This document shows, piece after piece, positions 1-64,000 of a DNA stretch of 64,000 nucleotides. This stretch comes from Sipunculus nudus. Lineage: Eukaryota; Annelida; Sipuncula; Golfingiida; Sipunculidae. The translations under genes were made by a program, and so were the position numbers. Under the pieces are notes generated by a model. It was not told the DNA's origin. It saw nothing but the letters and a program-made list of their open reading frames with translations, and ran no database searches. Numbering within the stretch: position 1 is the stretch's first letter; every line of letters begins with the position of its first letter. The DNA lies in contig CM049307.1 in NCBI GenBank assembly GCA_026874595.1, positions 35,322,862 to 35,386,861 on the forward strand. The letters run 5' to 3'.

Positions 1-2239
1 CAGAATCTGGTCAGCCAAAGCAACCACTTGACCGTGAATTTCTGGCCCAAGAGCTTAACATTGCAGAAGACAGGGACACAGCTTCTGTGTGAGTGACAGT
101 GTTTCTCTGGATATGTCTTTTCATTTCTTTAACGAGCAGTACTATAACTTGTTGAATTACAGTGAAGGAAACTATTTGATAATAAATGGCCTGTTGTTAT
201 GTAGCCTTATGGATGCTAGGCATGCCAAATACATACTGGCCTTTAAGTCTTAAGTAGTAAAGAAGTTAAGAGTTGTTATTAAACATCAAAGCCAATCGCT
301 TAATGTTCAAGTCATCAGTTTTCACCCAGCAATAACATTCCTAACCTGTAACCTTTTACATTAAAGCACACGGTCTGAGGCATCATCCATGAACCCCATT
401 ACTTAGAAGCCTTTCTTCTCATTATATGTATTTTGATAATGATTTCCCCCCCCCCCCCCCCCCTTTCAGTGCTATGGCATGTTCTCATTTGTTGAATTTT
501 TTGTGAACATGATAACTTTAAGAAGCACTGCATGTGGAAAAGAAATCTCGGAAAAGTTTGTAAACCAGTCACCTTGACCAGGATCTTCAAGCTCAAATCA
601 GCTGAAATGTAAAATTGTTGTGAAACCCATAACTTTGATGTTTTGCATACTATGTATTATATCTGTTGTTACGACTGCAAAAACAAAGCCATTTTAGTTT
701 TAGTTTTTAACATAGGACATAAAGTAGTGATCCACCTAAAATGTTCTTCTTATATTTAAGATATTAAAGGATCAAGTTATTACCTGAATTACACAACATA
801 CTACAGGATCAGTTCACCTGTTATCACCAGAGAATTAGGTTTGTTGCTATGATCAAAAGACATACCAGACCTGTTGTGATGCATCTTTAATTTCCCATAC
901 TTGATGCCACTCCTCTTGATGTAGCTGATCACTGATACTGTTTCTGTGTTTCCTAACAGACCACTGTTGTATGGCATTATTGCCCACTTCTTGACAAGGA
1001 ACCAGAGACAGGGAAACTTTTCCAATAACAATGCCAATCCAATGTCATCAAGGTCAATAGGGTCAAATATGCTGCCAGAGCATGACACTGGTAAGTAATT
1101 TAAAAAAATCTTCAATATTCAAATAGAGGCAGTTCTACCACTCTAGACATAATATATATGAGAAGATCCAGCACTAAGTAAAAAAAAAAAAAGGCTTCCT
1201 GCTAGGCCTTGAAATGTCTTAAAAGGTCTTATATTTTATTTTGCATTACAGTGGCCTTGTAAAGGTCTTAAAAATTTCAGTTCTCCAACACAGGTCTTAA
1301 TTTTACCTATCCTGATAGAATTATATGCACAAGCAGTTTGGTGTCAAACATAAGCTTGTTAAAGAAAAACCTCTGGACTACCACACTCCCCTATTAAATG
1401 AATGCTCCACAAACTGCAGGAGTACTCTAGTGTCTTCAGCAGAAACCACTACAACTTGATAGTTCCCAACTTGCAGTGATCCTCTTTAAGCATTTTCAAA
1501 AGTTTTGAAGTACAGGTATGCAATAGAACAATTTTCTGTTAATAGGTCTGAAAAGTCTTTGGAAGATCTTCAGTTTGCTCGCTGCAGGAACCCTGAAGAA
1601 TCTGTGAAACCCTTTGAAAGTGAAGCAATTTAAGTTAACAATTTCAAAGCATTGACACTTCCTTGAAAATAGCACTTTCCACTGAGGCAAACATGATGGA
1701 AAGTTTAGATTTGAAGACTCTCCTGATTCTTCCTAAATTCATGATCATTAGTACATCTTAGAGCTGGTGCTGCAGATTTCCAATTTTGTTGGTGAAGTTG
1801 TTTCCTGTTACAATCAGAGTTAAATTAACAGAGAAACAGTAAAATATGTGCACAGATATAAAACATTGTTGTCATAAGAGTCCTTTAAAAATCAAAATTT
1901 AAATCTTGTCTTAAAATTTGTCAATGGATAAGTGTTTACATTTAAACTTGTATAACTGTGATTTAATCATTTAGTCAATCATTATTTACTTGAATACAAC
2001 AACATTGTAATGTGCTTGTGATCAGCTGTACCTGGAATTAGTGCTATATAAATAATACATTATTTTTATTCTTATCATTATTATCATTATTATTATTATT
2101 ATTATTATAGTTATTATTATGTTTGAACCCCGTCAGAGGCTGTGCAGACTTTTCTTATTTGTACAATTTTTCCCTGCCATTTACTAACAGGTTTTCTCCA
2201 CAAAAATTTGATCCATCAGGAATATATATACTTTTAGTG

Positions 2240-2270
<31 letters not shown>

Positions 2271-5200
2271 ATTTAACAGGGTTCATAATCCCAGGTGGGC
2301 TTGATCAGTATTCTGCACCAGGTCCAAGTAGCTTTGGCTCATGGCTTATGAACCCCTCAATGATTTTTTGTTCAAACTTGATTGAACTTTTTTCATTTGT
2401 GGTGTACACTTGGTTACATTTGAACCTAAGTATAAAACTGTCAACTGGTTCAAGAGGATTAAACTGGTCAAAATTTAACAAACATGCAGATTGGGCTAAT
2501 AATAACTTATTTTCCAACAGTTCTTATTGTGGAGAGTAATGATTATTTTAAGAAGTTCTAATATCTTAATTAATGAGACAGTGCTTTATCAATCTACCCT
2601 ACAAATGATTACATCATCAGTACTCCTAATTACACCATCACCAGTAAACACCTCATTAATAAACCAGGGTAGATAAAAATTGTTTACTTTTGGCATAAAA
2701 CCAGGTTATAATGAGCTTTATCAGCTCTAGTGAAAGACATTTTGTTATGTTCCCTCCTTTGTGTCCCTTATCACCAGTTGATCTACTTTTAGGTGCTGTT
2801 ATTTTTATTGAGGATATCAAAATAGATCTGTTCTTTACATGGAGAGCTTGGTAGCTTGTTATCTTAATAACATAAACAGCTGTTTGTTTTCCTATTCAGC
2901 ATTCCATTTTCACATCAACAAAGCACAAGCTCTGTGTGTAGACAAATTTTAGCATTATTTTTTAGTTTTTGTGGAGGCCATAACAAAATTTATTGTTCTG
3001 TGATTCACTGCTCTAATTTTATGTGGATCAATTTATTTTGCAAGTCAATACCAGGTTCTTGGTTATGTTGTTAAATTGTGCTATGACACAAATACCTAAA
3101 AGAACTCTTAAAGGTGTTGAAAACTGACTACATGTTTTTATGCCCCCGCCACAAAGTGGCCGGGGCATATAGTTTTACCCATGTCCGTCATTCCGTCCTT
3201 CTGTCCTTCCGAAATCAAACAGTTGTACGGACTTTTTTTCGCAATGCCTGCAGATATTGGCCTGATTTTTGGTGTGTGGGCAGATATAGACCAGTTACAG
3301 ATCGAGTTCGCGTTTCTTCCCGGTTGACCTACTTTTGACCGTTTTACGGCTCCTAAACTTAGAAAATTTCATGAAAAATATGAAATTTCATGACAAATAC
3401 ACATGTACGGACTTTTTTTCGCAATGCCTGCAGATATTGGCCTGATTTTTGGTGTGTGGGCAGATAATGACCAGTTACAGATCAAGTTCGCGTTTCGTCC
3501 CGGTTGACCTACTTTTGACCGTTTTACGGCTCCTGAACATAGAAAATTTCATGAAAAATATGAAATTTCATGACAAATACACATGTACGGATTTTTTTTC
3601 GCAATGCCTGCAGGTATTGGCCTGATTTTAGGTGTGTGGGCAGATAATGACCAGTTACAGATCGAGTTCGCGTTTCGTCCCGGTTGACCTACTTTTGACC
3701 GTTTTACAGCTCCTGAACATAGAAAATTTCATGAAAAATATGAAATTTCATGACAAATACACATGTACGGACTTTTTTTCGCAATGCCTGCAGATATTGG
3801 CCTGATTTTTGGTGTGTGGGCAGATAATGACCAGTTACAGATCGAGTTCGCGTTTTGTCCGGGTTGACCTAATTTTGATCGTTTAATGGCTCCTGAACAT
3901 AGAAAATTTCATGAAAAATATGAAATTTCATGACAAATACACATGTACGTACTTTTTTTCACAATGCCTGCAGATATTGGCCTGATTTTTGGTGTGTGGG
4001 CAGATATTGACCAGTTACAGATCGGGTTTGCCTTTTGTCCCAGTTGACCTACTTTTGACTGTTTTACGGCTCTTAAACTTAGAAAATTTCATGAAAAATA
4101 GAAATTTTCATGACAAATACACATGTACGGACTTTTTTTCGCAATGCCTGCAGATATTGGCCTGATTTTTGGTGTGTGGGCAGATAATGACCAGTTACAG
4201 ATTGAGTTCGCGTTTCGTCCCGGTTGACCTAGTTTTGAACGTTTTACGCCTCCTTAACTTAGAAAATTTCATGAAAAATAGAAATAATGACAGATACACA
4301 TGTATGGACTTTTTTTGGCAATGCCTGCAGATATTGGCCTGATTTTTGGTGTGTGGGCAGATATAGACCAGTTACAGATTGAGTTCCCGTTTCGTCCCGG
4401 TTAACCTACTTTTGACTGTTTTACGGCTCCTGAACTTAGAAAATTTCATGAAAAATATGAAATTTCATGACAAATACACATGTACGGACTTTTTTTTTGC
4501 AATGCCTACAGATATTGGCCTGATTTTTTGTGTGTAGGCAGATATTGACCAGTTACAGATCAAGTTCGCGTTTCGTCCCAGTTGACCTACTTTTGATTGT
4601 TTTACGGCTCCTGAACATAGAAAATTTCATGTAAAATATAAATTTTCATGACAAATACACTTGTACAGACTTTTCTTCGCAATACCTGCAGATACTGGCC
4701 TGATTTTTGGTGTGTGGGCAGATAATGACCAGTTACAGATCGAGTTCACGTTTTGTTCCAGTTGACCTACTTTTGACCATTTGACGGTGCTCTAACATAG
4801 AAAATTTCATAAAAAAGTGCACATGTATGGACTTTTTTCGCAGTACTGCCTGCAGATACGGGCATGATTTTTGGTGTGTAGGCAGATAATGACCAGTTAC
4901 AGATCGAGTTCTTGTTTTGTCCCAGTTGACCTACTTTTGACCATTTGACTGCTGCTGAACATAGAAAGTTTCTTTAAAATAGAAATTTTCATAACAAATG
5001 CATATGTACTGATTTTTTTCCTCAATGCCTGCAGATACCACCCTGATTTTTTATGTGTGGGCAGATAATGACAGTTACAGATCGAGTTCGCATTTCATCC
5101 CGGTTGACCTACTTTTGATTGTTTTACGCCTCCTAAACATAGAAAATTTCATGAAAGACAGAAAATTTTATGGAAAATGCACATGTATGGACTTGTTTTT

Positions 5201-5981
5201 CACAGTGCCTGCATATACTGGCTTGATTTTTGGTGTGTTGCTTTATAATGACCCGTTACAGATCGAGTTTGCATTTTGCCCTTGTTGACCTACTTTTGAC
5301 AATACGACACCTCCTGAACTTAAAAAATTTTTCAAAATTTTACAAATGTTTCTAATTTGCCCCAGGCGGGGGCATTCGTGTCGTTCCGACACATCTAGTT
5401 TTGATCATATAAACCATTTCAAGAACTTGAGAATTTATGTATTTTCTAGGCAAGCTAATAAAATTGTATCTCAACTGGTAAAAAAATTGTCCACTTGCAC
5501 CATGTTTTTTTTCCTAGAGTCTGCAGAACAATAAATTTTTTTGTATGGTCGTAGTCTAAAAATGGAAATGGTATGATATTTCACTGGCATTACTATGCTT
5601 ATTTATATGTAATGTTTAACTATAGAATGCTGAACTTGAGTATATATTTATTAACACTGTTCAATGAGGGATGACTTTAAAGTACTGGTAAATGGCTGTA
5701 TAGTGATTCAACAAATAAGTGAGCAGGGGGAAAAAAATGAGAAAAAAAGGACAGGAGAAAACAGGAGAAAACCAACCACCCAGGTAATCACACATGGATA
5801 TTAATATTATGTGGTGTTATCTTTAAAATATGCATATGCAGTCATGATTGTAAGGTATGGTGCAAATGTCATGGTAATATTTAATTATTATAAACTGTCT
5901 GTCTTGAAAACATCTGTTTCATGATTTTCAGGTGAGCCAGGAGAGGACTCTGCAGGTGATGCATTGATATTCCGTCGGTGA
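1..5981 (+). CDS. 3' terminal exons of an unrecognised protein-coding gene (partial, 5' end outside window)
   Basis: Three exons join in one open frame. Exon A runs from the window edge (or just inside it) to 88, with donor GTGAGT. Exon B is 960-1090, with acceptor TCCTAACAG and donor GTAAGT. Exon C is 5932-5981, with acceptor TTTTCAG and stop TGA at 5979-5981. Phases fit: A ends with two bases of a codon, B ends with one, C supplies two. The visible C-terminus has a first part including REFLAQELNIAEDRDTASV, then a hydrophobic stretch PLLYGIIAHFL, a polar Asn/Ser-rich segment (QGNFSNNNANPMSSRS) and an acidic tail ending in DALIFRR. I do not recognise the family. The hydrophobic stretch is too short to call a membrane segment with confidence. 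The fit of two independent splice junctions and the frame is the main evidence; without the 5' exons the product cannot be named. Intron B-C is 4.8 kb and hosts the Helentron-like element. Confidence 0.62.
1091..3128. other. Intronic unique sequence with simple repeats
   Basis: This is the first part of the intron between the second and third exons of the left-edge gene. Apart from an A-run near 1180, an (ATT)n tract at about 2078-2120 and a (TA)n tract at about 2238-2263, I see no repeat family and no convincing exon. Short open frames here have no coding character. Confidence 0.5.
3140..5398. mobile_element. Helitron/Helentron-like non-autonomous element with internal satellite
   Basis: The left end carries ATGCCCCCGCC at 3140-3150, and the exact inverse GGCGGGGGCAT is at 5365-5375. 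The right end continues into a perfect 6-bp stem, GTGTCG-TTC-CGACAC at 5378-5392, followed by CTAG at 5395-5398 and then T. A terminal hairpin before CTRR|T is a Helitron hallmark. Subterminal inverted repeats plus a tandem array resemble the Helentron-associated (HINE/pearl-like) elements described in molluscs; that link is from memory of the families. The left end also folds (CCCCCGCCAC-AAA-GTGGCCGGGG, one mismatch). No Rep/helicase coding sequence is present, so it is non-autonomous. It sits inside an intron of the left-edge gene. Confidence 0.7.
3224..5345. repeat. ~180-bp tandem array, about 12 units
   Basis: The phrase GCAATGCCTGCAGATATTGG recurs at 3241, 3421, 3601 and 3781, with variants at 3961 and 4141, so the first six units have an exact 180-bp step. 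The period then drifts by a few bases through about 4318, 4499, 4680, 4850, 5022 and 5204. Each unit also carries TTGACCTACTTTTGA and an AAATTTCATGAAAAAT palindrome-like segment. Early units are near identical and later ones more diverged, which suggests expansion from the left side. The array forms the body of the surrounding Helentron-like element. Confidence 0.9.
5399..5931. other. Intronic unique sequence before the last exon
   Basis: AT-rich sequence between the Helentron-like element and the acceptor at 5929-5931. A pyrimidine-rich run, then TTTTCAG, precedes the final exon. No other structure is visible. Confidence 0.5.
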
Positions 5982-6032
5982 TCGATTGTCAAGTACTAGT
6001 CACTGTTATATATCACAAAAAATTGAAATATA

Positions 6033-8230
6033 AGGCCAAAAAAAAGTATGGTTCTAAGGCACTTTTTAGCGAACCTTTGAGCTTATGCGATGGCGCAGCG
6101 TCGTCAGCCATCTGCCGTCCACTGTCTGCTGTCAGCCGTCCTGGGCTGGCTTTCCGCCGTCCATGGCTGTAAGTCAGAAACCGTTGGAGCTAGCAGCTCT
6201 AAATTACATGTAAGAATTAGTCACATGTGAAACTTAGTGCCCTGGAGCTTATTATTGGGTATCTGCATTAATTTAGATTTTATAGAGAAAAAGCTTAAAA
6301 ACCTTTAAAAATCTTCTTCTCTGAAACCGTCCAGCCAAATTGTCCAATATTTCACAGAAATGATCCCTGGCACAATCTCTCAAGTTTGTTTGAATGGTTC
6401 CAGTTCGGAAATTTTTGGCCGAGTTAAAGGAGGTTGAACTTAGTCATCTGTCCAAAAAAGCACACTAAAAATAAATTCTCAGAAACGGCTAGAGCTATAA
6501 TCACCAAATTTTATACCAATATTTGTCACATATGTCACATCTGATTTTGAGGTATTGGTGGCACCACCTACATTGATGTGTTTTTTACAAGCGAAAATGT
6601 AATTTTAAACTCTTCTAGCTTATACACTGATTTATGATGAAACTGTTAAGCTGATTGGTTTAAACTTGACAAGAATTATTCTATGGTAGGGTTCTGCCAG
6701 TTTTATAAGAATAGATTGGGTAAATATAGTTTCAAAAAAGCATTGTAGCCAATTGAAAAAGGCTTTCTGTATTTGAAAACAGATTTGACAACATGCTGAG
6801 TTTGTCAAGAGGTCACTCAGTACAAACAGGTGGGGTCCAGACATTACCATGGCAACTGACCTGGCTCAGGGGGGGGGGGTGTCTAGACAATGTGTCTAGA
6901 CACAGCGTCTAGACGTCTAGACACAATGTTTAGATGCAGAATTCCCAGATTATTGGAACTATATCTTTCAACTGTTTGAAAAAACTTGGTTTGCATTTTA
7001 AGCGAATCAGGTTTATCATCAGGTCATGTGAACTGCTGCGCCCTCATTTTTGGTTGACCTCTGACCTTTCCTCACTGCCCAGTGTCCATTTGTACGTCTG
7101 TTTCCACACATAAACCTGCATATCTCGGGAACCGTTTGACCGATCAGGCTAAAAATTTTGCACAAATGTAGCCCTTTGATAGCTTTAAAACATACACTAA
7201 AAATGGTGGCGCCACCTGCAACCATTTCTGCACAGTGCCATCTGTTCATCTGCCTTGGGATAAAATCACTCATCTCAGAAGTGGTTTGACTTATCCACCT
7301 GAAATTTTGCAGGTTTATACATCCTGGACAGCTTTCTCCATTTTATGACAGGTGGCGCCACCTACATTCACGTTTACTCTGCAGACATCCAAGCTCATAT
7401 CTCGGGAACTGTTTGACCGGTTGGGCCAAAATTTTGCATGTGTATAGATCTCACATAGCTCTTCATCATAGGCAAAACTGGTGGTGCCACCTGCAACCAT
7501 AAATGCACAACACCCATCTGTTCATCTGCCTTGGGATAAAATCACTCATATCTCAGCAGTGGTTTGACTTATCCACCTGAAATTTTGCAGGTTTATACAT
7601 CCTGGACAATTTTCTCGATTTTATGACAGGTGGCACCACCTACATTCACGTTTAAGCTGCAGACATCCATGCTAATATGCAACACACCTCACTCTTTTCC
7701 CCTTGCCACTTAATCCATGCCTCACTTCACCAGTCCCACTTTGATTTCTGCGGATACACATAGTCGCTTGTCGACTACCCATATTCTAGTTTTAAAATGT
7801 CCTAGTCTGGAACTTGCAGGTCCAAAATGTCCATTTAGCTGAAATCATAATGACTAGGGTAGATATGCAGGACTTAAAAGGATCAATATTAAATTTTAAA
7901 AATAAACCTCCATTCATACTCCAAAACTTTGCACAGGTTCGCATTAGGCCTGTAGGCCTTGTTTTTAATAAATCAGTGCGGGCGGGAAATATTTTTTAAA
8001 TATGTGTGTGTGTTTCAATAAAAATGTCATATGATCAGGGACAAGCATAAAAATGATAGACTTTGTGTTTGCTAAAAAGGTAAAAACACCACATTACAAT
8101 GGAAATCTTATCAAAATTGTATTATTTTATCTTCTTAAAAGATGAAAATCACAATAAATTTTTTTATGCAGGGGATTAAAATTGATGCGGGTGATGCTTG
8201 AGAACCATACCTTTAATTTTTTTTTAGCCT
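6033..8230. mobile_element. Small MITE (GGTATGGTTCTCAGGCAC family), copy 3, split by a later insertion
   Basis: The left terminus AGGCC(A)n-GTATGGTTCTAAGGCAC is at 6033-6062, and the inverse GATGCTTGAGAACCATACC, followed by TTTAA(T)n-AGCCT, is at about 8194-8230. The sequence from about 7963 to 8230 matches the reverse complement of the MITE copies at 28588-28914 and 30981-31215. The marks are CAGTGCGGGCGGG, TTTCAATAAAAATGTCAT and the (T)n-ATGC segment. The two halves are separated by a 1.9-kb element (6068-7962) inserted in a T-run, so this copy gives an exact empty-site reference. The region probably also holds the 3' UTR of the left-edge gene. Confidence 0.75.
6068..7962. mobile_element. 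GCGAACCTGTG-ended element, copy A (nested in MITE)
   Basis: This element interrupts the MITE at 6033-8230 inside a T-run, which fixes its ends at about 6068 and 7962. Reverse-complemented, its sequence matches 21444-24151 almost from end to end. The ends carry degenerate inverted repeats: AGCGAACCTTTGAGC on the left, and GCACAGGTTCGC followed by AGGCCTGTAGGCCTTGT on the right. The interior has cGGTGGCGCCACCt palindromes at about 6555, 7206, 7351, 7480 and 7631 (some changed by a base), a GTCTAGAC cluster at about 6880-6930, and a ~277-bp tandem unit. Insertion in a T-run and absence of a long target duplication fit Helentron behaviour. No coding capacity. Confidence 0.75.
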
Positions 8231-10250
8231 AATTAAATAGTTATATAGCTTAATTAAACTTCAATTGTCTAAACAATAGCAAGGCTCATGATTGTTATCA
8301 TTTGTTGTGTACATTGACTGTTCTGTAAGTCTACATGAAAGTTTTAAAGTACAGGTATATCACTGTTCTAATAGAGAGGTGGGTCATTTTCTTGTTGCAT
8401 TCAATTATAATAGATAATATTACACAGGAACAGATGAGACAATAGTCACTGTGTCTGATTTACACCAACATTTATCAAACATAATGTACTTTTGTGAATG
8501 TAAAGTTTGCAAAAAGTCCACAAATGATGCTCATGCAAAATTATTTGATGTATGAGATGCAAAAAAAAAAACCTCAGTATTTTCATAAATCAAGGCATGA
8601 ATATTTAGATATTAAACTGTTTGGAATAATGGCTGTGTAAACTAAATGTCTGTTTGGAAGTTTTAAAAACATTTTTTTTTGTATGCATTTTACATTTGTT
8701 CCCACGGCATGTTCAATGTTTTATATCTTTTGAAAATAAATGCATGAATAAAAATCCATGCGTTGGTCTTTTTTCTTATAAAAAATAATTATTTTCGGTA
8801 TGAGAGCAGTTTTTTTTTTTTTTTTTTTTTGTCAGGACAGTTAAGTTACAGTGTATTGTTAAGTTTTGAAATATCCAGACCCAAGCGTTTGATTTAAGTC
8901 GTTGGGTGATGATGGACAACTGAAATAGAGTTATAGGTATTTAAAAGAAGCATATACGCAGGTGTGATTATTAAAATGCTGAAGCGCCATCTACTGGGAT
9001 TTCTATGAACACATTTAAGATTTCAATTGGGAGGATAACATCGACGCATACAAACAGGGGTGTTTTATGAGGGTGGCTGAATGGGCTGCAGTAAGGGGTC
9101 CCCGATATTTAGGGGCTCCGAGAATTGGTTAATAAATTGCCTAACACGAATTTCATAGCTAGACTGATTTGATGAGGACGGAGTGTGCCGAATGTCAGCA
9201 ATGTGATGCGTGTTGGATAACTAGATCTTTATTACAGAAATCTGATGCGACAGTGTGCAAAATTCTTTATTATTGATAATAATAATTATTCGCGGGAAAG
9301 AAAGGACAGCACTCATTATTACATTTCTTCTTCATATAATAAGATGCATGTGGCTTCAGTTTCCTGACAGTCTATATATGTAATACCCTTGCTGTTTCGC
9401 TGTAGTTACCAGATATCTAGATACCACAAATCAAAATGTGGTTTAATTTAATACAAAAATATCGCAGTACGTATTACCCTACACTACTAAATATCACAAT
9501 GCATTGCAATACGAAAATTAAAGACTATACTGGGCCCTAATACCTACAGTATTACACCGCACAACTGATGTAGGACCTGTGACGTAAGACTCGAATCCGG
9601 ACTCGAGATAACATTTTCAGGGACTTGGACTCGAAGGTCTCGGACTTGGACTCGGGCTCTGAGGTAAGAACTCGAGAAATCAGGCCTACCGGTAGTCCAT
9701 CTCGAGTCCAGTAGACAAAAGGTCTGTAACGTAAGGCCCGACTGTCAGGTTTGAGAACCTACCATGAAAACTAATGACAAAATATTACAAAAACAAGTAC
9801 GTCACTGCACCGTACGTTATAAAATGGACGGATGTCGATAAAATTACAATTCGGTTTAACGCAATTTCTTGTTAATTTGTGCAAACGTTATCAATGTAAT
9901 GAAAGAGCCCCATGCAACCTTAATCCGCCCCTGTATTCTAATTCATAATAGATTTTACTGTGGACAAACTTTGTTCATCATAAAGATTATTTTTTAAAAA
10001 ATTATATAATTAACTAATATGGTCTCCACAGTGAAAACAGGAAATAAAAAGTCCATGGTTATGGTCACTATGAAATATAACCGGCAACAACCTCGCGCAG
10101 TCACAAAAAAAATTAAAATAGTGAATTATCCGGACTGCCTATAGCTATAAATAAATTTTCTATACTTCTGTGACCATGGAATGGACCAGTGCACATGCAC
10201 TCTACATGTGGAAGATACGTTCATTCAGGGTTGGTGTTGTCATAAACAAC
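8231..10250. other. Mostly unique AT-rich sequence; GACTCGA cluster at 9586-9715
   Basis: No exon or transposon end is evident. There is a (T)20-type tract at about 8812-8830 and possible polyadenylation hexamers (AATAAA) at 8733-8750. Around 9586-9715 there is an irregular cluster of GACTCGA/ACTCGAG/GGACTTGGACTCG motifs on both strands, which resembles a decayed short tandem repeat. Confidence 0.4.
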
Positions 10251-10261
10251 CCATAGAGAAA

Positions 10262-10435
10262 CGCACATTCTAGAGCTCTGAGCGGGCCCCTAGCCGGCCC
10301 GCCCAACGGGCTCCTGCGGGCTGACTTTTTCATAAATTTGTGGGGCGGGGCAGGCCAAATAAATTACCTGCGGGGCGGGGCGTGTGTGGGCTAAAAGCTG
10401 GGATGTGTGTGTGTGGGGGGGGGGGGGGGGCTACA
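10262..10435. repeat. GC-rich GCGGGGCGGG-type low-complexity segment
   Basis: Islands of GGGGCGGGGC, GCGGGCC and a final G-run (about 10417-10430) stand out in AT-rich surroundings. Similar segments are at 12430-12590 and 15690-15770, where they sit next to the two copies of an inverted repeat family. I read them as part of, or preferentially joined to, that family rather than as CpG-island promoters. Confidence 0.5.
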
Positions 10436-10599
10436 TGATATTTTAGAGCGGGTTTCTGCGGACCGAAAACATGTTATAGCGAGATGACGATAACATTTAC
10501 TGTTAAAGCGAGATGATGATAACATTTTCTGATGTACTACAGGTCTGTTTATGTTCCTTCGGTTATTCAATTTTCTGAATTACTATAATGCACTTGTAA

Positions 10600-12595
10600 A
10601 ATATAAAATCCCTGAGTTTTGAGACGGATTCACCTTTGCAGTTACCACTGGTCATAATTTTCATTGTACAAATGTACCTGGAAAGAGTGTATAGTATTTT
10701 TTAGATGGGCCAGCTCTGTAGGCCTGTACTTCTGGCCAGTCTCAGCTATTACATAACATGGCTGAGGATAGAGCCCCAGGATTATTACCTGTGATCTTTT
10801 TATAGTCACTGCTTGGGCTGCATCCAGCTCTGTCAGCAGCTTTGCATAACTCACAAAGACTGAGGTGTGCTAATCATGGCTCAACCGAAGAGCACTGGCT
10901 GGCTTACAGGACTGCATTGGCAAAGCAGAATACGATAATGAGCATGCATGGTGCTCATTTGAGACCATTACCTAGAGCGGACTCCCTCTGCAGTTCCATA
11001 GCCTTCCCCCTTCCAGTTAATAAGCTGATCGTCACTGAATAGGATTAACTTCTTCGTCAAAGAGGAGGTGTGAACTGTGGTGATCAAATATCGTCCTCCA
11101 GCTACACTGCAGCTAGTGACCAGAAGTGTAACTCCTGGCATACATTTATATACTTAATAAAAATTGATTGCTTCATGCTTGAGTTTTATTTTATATTTCC
11201 GTATAGCAAAATATAAATGGAAAACATGTTTAAACTTTAATTATGTAAATTATGCTAGCTTAACATCTGAATAGGTTTAATTTATAATTACTTAAAATAT
11301 TTAAAGGAGACACAAAGGCAATATTTGGTTAGTGCATGTATCTGAAATTTCTACTTATAAGTGGCAGTTATTCCGTGACACTCCGTCCTTACCAGCGAGA
11401 GTCCTTGAAAAGTCATAAAATCAGCAAACACGGTAACGCTGTCTACTCACAAAAGATGGTCATTCATTATAAATATAGAAAATAAATCATTTTTTAGCTC
11501 AGCTGACTATAATTCATCTGAGCTATAGTTGTGGTCCATTGACCATCGTCCCTCCGTCTGTCCGTCCGTCCGTTAGACTGGCACGTTTTGAAACCGTTAG
11601 ACCTACGCATAAAAAATTTGGCATTCTGTTAGATGTTGTCAAGATCTCCTACCAAACCGAAAGCTTGGTCACTGCGACATCGTTCCTTCGAGAAATTAAG
11701 GACAGACCTCATATTTCTATTAAAAACCTATTATCACACCTCAGGACTGCCTAATATCAAAACTATTTATCTGTATTTTTCCAAATATTTATCAAGGGTA
11801 TTCTCCTAATATTTCCTTAATACATGCCAGAAATTAAGACTGTTAAGTGTAAATTATATAAGTTTTGTGATTGAACATATTGGAGTTTGTACAAAATCAG
11901 GAAAAATATATCCGCACGTTACATGAAATATTTTAAGCTAGACCCTCTTTTCCAAGTATTTAAATTTGTTTAATTGAGATTCAATTGTATACCCAATATT
12001 AAATCAGAATTTTGTAAATTTTTGAAGTTATTAGCATAAGAATAAAATCAGTACCTTAAATTTTGCCCACATTTGAACATGGCACTTTTTTCCATGTAAG
12101 TACTGTTGATTTAATTTTCACAGCATGTAAACATACATATTTAATTTGATTAAATCTGAAATTTGAAAATAAAAGTTTGATAATAAGGCTAGTTAATAAT
12201 TTTGTTCTTGAGGCTCTTTTGTAGCCACTTGCTTTGTCCAGCTGCAGGAAACTACATCTTGGTTACTGGAAGTCAGCTACGCCAGGGTTCCTGATTTGTT
12301 ACAGTTATTAGGGGAGATCCCCTGTTGTGATAGGTGAACAGTAATTCTCCTATCACGGATTTAAGCTATTAAAGTCTAAAAGTTTAAAGCAACCTATACA
12401 TTCAGTTGTTAAAATTGCATATGTTAAACTTTATCCTATCATTCCAGTGCGGTGCGGGTGAGAGGCGATTTATAATTTAAAGGTGCGGGGAAGTGCGGGG
12501 CGGGTTTTCACAACTGCGGGGCGGGGCGGTTGCGGGCTGAAGGTTTGTTTTGCGGGGCGGGTGCGGGCTCTTTATTCCTGTCCACGTAAGGGCAC
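10600..12595 (+). mobile_element. GC-tailed interspersed repeat, copy 1 (contains a nested element)
   Basis: About 10907-11400 matches the reverse complement of 15918-16413. Landmarks are GGCAAAGCAGAAT, GGACTCCCTCTGCAGTTCCAT, AGGATTAAC, GCAGCTAGTGAC, TTAAAGGAGACA and GACACTCCGTCCTTACCA. Copy 2 ends directly in a GC-rich GCGGGTGCG tail. In copy 1 the equivalent tail lies at 12430-12590, separated by a (GGAC)n-family element at about 11487-12310. The simplest reading is a later insertion between body and tail. Short frames within it (for example 10642-10854) are disrupted and I do not count them as genes. Confidence 0.6.
11487..12310 (-). mobile_element. (GGAC)n/CAGCTGAGCTA-family element, inverted partial copy
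   Basis: It starts with TTTTAGCTCAGCTGACTAT and a (GTCC)n tract at about 11541-11575, then runs through the body in reverse to about 12310. It matches the reverse complement of 37140-37925, including GGCACGTTTTGAAACCGTTAGA near the tract and TGTCCAGCTGCAGG near the far end. The full-length relatives are at 24158-26716 and 28187-30577. Confidence 0.7.
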
Positions 12596-12596
12596 A

Positions 12597-12600
12597 AACG

Positions 12601-12631
<31 letters not shown>

Positions 12632-12656
12632 TTATATGTTTATATATATATGATAT
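12597..12656. repeat. (CA)n-(TA)n microsatellite
   Basis: An (AC)n run of about 20 bases passes into (TA)n and imperfect TATA-rich sequence. It lies just beyond the GC-rich tail of the interspersed repeat. Confidence 0.85.
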
Positions 12657-12890
12657 ATCCAGCTCTGTATAACTACTTGTGCAGGGCTCATGCATACAGG
12701 CTCATATTCATATATTAGTTATCCAGATTGGTCATGCATATGACATATGGCACTACATTCTTCGTGTTTGTTTATAATTTAGTTAACATACATATTATGT
12801 AAAGCTTTAGCAGACACCCAAATGAACAGGTGCATGGACTGGAATAAGGCTGGGTTGGTCTGTATTTTCCGTGCTATCTTCCTAAGCAAA

Positions 12891-14998
12891 CCTGCGTATA
12901 TGTAATTGTGTGCTGGCGTCTGTCGCCGTTCGTCCGTACGTAAACCCATACTATCTCAAAAACGGCATGTGACATGCTACTATCACCAAATTTTATGCAA
13001 AAAAATCAGTCATTTAAAAATACCTGTCTGATTTAGCTTATTTTTTTTGCCATCTGCATTAACTTAAATTTTATAAGGGAAAAGCTAAAAAAACTTTAAA
13101 AATATTCTCCGAAAATGTTTAGCCAAATTGTCCAGTATTTCACAGAAATGATCCGATGAACAATCTCTCTCAAGTTTGTTCGAATGTTTCGAGTTTTGTG
13201 ATTTTGTGGCCTAGTTGGTGGTTTTTGGCAGAGTTGTAGGAAGCTAAACTTAGTCATTAGGCAAAATAAACCATACTAAAATTCAATATCAGAAACGGCT
13301 GGAGCTTTCATCACCAAATTATATGCAAGTGTTGGTCACAGGAGTCATATTTGAAATTTAGGTATAGTCGACGCCATGCACCTGCATAAACCTTTTCTGT
13401 ATAAGGGTCATCGGTCATCAGTACATTAACCTATAATTTCTCAGGAATTGCAGGAGCACGTATCCCCAAATTTTACGCAAATCGGTCATCAGTTATTTGA
13501 ACTTAGTCAGTTTACCAAGTTTGACAATCTCAGAAACGACAGGATCTAGCATCACCAAGTTTTGTCCAAACGTTGGTCACATGACTCATTTGAAATTGAT
13601 TTTTTTTGTGGCGCCATCTACATTAAACTGTTTTTTACGGGCAAAAACCTAGTAATTTTAGCCTCTTTCAGCTTAACAATGTGTTATAATGAAACTGTCA
13701 AGCAGATGGGTTTAATTTTTTACAAGAATTATCCTACCGTAGGTTTCTTACAATCATAAGAATACATTGTGTTCATTGATTTTAGATATAGTCAGAAAAT
13801 CTGAAGTTGGTCTTATGACCGTTAGTAAGTCTATTTTAAACTGAGGGCTGCAATAGTTTTCTTCTGCAAAACTGTTGTTTCAACTTCTGTATCACTGCAC
13901 AAAAATGATTCTTAGGTGGCCTTTGTTCACGTTAACATGAATGATTTTTGGCAGAATTATTGGACCTTTAACAATGAAAGAACTGCGCGATATTGGTACC
14001 CAAAGTTAGATTTATTGTATTTACAAACTGAGCTCTCTGGGTTTATAAGCAGAGCTGTACAAGCAACATAAATAATTGGTTATATATCTAGCTTAGGTGT
14101 AAGATAAATTCATGAATAAAACATGTCTTTATTCTGATTTTGATTTCAAAAGGGATCTGTTATTATTCTAAAAATTTTGATAAAAAATCTTATGGATATG
14201 CAGCTTGAAGAAAGCATTGTAGCCCAAGTTTTTCGGTATGTATAAACAGTGTTTGCAACAGTCTGGCAATAGTCTGGATTTATTTGTAGCTTCGGCAGAC
14301 TGCCAACTGTTTTAGATTATGCAACAGGTCAAGAGTTTACTCAGTGCAGCCAGGTACAGGTAGAGAGTTCACTCGGTGCAGTAGGTGCAGCTGGCAGTTA
14401 GCTTCGCTTGACTTGTATATAATTAGCTGAGCTTAGGCAGCCAAGTGTACATGACTCAAGAGACGTTTGATGTGTCTGCCTGAAATGTTTGCTTGTCCAA
14501 GTATCTTTGATTGCTTTTTCGTACACAAGACTGGTTTCACCACCTACAGCGATTTTTGTACAGTGTATGTACTTGCTTATGTCTCAGGAGGGATTTGATA
14601 TATCACCCTGAAATTGTGCATATCTTTACATCTCGGATAACTTTGTCGTGTGCAAGACTGGTGGCACCACCTACGATAATGTTTGCACAGGGTATGTGCC
14701 TGCTTTTATCTCAGGAGGGATTTGACATATCAGCCTAAAATTATGCAGGTCCATACATCTCGGATAGTTTTGTTGTAAACAAAATTTTGGCACCCCCTAC
14801 AATTTGTTTTTATTTTGGTTTCATGCATCCGTGCATATAGTCCAAGAGTGGTTTGAAGCATCTGCATGAAAGTTTGCATGTCCATTCGTCTTCGATGGCT
14901 TTCTCGTTTGTACTCGAAAGTAATGGTTTAGCTTGGAAGCATTGTACCTGATGTATATCCCATTGCACAGGTTCGCATTAGGCCTGTAGGCCCTGTTA
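12891..14998. mobile_element. GCGAACCTGTG-ended element, diverged copy C
   Basis: Its layout equals copy A at 6068-7962. A left end AGCAAACCTGCG is followed by a CGTTCGTCCGT tract, then the same phrases in the same order: CAGAAACGGCTGGAGCT, ATCACCAAATT, TGGCGCCATCTACATTAA, CTGTTTTTTACGGGC. The right end is TTGCACAGGTTCGCATTAGGCCTGTAGGCC at 14970-14993. Its internal units at about 14510-14760 (GTGGCACCACCTAC, ATCTCAGGAGGGATTTGA) are more divergent than those in copies A and B, so it is probably an older insertion. Confidence 0.65.
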
Positions 14999-15168
14999 CT
15001 TAAACCTTCTTGTTTACGAGCATGATTGGACACGTTAAAGTAATATTATATATATATGTGTGTGCTAAAGTTCACGTGTATTATATCCATGTACTCGTTA
15101 TTCATAGTATATCCTCTGTGCGTGAGGATTTCGCAAGGTGTGCCTTCCTGATCTAACTGGACATGAAG

Positions 15169-15585
15169 CAGGGGCGTCAATATAGGAGGGGATGGGGGGT
15201 ATATATCCCCCCACTTTTTGGCAAGGGGGGATGGTCAATGTAATCATCCCCCCCCCCCACTTTTCAGAGAATAATTTTTATATATTTCAAATAAAATATA
15301 TAAATAAATAGAATGATTGACTTTGGTTCCATTTATAAGTTTTCTATGAAATATTAATAGATAAATGGTTTAGAATTAACTTTTACCTTATTTATAAAAC
15401 CTTATACATAAGATATATATATATTCGATATGTCACATGGTCATGTCTGTTTTATCCCAATTTTGACTACCCCTACGCCTGTCATCCCCTCCACCCCCCC
15501 CCCCCCCACCACCATTTCGAGTCAAATCTCCCCACCCTGCGAGTCACCCCCCCCCCCCACCCTTGAAGATAAATTGACGCCACTG
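15169..15585. mobile_element. hAT-type MITE with 8-bp target site duplication
   Basis: The left terminus CAGGGGCGTCAATATA and the inverse of the right terminus, CAGTGGCGTCAATTTA, match at 14 of 16 positions. The 8-mer ACATGAAG stands directly outside both ends (15161-15168 and 15586-15593). An 8-bp duplication with termini beginning CAG is the rule for hAT elements. The ~417-bp body has several C-runs and no coding frame, so it is non-autonomous and would need a transposase from elsewhere. Confidence 0.85.
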
Positions 15586-15689
15586 ACATGAAGCACCCCG
15601 AAAAATTAATTTTGTGGGTTCACAAGATTATATAGTGTGCATAAAATACACTGATCTCACACTCCCCTGATCCAATACCTTATATAATA

Positions 15690-16560
15690 TATGCTAAAGC
15701 CCCGCGCGGGCCGGAATTTAGAGCGCGCACCCGCCCTGCGCATTAAGCTTTCACCCGTCCCAACCCGCAAATAAATATAAGGTAAAACAAAAATGGAACC
15801 ACCCAAAAACATATAATTACTTATATGTATTATGAATCACAATCTTTTGTGAGTCGATGAAGTTCCTACTTTTTGATGATGGTAAATATATTTATGACTT
15901 TTCCATTTGTTTTCAATGGTAAGGACGGAGTGTCATAGAATTACCTCTATCAAATTCAATTATATATTCACTGCCGTACAAGTGGAAATGTCAGTAGCTG
16001 AAACACATCAAATACCCCCTTAAATTGTCTCCTTTAAATAGTTAAGGTAGGTATAAATTCAACATATTCAGATATTTTGGCTAACAACTTATTTAACCAG
16101 CTCTTTATATCTTTTATGCACATGCTGCAATACGGAAATACATAACAAAACTCAAGGATAAAGAGATCAATATCTATTAAATATGTATATTCATATAGGG
16201 ACACACTATAGTCACTAGCTGCACTAGTTGGAGGACAGTATTTGCTGACCACTGTTAACTCCTTTTATTTGACAAAGAGGTTAATCCTGTTCAGTGATGA
16301 TCAGCTAATAAGCTGAAAGAGGGAAGGGTATGGAACTACAGAGGGAGTCAAGCTCTGGGTGATAGTTGTGTACACAGAGATAGCTATCAAGAGCATGCAT
16401 TATTTATCTCATTCTGCTTTGCCCTTGTACTGCTGTAAACTATGGTATTCACCTATATGTTGTTTTGATCATACGAGCCAAAGGTATACCGATGGACCTC
16501 TGAGAGTAGTTGGTCACGTCTATACAGTCAGACAGAATTAAACTATTATCTCTACGGCCG
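15690..16560 (-). mobile_element. GC-tailed interspersed repeat, copy 2 (inverted)
   Basis: The reverse complement matches 10907-11400 over about 15918-16413, with CACTCCGTCCTTACCA, AGGAGACA, CAGCTAGTGAC and GATGATCAGCTAATAAGCTG (its reverse order) as shared marks. The GC-rich tail (GCCCCGCGCGGGCCGG and CACCCGCCCTGCGC) at 15698-15745 is directly adjacent. With copy 1 it forms an inverted repeat about 5 kb apart. Confidence 0.6.
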
Positions 16561-16879
16561 TAAACTTGACTCCTGATAGGCAGTTCAGGGCGTTATACAG
16601 AAGTTATAAAACTCTGTTTTCAGCGATGTACAACACTCTTCTGACACAAACATATGTATATTATATCTCTTGGTTACAATCTTATATATAGCAATATGAT
16701 CATATATAAAGAAACATTCATGGTTTGAAAACGTCCCCATCTTTATTTTCAGGCAGACTTGGGTGCCATGAGCCCTAATGCCCGACCGCAAAATTCAGTA
16801 GATCACAATTTAAAATCTTAACTTTATTTGCTTTATTATAAGTTTTTGCAAGTGTTTCAAGAATGTGTTTATTCAATGA

Positions 16880-16880
<1 letters not shown>

Positions 16881-16931
<51 letters not shown>

Positions 16932-16947
16932 CTATTATTATTATTAA
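16881..16947. repeat. (ATT)n microsatellite
   Basis: About 20 near-perfect ATT/TTA triplets with one interruption (AATCT). Confidence 0.9.
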
Positions 16948-17181
16948 AGCCTGCTGGGTTCAAAGAACCTTGTACATATATATAGGTATGGCATGCATGC
17001 TTGTTATCTAACTGCATGCTTGTTATTTGACTGTATGCTTGTTATTGTGAATGCTGTACAAACATGTTTGTCATATACTCACCCTCAGGGTGAGTCATAA
17101 TTAAACATCAGAGTTCGTCAGGTTCTTAACATTGGCCCACATTGCTTGTTGACAATGATCGACGTGCCATTGCATTATATG

Positions 17182-17184
<3 letters not shown>

Positions 17185-17258
<74 letters not shown>
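17185..17258. repeat. Compound (TA)n(GA)n microsatellite
   Basis: About 42 bases of TA pass directly into about 32 bases of GA. No associated coding sequence. Confidence 0.92.
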
Positions 17259-17259
<1 letters not shown>

Positions 17260-17264
<5 letters not shown>

Positions 17265-19985
17265 TACCTGGACTGTTGTTTACCTGTCTAAGAATAACTA
17301 CTGCATGTAAATCTTGCCATGCATATCCTGTAAACAATAAAATTACTTTGTAATTGTAAAATATAGAGCTTGCTGACTTAATTCAAATGCATGCAGGGGC
17401 AAACTTGCTACGATCATGTATGATTTGCACTAATATTAGGGGGATAACACTAACTGTCCTTTGCAAATTTGTCAATACATAATATTGGTAGGCAAGGTGA
17501 ACTGAATGAAAATTATAATATATTAAAATAGACCAATTTATTACCAAATTTACTTTAACTTAATTTTTAAGGAATGTTTCACATATAAACTTTTACTGAA
17601 TCACTTTAAGAGGATAAGGGTAACACCTCACACCTTACGCAGTGGCTACATTCCATTCCTATACAAGTTGTCATTCTACCACTGCTCCCACGGGGAGCTT
17701 TTCCCGTAGATCGCCATCACGGAAGCCGAGTATATATATTAGCACTGTGCCAAGCATGGCTGCTTGGACGAAAACATGGCTAAGTTAAAAAAGGTCAAAT
17801 GTTTCGACCAATGAGAGCTGGACATTCCCGTGTGTAAGCCAAGTTTAAACGTTTGGCACGGCGCCAATATACGTGGTTTCCCTGGTGGTGGTCTGCGGCA
17901 AACGTTTCTCTTGGGAGCAGCGGGTAGAACGAAACGGATCAAGGGAATAGACAAGGAAATGGGATGCCACCGCTATACGTGAGGAGTGTATAAGGTAACA
18001 TCTGCTGTTCATATTAGTGATAATAAGCATATCTAAGGGATCTGCTGGGAAAAATTAATATATCCGTGACCTATTGTGTTTTTGTTGGGCTTCCCATATC
18101 GGAGCTGGAAGGAGGCAGTTTTTGCTTGGAGGAATTTGCGAGGCCCAAATTAAAATGCATCTGACCATGACAAACAAAACCCTGTTCTTTTCTTAATCTA
18201 CTCAATGGAAGAGAACACTGCTGGAATTTAACATCGATAAGAGATTGTATAAAAATTAAACTATAAATAAGTTTTAAAAAACCTACAGAACTTGACGAAT
18301 ACATCAGTTTCCTTGGTGCTTATATTTTACATATCTAAAAGCTATGTAATTAAGTCTTCAAATTCCAGAACCGTATAAAACCGTCCTTTAAACACTTAAA
18401 CCAAGTGTGACCAAAACCTAATCAGATGAGATCATAAGATATGCCAGTCATGTCAATAAGAAGTAGAAGACCAGAGGGAAGACCACATTTCTATAGGGGA
18501 CGGAGTATAATCATATGAGGCATGCAGGGGTGATCGTCCAGGATGTCCGTCTAGGGGCCGACCAGGGTGTCCCGCCGGTACACCCATCCCGTACTGTTGG
18601 CTTCCCTGCACTAATCCTTATCTCCATGACCTAGCTCGGGTCCACATGTATGTGGTGATGGACATCATGAGAAATAGGAACACATGCCGGAGATATAGCT
18701 CAGGACCTGGATGTACGAAATTAAGCGTAGAATAACCTCTTATATATATTCCACCGGAGTAACCTTATACATGTTTAGTTACCGGAAACACGATCATGGC
18801 TTGTGTTATTTAGTATACAACTGGATAATATACACGCCTGGGCTATATACATAAATTCAGCTTGTATAAGGTAATCAACAAGGAGTACAAGGTTAGGTCA
18901 CGAGCTTGCAAGAAAAGAATAATACATCCAGATTTCTCTTTTATGTGTTCCTTTTTGTCACATGTATATATTCTTTGCTTGCAAAAGCCCACGCCCCACT
19001 TCATATATAATTATACATATATGAGAACAGCAGATGGTTCACCATAATATTTTAGTTATAAAACACTATACTTCATGTATATTTAATATGTCTCGTATGT
19101 GAACAAATCCCTTCGCTTTTAAAAAGGAGGTTAATAGACGGATATAGGCAAATAACTGACGGACGTAAAGGCTGCATGAATACTGCAGTGTCCATGGGCC
19201 TTGTTTACTATGAAAATGTGTGTGCAGGTGTGCTGGTGTGGTGTATTTAGAGGGGGGGGGGGGATTTTTAATCAACTGAAGATGTTGAGGTGGCAGTACA
19301 AGCCATATAGTGTTCGGATCAAGACTACTATAAGTAGATGTGCACGCCATATCAACATTTTCATCTGCTTGTCGAACTGTCGTTTTCCCGGGATTAGACA
19401 AAAAATGACCGTATTCTTTAGGGAAAAATATTAACTATTACTTACATGATTGACTATTCTTGCAGCAGTTATTAATAACGAGGCCAATTTTAGTCGGAAA
19501 ATGTGTCTCTCCGTCCGCCATGACGGCTTGACAGCGGAAACTGCGGTAGCCGAAATTAACTGCTTCAAACTCCAGTTCTCCCCGCCAGTGTAACGACCAC
19601 AAACTTTGTGTAGCAAACATATATGTTCTCATTTATTTAGCAAATAAAACACGACCGTATAAGCCTCAGATGTCAAATACTACCACGCAGCAGTAATTTT
19701 GATACGACCCTTAAAATATGCCATTGGACCTTCTACTCCACATTGTGATGCACCCACAAGTGTGGGTAATACATAAATTTCATGTTACAATTGTTAAGGC
19801 CGTATACTCAAAATATCATAAGGCAATCCTTAAGCTATCTGTTAGTGATTGTTAGATATTCCTAGTGACATAAACAGGACTATGAAAGAATATATATTCA
19901 TGGTAAATGTCGAATGAATAAAAGTGTGTTTATACTATTGATGTCTCAATCATTGGTCAATCGTTGCATGGGTAGAACAGGATTT
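17260..19985. other. Unique sequence without a recognised gene
   Basis: Some patches (about 17640-18000 and 18480-18720) are less AT-rich. At 17730-17760 a TATATATATTAG stretch is followed by GCATGGCTGC. The frame from that ATG closes after nine codons and no splice donor gives a longer frame, so I do not call a gene. No repeat family was recognised. Confidence 0.35.
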
Positions 19986-19989
19986 ACAG

Positions 19990-20640
19990 TATCCCAATCC
20001 AAAGAAATAACGACGTTAACCCATACTGTCTAAAAAACAACAGGGGCTAGCGTCATTAAATTTTTGCAAAATTAGTCACCTGTCAAATGTCAGATTGAGC
20101 TTATTTTGGGATCATGTGTCGACATACATTTTGCAGGGGAGAATGCGAAAAAAAAAACTTTTAAAATTTTCTTTTCCGAAACCAGTAATTATTATTTTTT
20201 CTTGTTTTTTTTTTGTTGTTGTTTTTTCTTGGGGGGGGGGGGGGGGGGGCTAGCTCAGCTGAACAAAGGTAGCTAGTTGTCCCCATGTGCTAGGTGTGGC
20301 AACTCCACTGACTCGTCTCTAGCCTGTGGCTAAATCTGAAACAGTTGGCAGTCTGCCAAAGCTATTTACATATAAATAGACAAAATCCTGGTCTGTTGCC
20401 AAACCCAAAACAATGTCTGCACTATGTCAAATCTGATTATAGATCCTGACAAAAGCTTTGCCCGTTTCATAATCTGTTTTTTCACAATTGAAAACTTTAC
20501 ATTTACTTGAAAATTAATTAAGTACTTTTCAAATAATGATCAGGTATATACTGTATATGTTATTATGGAAGCATTATACCTGACGTATATCACATTGCAC
20601 AGTTTCGCAAGAGGCCTGCATGAAGACCTTGGGTAAAATT
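19990..20640. mobile_element. Decayed fragment of the GCGAACCTGTG-ended family
   Basis: The opening TTAACCCATACTGTCTAAAA resembles the start of copy C at about 12943, and the end CATTGCACAGTTTCGCAAGAGGCCTG at 20593-20618 resembles the shared right terminus. The interior is mostly lost and holds a G-run at about 20231-20249. Confidence 0.5.
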
Positions 20641-21008
20641 ACTGATGCATTTTCATTTTGGAAGTTATGCTATACAAAGGAAAACTCATACGCAAATGGT
20701 TACACAATGAGGAATATTAACAGTGCGGCCATAATCGAGGCTTCAAGCTGCCTTCCGGTGTGCCCATGCTCTTGACACGTTTACGAGCGTCTGTTTATCC
20801 AGGCACTGGTAGGGACCAGGAGCCCTGGAGGTCAGGGAACTCGTCAACTGAAAGCAGTCCTTGAAAGAGCCCACAGGTTGTACTTTGTTTAACCATTCGG
20901 TTTCTATGCAAGCGCAAGTGCATCCACCCCCTATGTTAAGGAACAACTACAAGCCTAACTTTCTGGCTCAGTGTAACCGAACAAATACAATTTTGTATAT
21001 TATATATA

Positions 21009-21075
<67 letters not shown>

Positions 21076-21443
21076 CAGGTCGAGAACTCCCTCGTTGTCA
21101 AATTTGAACTTCCTCGATGTACCGATCACGATTCTGTGCTAAAGTTAAGATCACACATTCACGATTAGACCACGATCTGTCTGTAGCCACAAAAATGTGG
21201 GTGATAGTGAGAGAAGCTCAACGATGTCATCTGTTACGACGGCGCTCAGGGAAAGATCAAGGTAGCAGAACTCGCAAAAAAAAAAAAAAACCCTTATATC
21301 TAAAATCAACCCAAAAGCTATTTTAAAATCATTATAGACCCCATAAAGTATACATTATTTTAAACCTGTACAGTGTTCTTTCTGATGGTATTCACATTTT
21401 TTTTTTTAATTTTACACTAAAATTTACATGATTTTGTAATATA
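20641..21443. other. Unique sequence with a long (TA)n tract
   Basis: A (TA)n run of over 60 bases occupies about 21012-21074. Frames on either side are short and extended only by the dinucleotide repeat, so no gene is called. Confidence 0.5.
21012..21074. repeat. (TA)n microsatellite
   Basis: More than 60 bases of TA dinucleotide; the neighbouring open frames are extended only by this tract. Confidence 0.92.
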
Positions 21444-24151
21444 ACAAGGCCTACAGGCCTAATGCGAACCTGTGCAAAGTTTGGGAGTATGAATGGAGGT
21501 TCATTTTAAAATTTAATATTGATCCTTTTAAGTCCTGCATATCTACCTTAGTCATTATGATTTTAGCAAAATGGACATTTCGGACCTGCAAGTTTCAGAC
21601 TAGGACATTTAAAACAAGAATATGGGTAGTCTAAAAGCGACTATGTGTATCCGCAGAAATCAGAGTGGGACGGGTGAAGTGAGGCATGGATTAAGTGGCA
21701 AGGGGAATAGAGTGAGGTGTGTTGCATATTAGCATGGATGTCTTCAGCGTAAACGTGAATGAAGGTGGTGCCACCTGTCATAAAATCGAGAAAATTGTCC
21801 GGGATGTATAAACCTGCAAAATTTCAGGTGGATAGGTCAAACCACTGCTGAGATATGAGTGATTTTATCCCAAGGCAGATGAACAGATGGACGGTGTTCA
21901 TGAGTGGTTGCAGGTGGCGCCACCAGTTTTGGTTATCATGAAGAGCTATGTGAGATCTATACACAAGCAAAATTTTGGCCTAATTGGTCGAACGGTTCCC
22001 GAGGTATGAGCTTGGATGTCTGCAGAGTAAACCTGAATGTAGGTGGCGCCACCTGTCATAAAATCAAGAAAGCTTTCCAGGATGTATAAACCTGCAAAAT
22101 TTCAGGTGGATATGTCAAACCACTGCTGAGATGTGTGATTTTACGCCAAGGCAGATGAACAGATAGATGCTGTGCATAAATGTTTGCAGGTGGCGCCACC
22201 AGTTTTGCCTATGATAAAGAGCTATGTGAGATCTATACACATGCAAAATTTTGGCCCAATTGGTCAAACAGTTCCCGAGATATGAGCTTGGATGTCTGCA
22301 GAGTAAACGTGAATATAGGTGGTGCCACCTGTCATAAAATCGAGAAAACTGTCCAGGGTGTATAAACCTGCAAAATTTCAGGTTGATAAGTCAAACCACT
22401 GCTGACATATGAGTGATTTTATCCCAAGGCAGATGAACAGATGGGTGTTGTGCATTAATGGTTGCAGGTGGCACCACCAGTTTTGCCTATGATGAAGAGC
22501 TATATGAGATCTATACACATGCAAAATTTTGGCCCAACCGGTCAAACAGTTCCCGAGATATGAGCTTGGATGTCTGCAGAGTAAACGTGAATTTAGGTGG
22601 TGACACCTGCCATAAATCGAGAAAGCTGTCCAGGATGTATAAACCTGCAAAATTTCAGGTGGATAAGTCAAACCACTGCTGAGATATGAGTGATATTATC
22701 CAAAGGCAGATGAACAGATGGACGCTGTGCATAAGTGGTTGCAGGTGGCGCCACCAGTTTTGCCGATGATGAAGAACTGTGTGAGATCTATACACATGCA
22801 AAATTTTGGCCCAATCGGTCAAACGGTTCCCAAGATTTTCGAGCTTGGATGTCTGCAGAGTAAACATGAATGTGGGTGGCACCACCTGTCATAAAATCAA
22901 GAAAATTGTCCAGGATGTATAAACCTGCAAAATTTCAGGTGGATAAGTCAAACCACTGCTGAGATATGAGTGATATTATCCCAAGGCAGATGAACAGATG
23001 GACGCTGTGCAAAAATGGTAGCTGGTGGCGCCACCATTTTAGTGTATGTTATAAAGCTATCAAAGGGCTACATTTGTGCAATGTTCCTGAGATATGCAGG
23101 TTTATGTGTGGAAACAGACGCACAAATGGACGCTTGGCAGCGAGGGAAGGTCAGAGGTCAACCAAAAATGAGGGCGCAGCAGTTCACATGTGACCTGACG
23201 ATAAACCCAATTCCATAAAATGCTAACCAAGTTTTTTCAAACAACTGAAAGATATAGTTCCAATAATCTGGGAATTCTGCATCTAAACATTGTGTCTAGA
23301 CGTCTAGACGCTGTGTTTAGACGTCTAGACACATTGTCTAGACACCCCCCGAGCCAGGTCAGTTGCCATGGTGATGTCTGGACCCCACCTGTTTGTACTG
23401 AGTGACCTCTTGACTTGGATGCTGAAACTCAGCATGTTGTCAAATCTGTTTTCAAATACAGAAAGCCTTTTTCAATTGGCTATAATGTTTTTTAAAACTG
23501 TATTTTCCCAATCTATTCTTATAAAACTGGCAGAACCCTACCATAGAATAGTTCTTGTAAATTTTAAACCAATCAGCTTAACCGTTTCATCATAGATCAG
23601 TGTATAAGCAAGAAGAGTTTAAAATTACATTTTCGCTTGTAAAAAACACATCAATGTAGGTGGCGCCACCAATACCTCAAAATCAGATATAACATATGTG
23701 ACAAATATTGGTATAAAATTTGGTGATTATAGCTACAGCCGTTTCTGAGATTTTAATTTTAGTGTGCTTTTTTGGACAGATGACTAAGTTCAACCTCCCG
23801 TAACTCAGCCAAAAATCTCCAAACTGGAAACATTCGAACAAACTTGAGAGAGAAAGTTCCAAGGATTATTTCTGTGAAATATTGGACAATTTCGCTGTAC
23901 AGTTTTAGAGAAGAAGATTTTTAAAGGTTTAGAAGCTTTCTCTGTATAAAATCTAAATTAATGCAGAAACCCAATAAAAAGCTCCAGGGCACCAAGTTTC
24001 ACAGGTGACTAATTCTTACATGTAATTTGGAGCTGCTAGCTCCAACAGTTTCTGACTTACAGCCATGGACGGCGGAAAGCCAGCCCTGGACGGCGGACGG
24101 CTGACGATGGACGGACGATACTGCGCCATCGCATAAGCTCACAGGTTCGCT
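21444..24151. mobile_element. GCGAACCTGTG-ended element, copy B (longer array)
   Basis: This is the reverse complement of copy A (6068-7962) but with more internal tandem units. Ends are ACAAGGCCTACAGGCCTAAT plus GCGAACCTGTGC at the left, and GCTCACAGGTTCGCTA at the right, so the two ends carry inverted GCGAACCTGTG. Units begin with CAGGTGGCGCCACCAGTTTT at about 21911, 22188, 22464, 22744 and 23024, a step of about 277 bp. Each unit holds a second palindrome about 130-150 bp away. A GTCTAGAC cluster is at about 23295-23343. The open frames along the array repeat with the units and are not genes. Confidence 0.8.
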
Positions 24152-24157
24152 AAAAAC

Positions 24158-26716
24158 AAGGGACCCATTGGTACGGCGCTCAGCTGTTGTATATGATAAA
24201 AAATATAATTTAGAAATGAGGCACATGCTTGTTTTGTGTGGAAATAAATATAAGCTGTATTATGAGTTGTGGGTGTTTAGCTTATGTATGATTTTGATAG
24301 TATCTTTGGAGACAGGGAAGAGGATTGATTTAATTTATTTTATTAACAAATGGAGTGCTATTGTCACACAGATTTTGACTTGGCCATATAACTTATTAGC
24401 AGATCATATAATATAAGAGATTAACTATTTATTAAAAATAATTACAAATTGTCCCAAATATAATTTTTTATTAAAAATAATAAGAGAATCGTATGATTTT
24501 TAAAATAAAATACAACTGAAATGATTATTAAAATAATATCAAAGAATATATTCATGAATGCATTCATGAATACATTTTGAAAGTATTTGCACTGGTATTC
24601 ATATTCGTATTCAAATACATTTGCAAAGTATTCGCACCATGTCTGGTATTTATTCAATTTTCACCAAACAATGATGTTGAGAATCCAGAATATACAAAAT
24701 TCACACATTTAAATAATGATCATAAGTACCTGGTTTTATGGCTTTTATTCGTATTAAAAAAAATAAATGAAATTTATTCATTTTAGACTAATTTCACATC
24801 AATGTACACACTAGACCCAGCAGGAATCTAGATTAATATTATCAACTGCATCTTTGTCTATCATTAATTTCCTTCATATGATCCCTAATAATTAGTAATG
24901 AATAATATGATTTATTTTTTTATCATTAAAATTGAACTGAAAAATACCATAGGTGACTGCATGGTGTTATTTGGAATACGTGACATTCTATCAATCGATA
25001 CAAGATTCTTATATCATCAGTAACTGCAAGTTAATTTCCTGTTATTATCAACAAACAAATTCCTTTTCCATTTTTCTTTAATTTGTTATTAAAAACCAAT
25101 AAAAATTTATTAATTTATTGTTAATTGTTATGTTGTTAGTTAAAACTACTAGATGAGTTGGGTTGGACACCTGGATCAACTGTGGCTGGCCAAAAGCTGC
25201 CTGGCTGCCCCAGTGTATGCCTCGTGTCAAGCGTGCATAATTTGATGAAAGGTCAACAAGGTCAACATACAGGTGACTCAAGAGGGGCTTGGGAGAGCTA
25301 GGGTCTGACATAGTCTCATAAAAACATTAATAAAAGTTTCAATTTTTTGCCAATTTCTTTCAGCTTTCTAAAATAAAAAGCTGAAATCCTTATGTGTGCA
25401 TGATATGAAAAGTATATCAACAGTGCTCACAGGAAACAAACGTGCCATGGTCATAGTTTGGCAAAAGTTTAAGGTACTAATTTTATATTTATACTAATAA
25501 CTTATAAAATTTGAATAATTTAGAACTAATTTTGGGTATTCAATTGAATCTTGATAAAATAATGTTACATCCCGCGCAAAAAAATCTCTAGCTTCAGCAA
25601 TCCTCTTGTTAAGGGAATAAATATATTTCTTGAATTTTTACAAAGTTCATTATGTTTGGGCCCATAACCTAAAACAATTACGCAATACTGACATCATTTC
25701 TGGCATGTGCATAGAGAATGTATAGAAAAATATGTTATATTATATATGATTAAAGTAAGATCAGTAGTTTTGATATTTAGCAGTCTTGAAGTGTAACAAT
25801 GCGTTTTTAATAGAAAAAATGAAGTTTTTCATTAATATCTCGAAGATATTAAGTCCTAGTGACCAAATTCTTGGCATGGTAGGGGATTTTGGAGACATCT
25901 AATTGTATGGCAGATTTTAGGAACTGAGAGCTTAAGCTTGGGAGCTGAGCTCTTGCAAACTGCATAACACTAGCTTGATGTAAAAAATATGTTACATGGT
26001 GCTTGAAAACTTGAATAAAATCTACAGTTTTTGATCAACTGGTTTCAAATTTTTGGTGTTAACAGACAAAATGCTAACAAAAACAAGCTGAGAAAATTAA
26101 ATCCACAGTACTTACACGAATAAACGTGCTATGGTCAAAGTCGGGCAAAATTTAAGGTACCAATGTTTTTATTTTTGTTAATATTTCAAAAAATTTAAAA
26201 GATTTTGATCTAATTTTGGGTATACAATTTAATTTTGATTAATTAAAGTTATATTACTGGAAAAAAAGTCCATAGCTTAAACATGTTTTGTGTTAAGTGA
26301 TCAAATATCTTTCCGGATTTTTTACAAAATGCATTATGTTTGGGCCCTTAACTTTTTTAAATTATATAATACAGACATAATTTCTGGCATGTACATAGGA
26401 ACTATATAGGGGAATATTTATGGTTAATATAAAGAAAAACAGATGAGTAGTTTTGATATTAGGCAGTCCTGAAGTGTGAAAATAGGTTTCTAATAAAAAT
26501 TGAGGTTTTTCCTTAATTTCTCAAAGAAACGAAGTCGCAAAGACCCAGTTTTCGGCTTGGTAGGAGATCTTTGGGACATCTAACATTATGCAGAATTTTG
26601 GATTCCTAGGTCTTATGGTTTCAAAACGTGCCACATCTACGGACGGACGGACGGACAGACGGACGGACAATGGACCATGACTATAGCTCAGATGACTTAT
26701 AGTCAGCTGGGCTAAA
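24158..26716 (+). mobile_element. (GGAC)n/CAGCTGAGCTA-family element, full-length copy 1
   Basis: It begins GGGACCCATTGGTACGGCGC followed by TCAGCTG, directly after copy B of the preceding family. It ends with (GGAC)n at about 26639-26668, TGGACCATGACTATAGCTCAG and TATAGTCAGCTGGGCTA. It aligns in the same order and orientation with 28187-30577. The last part contains two tandem versions of a ~700-bp module, each with GGCAAAATTTAAGGTAC-like phrases (25463 and 26144). No protein-coding frame is retained. Confidence 0.7.
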
Positions 26717-28186
26717 AATGATATTTTAAAAGGTACGCTACTTTTAAACAACCAGTAACAGTAATCCACGTTATAGTGGACTAATCATATGACAATATCT
26801 AAAAAAGGTTTTTTTCCCTTTTATCATTTCACCTTAAAACTAAAATTTTATATTTCTCTCATCAAAAAATTTAAATTTCATTTTTCAACATGAAGACACA
26901 TAGTAGAGGGGGTAAAAAACCTTTAAAGATATTGTCAAATAGTTCAATATGAGCCTTCTAAATGGTGACTTACTGGGTTCTCAAAATAGCACACTGTTTA
27001 AATTAAAAAAAATAAAAATTTAAAATATCATATGAAAGAAAAAGAAAATGTCAAAAAAATGAATACCATCAGAAAAAAAACACTGTATCATATTTCAAAC
27101 TAGATGTGGTTGAACAAAGGTCCTCAGAGTCATTTCTGGTAGTGCTTGACTAGTTAACATAAAGATAAAAAGTCAAGTTTATTGTTAAAAAAAGACAAAC
27201 AGAAAAAGGTTTATATCAATATGTATGAGGAACTAAAAATCTTACTAGTTCAAATCATATTAAAGTAGGTATGTCTGAAATAATGTGTGCAATACAAAAT
27301 TACCTATTGCACTCTAGCGGCCATATTTGATATTGAGTAATGCAAGTCCTCATACGCACCAATCATCCCTGTCAGCTGGAAAAAGATCAAGGGTATTGTA
27401 TTTTAAAATGTTTGCCACAGAAAATGTCTGATTATAATAAATTTTATAAACTTTAGTTGTTTTACATGGATTGTACAACTAGTTATAATAGCAATTACGA
27501 GGCACTCTCCATGGCTCGGATGTTGGCGCTCGGAAGTCAGTAAGGGTGGAGGACCCGGAGAAAACCACGGGCCACCATCAAATCTCTGATTGTGGTGTGG
27601 CCCGCCATATTAGAATTTTGGAAGGTGTGTAGTTTGACAGGAATAGAGCCCTCATAGACCCCAATGGTCTCTGTGAATATGAGAAAGATCTAGCATGTTC
27701 TTGTTGATATATTGCGCGCGAAAGAAAATCATCGATTTTGCTCTTTTGGTCATATTGGAATTCCAACAGGTCCGTAATTCAATAGATCTTGAGTCCTCAT
27801 AGGTACAAATCATCCTTGTGCATGCATTTGAGAAAGATCAGGCATGTTCTTGTTAAGATATCGCGCGCGAAAGAAAGCGTCACTGACGGACGGACGGCCC
27901 CACGGACGAATGGACGGACGGTTGGACGGACGGACTGGAACGGTGATCACTATAGGGCCCCGCTTTTCAATTCTTTTTTTTTTTTGGTTCTAATGAATCT
28001 TAATTAACTTTTTGGTTAATTTTAAATATAGATTTTTGGCAGTTCGATGCCCTAACGATGGCGGGACAATGGAGGCAAACCGTGATAAATTGTAGCAACA
28101 CCGTACCACAATCGCAGAGAAGTCTTGCGAAATGTGAGGAGTTGGCTTACGACTGACGTCGATTAGACTTCAGAATAAAAACTTGG
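26717..28186. repeat. Repeat-rich segment with CGCGCGAAAGAAA units and (GGAC)n
   Basis: Two units about 150 bp apart carry ATGTTCTTGTTRAKATATYGCGCGCGAAAGAAA (27690-27725 and 27845-27877). They are followed by (GGAC)n-rich sequence at about 27884-27942 and GTGATCACTATAGGGCCCC at 27941-27962. That ending resembles the GTGATTACTATAGGG ending of the element at 32596-33775, so this is probably a related but different element. The left boundary is unclear. Confidence 0.5.
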
Positions 28187-30577
28187 GACCCATGGGTCAC
28201 GAAGCTCAGCTGTTATAAATGATCACAAAATATTATTTGGAAGACAAATGCTAGTTTTGTGTGGTATATAAGCTGTATTATGGGATGATGGTGTTTAAGT
28301 CAAGTTATGTAAGATTTGGATAAAAACTTGGGATATATAGGAAAGAGGATTGATGTCATTTATATTATTTACATTGCTTTACATTGGAGTGCTTTTCACA
28401 CATGTTTTGATGCTGCAAGTATACACCATTTTGTCAGTTTATCATGTTAATTTTATATCATGAGTATATATTCAGTTTTGTCAAACAAAATTGAGAATCC
28501 AGGACATACAAATATCACAAATTTAAATAATAATCATTAGTACCTGGTTTTATGGCTTTAATTTATATTTGAAAAATAAAACTATTAGACCGAAAAAAAA
28601 TAAAATAAAAGGTATGGTTCTCAGGCACCGCCCGCGTAAATTTTACCCCCCCCCCCCCCCCCCCCGCATAAAAAAATTATTATTTTGATTTTCACTTTTC
28701 AAGAGGTTAAAATAATACAGTTTTGATAAGATTTCATTTGTTATGTAATGCTTTTACCTGTTAAGCAAAAACATCTGTTATTTTCATGCTCTTTCCTCAT
28801 ATGACATTTTTATCGAAACATAAAAAAGGTAAAAAAATAAAATAAAATATCGCACGCCCACTCTGTCTTCTGGAAAAAAAAGTGCCTGAGAACCATATAC
28901 CTTTTATTTTTGGCCTTATGTGTACTCTTGAATACTTTCATATCAATCAACACACTAAACATAGCAAGAGTCTTATGACAATAATTAACATTATAGACAT
29001 AATGAGAACTTGTCTAGGATCTGATTTTTTTTTTATCACATTTGAATATTTGTATTTTTTAATTCATATATCAGGGAAAAAAGGAAAAGTGATCTCAGCT
29101 ATGAAACTAATACATGAGTAAAAAATAATCCAATACATTCTACAAGGAGCAAACCGGAGATTGGCACATTTAATTTTTTTAATGAAATAAAGGAATCAGA
29201 AATATAAATTCTGATTAAATGTATTTACAGTATCATACATTGGACAGCTGATAAAGCCAAGAGTCTTAATATAATTAGTCAAACATATTGACATCTTTAA
29301 TGAGTACTTTTCTGAGTAATATTTTAAATTTTTGACATATTTTATTTTTTTAATGTTTGCAATGAATATATATTAACAAACCGAAACACTCGGAAAATAC
29401 CTGGAAATTTAGTTTAATATAATCAACTGCATCCTTGTCTATCATTAATTTGCTTTATATAATCCCTAATAGTGATGAACAATTATATTTTTTATTTTTT
29501 TTATTATTATTAAAATTGAAATGAAAAATGACCAGAGGTGACTACATGGTGTCATTTGGAATAATTCTGGGGCCATCCATACAAGATCCACACAACATCA
29601 GTAAAACCCTGTTACTCATTAACTTTCAAATCGTTCTTGAAGTTGTTATAATAAACCAATTAAAAATATTTCATAATTGTTTATTGTGATGTTGTTCGCC
29701 AGAACAGCTACTAGAGGAGGGGGGTTGGAACACTGTGGCTAGTTTAGGCCACCCAAGAGCTGGCTGGCTGCCCAGTATGCCCCACTTCAAGCATGTATAA
29801 TTAGCCTGAAAGGTCAACAAGGGTAACATACACGTGACTGAAGAGAGGCTTCAGTATGGCCCAGGTTAAAGAATGACATGGTCTCATAAAACTTTAACAA
29901 AAGCTACAGTTTTTACCGAATTCCTTTCAAATTTCAGAATTAAAAATCGGAGACCTTTATGTGTGCATGATATGAAAATTAAATAAACAGGGCTTACAGG
30001 AAAAAAAAGTGCCATGGCAAAATTTAGGGTACTGATTTTATATTTATCCTAATAACTTAAAAATTTTGCAAAATTCAGATATAATCTTCGGTATACAAGT
30101 GAATCTTGTTAGAATTAAGTTATATATCGAAAAAAAAGTCTGTAGCTTCAACAGATCTCATGTTAAGTGAGTAAATTTATATCCTGACTTTTTACAGTGC
30201 ATTATGTTGGGGCCTATGACTTTAAGAAATTATATAAATCTGACCTAATTTCAGGTATGTTCATAGGAAATATATAATGGAATATTTATATTAAATATAA
30301 CCAAACACAGATAAGTGGTTTTGATATTAGAAAACTGAGGTTTTTCCTTTATCATAATATCTCAAAGGAACGAAGTCGTATTAACCAATTTTTTGTACCG
30401 TAGGAGATTTTGGTGACATCTAACTGTATGCCGAATTTCGGATACGTAGGTCCAACGGTTTCAAAACGTGCCAGTTTGACGGACGGACGGACAGACAGGC
30501 GGACGGAAGGTACGACAGGCTGCCGACGGACAATGGACCATCGCTATAGTTCAGTTGACTTATAGTCAGCTGAGCTA
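28187..30577 (+). mobile_element. (GGAC)n/CAGCTGAGCTA-family element, full-length copy 2 (with nested MITE)
   Basis: The left end is GGGACCCATGGGTCACGAAGC followed by TCAGCTGTT; the right end is (GGAC)n at about 30479-30508, GGACCATCGCTATAGTTCAG and TATAGTCAGCTGAGCTA. It is a direct repeat of 24158-26716, about 4 kb downstream. Shared internal marks include GTTTTGTGTGG...AAGCTGTATTATG, ATCAACTGCATC and CTATCATTAATTT. Copy 2 carries a MITE at 28588-28914 that copy 1 lacks. Confidence 0.7.
28588..28914. mobile_element. Small MITE, copy 1
   Basis: The terminal inverted repeats are GGTATGGTTCTCAGGCAC (28611-28628) and GTGCCTGAGAACCATATACC (28882-28901). They extend outwards into A-rich/T-rich arms ending in GACCG/GGCC. 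The body has GCCCGCGT, a C-run and (A)n-rich sequence but no coding frame. It is nested in the element at 28187-30577; the related element at 24158-26716 is empty at the matching place. Confidence 0.8.
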
Positions 30578-30980
30578 AATATCGTACAGGCTCCAAGACA
30601 ATTTTGAGCCGGTCCAATATAGTCGAAGCCCTCTCTTTACCCACCATGACCTATCCTGATTCACAACAACTAGGCCAGGAACTTGATTCCGAGTGCCCGA
30701 CTACTTCGATTTCCTAAATCGAGGAAAATTCGTCGTACAAATCGTGAAGTTGTGACAGGGACATCCTTTATATTAGAATCACAAATATAAGACGACGCCA
30801 TGCAAATCGTTTATTTTGGCTTACAACTCAGAAAAAGCGACTTCCGGTGACACAACATGCAGTTTCAGTTGCGTATAGAGATATCCAAAAGTTTCGGGTC
30901 CGTAGCGTCAACAATATATTTTGTTCCATATGTGAAATTCTTAGCTTTTTATTGTTTTCAAAGGCAGCAGGTGTGATTTT

Positions 30981-31215
30981 AGGCCAAAAAATGTATGGTT
31001 CTCAGGCAGCGCCCGCGTCAATTTTAACCCCCCGCATCAAAAATTTTCATTTTCATCTTTCAAGAAGATAAAATAATACAATATTTATAAGATTTCATTT
31101 GTTATATAGTGCTTTTACCTGATCAAATGACATTTTTATTGAAACATAAAAAAAAAAACGCCCGCCCGCACTGATATTTGAAAAAAGTGCCTGAGAACCA
31201 TACCTGTTTTAGCCT
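30981..31215. mobile_element. Small MITE, copy 2
   Basis: The left arm AGGCCAAAAAATGTATGGTTCTCAGGCA and right arm TGCCTGAGAACCATACCTGTTTTAGCCT are inverted repeats of each other. The interior (GCCCGCGTCAATTTTAACCCC, TTTCATTTGTTATATAGTGC, CGCCCGCCCGCACTGATATT) matches copy 1 and the split copy at 6033-8230. Confidence 0.8.
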
Positions 31216-31870
31216 TAATTACAAAAAATATTCTTGGTCTTGAAAGATGCGCTTTTGATGTTTATTATGGCCTCATTTTGTGAGGACCCCAGTGTTGACC
31301 CAAGCCGCCACCTTCCTTACGAACGGCGCTATGGAACGATTGAAACGGGTTTGCCATTATAGTCTTTTTGTCTCTGGCAAGCTGGGTGCTTCCAGCGACA
31401 GGAGACTTGGGACCAGCTTCCTTTGCTGACGACTAAGCCACAGAGCTCACTTGCACTTTACTGCAAAAGTCAGCAGCACTGTTCTTCATCCTGTGCTTTT
31501 ACATAGTTGTAATGCTAGGCCGGCACTTCGAAACATCAACAGCACACGTTCAGCTGTACAAAAAAAAAAAGAAACAGATAAACAGAGTGTATCAAAGTCA
31601 AAACTAATCGAAATAAACTCTACACGGTAATTATACTTCTTTACTCCACGAATATGAACGTTCATTGACCTCTACGCATGCACTTGCACATCAGGTATAG
31701 AATAACAAATGATCAGATGAGAGTTAAATTTGTGCTCAAAGGCAGCAGGGGAGATTTTAATTACCAAAAATATCCGGTTTTGCAATATGTTCTTTTGAAA
31801 AAAAAGGTCTGGTTTAGTTCCTAACTGTTCTGTTTACAGGTTCTTGGACTGCCTGATCTAGAAATAGATA
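31216..31870. other. Unique or old repeat-derived sequence
   Basis: The part at about 31250-31510 is less AT-rich (GACCCCAGTGTTGACCCAAG and similar) but has no sustained open frame with splice signals. Nothing identifiable. Confidence 0.3.
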
Positions 31871-32595
31871 GTATCCCCAGACGAGTAATCCTCATCCACC
31901 TTTAAGAATAGGCCCCCCATCTTCAGCAGCATATACTGACACTTGGCAAGCAACTATGGTTTCTTCCATCTATCAACTTGAGAAACAATATTTTTTCACC
32001 AAATATGGGGGCAAATATAGTGAATCACTCTTGAGAAAAGGGGATTAATTTATATAATAAAAACCGGAAGGTAGGTGTCACCACCTGTCTGGTTGACGAG
32101 AGAACTCTCCAAGATTGATGTACATGCCAAATTGGAAACCAACACATTGAAAGACTCCTCAGATGTGAGCAATTTTCACCTAATACAAATGTAGGGATGG
32201 ACACCACATGGAAAATAAATGGCAGATGGCGCCACCAGTCTTGAATACAAGATGAGGAGGCCAGGATCTATGGATATGCACAGTTTCAGACCAATACAGC
32301 ACACCACTCCTAAGAAAAGAGCATTTATTTATTCTAAGGAAACAGAAAGGTAGGTGGCGCCACCTATCTGGTTTACGATAAAATTTTCCAAAATGGATAG
32401 ACATGCCAAATTTATTACCAATACCTTGAACCATTCCGGAGATATGAGCAATTTTCACCCAATGCACATGTACAGATGGACGCCACGGCAAAACGATTGC
32501 AGATGGCACCACCAGTCCAAGATCTATGGTTATGCCAAAATTCAGGTCAATACTGCAAATCACTCCTGAGAAAAGGGTTTTATATATTCTACAAC

Positions 32596-33775
32596 TAGGG
32601 ACCCATGGGTCTCGACGCTCAGCTGAATTTGTCTAGAAGGATATTTTAAAAGAATTTTTTTCCAGAATGACAGTCCTGTGACCTTAACCAATGACCTTGT
32701 GACCAAAAAATCTTAAAACTTATTATCCTTGAACTTGCAGCATTTAGATTATTGTAACAATCTATTAAAAAAGTGACCTCTGACCAGGTAACCTCAAAAT
32801 ATACAGATTTCCTCACTTTGGGCAAGTAAGCCATGTGTGAAAGATGGAAAGTTCGGGATGAAAAGATTGATTTACAGTGCATATACAATCTTTTTAAAGA
32901 CCTTTTTTTTGACCTTTGATCGTTGAACCCCAAAATCGACACGGTTCTTATGTCAAACTAAACTGGAGTTATCATCTGGAAACTAAATTGTGAACAGATG
33001 GCCCCTGTGACCTGGACCTTTGATCTCTTGGCCCTGAAAATCAAAATGGGTGGTGGGTCATTATTAAATCAAGTTTGAAGCCAATCTGTCTATCCAAAGC
33101 AGATTTATCATCCATAATCTAATTTGTGAATGGACAAGCCCTGTGACCCTGACCTTTAACCCTATGACCCCAAAATCGAACAGACTCATCACCTTTTGGC
33201 AGGTTAGCAATATCTTGAAGATGGAAGTTTTGCGATGAAAAGTTTGGCTTCAAATGCATACGCATCCTTTTTAAAGAAATGAGTCCTGTGACCTTGACCT
33301 TTGACCGTTGAACCCCAAAATCGACACGGTTCTTATTTAAGTGGTGAGCCATATATAAGTTCAGTTTGAAACCAATATGTCAAACTAAACTGGAGTTATC
33401 ATCTGGAAACTAATTTGTGAACAGATGGCCCCTGTGACCTGGACCTTTTGACCTTGTGACCCAAAATTCATTTATGCTTACCCCATACTGGCAAGTCGGC
33501 TAAATGCGCAAGATGAAAAGTTTGGGATGAAAAGCTTGGCTTAAAATGCAGCTAAAATCTTTTTAAATAAGTGAGTCCTGTGACCTTGATCTTTGACCTT
33601 ATGACCCCTAAATCATATAGGTTCTTGTTTTAGTGGTGGGCCATATGTAAGTCAAGTTTGAAATCCATGTGTCAATCCAATCTGGACAATCCAATCCAAT
33701 CATGAAACAAATTTAAATGGATGGACGGATGGACAGAGAGACAGACAGGGTGATTACTATAGGGTATCCACTTGT
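32596..33775. mobile_element. GGACCCATGGGTC-started element with TGACCTTGACCTTTGACC units
   Basis: The start GGGACCCATGGGTCTCGACGC plus TCAGCTGAA interrupts the GGTGGCGCCACC array. About six units of roughly 136-147 bp follow, each with CTGTGACCTTGACCTTTGACC or a variant (about 32690, 33005, 33141, 33287, 33430, 33577). It ends in a GGATGGACGGATGGAC tract and GTGATTACTATAGGG near 33768. Units read as short open frames on the minus strand, but these are repeat shadows. Confidence 0.65.
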
Positions 33776-33784
33776 GATCAATAA

Positions 33785-34245
33785 ACACACCAGGTTTTGG
33801 GACACAAGATGTAATCACAGTTGAGAAACTGACACGATTGTTGTCTTTTTATAGTAAAAATAGAAAAACATACTCCTTAAAATAACAAAAACTACAGGTG
33901 GCGCCACCACTTGTCGGGAACTGAAAAACTAGTCATGGTCAATATTCAAGGCAAGATTCATGAAATCCATGCATTAATTATCAAGATATTGGAGGTTTGG
34001 TATCAAATTATTGATTATTCGGGGGGGGGGTACTTTCAAGCCCAATAGCTCGGAGAATATAGGTAGCAGTGACCTCATTTTAGGTTTCCAATGAGATTTT
34101 GTTATCTCCCTGGATCTTCACTTAGAAGTTTCCAGGACCAGCAGTTATGATTTGTGCCCTGCTAACGGACGGACGACGGAAAAAGCGCCATTCCTATACC
34201 TCAGTTGACCTACAGTCAGCTGAGATAAACAAGAGACCCAGGGGC
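33785..34245. mobile_element. Fragment ending in GGACGGACGACGG and CAGCTGAGATAAACAAG
   Basis: This segment has one GGTGGCGCCACC (about 33898-33909), a short GGAC-type tract (34168-34182), CAGTTGACCTACAGTCAGCTGA and then a GAGACCCAGGGGCC junction. It resembles the ending of the (GGAC)n family followed by the start of the next element. The exact boundaries are unclear. Confidence 0.45.
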
Positions 34246-37139
34246 CTTATGTGCACTGTGAATTACTGTGGACGATGGCGGGTGATTAAGAAATAAAAAA
34301 GTGAATGTGAAAATACTATTAATTCCTTTAGAAGTGGACACAGTCCTACTGCACAAGGTAGGTGGTGTCACCTATCTGGTTTATGAGAAAACTTTCGAAA
34401 ATGGATGCACATGCCAAATTTCAGACCAATACCTTGAAATACTTCTGAAATATGAGCAATTTTCACCAAGAAAAATGTACAGATGGACGTCATGGGAAAA
34501 AGATTGTAGATGGCGCCACCAGTCTTTAATACAAGATGGGGGAGTCCAAGATCTATGGATATGCACATTTTCAGGCCAATACGGCAAATCACTCCTCAGA
34601 AAAGGGCATTAATTTATTCTACAAAAACAGGAAAGTAGGTGGCGACACCTGTCTGGGATTCAGGAAAACATTCCAAGATGTATGGACATGCCAAATTTCT
34701 GACTAATACCTTGAAACACTTAAGAGATATGAGCAATTTTCACCCAAGACAAATGTACAGAAGGATGCCATGGGAAAACAATTGCAGATGGCACCACCAG
34801 TTGTGAGTACAAGATGGAGGAACCCAAGATATATGGATATGCACATTTTCAGGCCAATACGGCAAATCTCTCCTCAGAAAAGTTTATTTATTCTACGAAA
34901 ACAGGAAGGTAGGTGGCGCCACATGTGTGGTTTACAAGAAAACTTTTCAAGATGGATGGTCATGCCAAATTTCAGACAAATAGCTTGAACCACTCCGGAG
35001 ATATAAGCAATTTTCACCAAAAGCACATATATAGGTGGACGCCGAAAGATGGATGGCAAAACGATTGTAGATGGCGCAACCTGTCTTGAGTAAAAGATGG
35101 AGGAGTGCAAGATCTATGGATAGGCACAATTTCAGCCCAATCTGTCCATAAGTTTAAGACTCATAATGCTCACAGTACTGTCAAGTGGCAATGAAGGGGT
35201 ATTAAAGGGCACGAAAACATGAGAAAGACAGAAGGTGACGCCACCTGTCTTCCGCAAAAGACAAAGCTATCCAAGATCTTCGGTTAATTTGATTTGTGGA
35301 CCAATGCATGCATCCCTTATTGAGATATTTATGATTTATTGTGACTTTCTGAGATATGAGCAATTTTCACCCAAAGCAAATGTACTGATGGACGCCACTG
35401 GAAAAACAATTGTAAATGGCGCCACCGGTCTTGGGTACAAGATGGGGGAGTCCAAGATCTATGGATATGCAAAATTTCAGGCCAATAGGGCAAATCAATC
35501 CTGAGGGCATTAATTTATTCTACAAACACCAGGAAGGTAGATGGCGCCACCTGTTTGGTTTACGAGGAAACATTCCAAGATGGATGAACATGGCAAATTC
35601 CTGACCAATACCTTGAGCCCAGCAAGGAGAAACTTAACTGAACTTATAAGACCTGACAGTTTCCATAGCTTAAGACATTCATGAGGTGTCCACACAATTA
35701 AACTAGATATTTCTTGGCACCATAGTATCTCCAGACAATTAATCCCCCCCCCCCCCCCCCTTTAAGAATAGGCCACCCATCTGACAAATTTTTAACCCAA
35801 AGCATAAGTACAGATGGACGCCACGGCAAATGGATTGCAGATGGCGCCACCAGCCTCGAGTAAAGGATGGAGGACTCCTAGACCTATGGATATCCACAAT
35901 TACAGGCCAATAGGGCAAATCACTCCTGAGAAAAGGGCATTAATTTATTAAACTAATCCCGGAAAATAGGTGGCGCCACCTGTCTGGTCAACGAGAAAGC
36001 TTTCAAAGATGGATTTACATGCAAAATTTTAGACCAATACCTTGAACCATTCGGGAGATATGAGCAATTTCCACCCAAAGCACATATACAGATGGACGCC
36101 ACGGCAAGACGATCGCAGACGGCACCACCAGTCTTGAATACAAGATCGAAGTATCCAAGATCAATGGACATGTACAATTTCAGCCCAATCTGTCCATTAG
36201 TTTTAGACTTATAATGCTCACAGTACTGTCAAGTGACAAAGATGGGGTATTAAAAGGTGCAAAACAAGAAAAAGACAGATGGCACTACCTGTCTTCCGCA
36301 GAAGACAAAGCTATCCAAGATCTTTGGTCAATTTGATTTTTGGACCAATCCATGTATTGCTTATTGAGATATTATGGTTTTTGTGTGATTTTCACCATAT
36401 ATGGCAATATTCAAGGCCGCTCTCGTAGGAAAGGTCATGACCCCAAGTTAAATATACATCATCCCATAACCCATGTCTATGTATACGGTATGCATAATAT
36501 GAAAGAAATCTGTCCATTAGTTTTTGACTTATAATGCTCAAAGTACTGTTAAGTTGCAATGATGGGGGTATCAAATGGCACGAAAACAAGAAATAGATAC
36601 CGGGACATGACAACACTATCCAAGATCTTCAGTCAAGTTGATTTTTGGATCAATCCATGCAAGATTTCTTTTGATATATGAGTTTTTTTTGTGATTTTCC
36701 CCAAAAATGGACCTATTCAAAGTCAAGGTCACTGTCCTAGTAAAAGTCATCACCCCATTTTAAAAAGGGTCTTCCTCTCACCCATATATATGCACATGTA
36801 AAGTTTGGTAAAGATATGTGGAACATTTTTAGAGTTATTGCGTCCAAAAGAAATCTCTGCGGTGGCGGCACGACCGTGCTAAAACCATTGTATTCCGACT
36901 TTGTCTGGGAGCCCTATAATTGATAAAGACTTACTAATGGCTACAAGAGTAACTCAGCTTCTTATGACATTATCAAAAATCCATGAACCCAATCTATTCT
37001 TATCAAATTTAGAGAACTTAAAAAAAATCTTGTGAAAACTATAACCATTCAGCTTCAGTTTCATCATATAACATTTTTTAAGCTGAAAGAGGCTAAAATA
37101 ACAAGGTTTTTGTCCATGAAATTAACAGGTCGATGAACG

Positions 37140-37925
37140 TGGCACCACAAACCCTGGTATAACTGAATTCCAGTGACCAGAAGTGGTCTGCCTGCATCTG
37201 GACAAAGCAAGTTGACTACAATATAGCCTCAAGAAAAAATTCAATAACTAGCCTAATTTTCAAGCTTTTATTTTCAAATTTCAGAATTGAAGTAATTAAA
37301 TTCTAGTACGTTCACATGATGTGCAAAAATTAAATAAACAGTACTCACAGAAAAAAACATGCCATGATCAAAGTTGGGCAAAATTTAAGGTACTGATTTT
37401 ATTTTTAAGCTAATAACTTTAAAAATTTTTAAATTCTGTTCTAATTTTTGGTATACAATAGAATCTAAATTAAACAAAGTAATATATTTAGAAAAAAGTC
37501 TCTAACTTCAAAAATTTTCATGTTAAGTAATTATATTTCCTGATTTTCTACAAAGTCCAGTATATTTGGGCCTATAACTTAAAGAAATTACACTTAACGG
37601 ACTTCATTTCTGGCATGTATATAGAAATTATAAAGGAGAATACTTCTGGTAAATATGAAGAAAAACAGATAAGTGGTATTGATATCAGGCAGTCCTGTAG
37701 TGTGATAATAGGTTTTAAATGGAAATTTAAAGCGTTTCCTTGATTTCTCAAAGGAACAAAATTGCAGTGACCCAGTTTTTGGTTTGGTAGATCATGGGGA
37801 TGTCTAACAGTATGCCGAATTTTGGATTTTATAGATCTAACGGTTTACAAGACGAGCCATTCTAACAGACGGACAATGGACCACGACTATAGCTCAGATA
37901 ACTAATAGTCAGCTGACCTAAAGAT
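37140..37925 (+). mobile_element. (GGAC)n/CAGCTGAGCTA-family element, partial copy
   Basis: It matches the 3' third of the full-length copies: ATGCCATGATCAAAGTTGGG, TTAAGGTACTGATTTTAT, TGGCATGTATATAG, AGGCAGTCCTG, AACGGTTTACAAGACG and the ending GACAATGGACCACGACTATAG with CTAATAGTCAGCTGACCTA. The (GGAC)n tract has shrunk to one or two units. The sequence is the inverted match of 11487-12310. Confidence 0.7.
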
Positions 37926-38438
37926 CAACTTTACCTCCATACATAACTTCCCAATATCACGACTCCCTCAAACTCCCTATCCCCATCCCCTTGTCCTGCA
38001 TCCAACCCCCCCCCCCCCCCCCCAGCACTAAAATGAGAGATCACATGAGGGGGAGGGGGGGGGGGGGGGGTTGCACTAATATCCAGGTCCAATCAGTGCT
38101 TGAATTAAGTTGCAGACCGAAGAATGGGCCGAGGTATAAAGTTGGTGGTGTTCCATGATATAAGGAAGGATTTCCACATGGTTTGGTTGAAATTCTTTAT
38201 CAGATTGTTCATTATTTGTTTGGCTGGAGGGGGGTGTTCCACTTAGGGTCATATGGCCAAAGCCCCACCACACATATGCATGTACTTATAATCAGGTCAA
38301 GCGGTTATCGAAGGGTCGATTTCTTTCTTAAGTGCAGTTCCCCAGTTACCAAAAGATTACAAGACAAAACTGAGACATCAGTTCTCCAAATGTTTTCAAT
38401 TACAAAAAGAATGAGACCCTTGCAATATAATAATATCA
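37926..38438. other. Unique sequence with facing C-run and G-run
   Basis: About 18 Cs at 38006-38023 and a G-run at 38050-38070 face each other across ~27 bases. No coding signal nearby. The region lies between the repeat-rich left block and the carrier gene. Confidence 0.5.
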
Positions 38439-39607
38439 TTTATTATGAAAATGTTGAGCTGATATCACATTTAAGGAATGCTTTTAGTGTAAGTTCATCA
38501 TACACTACATTCATAACCAGCCCAGGTGAAATGGAAACATCCATTTCACAAGTATACCTATATTATTAATAATGAAAATAAAAGAGCAACCCTTGACCAG
38601 AGAATTTTACATCTGGGTTCCTGATATGATACATCATAAATATGACAAGAATATACATTACTATGCCCTTGCCAGCTTGTGGTATTAATATTATGTACAA
38701 CAAAGCTAGCTGACGTGCATAATTGGTATATTAACAATTCACAAACAGTGGTCATATAATTTTCAGAGTTTTATATGAGATCTTGTTTCTTTTGGTACGT
38801 GTGGGTGACCTCCGGTGGATCAAGGATTCAGCCAGGTTTATACATGCAGTGCTCACGTGTAAAATGTGTTTTACTATGAGGAGATGTTCAGTGGCAGTGG
38901 TGTGTAATGTACAAAACAACATCTTACATTTTACATTAGCTCCATATAAACAATACATTAAACAGCAAACAATTTTGAAAATAAAATTATAAATACTTGT
39001 GCAAATTAAATCAAACCAGATTTTTATATCAGGCATACCTTTTTGAATCCCCCCCCCCCCCATCTCATACAAATACAACATTATGATGAACCCCTCATGC
39101 ACAAAGGTATATCTCTATTATATATCAGTAATTTACCCATGGTCTAGCTAATATATTTATATAAATATAAATATATATATATACATACATATATTTCACA
39201 GAATGACCCTTAATATCCTGCACAAAAAGATACCTTAACATTTACAGTGAAACCAATCACACACACACATAAATGTTAAGAAGAACAAAGAATAGCTCAT
39301 GTATAATAATTGCAATTCTTATAAATCTGTGCGACTGCAGCATTGTAAAGAAATATTTCAAAATGAACAAATAGGCATTTTGCCCACTTGCTCAAAAGGA
39401 GCCCTAAAATCTCTTATAAAGTTCAATCCGCCAATCACCTTCATAGAAGTGTAGAGCTTCCAACTTCATGACAGATTACACTCTAATTTAGAGCACCACT
39501 TCCCACAGTTCAACAAGGAGGACATTACGATGTCTAAATAGACGGCTGATATGCCCACACTGGCCCATTTCTTCAGCCCCAAGGGGGGCAGGCTTGGAAA
39601 GTCTTTA
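38439..39607 (-). other. SLC25A38: Probable 3' UTR of SLC25A38
   Basis: The sequence downstream of the SLC25A38 stop is unique and lacks transposon ends. On the minus strand the first canonical AATAAA I find is at 38444-38439, which would give a ~1.1-1.2 kb UTR. Variant signals (for example TATAAA) occur earlier, so a shorter UTR is possible. Minus-strand open frames here (for example 38752-39102) show no family features. Confidence 0.35.
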
Positions 39608-42600
39608 CTACTTGACGCCAAAGTACAACATAGCCTGCAAAAAAAATTGTATGATTAAACAAAAGTTCAAACTCAACAAGAAACCTAGAAAAGGAGATGA
39701 ATTAACTGCAATTTGTTGTTTGAACCCTAGCTTGTACATGTAGTATATGTACATATAGTGCAAACTGCCGCATCTTTATTCTCCATCAAGATGTTCCTGG
39801 TTTGTATTACACTGACACACGTTCGTTTCATGCCTGCAATAGCATTTCAAAAACAAAGCTAGGTTATCAATTTGAAGCACAAGTTTCAAGATCTTGAAAG
39901 CAAAGGTAAGATATTGTTATATATGTCAGATACTATTCATGCTGCAACCAGACTCGTGTTCTCTTTTTTTTCATCATCATTTCATGAGTTAAACAGGGTA
40001 TGTTTTAGAAAATATTTCAGATAATTTCATCTATCTTCAAATATTTAATATCTGGAGAACTTGTTACTCACCTGTTCATAAACAGTCCAAGCCAGGGCTG
40101 CCATTAATGTACGGCGCAGGGTACGAGGAACGATGCCTCTCATAAAGCCAGCCAATCCTCTCCCCTGAAATATGAATGACCACTATACAGGCTGTGGACA
40201 TGACATAGTATGACATTGACCAGGTCTGCTTTGGGACACTGTGCATTCACCTTACAAAATTTTAGATGATACAAACACCATTAACTCATCTAAATGGTGA
40301 ACTGATATTATTTACATATTTCAAAGCAGCAGTTACAATAGTAAGTCATAAACACTAACTGGGCAGTGGGATACTGTATGCATTTTATATCATTTTAATA
40401 CTGGATTTTTTTTTTTATCTTTTCAGACTATAGTACACGTTTTCAGTATAAAGCATTTCTAAAGAGCAAGAGTTTTTTGTTATACAAAATAAACTTATTC
40501 TTATTATTTAATTTTACTTCTGGAGCACTGAAGCAATGTTTGCTGTGTGGACAGGTTGGCAAAGGTCTAAACACAATCACAAACGCAGCTTTTAAGTGGG
40601 GTCTGATGAATGTCTGTTACCTTGTGAATGTATATAATCGCCAGTCGCACACTGCTGAAGCGCTCAGGGTACAGCTGCATCTGAGTCTTGATGACATCTG
40701 CAGGCTGGGTGACAATGGAAGCCAAGCACCCAGCAACGATACCACAGGAAAAGTGGACTGTGGGGCTGGTGGTGCTGTATACCCCACCTACAACGGAAAC
40801 ATACAGGTTAGTCATTGTTTATACAATCCCAAGTACTGCTCACATCTATCCCATGTAAGAAATTGTAATATATTCTACATGAGATTAAAAATATATATCA
40901 CCTTCTGACTGGTGACATTAAATTTCATTTACTAGTAGGCTTAAAATAAACGAACTAAAAGGATGAATTAAAACTTACTGGACTTGACCAGTTTCTTGGT
41001 TTGAGTGTAAAACATGAGGTAGAGGCCGGAGAAGGGAGCATCTCTCATCAGTGTGGCAGTAAGTCCGCTGAACAGACCTGCAAAACAACAGAGATTTCTT
41101 ATTAGAGAGCAAAAAGCCGCCATAGAACACACTGCCCCACCCGAGTATGCAGACAAATAGCACTGCCCTGAAAAATTGATAAATAGATGAACTCAAAATG
41201 TTCATTATAGACCCCCTACAAGAGATGATGAATTAAGACAATAACATAACAATTCATACCTCCTTTAATTCTTTATTATTGAGCAGAGCTTTTCATAAAT
41301 TCAAATTAGCCTATGCTAAAATGTTAATCATGAAATACAATACTTCTGGGACATTTTATGATTCTTCCACACTCAGGCTACAGAGAGGTAAGTGTTGGCT
41401 GTAGGTTAAGTGGCAATGGTCACACTCAAATGTTCATGAGAAATTTTAACTTTTTATCACTGGCCCAGACAGGGCAGTTGACCAGTGAACTCTGTGTGAA
41501 CTTGACACAGATCAAGAGAATGTCATCCATTATTACCATAAACATCTTATCAATCTACACATATCAAACTAGCTCGGCCAAACCCTTAATCACTGCTGGC
41601 TCATAATTTATCAGGTTCAATCTGGTGTTGATCTGGTAACAAGCCCTGGATTTACAGATTTAAAGCCCACCTTGTAAAACACCTGGCCATTTGTGACACA
41701 TCAATAATCCACAACAATAGGATAATCTTATCATCATCATGTTACACCTTGGGTTAAAGTTTCTAAGAATAATGCACATTGATCTGGGTCAGGCATTAAT
41801 ATCCTGTTTCTGCGAGATCACAGGTGTAGTTCAAGGTTTATCTTTGAACTTATCGAAGGCCATGGTCACAGGTTGGTAACAATGTTGCAACAATGATAAG
41901 TTCAATCTGCACTGAATAAAATCATATTCCTACTGAAGATCATTTAGTCTTGGCTGTGCATATAAAATTTGCCTGAAAAGTGGTCAAATCAGTGTTTCCC
42001 TTAGATCCAAATCATGTTAAATTACAGCATTGACAGAGAAACATGTTATTATGGTTTTTAGAATAGTTTCCCTACTGCCTCATACTGACACCAGAATCTC
42101 CCTACATTCACACAGTCCAAGGAAAGCCATTAAAATATATCTAGGGCTGTTATCTCATGATATGATAAGTACTGAGATGATCTGCCTATGATAGGATACA
42201 CAATATGTTTATATGTTATATTATAATTTGCATACCATTCTTAAATTTTCCTTAAATACAGAAATATAAATAAGCTTACTTTCCTAAAATTTATTTCCAA
42301 TCCATTTACAAAACTGATCTCCAAACAATGAGCCAATCAGATTCCATTCTGTTAGTTTCCTAAAAATGACGGTTCACCTTAGACGTCTCAAATACTTGGA
42401 AGATTATTTTAAAATGTTGGATGTCACTTTCCAAGGGTTGATCAAATATAGTCCATGTATCTATATATGGACCTCTGCAGATATTGATATCATATTTGAC
42501 TTTGTAACAGGACGGATCTGTCCATCAGAGAATCATTACAGCGGCAGACCTACTTGTAACTTAACAATAGGTGCTCACCTTTCAGTCCTTCTCCTCTATA

Positions 42601-45600
42601 TATGCTGACAAACGCCTGGGGTACACTACGATAACCAAACTGGCCACTCTGAAATTTAAATCAAAGTACAATATAAGCATTTTACCAGCTCTTCTTATTT
42701 ATAACCAATATATAAACCTTTCACTCTTAAAGTGTAGCAGAGCAGCAATCTATTAATTATGGAAAAGCTGAACTGATTAAAATTCCTGTAATTTCTTGAC
42801 ACTTTCAACTGACATCTCAACATCCAAATTTGTGTTTTTATTTATTAAAAGAAAGTCCAAAAACAGTTACATAATTAACTGATTACCAACTGTAAATAAG
42901 TACCTCGAAGCGAGTCTTGATGACTGTAAAGGGTAGCATGGAAGCGCCAGCAATGCATCTTGCACCCATACCCATGGCCACAGACTCGATTGGTGAGGGG
43001 TCAGCACTCCTGAAAAATAAAGACAAAGGCTGTGTAGTCACAAAAAAAAAACTTGGTCTATGTAAATATATACATTTCTCTCAAATGAAGTATTGGATTG
43101 AAATGCTAAGTTGTTTCAAAACCTGTGTAGAAACCCAAACTTAAAACTGAATAAACCAAGTGAAGGTTTTTATTTTTTATCAAGAATAGATGTGTTTCAG
43201 TCTTCATTTATAATACAATCAATTAATTTTAAACATTATAACATTATACTGTTAATCTCATTACAGGTCTTCATAATATGTTCTGAGATAAAAAGAGCCA
43301 CACTAAGAAATAACTGGAGATAAAATGTGACAGAATATTTTCTGGAGGGTGCTTACCCAAAGTTGGAGCGCAAAGTATGCAGTGATGAAAAGTACATTCC
43401 AATTCCTGGCACTGTTCTTGTGAGGGACTGAAAAATAAATAAAAGTTGTATCTTTTCCAGCTTTACCCGTTCTGAACAGCAAAATAAAAGGACCTTTTTA
43501 TGTTTCTGTTTCAACTATCCTGAACCTGGCAGTGGTATTACAGCAGAAAATGTGAGGTACATGGTAATGGCAAGTATCAGTTTGAACACAAAATCAGTTT
43601 CTAATTTAGATTTGGTCACAAAATACAAACAAATTTAATTTGTATGAAAGTCTTTTGTACAATTATAACAAAATTTATATCCTGTATTATCGTTATACAT
43701 GCATACTTAACACATCACAAAGTAGAATCTGATAAATTTCTGTCAAAATAAATAATTCCCTATTTCTGTATTAAACTCTGCAAATTATAAGTATTATAGT
43801 AAAGCAAAATGGATACTCACAGGTGCCATGCCCTTCCACAGGCCAACCAGTTTTTCATTTCGAACCACATTGGCCACCACAGTGACCATTCCATCTTGTC
43901 CACCACTGGAAAAAAATCAACTAACTAGTTTAAATATTCAAACCTGATGACTATCTATTGGCCTGAACAAAGTCAACAAACCCCCCCCCCCCCCAGCACA
44001 CACACACTTACCCTAAGATGGATGACAGTCATTTTGTATTAAAATAAACTTATTGGATTTATAACATTCAAATGACAAAAGATAATATTTAAAAAGATTT
44101 GGATTTAATAGCTCTCAGAATTTCAGATCCCTAAAACGTAATTGTGAACTATACAAAAATCCAAACAGTAATTGCATTTTTAGTGGAAACTAACACCCCC
44201 CCACCCCCTCCCCAAAGAATCTTTTGTGGTGCTACCAATTAAATATTGAACCTAGTAACACAACCTTATAAGACACTAGAAGTTTAACAATGGAATGTTA
44301 CATTAAGTGTGAGTCATGACTGACAGGTTTAATAAGATTAAACTGAAAACTTAAGCAGATCAAGGTGACGGACATATCAAAACTGTGCTTAAACACACGT
44401 TATAGACTATGTTTAGCATAATATGAAAGCATTGTTTGGGCATTATGAGTCTACATTATATGATCTGTTTCTCACCTTTATGCAGACAGAAAAAAAATAT
44501 AATATCTTCCTTATCTGTGAAGATAACACCCGGGACTAATAAGCATGATAGGATATTGAAAACTTCCAATATTACTTATTTAGAAATTTAAATGGAAATC
44601 AACATTAGTTTTATTCAAACAACAGAAAATAACCTACCCCAGTGCAACTGGTGCCTGGAGGCGAGTTTTTACCAAGTCCAAAGGCTGGAAGAGGATTGTG
44701 GAGCATGTCCCGCTCAGGGAGCCAGCCAGGAAGGACTTGAATACTGGTGACTGCAATAAAGCAAATTTTTGTTACAATCTGTAAGTGTTACAACTGAATA
44801 AACATCAAAAATGAAGTATGCAAGTACTGAAGGAACAGACACTGAGCATGTTCATGGTGAAAGAATCTACGATTTATAAGTGCTTAATGTATGTAAACAG
44901 CAAGCCTTTTCTTTAACACTTGAAAATCATGTCTAAATCATATTTAATATAGTTAACTTGGGTTTTTTACTGGATGTATTAAAACTGACACAATGACCAT
45001 ATGTATCAGATACCAAGGTTGCTGACATTATCATAGCTGTAAGATATTTGATATATGTTTGATATTTGAAATTTAGTCAATTTCACATTCTGTTTGTTAA
45101 TTCTTATTATTTTGTTAATTTAACACCATTTGCAGAGTTGCTAAAGCTGCAGCCAAAAGTTTGTTTATATTGATTAAACCTGTATAATTAATAACTGGTG
45201 TACTGAAGCATTCTTTCTATTAAATCAAAATTTTGGAGCCTGCAGATTTATCTAACTGGTACAAAAATATATATTACCAGAGAGAAGCAGAAAATTTACC
45301 TGAATAAGAATAAAGCAAGGGGAAAAGCCAAATAAATGAAAACAGCATTCGTGAAACTTCAATCATCCTGCTGTTAAATAATTCAACAACCCAATGTAAC
45401 CAACCATAAAAAAACCATCAACAGGTAGCGGTGAAGGTGTCTGTTGTTATGGTCACTAATGATTACGAGAGGCGCCCCACAAGTTTGGCCAAATCTGACA
45501 GCAAACTTCCACAATAATATATAGTCATCAAAATATAGTCATCCATATCTGCTCATGCTCTGGCTAAGTAAACAAACTGTGTTGCACCATTTATAAAACT

Positions 45601-46954
45601 TTTCCTTCCAAGGGATATACCTTTGACTTTTATTTGTACAGGCACCTTTTTAATCTTGGTTAAAAACTATTTAAATAAATTAGACTTAAATCGTAATCTT
45701 TAAAAGACCTCTGCTATAGCTAGCTTTTAATTGAAAGCCCTTCTAACCTGTGGAATTTGAATAGTATGCAAGGCCTATGTTATGCCTATGTTTGATAATT
45801 AATATAACATGACTATGTTAACATGACAATGTTGTTTCATAGTTTTGCATCAGATTCAGAATTAAGCATGTTCATTTCTATTTGAGATGGTGTACTATAA
45901 CAAAACATTTCTATATGGCATAGATTACATGAAAAGGTGCATCTCAAGTTGTGTCATTTGATTTGGACAGATGTAATACAACTACAACTCTGTCATTTTT
46001 TTTAATCAATATGCCACAATCCCCAGTAGATACAATTTTTTTCAGAAAATAAATAAAAACAGCATCTTTAACTTGTCAAACAGTATTCGTGGCAATACCT
46101 GTAAAACTAACACTTGAGGCAACAGAACCAATGACAATGCCAACCTGCTAACAGAGTAGTATTGCTACTCCTATATGTCAGTTATCACTAACTGATAATG
46201 CCACAAAACTCAGTCAGTTGATAAATAAGACTGCATGTAGGTCAGGACTACCAAGAACCCTCAATAGTCATACTACCAGTCCACTGAGCGTCCAAAGTGA
46301 AAACTTTAAATTCAGAACTGACCTCGGTGACCCGACATTCTGACCTACAAATGGTTGTCAGTTTGGACAGGTCACCGTAATCACAGTTATACTATTTCCG
46401 AATATGTTAAAGATTTCACTCATATTCTCATATAAAATAAATATTTAATCCAATACACCAATCTTATGCTTTTGTAAAAAAATATTGCAAGTACCCTGTT
46501 CACCCAGATCTGCTCAGGGTATTTCACCATTTGTACTTGAACGCCCTCTACGGTTGTTCTGGCTGTGGCCACAACAACAACACTGCTCTAAATTATGGCA
46601 AATACTGCCAAGTTTATAATGTTATAACCGTCTTTCACACGGGCTAGTTTTAAATAAATCATGCAAACTTGATGTACGGTTTAATCTTAAATCGTAGAGT
46701 TATGTACAACTGCCTGATATTCAACCGGTAAAGTGTTAGAGGGCTTGTTTTGTTTGGTTCTTCCCCCTTCTCGGCCGTCATTGCCAACTGGTTCCAACCG
46801 GATCCCTGCAGCTGGTCTGAACGATCTCGAACCCTTACCTGATATAACCCGCTGGTATATTACTTAAAGCTGAAATATGACAAATACTTACATTTAATAT
46901 AGCATCCATTATTGATGATTTTTTTTCGAGTTTTCTTGAATGCTGAAGTGACAT
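39608..46954 (-). CDS. SLC25A38: Mitochondrial glycine transporter SLC25A38 (Hem25-type carrier), complete, 10 exons
   Basis: Coding exons on the minus strand are 46954-46892, 44750-44638, 43905-43821, 43427-43357, 43009-42904, 42648-42579, 41077-40979, 40787-40621, 40164-40072 and 39634-39608 (stop TAG). All nine introns are GT-AG with matching phases, giving 297 residues (human protein about 304, from memory). The protein imports glycine across the inner mitochondrial membrane for 5-aminolevulinate and haem synthesis. It has three carrier repeats with signatures PLDLVK (44-49), PFTVIK (137-142) and PADVIK (231-236). Family-typical segments are [20 protein letters not shown] (about 170-189), [20 protein letters not shown] (about 216-235) and [18 protein letters not shown] near the C-terminus. 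They match SLC25A38 better than other carriers I know. Start: the ATG at 46954 is the first in-frame one after a stop at 47074-47072 and gives the expected N-terminal length; a second ATG at 46909 would shorten it by 15 residues. No breaks seen. Confidence 0.95.
46325..46380. repeat. Short inverted repeat in SLC25A38 intron 1
   Basis: CGGTGACC at about 46325-46332 and GGTCACCG at about 46370-46377 are exact inverse sequences around a ~37-base loop. Purpose unknown; it may be a relic of a small element. Confidence 0.45.
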
Positions 46955-47400
46955 TAAAACGTCAGCGACTTTTCTTGAAGATGCGGTATTTTCGATGTTT
47001 TGAGCTGGAGTCGGGACGCCCCCAGCAAGGTTGAGATCTGTAAAATGTCCCTCTAACCACCAAGTTTTACCTCAAACGCAAGACTGGCTCAGCCCAGGAC
47101 TTTGTCTGGATCTGCAAATGCTTCTCCTGTTTCCCCATACACATCCATTTTTAAAAAGAACAAATGAAAATAGTCCTTAATTCACTCCACTGTGCCTCTC
47201 CCCTCGCTCGCCTCGACGTGTTTAACTCTGGCTTGGTCGCCCGTGCAAATGACGTTTCTGGGCAGTGAGACATAAACATATACACGTGGTCTATGTCCGC
47301 GCCGGCTCTACTTTCTTGGCCACACTGAAACACAGACCGCTACGGTCAGCCTAATCTACTGGTAAGGAAAGGGTCACGGTGTTCGACCCCAGTTCCTAAT
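46740..47400 (-). promoter_or_regulatory. SLC25A38: SLC25A38 5' region, less AT-rich, with probable 5' UTR and promoter
   Basis: Base composition becomes clearly less AT-rich around the first exon and 5' of it (about 46960-47340), with many CpGs, as expected for a housekeeping promoter. I see no convincing TATA box at a fitting distance, so the transcription start is not fixed. This is inference from composition and position. Confidence 0.45.
47089..47148 (-). other. Upstream ORF in the probable SLC25A38 5' UTR (19 codons)
   Basis: ATG at 47148-47146 opens a frame reading MDVYGETGEAFADPDKVLG and stops at TGA 47091-47089. That is 134 bases before the main ATG and in another frame. If the transcript starts upstream of 47148 this uORF could dampen translation of the carrier. 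It could also be in unexpressed DNA; the transcription start is unknown. Confidence 0.4.
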
Positions 47401-48692
47401 CTCTTGTGACTGTGGTCATCAAATCATGTGTAAACGGGAGATTGTTATTGGGACTAAGTTTGATCGGCCAAGGCCACAAGAAGCAGATCGGGCCTGTGGT
47501 CACATGACAATCATGCTTGCCTCTCATGGATGTGCAAGGGGCATGTGTGGAGCCTGGCAACAACAATTAGTTAGCCAATAGGGATGGACATTGCAAAACC
47601 CTTGACTGGAAAGGATTAAAGAAACCCCGAAATATATGAATATTCATATACACCAGGTCGAGAAGGATCACCGTATCTGAAATTACAACTTCTATGTCAA
47701 CTCTATTAGGTAGCCTATATCAAAAGTACAGGACTTTATTTTACGTAACGTGTTACACTGTGAATTAATCATTAAAAATTAATTGAAATGTATAGGCCTA
47801 GGCCTACGTGCCAGATCTTAAATACTAAAGGAGGTCCTACATTGACCCTAATAGCACACATTAATATTTAGACCTAGAAAGGTAAATTACAGGTTAATAA
47901 CGTTACTGAGATCCCTCTTTCATTTTTTCCGTCATCACTTTTTTTTTGCATTTTATAGTCATAGAGCCACATGAACTTGACCACCTGCATGTTCTTTGTT
48001 GGGTCTGTTAATTCTGTCGATTTGTCTATGAAAATTTAGTTTGTTTTTTTTACTATTCCTTACGTATCTGATAAAAATAATGAAAATTTAAATATATTAG
48101 GAGATCATGATCATGAACACGTTTAACTAATTAGGCCCACATTTTTTATTCTGAATTTAATTTAAATTGAATTTAAGTTCTGGATATACATGTACGTAGG
48201 CCTATTTCAAATTCAATACTTTTATTTGCTGTGCATACCTGTATACAGGTCATAGGCCTACAATTTATTTTGCCAATAGTTTCCCGTGTAAGAAAGTTAA
48301 CAATAAAGTTTAAACTTAAATCTCCATCATGCAGCATAAATTATTTGTTCCAACTTTTTACTAAGTTGGAGCATGGGATTTGTTTTTGCAAAATGTTGTA
48401 CGCACACGATTGTTAAGTGTTTGCTCACTTTGATCGAGTCAGATGAATAGGCCTACCTTAGCCTGAAATTATGTCACATCCATGCAGTCATCAAGACTTG
48501 TATTCATATTTGATTCCGTTTGATTAAAAGAAAATGGAGCCTGAAAAATATGCAGTAAATATCATTATAACGTGTAAAATGTAAGCTGTCCGCATTACGA
48601 ATAGACTTTTGCACTGCATATAACTATAAATGTAGGCCTATTAAGAAAAATATACACATAAATTATTTCATCAGTCTTTGTTAGAATTGCCG

Positions 48693-48737
<45 letters not shown>

Positions 48738-51700
48738 GATGTATATATATATTGTTTTAACTTATCAATTATTAATGATTAATTATTAATTACAAGCGCA
48801 GCCATTTTGGCTAATAAAAAAAACTTTGTGTATTACAAAATATACTTCATGTATAGAATAGAAACAATATAGAATGACAATTACATGTATATATATTTGT
48901 GTGTATATAAGTAGGTGTGTGCGTACAAAATTTGTTATTGGAGTACATGGCTATTAAAGAGGATTTCGGCCGTTTTAAGTTAATAAATTGTCTCCTACAA
49001 ATACTTCCATATTTTAGTACAAAGGTGACAAAATGCACGAGGACTAATTGTTTTCTGTGCAAATGTAACTATGAGTTTTTATGGTCCTGGGTCATGCCTT
49101 TTCATTTATGGTTATATGCCTCGCGGAATTACAGGTAATGGCCTCTCAAATACTAAGCTGCTATATATTGACCTGGGCAATACCCTATGCCTGGCACTCG
49201 GCCTGACGTGGCCTATAACGGGTAAGTTCAGGTCAAGAACTGAAATCTAATATGGGTGTATATGCATGCAGTGGCTATAACACAATGCAAGCAAAGTATA
49301 TAATTAATATGGAGACCTATATACATGGCGTATACATGTGACACCTTCAAAATAATTGCATCCACACTACAGAGCGACTTCATGTTTATAAACTTTATAC
49401 AGATACATCCTGGACGGGAGTTAGACAACGAAATATATGTTAATAGGCCTAATATAAGACTTAATATATTGGCCTGCTTTATTTTGTCTGAAAAAGCATT
49501 TTTTAACCATAAACTTTTATGTTTCCTGAAATATGTACATTTTGTTTCTGAATGATTGCTTCTGGATAAAAAGCATTGCACAATCCTAATTTTTGTCTTT
49601 CTTCTCTATTCTTTTTGCAATTTTCCGGTACATATAAAACATATATAATCAAAATGCACGGTCAAAATAATATTCAATATTATATAATCTAGTTTAGTTT
49701 TATTAGAAATCTCTGTACTCAAATATGGTAAATATGTCTTTCAACGACGGGAACTTTAGGAGGAGGACTTTCACTCAAGACAATAGGCCTACGTTCATTG
49801 TGCAGATGACACAGATATATAGGGCGTATCTTATCTATATTATGGAAAGATAATTGAAGATATCGCACTTAACTTGGTCCGCTGATTTTTGCATCGTCAC
49901 AGCCATGATCTAGATACACGGGATTTCAAAGTTTAGTATATATACATGCATGTGATCACCCGCGTATATAAACTGAATTTGTTTAATCTTGACCTAGACC
50001 GAAGATAATCTCTATAGTCTCTAAAATGTAAACACATTTACGGCTATATAATTAGATTACCAATTAAAACGACTATATCCTTGCATGTATATGGACAAAT
50101 CCGAAAGGGTAAAATCACTTGTTTCTGTCATCCTTTTTGAGAACATAATAAAATCATATAAATGTTCTTAAAGAAGTCGAAAACAGTTTTTTATATATAC
50201 AAACGATTGCCGTGAATTTTTTTATGTTGCAACTTTTAGAGGCTTGCATGATGAATGTAAAGGATTTCCAGATATACTATTCTAAACTGTGTTTCTTCTC
50301 TCTTAAAAAAAATCTCTTTTTTTCAATTTTATGACTCCCTATAGGATGTACTTATGATTACTGTTCCATAAGGAAACCAGGTTCCTATATGTTCATGTTC
50401 ACTATTTCCTTTGTCTAAAAAGTAATTAATTAAACATTCAAGTAAGCCGGTCACAGAATCTACCTTTTAGATAGACTAACATTTCATATATTTTTTTCAT
50501 ATGAATTCTCACTCAGAATGATTTATGAAAAACGGATGATATAAAATTACACCGAGAGTTGCCTAAACGAAATTAATAAAAGTCTCTCCTGTCATAATGT
50601 TTGGATGAATTTCCATTCACAAATGAAACAATGCGTGTGTTTATGAGATAAAATTAGTTAAACAGAAAAAAGGCATTAAAACCATGATAGAATATATACT
50701 TCAACTACAAATAATACGCTGGTATGAAGTAGGTTCAAGTTGCATGCATGTGCACAAATGTAGGTTATAATAGTTTGCATGCAGTATATGTATACTGTCT
50801 TTATTCTATATATAGTCCTCGATTTTGTTCTGCCATCGAGCGTCTTGGATTGGTTTCATATACTGTATGGCATGCAGTGGGCACCTATACATAGATCAGA
50901 GCGGTGGAGAATGTCGCAGCGTCGTGTTTTGTTTAGGTTATTTTTGATTGATGAGTTTATATCGTTTATACGAGAATATTGGTATTTGGATATTTTTTTT
51001 TTTTGGGGGGGGGGGGGGGACTTTTTAAGGTAGCAAAGAAGAGCAATACTATCGAGCAGAGTTGTTTTGGTTTTATTTGTTGTTGTTTTCTATTCCTTAA
51101 ATTGGCACTGAATCTCCATCAAGGTTGATTTTCCAAAATTGACTTTTGGTCATGGGTAATATATAGTCACAGGTGACAAGTTTGCACTTCATATTCATCT
51201 TTCACCTCATCATAATTAATGTTCAAGGTCTTGATCATCTTCGCCAGCTCTATGCTTCCAGAGACCTTGCATGCACTATCAAGCCACTCTGCTCGTTATT
51301 TCATAAATTACGAACAAGTTAGTTGGACCAATCAAATGGCTTGCGTACGCTCCCTTCGTGCACCGAGAATCTGACGAATCAAATAAAGGCTTTTAAATCT
51401 AATCATGTATGCGGTGCAAGTGTTCTTGTACATAAGGTATGTGAAAAGTTTACTCCTGTCTACAAAAGCCAGCAAAGTGACTCAGTTAAAAAGGTCAATA
51501 TGGAAGCGAAATTTCATTTGCGATCGGGGAGTATGTATAAATAAAAACATTTGTGTTTTTGATACATGTTTTATCGAGGGATCAGCATTATATAAGTCAG
51601 CTACTTGTTAAAACCAATCAAATTCTTCTTTAACGATTAAACAAAATATTTGATCTGAATACAGTCGGTCATAAGACCTAACTTAATAAATATGAAGACA

Positions 51701-52080
51701 CAGAGAACAGAATGAACAAAATTGACCAAGTTTGGTTTATGGTTTCTCATAAATGTTTAAATTTGATTAAATACAAAATTGACTACTTGAGTTAAAAAAA
51801 TAGTGAATGCCTGTACATAAACAATGAAAAAACATAAACAAAGACAGAGACATACATGTGCTATATATTTCATGTGTCCCAAATATTTAACAATTACCAA
51901 TGTATATAACATGATTACATGAGTAAAATAATAAATATAATAAAAAATAACAAAATTGAAATGAATAAACAAATTAAATAATAGCTAGAGATATATCAGA
52001 TCAGGAAAGTTAAAGTAAGATTTATTGGGTAACTATTATGTACATTATGAAATATATACATGTATAATGCAATGTTGTTA
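47401..52080. other. Unique intergenic sequence with repeated TAGGCCTA octamers
   Basis: No gene or transposon end is recognised. A (TA)n tract lies at about 48695-48730 and a G-run at about 51004-51019. The palindrome TAGGCCTA occurs at 47793, 47799, 48197, 48253, 48448, 48633, 49444 and 49784. Open frames reach at most about 117 codons and none shows family motifs. Confidence 0.45.
48695..48730. repeat. (TA)n microsatellite
   Basis: Perfect TA run followed by an imperfect TATATTTATATAG tail. Confidence 0.9.
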
Positions 52081-52081
52081 T

Positions 52082-53670
52082 ATAACCCTAGGTTTTGTAG
52101 AGGATCAAACTTTGTGTGTCCGGAGATGACTTGTCAGGCCAATCCGGGCACGGAAGTACCTCCCATATGTTGGACACATGTACACAGGTAGTTGCTATTC
52201 TTCCCTTGCGAACCTCACGTTTCCTCCTGTACTCCGCCAGGCGTCCTATCTAAGCGTCTTCTGCACCTTTGTGTGCAGCTGCACGCAACGCTGCTCGATC
52301 CTGCGCTAGACTTTCCCACGTGTCTGTATTGATGATAGTTTTTTTTTCAGCGATGCTCTAAGATTGTCATTGTAGCGCCTCCGCTGACCTCCGATGGATC
52401 TTTTTCCAGACACCAGTTCTCCATACACAAGTTGATTTGAGTCTTGTATCTGGCATGCGGCAAATGTCCTAGGATCGATGCACGATGGTGAAGATTGACG
52501 GAAGGTTGACACGTGTGTCTGAAAATAGTCTTGCCATCTTATGTTCATCAGTCGACGGATGCAGGTCAGGTGTAAGTGGTTCAGTTGTTTGGCATGTCTT
52601 GCATAGACAGTCTATATCCCGCAGCCATACAACAGGTTAGTGATGACTTCAGCCTTGGAGACCTGGATCTTGGTTTTAAGATGGATACCTCTACGCTCCC
52701 TGACACATTCTGAAGATGCGTTCAGGTCGCAGTCGTCAGCAAAGAGAAGTTCACGAATGGTTGTCCTTACTTTCGTGACGGTATTCAGTCTTCTGCGACG
52801 AGGAGCTTCCCATCTGTGCGGTATCTTATACCGACTCCAGGATCATCATTGTTAAAAGCATCCATTAACATAGCAGAAAACATCAAGCTGAAGAGCGTTG
52901 GAGCTATAACGCAGCCTTTATTTACGTCGTTGTTTACTGGGAAGTCGGAAGATGCCTCACCATCATCAAGGACGCATGCCATCATGCCATCGTGAAACTG
53001 GCGGATGATGATGATGAACCGGTCAGGAAATCCAAACTTGGCCATGATCTTCCAGCGTCTGTCACGGCTGACAGTGTCGAAAGCCGTTGTTAGGTCGACA
53101 GATGTGCTGTCAAGGTCCTGGTATTGTTCTTGGCATTTCTCTTGCAGTTGACGAGTGGCAAAGGTTATGTCAACTATACCAAGACCAGCTCAAACCCGCA
53201 TTGACTCTCTGGTAGAAGACCGTCTTCCAGGTGTAGAATAAGGCAATTGAGAAGCAGCCTAGCAAGGATCCCTCTGTGGTTTTCACAGCTCTATCTGTTT
53301 CCCTTGCGCTTGTATTGTTGGACATATGGAAGCGTCTTTGAATTCTTGTGGCAGTGTACTTTTCTCCCAAAAGGAGAGGAATAACTCCTGGAGATTTTGT
53401 GTCAATGTGGGTCCGCCAGGCTTGTATAATTTAGCAGAAATGGTATCAAAGCCTGGGGCTTTACCACATGAGGGCTGTTTGATGACTTTCTCCACTTCAA
53501 AGATAGAGGATATGTTGTGGAGAGCATCGCTTTTTTTTCTTCTTGGGACAAGCGAACATTAGCATTGTCATTGATGGAAGAGGGACGTTTCAGAACGGAC
53601 TTGATGTGCTCTGCCCACCGGTCCAGGATCTTAGCATGCGCTGTGATCAAGGCCGATCAATCTAAACTCA
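52082..53670 (-). pseudogene. Degenerate non-LTR retrotransposon ORF2 fragment (reverse transcriptase)
   Basis: On the minus strand a reverse transcriptase can be followed through several frames. It begins with AKILDRWAEHIKSVLKRPS (near 53640), then CGKAPGFDTISAKLYKPGGP, LPQEFKDASI, a palm segment MAKFGFPDRFIIIIRQFHDG (53045) with GCVIAPTLFSLMFSAML, and the catalytic FADD at about 52733-52744. After FADD about 60 residues expected in the family seem missing. A C-terminal part (MNIRWQDYFQTHV, GQRRRYNDNLRASLKKK) follows and ends near 52100 in a zinc-finger-like CPTYGRYF...SHLRTH where a cysteine is changed to tyrosine. Frameshifts and stops show it is dead. No endonuclease domain is left. Clade (Jockey/CR1-like) is a guess. 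Confidence 0.85.
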
Positions 53671-53685
53671 CAGTGCCGTAACCAG

Positions 53686-53870
53686 TGGGGTGGCCGGGGG
53701 GGGGGGGCAAGCCAAAAACGGGAAGGAGGCAAAATAAAATGGGGTGGGAAAAAGGGAAGGAAAGAAAGGAAAGAGGAAAGAAGAGAAAGGGAAGGAAGAA
53801 GAAAAGGGAAAAGAAAAGGACAGAAAAGGAAAAGAAAAAGGGGAAAGGAAAGGAAGAAGTAAAAGAAGTA
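53686..53870. repeat. Polypurine tract
   Basis: A G-run at about 53697-53707 leads into nearly uninterrupted purine sequence (GGAAAGAAAGG-type) from about 53737 to 53868 on the + strand. Open frames across it code only Lys/Glu/Gly-rich low-complexity peptide and are not genes. Confidence 0.85.
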
Positions 53871-53954
53871 CAGAATCGAGTTGTATATATCTACAAACTT
53901 GGCGTAGAAAGCATAGGTTTAACTAGATATTTCTTGGCACCGCAGATGCCATAG

Positions 53955-55627
53955 TATCGCCAGACAATTAATCCCCCCCCCCCCCCCACCTTTAAGAATA
54001 GCCCCCCCCCCCCCATCTTCAGCAGCATATACTGAAATTTGGCAAGCGACTATGGTTTCTTCAATCTATCAACTTGAGGAACAATATTTTTGAACATTAT
54101 AGGGGCCAATAAAGAATCACTCTTATGAAAAGGGGATAAATTTATGCTAAAAAAGGTAAGGTAGGTAGCGCCACCTGTCTGGTCGACGAAAAAACTCTCC
54201 AAGATGGATGTACATGCCAAATTGGAGACCAGCACATTAAAGGACTCCTCAGATATGAGCAATTTTCATCTAAAACAAATCTACAGATGGACGCCATGGC
54301 AAAACGATTTCTTGCCACAAGATTGAGGAGTCAAAGATTTATAGATATGCTCAAATTCAGGTCAATACTGCAAATCACTCCTGAGAAAAGGGCTTTAAAT
54401 TATTCTAAAAAAAAAGAAGGTAGGTGGGCCACCTGTCTGTTTTATAAGAAAACTTTCAAAGATGTATGGACATGCCAAATTTCAGATAAATACCTTGAAC
54501 AACTCCGGAGATAACAGCAATTTTCACCAAAAACGCATGTACAGATGGACGCCAAATCAAAACGATTGTAGATTGCACCACCAGTCTTATGTACTAGATG
54601 GAGGAGTCCATGATTTATGGATATGCAAAATTTCAGGCCAATAGGGCAAACCACTCCTCAGAAAAGGACATTAATTTATTCTACAAAAACGGAAATGTAG
54701 GTGGCGCCACCAGTCTGGTATATGAGAACACTTTCAAAGACGGATGGACATGCCAAATTTTAGACAAATAGCTTGAACCACTCCGGAGATATAAGCAATT
54801 TTCACTAAAGGCACATATACAGATGGACGCCGAAAGATCGATGGCAAAACGATTGCAGATGGCGCAACCTGTCTTGAGTAAAAGATGGAGGAGTGCAAGA
54901 TCTATGGATAGGCACAATTTCAGCCCATTCGGTCAATAAGTTTTAGACTCATAATGCTAACAGTACTCTCAAGTGGCAATGAAGCGGTAATAAAGAGCAC
55001 GGAAACATGAGATAGACAGAAGGTGGCGCCACCTGTCTTCCGCAAAAGACAAAGCTATCCAAGATCTTCGGTTAATTTGATTTTTGGACCAATGCATGCA
55101 TCCCTTATTGAGATATTTATGATTTATTGTGATTTTCACCATAAATGGCAATTTTCACTCTCATAGGAAAGGTCATTTAAATAAACATCATACCATAACC
55201 CATTTCTGTGTATATGCATAATATGAAAGAAATCTGTCCAATAGTTTTTGACTTATAATGCTCACAGTACTGTTATGTGGCAATGAAGGGTGTTAATTGG
55301 CATGAAAACAAGAAAAGGATAACAGGTGGCGCCACCAGTCTGCGGTTAGTGACAACACTATCTAAGATCTTCGGTCAAGTTGATTTTTGGATCAATACAT
55401 GCAAGATTTCTTGAGATATTTAAATTCCCCCAAAATGGACCTATTCAAGGTCAAGGTCAAATTTTCTAGTAAAGATCATGACCCCATTTTAAATAGGCCT
55501 CGCCCTCTCACCCAAATCTATGCACGTGTTAATTTGGTAAAGATCGGTAAAATATTTTTTTGGTTTATCGCGTCTAAAAGAAATCCCGTGCCTAAACCAT
55601 AGTATCTCCAGACTTTGTCTGGCGATA
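53955..55627. mobile_element. GGTGGCGCCACC-array family, complete copy with 11-bp terminal inverted repeats
   Basis: TATCGCCAGAC (53955-53965) at the left is exactly inverted at the right as GTCTGGCGATA (55617-55627). The right end also forms a perfect hairpin CCAGAC-TTT-GTCTGG (55608-55622). The interior has ~280-bp units with GGTGGCGCCACC or variants at about 54168, 54425, 54701, 54858, 55023 and 55326. The phrases TTTCAGGCCAATAGGGCAAA, GAGATATAAGCAATTTTCAC and ATCTATGGATA are shared with 31872-36910. No coding sequence; non-autonomous. Confidence 0.8.
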
Positions 55628-55968
55628 TAATAACAACGTGATATTTATATCTCTCACTTATATGGTCTTTGTGCTCGTGTAGGTATAAGATCCACATATT
55701 TAAACTGAAATTTGAATTTTCAGGTCATCTTGTTATTTAACACTGTGCTATGAATCTCACAGAACTGATCTTTATATATTAACTATTAATTCGTTAATGT
55801 CATACATGAACATGATTGCGTACAAAACGCTGAGTCATGAAACCTCTCATTTCGCAAGCCCTGCAAGTCATCACTGTGATAAACTTATAAACTATGACCG
55901 TTCATAACAATATTATTGTCGCCACCGGATCTGATGATTAAGGTATACCAGGGAGAATAAACACATAA

Positions 55969-57554
55969 GGGTATTTCTACAGAAAACGTCGCATTTCAAG
56001 GGTTCTCTTGGTGATTTTTTTTAATCTTGATTTTAATATAACAAAACTTAATTTGTAGAAAAATATCGTTAGAATTGTAAAATAATGCAAGTAGTGCACT
56101 TTTCCGTTTCCTTTTTTTTTAAATAGTCCAGGAAAGGGGAAAATATAAACCTTTTTCTCGACACCGTGACACGCAGTAAAATCTCACTTGCACATTTCAG
56201 ACATTGTTTTGACTAGATTTTTTTTGTGATTTTCGATAAAATTAAAATTAATAGCCTTTGATAAAATAAAAAAATAAATTTCAGTTATGAATTTAACAAA
56301 AAAAGTGTGTAAAAAAGAACATATTTTCTTCTTTTTAATTAACTTTTGAAAACAAAAATTGTCTCTATTCCTATTTTTGCTTCCAGAGGGGTGCATTTGC
56401 AGGGATTTACCGGACAAAGTATTTTGGTACATCTACCTTCAGAATTAAAGTCGAAATACCTTGATAATTTTTTTGAATCCACAAAAAAATAAAATTTAAA
56501 CATGGTTTTAAATCCTCTGGGTAACGGTGTTGAGCATAGATAACGGTGTTGAGCATAGGTAACGGAGTCGAGCTTCTGAAGAAAAAATACCCGTAGTGAC
56601 TACTTGAATACCAGTATTATGTAATAAAACAAGCAAATGCCTGTTTGAATAGAAGAAACGCAAATGTTTAAAATATTTAGCCCAAAATATGTTTCAAATT
56701 CTATTTCAATAATTTGGATTTAATACCAAGTTCTCGACACCGTTACCTTGCTCTCGACACCGTTATTTTTCATGCAGGTAACGGTTTCGAGTGGTAACGG
56801 TGCTGAGATTTTTTCATCTATACGTTAAATGCAGGACAAAAATTACTTCCATACCGTGCCTAAGAGGGCAGCACGAGTTATCACTACTAGAACAACAAGA
56901 GGAAGCCATTTTCGAAGTGTTATATGTGACGGTTAATTTTTCGCAGGTGTAACGGTGTCGAGTCCAAATAAACATACGGTGATTTTTTTAACCCTTTAAT
57001 GATTAACAGAGAACACTGATATGACAGTTACTAAATTTAATTGTGGATTATGTGTACAAAATTTCCTGAACTCTAATAAACGCTGCTCCCTGCATCAGCA
57101 AAGTGGTTTCTGTTCACGCGCTGCAAGGTCAAAAGGTCAGGTAACGGTGCCGAGAATATTTTGGGAGACATACTTTTTATATCCAAATTTTTGTATTAAA
57201 AACAAAACGGTCAGGAAAAATCAAGCAAAAATATCATCTTAATAAACATTCACCGCTGTTACAACGTGGAAAACAAAATCTATATAAATGGAACAGTGGT
57301 TACAGAAAAACGCTGTTTTGAATTTAAGATCCGAGAGAAAGGGACAACGGAAATTTAAGGGTATTGTAACATTTGCAGCTTTTTTTCTGTATGTATTTCT
57401 GCCCCGATTTAAATTATTTTTTATCTCATAATAATGGTTATATCTTTAGCAACAATCTGAATGGTTATTCATATCATTTTTAGCATTTGCTAATTTCTCA
57501 GTAACAAATATAGTTTCGGGACATGAAATGCGACATTTTTTTGTAGAAATACCC
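55969..57554. mobile_element. 1.6-kb TIR element with clustered GTAACGGTGTCGAG motifs
   Basis: The left terminus GGGTATTTCTACAGAAAACG plus TCGCATTTCA (55969-55998) is matched in inverse by TGAAATGCGACATTT followed by TTTTGTAGAAATACCC (57524-57554), about 31 bp with few mismatches. ATAA flanks both ends and may be a target duplication. Inside, the 14-mer GTAACGGTGTCGAG or a near variant appears about ten times: + strand at 56521, 56540, 56559, 56778, 56794, 56949, 57141; - strand at 56157-56170, 56733-56746, 56753-56766. I find no transposase. The repeated motif could be a transposase-binding site; the family is unknown to me. Confidence 0.7.
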
Positions 57555-58348
57555 ATAAACGTTATACCTGGATTGACACAGCGAACCAAAACACTTCCCT
57601 AATACTTTCCCTGGCAGTTATAGCTCTGTTAAACTAGAAGATTTTAGAAAATTCTGGTCGAGCTTTATAGACTTCGACTAAACAAAATAATTTTCACATG
57701 TTACAAGTTGCAATGAGTGTGGAAAAAAACTGCTCCATGTATGAGTTCAGAAAACTTTTACTATATGCATGTGTCTGTCGGTTCATCCTCGGGTAAGCCA
57801 CAATTAACTGCAAGAAAATCCAATTTTATTAGCAAATACACCCGGAATTGATTTCAAACAGAGCTTTAGTACGCCTCATCTTGCAGGAGGTACGCCAGAG
57901 AAGCGTATGTATTATATATAACGCTCATATGTTAGTAAGCAGCTCTTGCGGTAGATTACAGATATATATGTGTGTACATACACACCGCTGATCCTTTTGT
58001 TCTTGGTGTAGTGGTATACACGTGTACATACGGCTTGTAGGATTCCTGTATTGTGTCAAGGTCAATGGCAAATTGCAGCACCCGTGCTGACCTTGAACGT
58101 TACGAATAGGCCTACATACGCACAATTTTTTTGAAAGCTTCGTAATTTTATTATTAAACCAGTTATATAAATGAAATGTAATCCTCATTTGGTTTTATAA
58201 CTCATGAAGTCATAGCCAATGATAACTAATTCATGATTTTTATTTAAATTATTAATTCCAGGCTCTGACCTGGCCCAAACCGGGAAAATTGGAAAATTCC
58301 GCTACAGCTCAGGACATCCACATTCACTTAATAATTTGCACCTGTATG

Positions 58349-58351
<3 letters not shown>

Positions 58352-58400
<49 letters not shown>
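58352..58400. repeat. (TA)n microsatellite
   Basis: Nearly 50 bases of uninterrupted TA, followed by CATATATATATATA. Frames through it read as Tyr-Ile repeats and are not coding. Confidence 0.9.
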
Positions 58401-58414
<14 letters not shown>

Positions 58415-59523
58415 CTTGATCGCATTTTAAATATATTACAATTAAGCATAAGGTTTTGGAAAAATAAATTATTATGTTTCCAATATAAGTAAATTCTAAA
58501 CAAATAATATTTTATACTAAACTAATAAATGGAACCAACGTCTATAATTCTAATTATCAGTATACTTCATTTGCAATTTATAAAATCATTCTCTGAATAG
58601 CCCGTGGAGGGTGAGGGATTACATTAACATCAACCCCATATCCCTCCTATATATTGACACCCCTTGACTTACCCATTTTCCGTGTTGGGTGACTACAGGA
58701 GATGAGATGCCGGACGTCAGGAGGATTTCTTTATGCTGAGATGTCGTGGCCATCAGGTATAACACAGATAACATGTCCACAGTACATATCCTAAAAAAAG
58801 ATAAGGATTCTCCCAGTCTAGCTATCCTGGCTAGCTTTTGTTGCTTTAACAAGTGATGACTCCCTGATAAGTAAACCAGGTTAAAAGGTCTGGTGGTTCT
58901 CGTATATAGGTTCTGTGCATAAAGGTAAAAATTCAGTCTTGATATCAATTCTAGGTCGACGAGATCCATTTACTGAGGCTGTCTCTCTCAGGGATGGACT
59001 TGAACTTCAGTGATAACGTAAGTTTCCATCACACTTCACTTTGGTGACACATATAGTAACGTATATATATATATATATATAAACGGGAACAGTCCGTTTA
59101 AAGAATGTACATGCACCTGTCATCCGGACAGGCTTGATGTATAGCTGTATATTCTGTTTGATCACAGGAGCGTAAAGAGTACGTGTCTTGCATGAAATCA
59201 TCTATAAAGCTCATCCAGTTTTCAACTCCCGGTCTATCGCCATGGGTCCTATTATAACACTAGATAAAAAGGGACTTTTAAATTGAACTTAGGTGTATTT
59301 TTTTCTCATTTTACATATATTTAGACTTTTAAGAATTTGCATCCTCTAACCATGCATTATCCGGTTATTCTACAGTATACGTCTGTCATACCCACTGTAA
59401 CAGAATTTTACCTACATTATATATAGGCACAATTAAACACTCATTTATAGATACACAAGATGTCCATGTAAGTTGTGACATGTGGTGACCATATACCTAT
59501 ATACAGGTATCTATATATCTACA

Positions 59524-59526
<3 letters not shown>

Positions 59527-59588
<62 letters not shown>
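59527..59588. repeat. (TA)n microsatellite
   Basis: About 60 bases of perfect AT/TA dinucleotide, among the longest simple repeats in the window. Confidence 0.92.
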
Positions 59589-59590
<2 letters not shown>

Positions 59591-62500
59591 CGTCTATAAA
59601 GTCTTTTCACACTTATGACACGATACACATTTATAGGCCTACCATGACTGCTATATAGGCCCAAAAGATATTTTTTCTTAATGTAAAAAACCTTATCAAA
59701 ACTTTTAACATGACAGGACGACTATCATATAAACCATTGTGCAACTAATATTTTACATATGTTAAATCTACACGAAATCGGTTGCAAAGGATCATTCATG
59801 TAAAAATATTGAACAAACTACTCTTTCCAATGAACCTGACACTGCATGCCATTATCAGTAATACAATTAAGTCAAAACAGTTAGCCTTCTTATTGTATGA
59901 ACCCTTGAGTATCGCTTATCGGTCTGCAGTTTCGTCGTTGAATAAAAAAGGTAACTGATACAAAGGTGTAAGTGCATAGTTTAATAGTCTGACATCGCTG
60001 ACTTTGTACTTTGCCTTCCAGGTTTCTCGGGCTTATTAACAACTTTCTGTAGCCTTTCTCAGGGCATGGGTCCATACACTTCCAGAAGCCATAGTAGGAA
60101 TCATGGACGGCTACTCGTTAATTCTACTTGAGCTTGCCACGCATGTTCAGTGTCTATATTCACTCATTAATGAAGAGGGCGAATTCTTGTTGTAACGACC
60201 TTGGCAAAGGTCTTACAGTAAAGCACTGTGCCGGTCCACAAGACCGTGCGGTTCATTATAGCAACCTTAGACCACCTACCACCCTCACAGTAACTTGGGT
60301 ACATTCGCCATCGCCGTACATAGTAATGGACATGGTCATGGAGTGAAAGCAGCGTTGCTACATCGGTGTTGTTATTACTTTTCACATAAATAATCTTTTC
60401 TTATAATTTATATATTTTTCGTAGAATTAAATATCCCACTTTCAAGTTAAGAGAAGGGCTACTGCGACCACTCCGATCGAAAGAGCTCATATTAGCCTTC
60501 AAAGAATAAATAAATAGTATTACCTGCATTAATGTAAATATTGTTCGTTAACAATTGTCCAAGATTTTCTTTTTTACCTTTCTGTGCTAGTCTTTTGATT
60601 CTTGATTTGTATTGATGACAATATACAAAACGGTTTTGATCTATTCTCAATATTTGCAACCCAACCATAACGTCAGTTTTGAAAGTGTACCCCCTGAAAT
60701 AAGCACATAATTAGTCAAATAATTAGGTAATTGCATATTATTTGGTAACAGTAAAAAGAAACCAATGCCTGTTAATCAGCTAGATTAGACAGTGTCTATA
60801 AATCACTTTAGGTATCTTTTACAGCCGCCGGGTCTACCAAATATTTAATTACCAATTTTGTTTTATTGTCTCCTTCAGTTTCAATGGTACAGAAAATAAT
60901 ATGAATTGTAACTGAGAGCACATGCGCGCGCTTGAGCCGCTATAAGTGTAGATTTCGGTCCAATTTGTTACTTTTCTTAGTCATTTCCTTATAACTATGA
61001 CTTATCTGACCTTTGCTGGCGTAATTCGCACTACATGGTTCATCTCTTTGTAAGTTTTCTTAAAATTTGGGATAGGCAAGCAATATATGCCTCGTCGGTA
61101 AGTCCGACAGCCATGTCACATCGGTTTCGGGATCAATTTGAAGTTTGTGCGTGATTGGCTGGACCATTGTTACGTGAGTGTTGTCACCATCTGAAGACTC
61201 CTTTAGTAAACATATCAACCAGCCAGAAAGCGCGTCCTCGGTTGATATAACATGGCTGTCGGATCTTTACGCATCCAGGGCCGGCAGGTGCCGTAGTCAC
61301 CGGGCCTTGTTGACACCAGGATATAAAATGAAAGGAAGCGTGTGTTACTGCATGCCCTGTCACGTAGTCCGAAACCAGAATGGAATTCTGCAGATGTGCA
61401 GATGTGTAGTTGAGTTAGCATTAAAAGGAGGGCGGTTACCTGAACCCCCCCCCCCCCCCAAAATGAAAAAAGTAGTGAACAGCATGAAAGTTGGACCTTG
61501 AGCAGTGCACGATTGTCAACAACCAGGCCGTTACCGTTATTGACCTTTCTGCGTGATGTTACAGGTCAGACTGGATTTTCTCGGCGAAGTGTAATTCGAT
61601 CTATACAGCAGGTTAAATTGTGGTATTCGTATATACTGTACATAAAATAATCGATGAATAATCGATCATGAGTCGTTTATTTATTTAAAAAATCGGACAT
61701 GATTTTACAACCATTTCCTGTAGTGTGTGTGTAAACAATTAAATAATCCAAGTACTTTATAATAGTCTGGATTAAAATGTTTGCTAATTATCTACGATAC
61801 GCGAAATGAAAACACGAAAGCATAACACATGAGAAACTGATGTATCAGGAAACATAAACACTTATTATGGCATGCATAAGGAAACATCAACACAACTAAA
61901 TTGTGCAGTGGAAGCCTACAAAACCCTCGCAAGTATATTTAAATTGTAATTTGAACTATGTGACGGTTTCAGAGACATAGGTTCACCCAGTGAGTGCGAA
62001 AAAAAGTTGATCCTAATACTTATAAATGGGCGGCCTTTTTACCCCGGACAATGAAATTGCCCTGTGTAACAATGATATATAATCATGTTAATTAAAAATA
62101 TATAATGGTGATCCAGATTCCTGCCAAAATTTCATTGTTTATTATTTTGGTATTATCCTAACTCTCCATAAAATTTCTTTTGAATTCGTTCGTAATAATT
62201 TGTGTTAAATCAATAAATGTAGCAGTCAACCAAAGGAAAAAGATAGATTCCAAACAGAAGTAAATTAAAATGGAATTTGATGGTATGGAGTTTCGGTGCA
62301 CCGTCTAGTTTCCCACTGCTCCACCAGACGTCTCTTTTTGTACATTCCACTCATATGCAATATAGAAAATACTCATGGACAGGCTTCATTCATTTACCTG
62401 AGCAAATTGTACACTAGCGTAGGCGGGACAGACAACTATCTTTTGCCACATCTGTCTTTTGATGGACGAAAACAATAATTATGGAAAGTGGATTTGGTAG

Positions 62501-64000
62501 GCCTCTGTTATTTTAGCTGTCGTATTTTAGGTGTATAATGGATTCCTTCGCCTGAGAAGGCAAATCATTGGGGAATTTTACAATTTCAGCCTTAGTGATT
62601 AAGTCCTATATTTAAATATATTGTCTGATTGTTTGTGAGCGAACTCTGACAAGCCATTGACATAAATAGTCTTAGTTTGAGCACCTTCATGGTAAACTAT
62701 TGATGGTTATTAGGTTTGTATAGAGGATGAACGCTTTAATACATTCAATATCATGCAAACTAAAATTACGTCTCTTATCAAAGACCTGTTACTGGCATCA
62801 TGTAAATGTTGAAGAAAACTAGATTGCCACTTACAAAAAAGGTCGATAAAAATTGTTAAAGTTCATTATCACTGAGTCAATTTGATTACAAATTCATTTC
62901 ATTTTAATCAGATTTCTAAAAGGATTGCCATATGGAACGTTAAGACTTTTGTGTGGCTTTCACTGGTTCTTTGTACTGAAGCCACCATCTACTATTCCTT
63001 ACGTATAAATTTTTGCATTATTTTAAATTGCATGCATATCTTAATAGAACTGAAGCATAGTTTAGGCCTGTTCATACACACTACATCTGTATTCAGTGAA
63101 ACCTTATGCCATGCTTATTACGGCCTCCAGACCGTATTGATTCGGGTTTCGATCCGTATCTGTGAAACCAGCGCGTGAATGAGGTAGTTTCGTTACCTAA
63201 TTCACTGAACACGCTTTTAATATGTACATGTCGAATATCGATACAACAATAGGATGAATATTTATGCTCATGCGCTGTAATAGCAGACACAATATGTATA
63301 GAATACTGTATGTTGAATGCGGTACTTAGGAAAAAGCGTTCGACAAGCTCATATTGTTAAAACGGCTTTTATTGGTCTTTATATTAATATGCCATGAATT
63401 GCTGAATTAAAAAAAATCGATCTGTGACATCAGTAGCAATTTTCAAAATTTAGTGATGCTTCATCAGTGTTTTCGCAAGTTTTATTTTTTGTTAACGTAC
63501 AAACCAAGGTGCATGAAAGGTCATATTGCATGTTGGTAGCCTGAACGGAATGAACCGTGGAACATATATGTTCTCGCGTCTATTCATGGTGAGCAGCAGT
63601 ATACGTCAAAAGCCGGTTGGAAATTTTAAAAATAAAGTGCTGGGATATCAATCTCGATGAGTGACATAGATGGCGCCACCTGTATTATCCATTTACCGTT
63701 TATGTATGCATTATTCTCTGAAAGATTATCGTTCTTAGAAGAACACGTGTCAGAGAGTATACAAAATCCAAGATTCATATGCGCCATTTCTAAAGCCACA
63801 TAATGGAAGGAGACCATAGATCAATAGGCATAAGACATACGGACAGCCAATCATATTACAGTTGCTCTCTCTCTCTCTTTAAAAATAATAGCTGTAAAGC
63901 AAGCAACTGTAGATAAAATGTACTTCGTCTAAAAAAAAGAGCATACACAATTGTATCAGCACACAGATGTGTATAAGCAAATATATGTTCATGGATATAC

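Follow-up and report, generated by a model that had tools for sequence, protein, structure and literature searches.

A 14-bp motif, GTAACGGTGTCGAG, recurs at high density inside a 1.6-kb segment of the Sipunculus nudus genome, which raises the question of what kind of element carries these boxes and what they do. In the 64-kb window (the whole stretch of DNA that was analysed), the motif was found at 12 places with three or fewer mismatches, whereas shuffled sequences contained 1.35 on average and four at most (n = 100). Ten of the 12 places have two or fewer mismatches and are confined to 56157–57154, inside the terminal repeats; the other two, at 11433 and 20771, have three mismatches each. 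The seven boxes to which a preliminary description of this DNA had given coordinates (boxes 2–8 in Table 1) were all found there, on the strands and with the 19-bp step reported, and three more (boxes 1, 9 and 10) lie beyond them. The terminal inverted repeats of about 31 bp that it had claimed align at 90% identity over 31 positions. In addition, the element has a target duplication, absent from that description, on both sides. No start-to-stop frame longer than 82 aa was found in the window copy, and another copy of the family (L004) had no stop-to-stop frame longer than 86 aa inside the element; three frames of that copy matched no family in Pfam.

Table 1. Positions of the element, its termini and its boxes in the window; left and right arrays are named in the direction of the transposase gene
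Feature	Position	Strand	Basis
Whole non-autonomous element, 1586 bp	55969..57554	+	Ends, copies, duplications
Target duplication ATAA, left copy	55965..55968	.	Flank comparison
Target duplication ATAA, right copy	57555..57558	.	Flank comparison
Left terminal inverted repeat, starts GGGTATTTCTACAG	55969..55998	+	Repeat alignment; 353 genome places of end pattern
Right terminal inverted repeat, starts GGGTATTTCTACAA read on - strand	57524..57554	-	Repeat alignment; end pattern
Box 1, 1 mismatch, right array	56157..56170	-	189-191 bp from end in family, C16 and C5
Box 2, 1 mismatch, opens 19-bp-step triplet, right array	56521..56534	+	Motif search
Box 3, 2 mismatches, triplet	56540..56553	+	Two boxes instead of three at this place in C16 and C5
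Box 4, 1 mismatch, triplet	56559..56572	+	Motif search
Approximate deletion junction	56591..56614	.	C16 matches consensus on both sides; positions inferred from consensus by box offsets
Box 5, exact, left array	56733..56746	-	Motif search; relatives
Box 6, 1 mismatch, left array	56753..56766	-	Motif search; relatives
Box 7, 1 mismatch, left array	56778..56791	+	Motif search; relatives
Box 8, 2 mismatches, left array	56794..56807	+	Motif search; relatives
Box 9, exact, left array	56949..56962	+	Same 155-bp distance to box 8 in family, C16 and C5
Box 10, 1 mismatch, left array	57141..57154	+	Distance to box 9 of 190-192 bp in family, C16 and C5

Other repeats also occur in the window. A tandem array of about 11.6 copies of a ~180-bp unit occupies 3224–5330, a 278-bp unit forms three arrays of 2.2–4.7 copies (21726–23040, 34358–35141 and 54319–54927), and repeats related to these units recur throughout. 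A reverse transcriptase fragment lies on the minus strand at 52785–53189 (Pfam RVT_1, E 1e-9).

To place the element in its genome, the window's own assembly (1.43 Gb, 153 contigs) was searched. The element gave at least 41 matches, a lower bound because 40 of 346 candidates were scored, and 37 of the 41, the window copy included, span essentially its whole length at 95–100% identity. The end pattern, with three or fewer mismatches allowed, occurred at 353 places and at none in the control; if most copies keep two ends, half of this number suggests a family of perhaps 175 copies. In 30 copies that were fetched, including that of the window, the sequences beyond GGGTATTTCTACA and its complement are different. 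The exceptions are L002 and L003, which lie on different contigs but have their flanks in common, as expected of a single insertion that was duplicated and not of two separate ones. The copies diverge by 0.4–2.8% from the majority consensus (2.0% for the window copy). Target duplications, which the preliminary description had proposed to look for, were measurable in 28 copies in which the exact motif located both ends (L018 and L026 were excluded). Direct repeats of at least 4 bp flank 25 of these, the exceptions being L012, L023 and L024. These results agree with that description in that many copies end at GGGTATTTCTACA and have the boxes in common. Neither a single-copy locus, nor homology running past the ends, nor an even spread of boxes outside the element, the outcomes it had set against its own proposal, was found.

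The exact 14-mer occurs at 333 places genome-wide, compared with 58 for the reversed pattern. Twenty loci with an exact box away from the listed perfect ends were chosen visually among the first 100 places listed (at least one more, C5:16810977, was left out). In a blastn comparison, 19 of them matched the consensus of the family, with 69–80% identity in the most diverged one. The remaining one (L046) is a copy of the C5-type element described below, so that the idea of isolated exact boxes as chance occurrences was wrong. The boxes are thus characteristic of this family. Similarly, the 331 bp inward of unpaired perfect ends belonged in 14 of 14 cases to family copies or deletions thereof; for one of the two end variants, the perfect ends listed were those up to contig C9.

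Three long intervals between perfect ends were considered as autonomous partners and rejected. The 8.5-kb interval at C2:64048476 (L031) holds a family copy interrupted by a retrotransposon, presumably BEL/Pao-like, with an unbroken 1,902-aa frame. The 5.7-kb interval at C4:73780727 (L032) is a copy split by a ~4.2-kb insert (about 450–4608) that resembles internally repeated DNA in L055 and L053, and the part of C5:61609034 that was read, where the next end on the list is 22.7 kb away, opens with a standard half-copy. The 13-bp end adjoining some other interior was found at 17 places, compared with 20 in the control, indicating that there is no abundant second family with this end. At most of these 17 places, a one-base deletion seems to have displaced a family end; one place belongs to a coding element.

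This coding relative, of 4,919 bp (C16:60909841–60914759), has ends as in the window element. It was located not through a box but through a transposase match together with that end, which stands 1.2 kb before the match. Its left 935 bp align with positions 1–939 of the reverse consensus at 83.3% identity, and its right part aligns with positions 962–996 at 85.7% and 999–1575 at 84.3%. The right end, TGTAGAAATACCC, is followed by ATAT, and ATAT within an AT repeat precedes the left end. Between the matched halves lies a transposase-like frame that is open for 772 residues and 56% identical to that of the C5 element; it is broken near residue 78, with about 78 preceding residues in another frame, and bases 60911291–60913949 are known through the protein match only. 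The preliminary description had proposed a search for an autonomous partner with the same termini; the C16 element is a coding relative with such ends, its frame being broken in this copy.

Because the C16 element matches both halves of the window element and carries a frame in between, the window family represents such an element from which the gene was deleted between about positions 939 and 962 of the consensus. On this comparison, the non-autonomous window element very probably arose by internal deletion from a cut-and-paste DNA transposon of ~4.9 kb that has GGGTATTTCTACA at its ends and makes target duplications of 4 bp. The orientation of the C16 and C5 relatives suggests that the lost transposase gene would read on the minus strand of the window. 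Through the deletion, the array of one end (six boxes) came to lie next to that of the other (four boxes), which gave rise to the apparently central platform. The preliminary description had matched this layout to no family; the element with inverted repeats and boxes is confirmed, and its central layout is a product of internal deletion. More generally, deletion can join the arrays of two ends into what looks like a conspicuous central array of a repeat without genes.

A more distant coding relative of 5,616 bp lies at C5:46440124–46445739 (loci L071 and L056 together). One of its ends is GGGTATTTCTACA, the other is imperfect, and TTTT stands on both sides. Its frame is unbroken over 824 aa, 817 aa from its ATG. 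A second copy, at C9:14896066, is 99% identical, also has an unbroken frame, and carries a facing box pair 1.1 kb before it. The locus L046, which resembles the family only in the four-box core, is a second copy of the L056 element (87% over 1.3 kb). Searches with the C5-type frame against Pfam, NCBIfam and PDB gave sub-threshold matches only, no hAT domain matched it, no relative was confirmed in viral and prokaryote collections, and a literature search found no occurrence of its peptide motifs. The 817-aa frame contains HVDFSENY, ISDGPTTQYRN and HGKGAPDGVGG, which we take to resemble a DDD transposase of the Sola type.

We then compared the boxes between these lineages. Read in the direction of the transposase, the left boxes start at 399-, 591-, 746-, 762-, 787+ and 807+ in the family, at 399-, 589-, 744-, 760-, 783+ and 803+ in C16, and at 389-, 581-, 736-, 753-, 775+ and 794+ in C5. 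The spacings are 192/155/16/25/20, 190/155/16/23/20 and 192/155/17/22/19, respectively. The right array consists of three minus boxes and one plus box in the family and of two minus boxes and one plus box in C16 and C5, and the plus box is 189–191 bp from the end in all three. The C16 element retains nine of the ten boxes. It matches the family at 116 of 125 box bases and at 1114 of 1337 others (Fisher p = 0.0022; this leaves out 15 box columns with gaps in C16, almost all of which belong to the third box of the triplet), or at 86 of 93 and 1075 of 1289, respectively, without CpG sites (p = 0.011).

The C5 element contains nine boxes with three or fewer mismatches, one of them exact by selection, compared with a mean of 0.15 and a maximum of two in Markov shuffles (n = 300). 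Forced alignment of its five inter-box stretches (141–366 bp, with cut positions one base off at each edge) to those of the family gave 61.6, 59.4, 53.8, 64.9 and 64.8% identity. The shuffled means were 62.8, 61.0, 60.2, 64.7 and 62.8%, so that these stretches are no more alike than shuffled sequence. When the boxes were masked, the clearest match was the first 40 bp of one end (80%), followed by 89 bp at the other (right) end at 65% (E 0.072) and three more weak matches that were not collinear; without masking, a 406-bp alignment at the right end reached 57%. The surroundings of the boxes are therefore not wholly free of similarity. As judged from these alignments, the boxes have kept their order, orientation and, nearly, their spacing while most of the surrounding DNA changed.

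The persistence of the layout bears on whether the boxes are a functionless by-product of repeat expansion, by slippage or local duplication, carried along by descent. The 19-bp triplet is a tandem repeat whose third unit is missing from C16 and C5, and conservation among the 30 young copies is weak, as such an origin would allow: non-CpG sites vary by 0.91% in boxes and 1.40% elsewhere (circular-shift fraction 0.077), and CpG sites are more variable in boxes than elsewhere (3.24 versus 2.33%). However, the box bases of C16, an element not chosen by its boxes, are better conserved than the rest, and C5 retains the order, orientation and spacing of the boxes despite inter-box sequence at the shuffled level. 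We consider repeat expansion very unlikely on these grounds. A corresponding comparison of old copies (8.0% in non-CpG box sites versus 11.1%) was set aside because most of the loci had been chosen by an exact box.

Facing box pairs were found at 39 places genome-wide, compared with five in the control, and these include the C5, C9 and C16 elements and L046. Among the 13 places listed with their sequence, three are of the box kind and ten contain another palindrome of 27–29 bp, CACCGTTA(C)TTTTCACTTTTAACGGTG or close variants (C1:3325310, C1:92171361, C4:38988289 and others), which has the box core in common yet looks like another repeat. No facing pair was found near transposases that are 37–43% identical, whose frames lie at C3:60799749, C2:30626681, C16:41480966 and C14:21645230, with a pattern strict enough to miss boxes.

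Facing pairs of sites are typical of dimer binding, and six boxes lie upstream of the frame, from 0.2 kb (C16) to 1.0 kb (C5) before the first ATG. Both features would suit sites that control transcription of the transposase gene, through a host factor or self-repression, and that the gene-less family merely inherited. A promoter would not need the three boxes that lie downstream of the frame in C16 and C5, one of them 189–191 bp from the end, and we regard such a role as unlikely. The preliminary description had also proposed a replication or silencing element, and this or another host platform would be in keeping with dense facing sites inside a dispersed repeat. The layout follows both ends of a coding transposon, however, and the sequence comparisons, which would hardly reveal a host role, gave no sign of replication or silencing. 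We regard a host platform as very unlikely.

Our preferred interpretation, which we consider probable, is that the transposase of the element recognises the boxes as subterminal sites. Subterminal transposase sites were among the suggestions made earlier for this locus; with the coding relatives at hand, this guess appears to fit best, with binding itself inferred. Several observations count against it. The boxes sit 190–807 bp inside the element ends, farther in than is known for CACTA or hAT elements, and L062, of ~0.34 kb, retains both ends with only one box site, which would carry weight if it moved in that form. The weak conservation among young copies, the residual right-end similarity between C5 and the family, the lack of facing pairs near the more distant transposases and the broken frame of the C16 copy also belong on this side. 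If the boxes are recognition sites, the transposase, or another protein encoded by the element, would bind the arrays in both end regions, the bound arrays would gather the two ends, and the inverted repeats would then be cut. A gene-less derivative with both ends and both arrays could be moved in trans by transposase made elsewhere, possibly by the C5 and C9 elements with intact frames or by a closer relative of C16; this analysis found no such closer relative.

Target duplications and ends distinguish the family from several known classes. Tc1/mariner elements duplicate TA, and piggyBac and Kolobok duplicate TTAA, whereas duplications here include GTTT, AGGT, CTTT and AACT, and TTAA occurs in none of the 23 exact 4-bp duplications. 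hAT elements make 8-bp duplications; here they are of 4 bp, and among 28 copies a match longer than 6 bp was seen only in L010, inside an AT repeat. The hAT element Tol2 reportedly needs subterminal repeats besides its inverted repeats, and the same is described for Kat1 in PMC4763223. According to PMC2613891, TNPA of En/Spm recognises subterminal repeats, deletion derivatives move in trans if the cis sites remain, and CACTA subterminal motifs vary between elements. A motif repeated in both orientations at both ends is a likeness to En/Spm as there described that we use as a working analogy only. The family is not a CACTA element, since it has GGGTATTTCTACA ends and 4-bp duplications rather than CACTA ends and 3-bp duplications. 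It resembles MITEs and internal-deletion derivatives in being gene-less, with inverted repeats, duplications and many young copies. At 1.59 kb, with ~0.6–0.9 kb of each end and all arrays kept, the window element is longer than insect MITEs, for which PMC5199201 gives superfamily means of 373–482 bp.

The 4-bp duplications suggest that the element is probably Sola-like. Sola2 has 4-bp AT-rich target duplications and inverted repeats of 12–13 bp, according to PMC3627910. Duplications of at least 4 bp, ATAT in C16 and TTTT in C5 are in line with this feature; only nine of the 23 exact 4-bp duplications fit the AWWT type of Sola2, and the others consist largely of A+T, with one or two exceptions. 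C16 (4.9 kb) and C5 (5.6 kb) are similar in length to bivalve Sola1 elements, for which PMC10294476 gives a mean of 5,445 bp. Since the likeness covers duplication, length and end length and not transposase homology, we did not file the family under Sola.

Gene-less mobile derivatives are of an already known kind, and so are subterminal sites, as in CACTA and hAT elements. The unusual feature is a multi-box code with near-fixed spacing that is common to lineages whose transposases are 56% identical. Unlike CACTA motifs, which vary between elements in the account cited above, the box motif, its order and its spacing stayed while most of the surroundings changed. Our literature searches turned up neither a subterminal box code for Sola nor a described subterminal end code for a 4-bp-duplication transposon of probable Sola type. 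A tentative proposal, which we hold to be possible, is that nine or ten recognition boxes, fixed in order, orientation and spacing, form a code at both ends of a Sola-like lineage and outlast nearly all of the sequence around them, and that the C5/C9 transposase could move the window family across lineages. If this were true, transposases would recognise the same ends despite being no more than 56% identical. The natural pieces at hand, the 817-aa frame in C5 and C9 and the young donor family, make end recognition and cross-mobilisation testable.

Further internal-deletion derivatives of the family are present in the genome (L033, L039 and L057, besides L062). At L041, two occurrences of a partial family copy are separated by 3,831 bp, which looks like a tandem duplication of the region.
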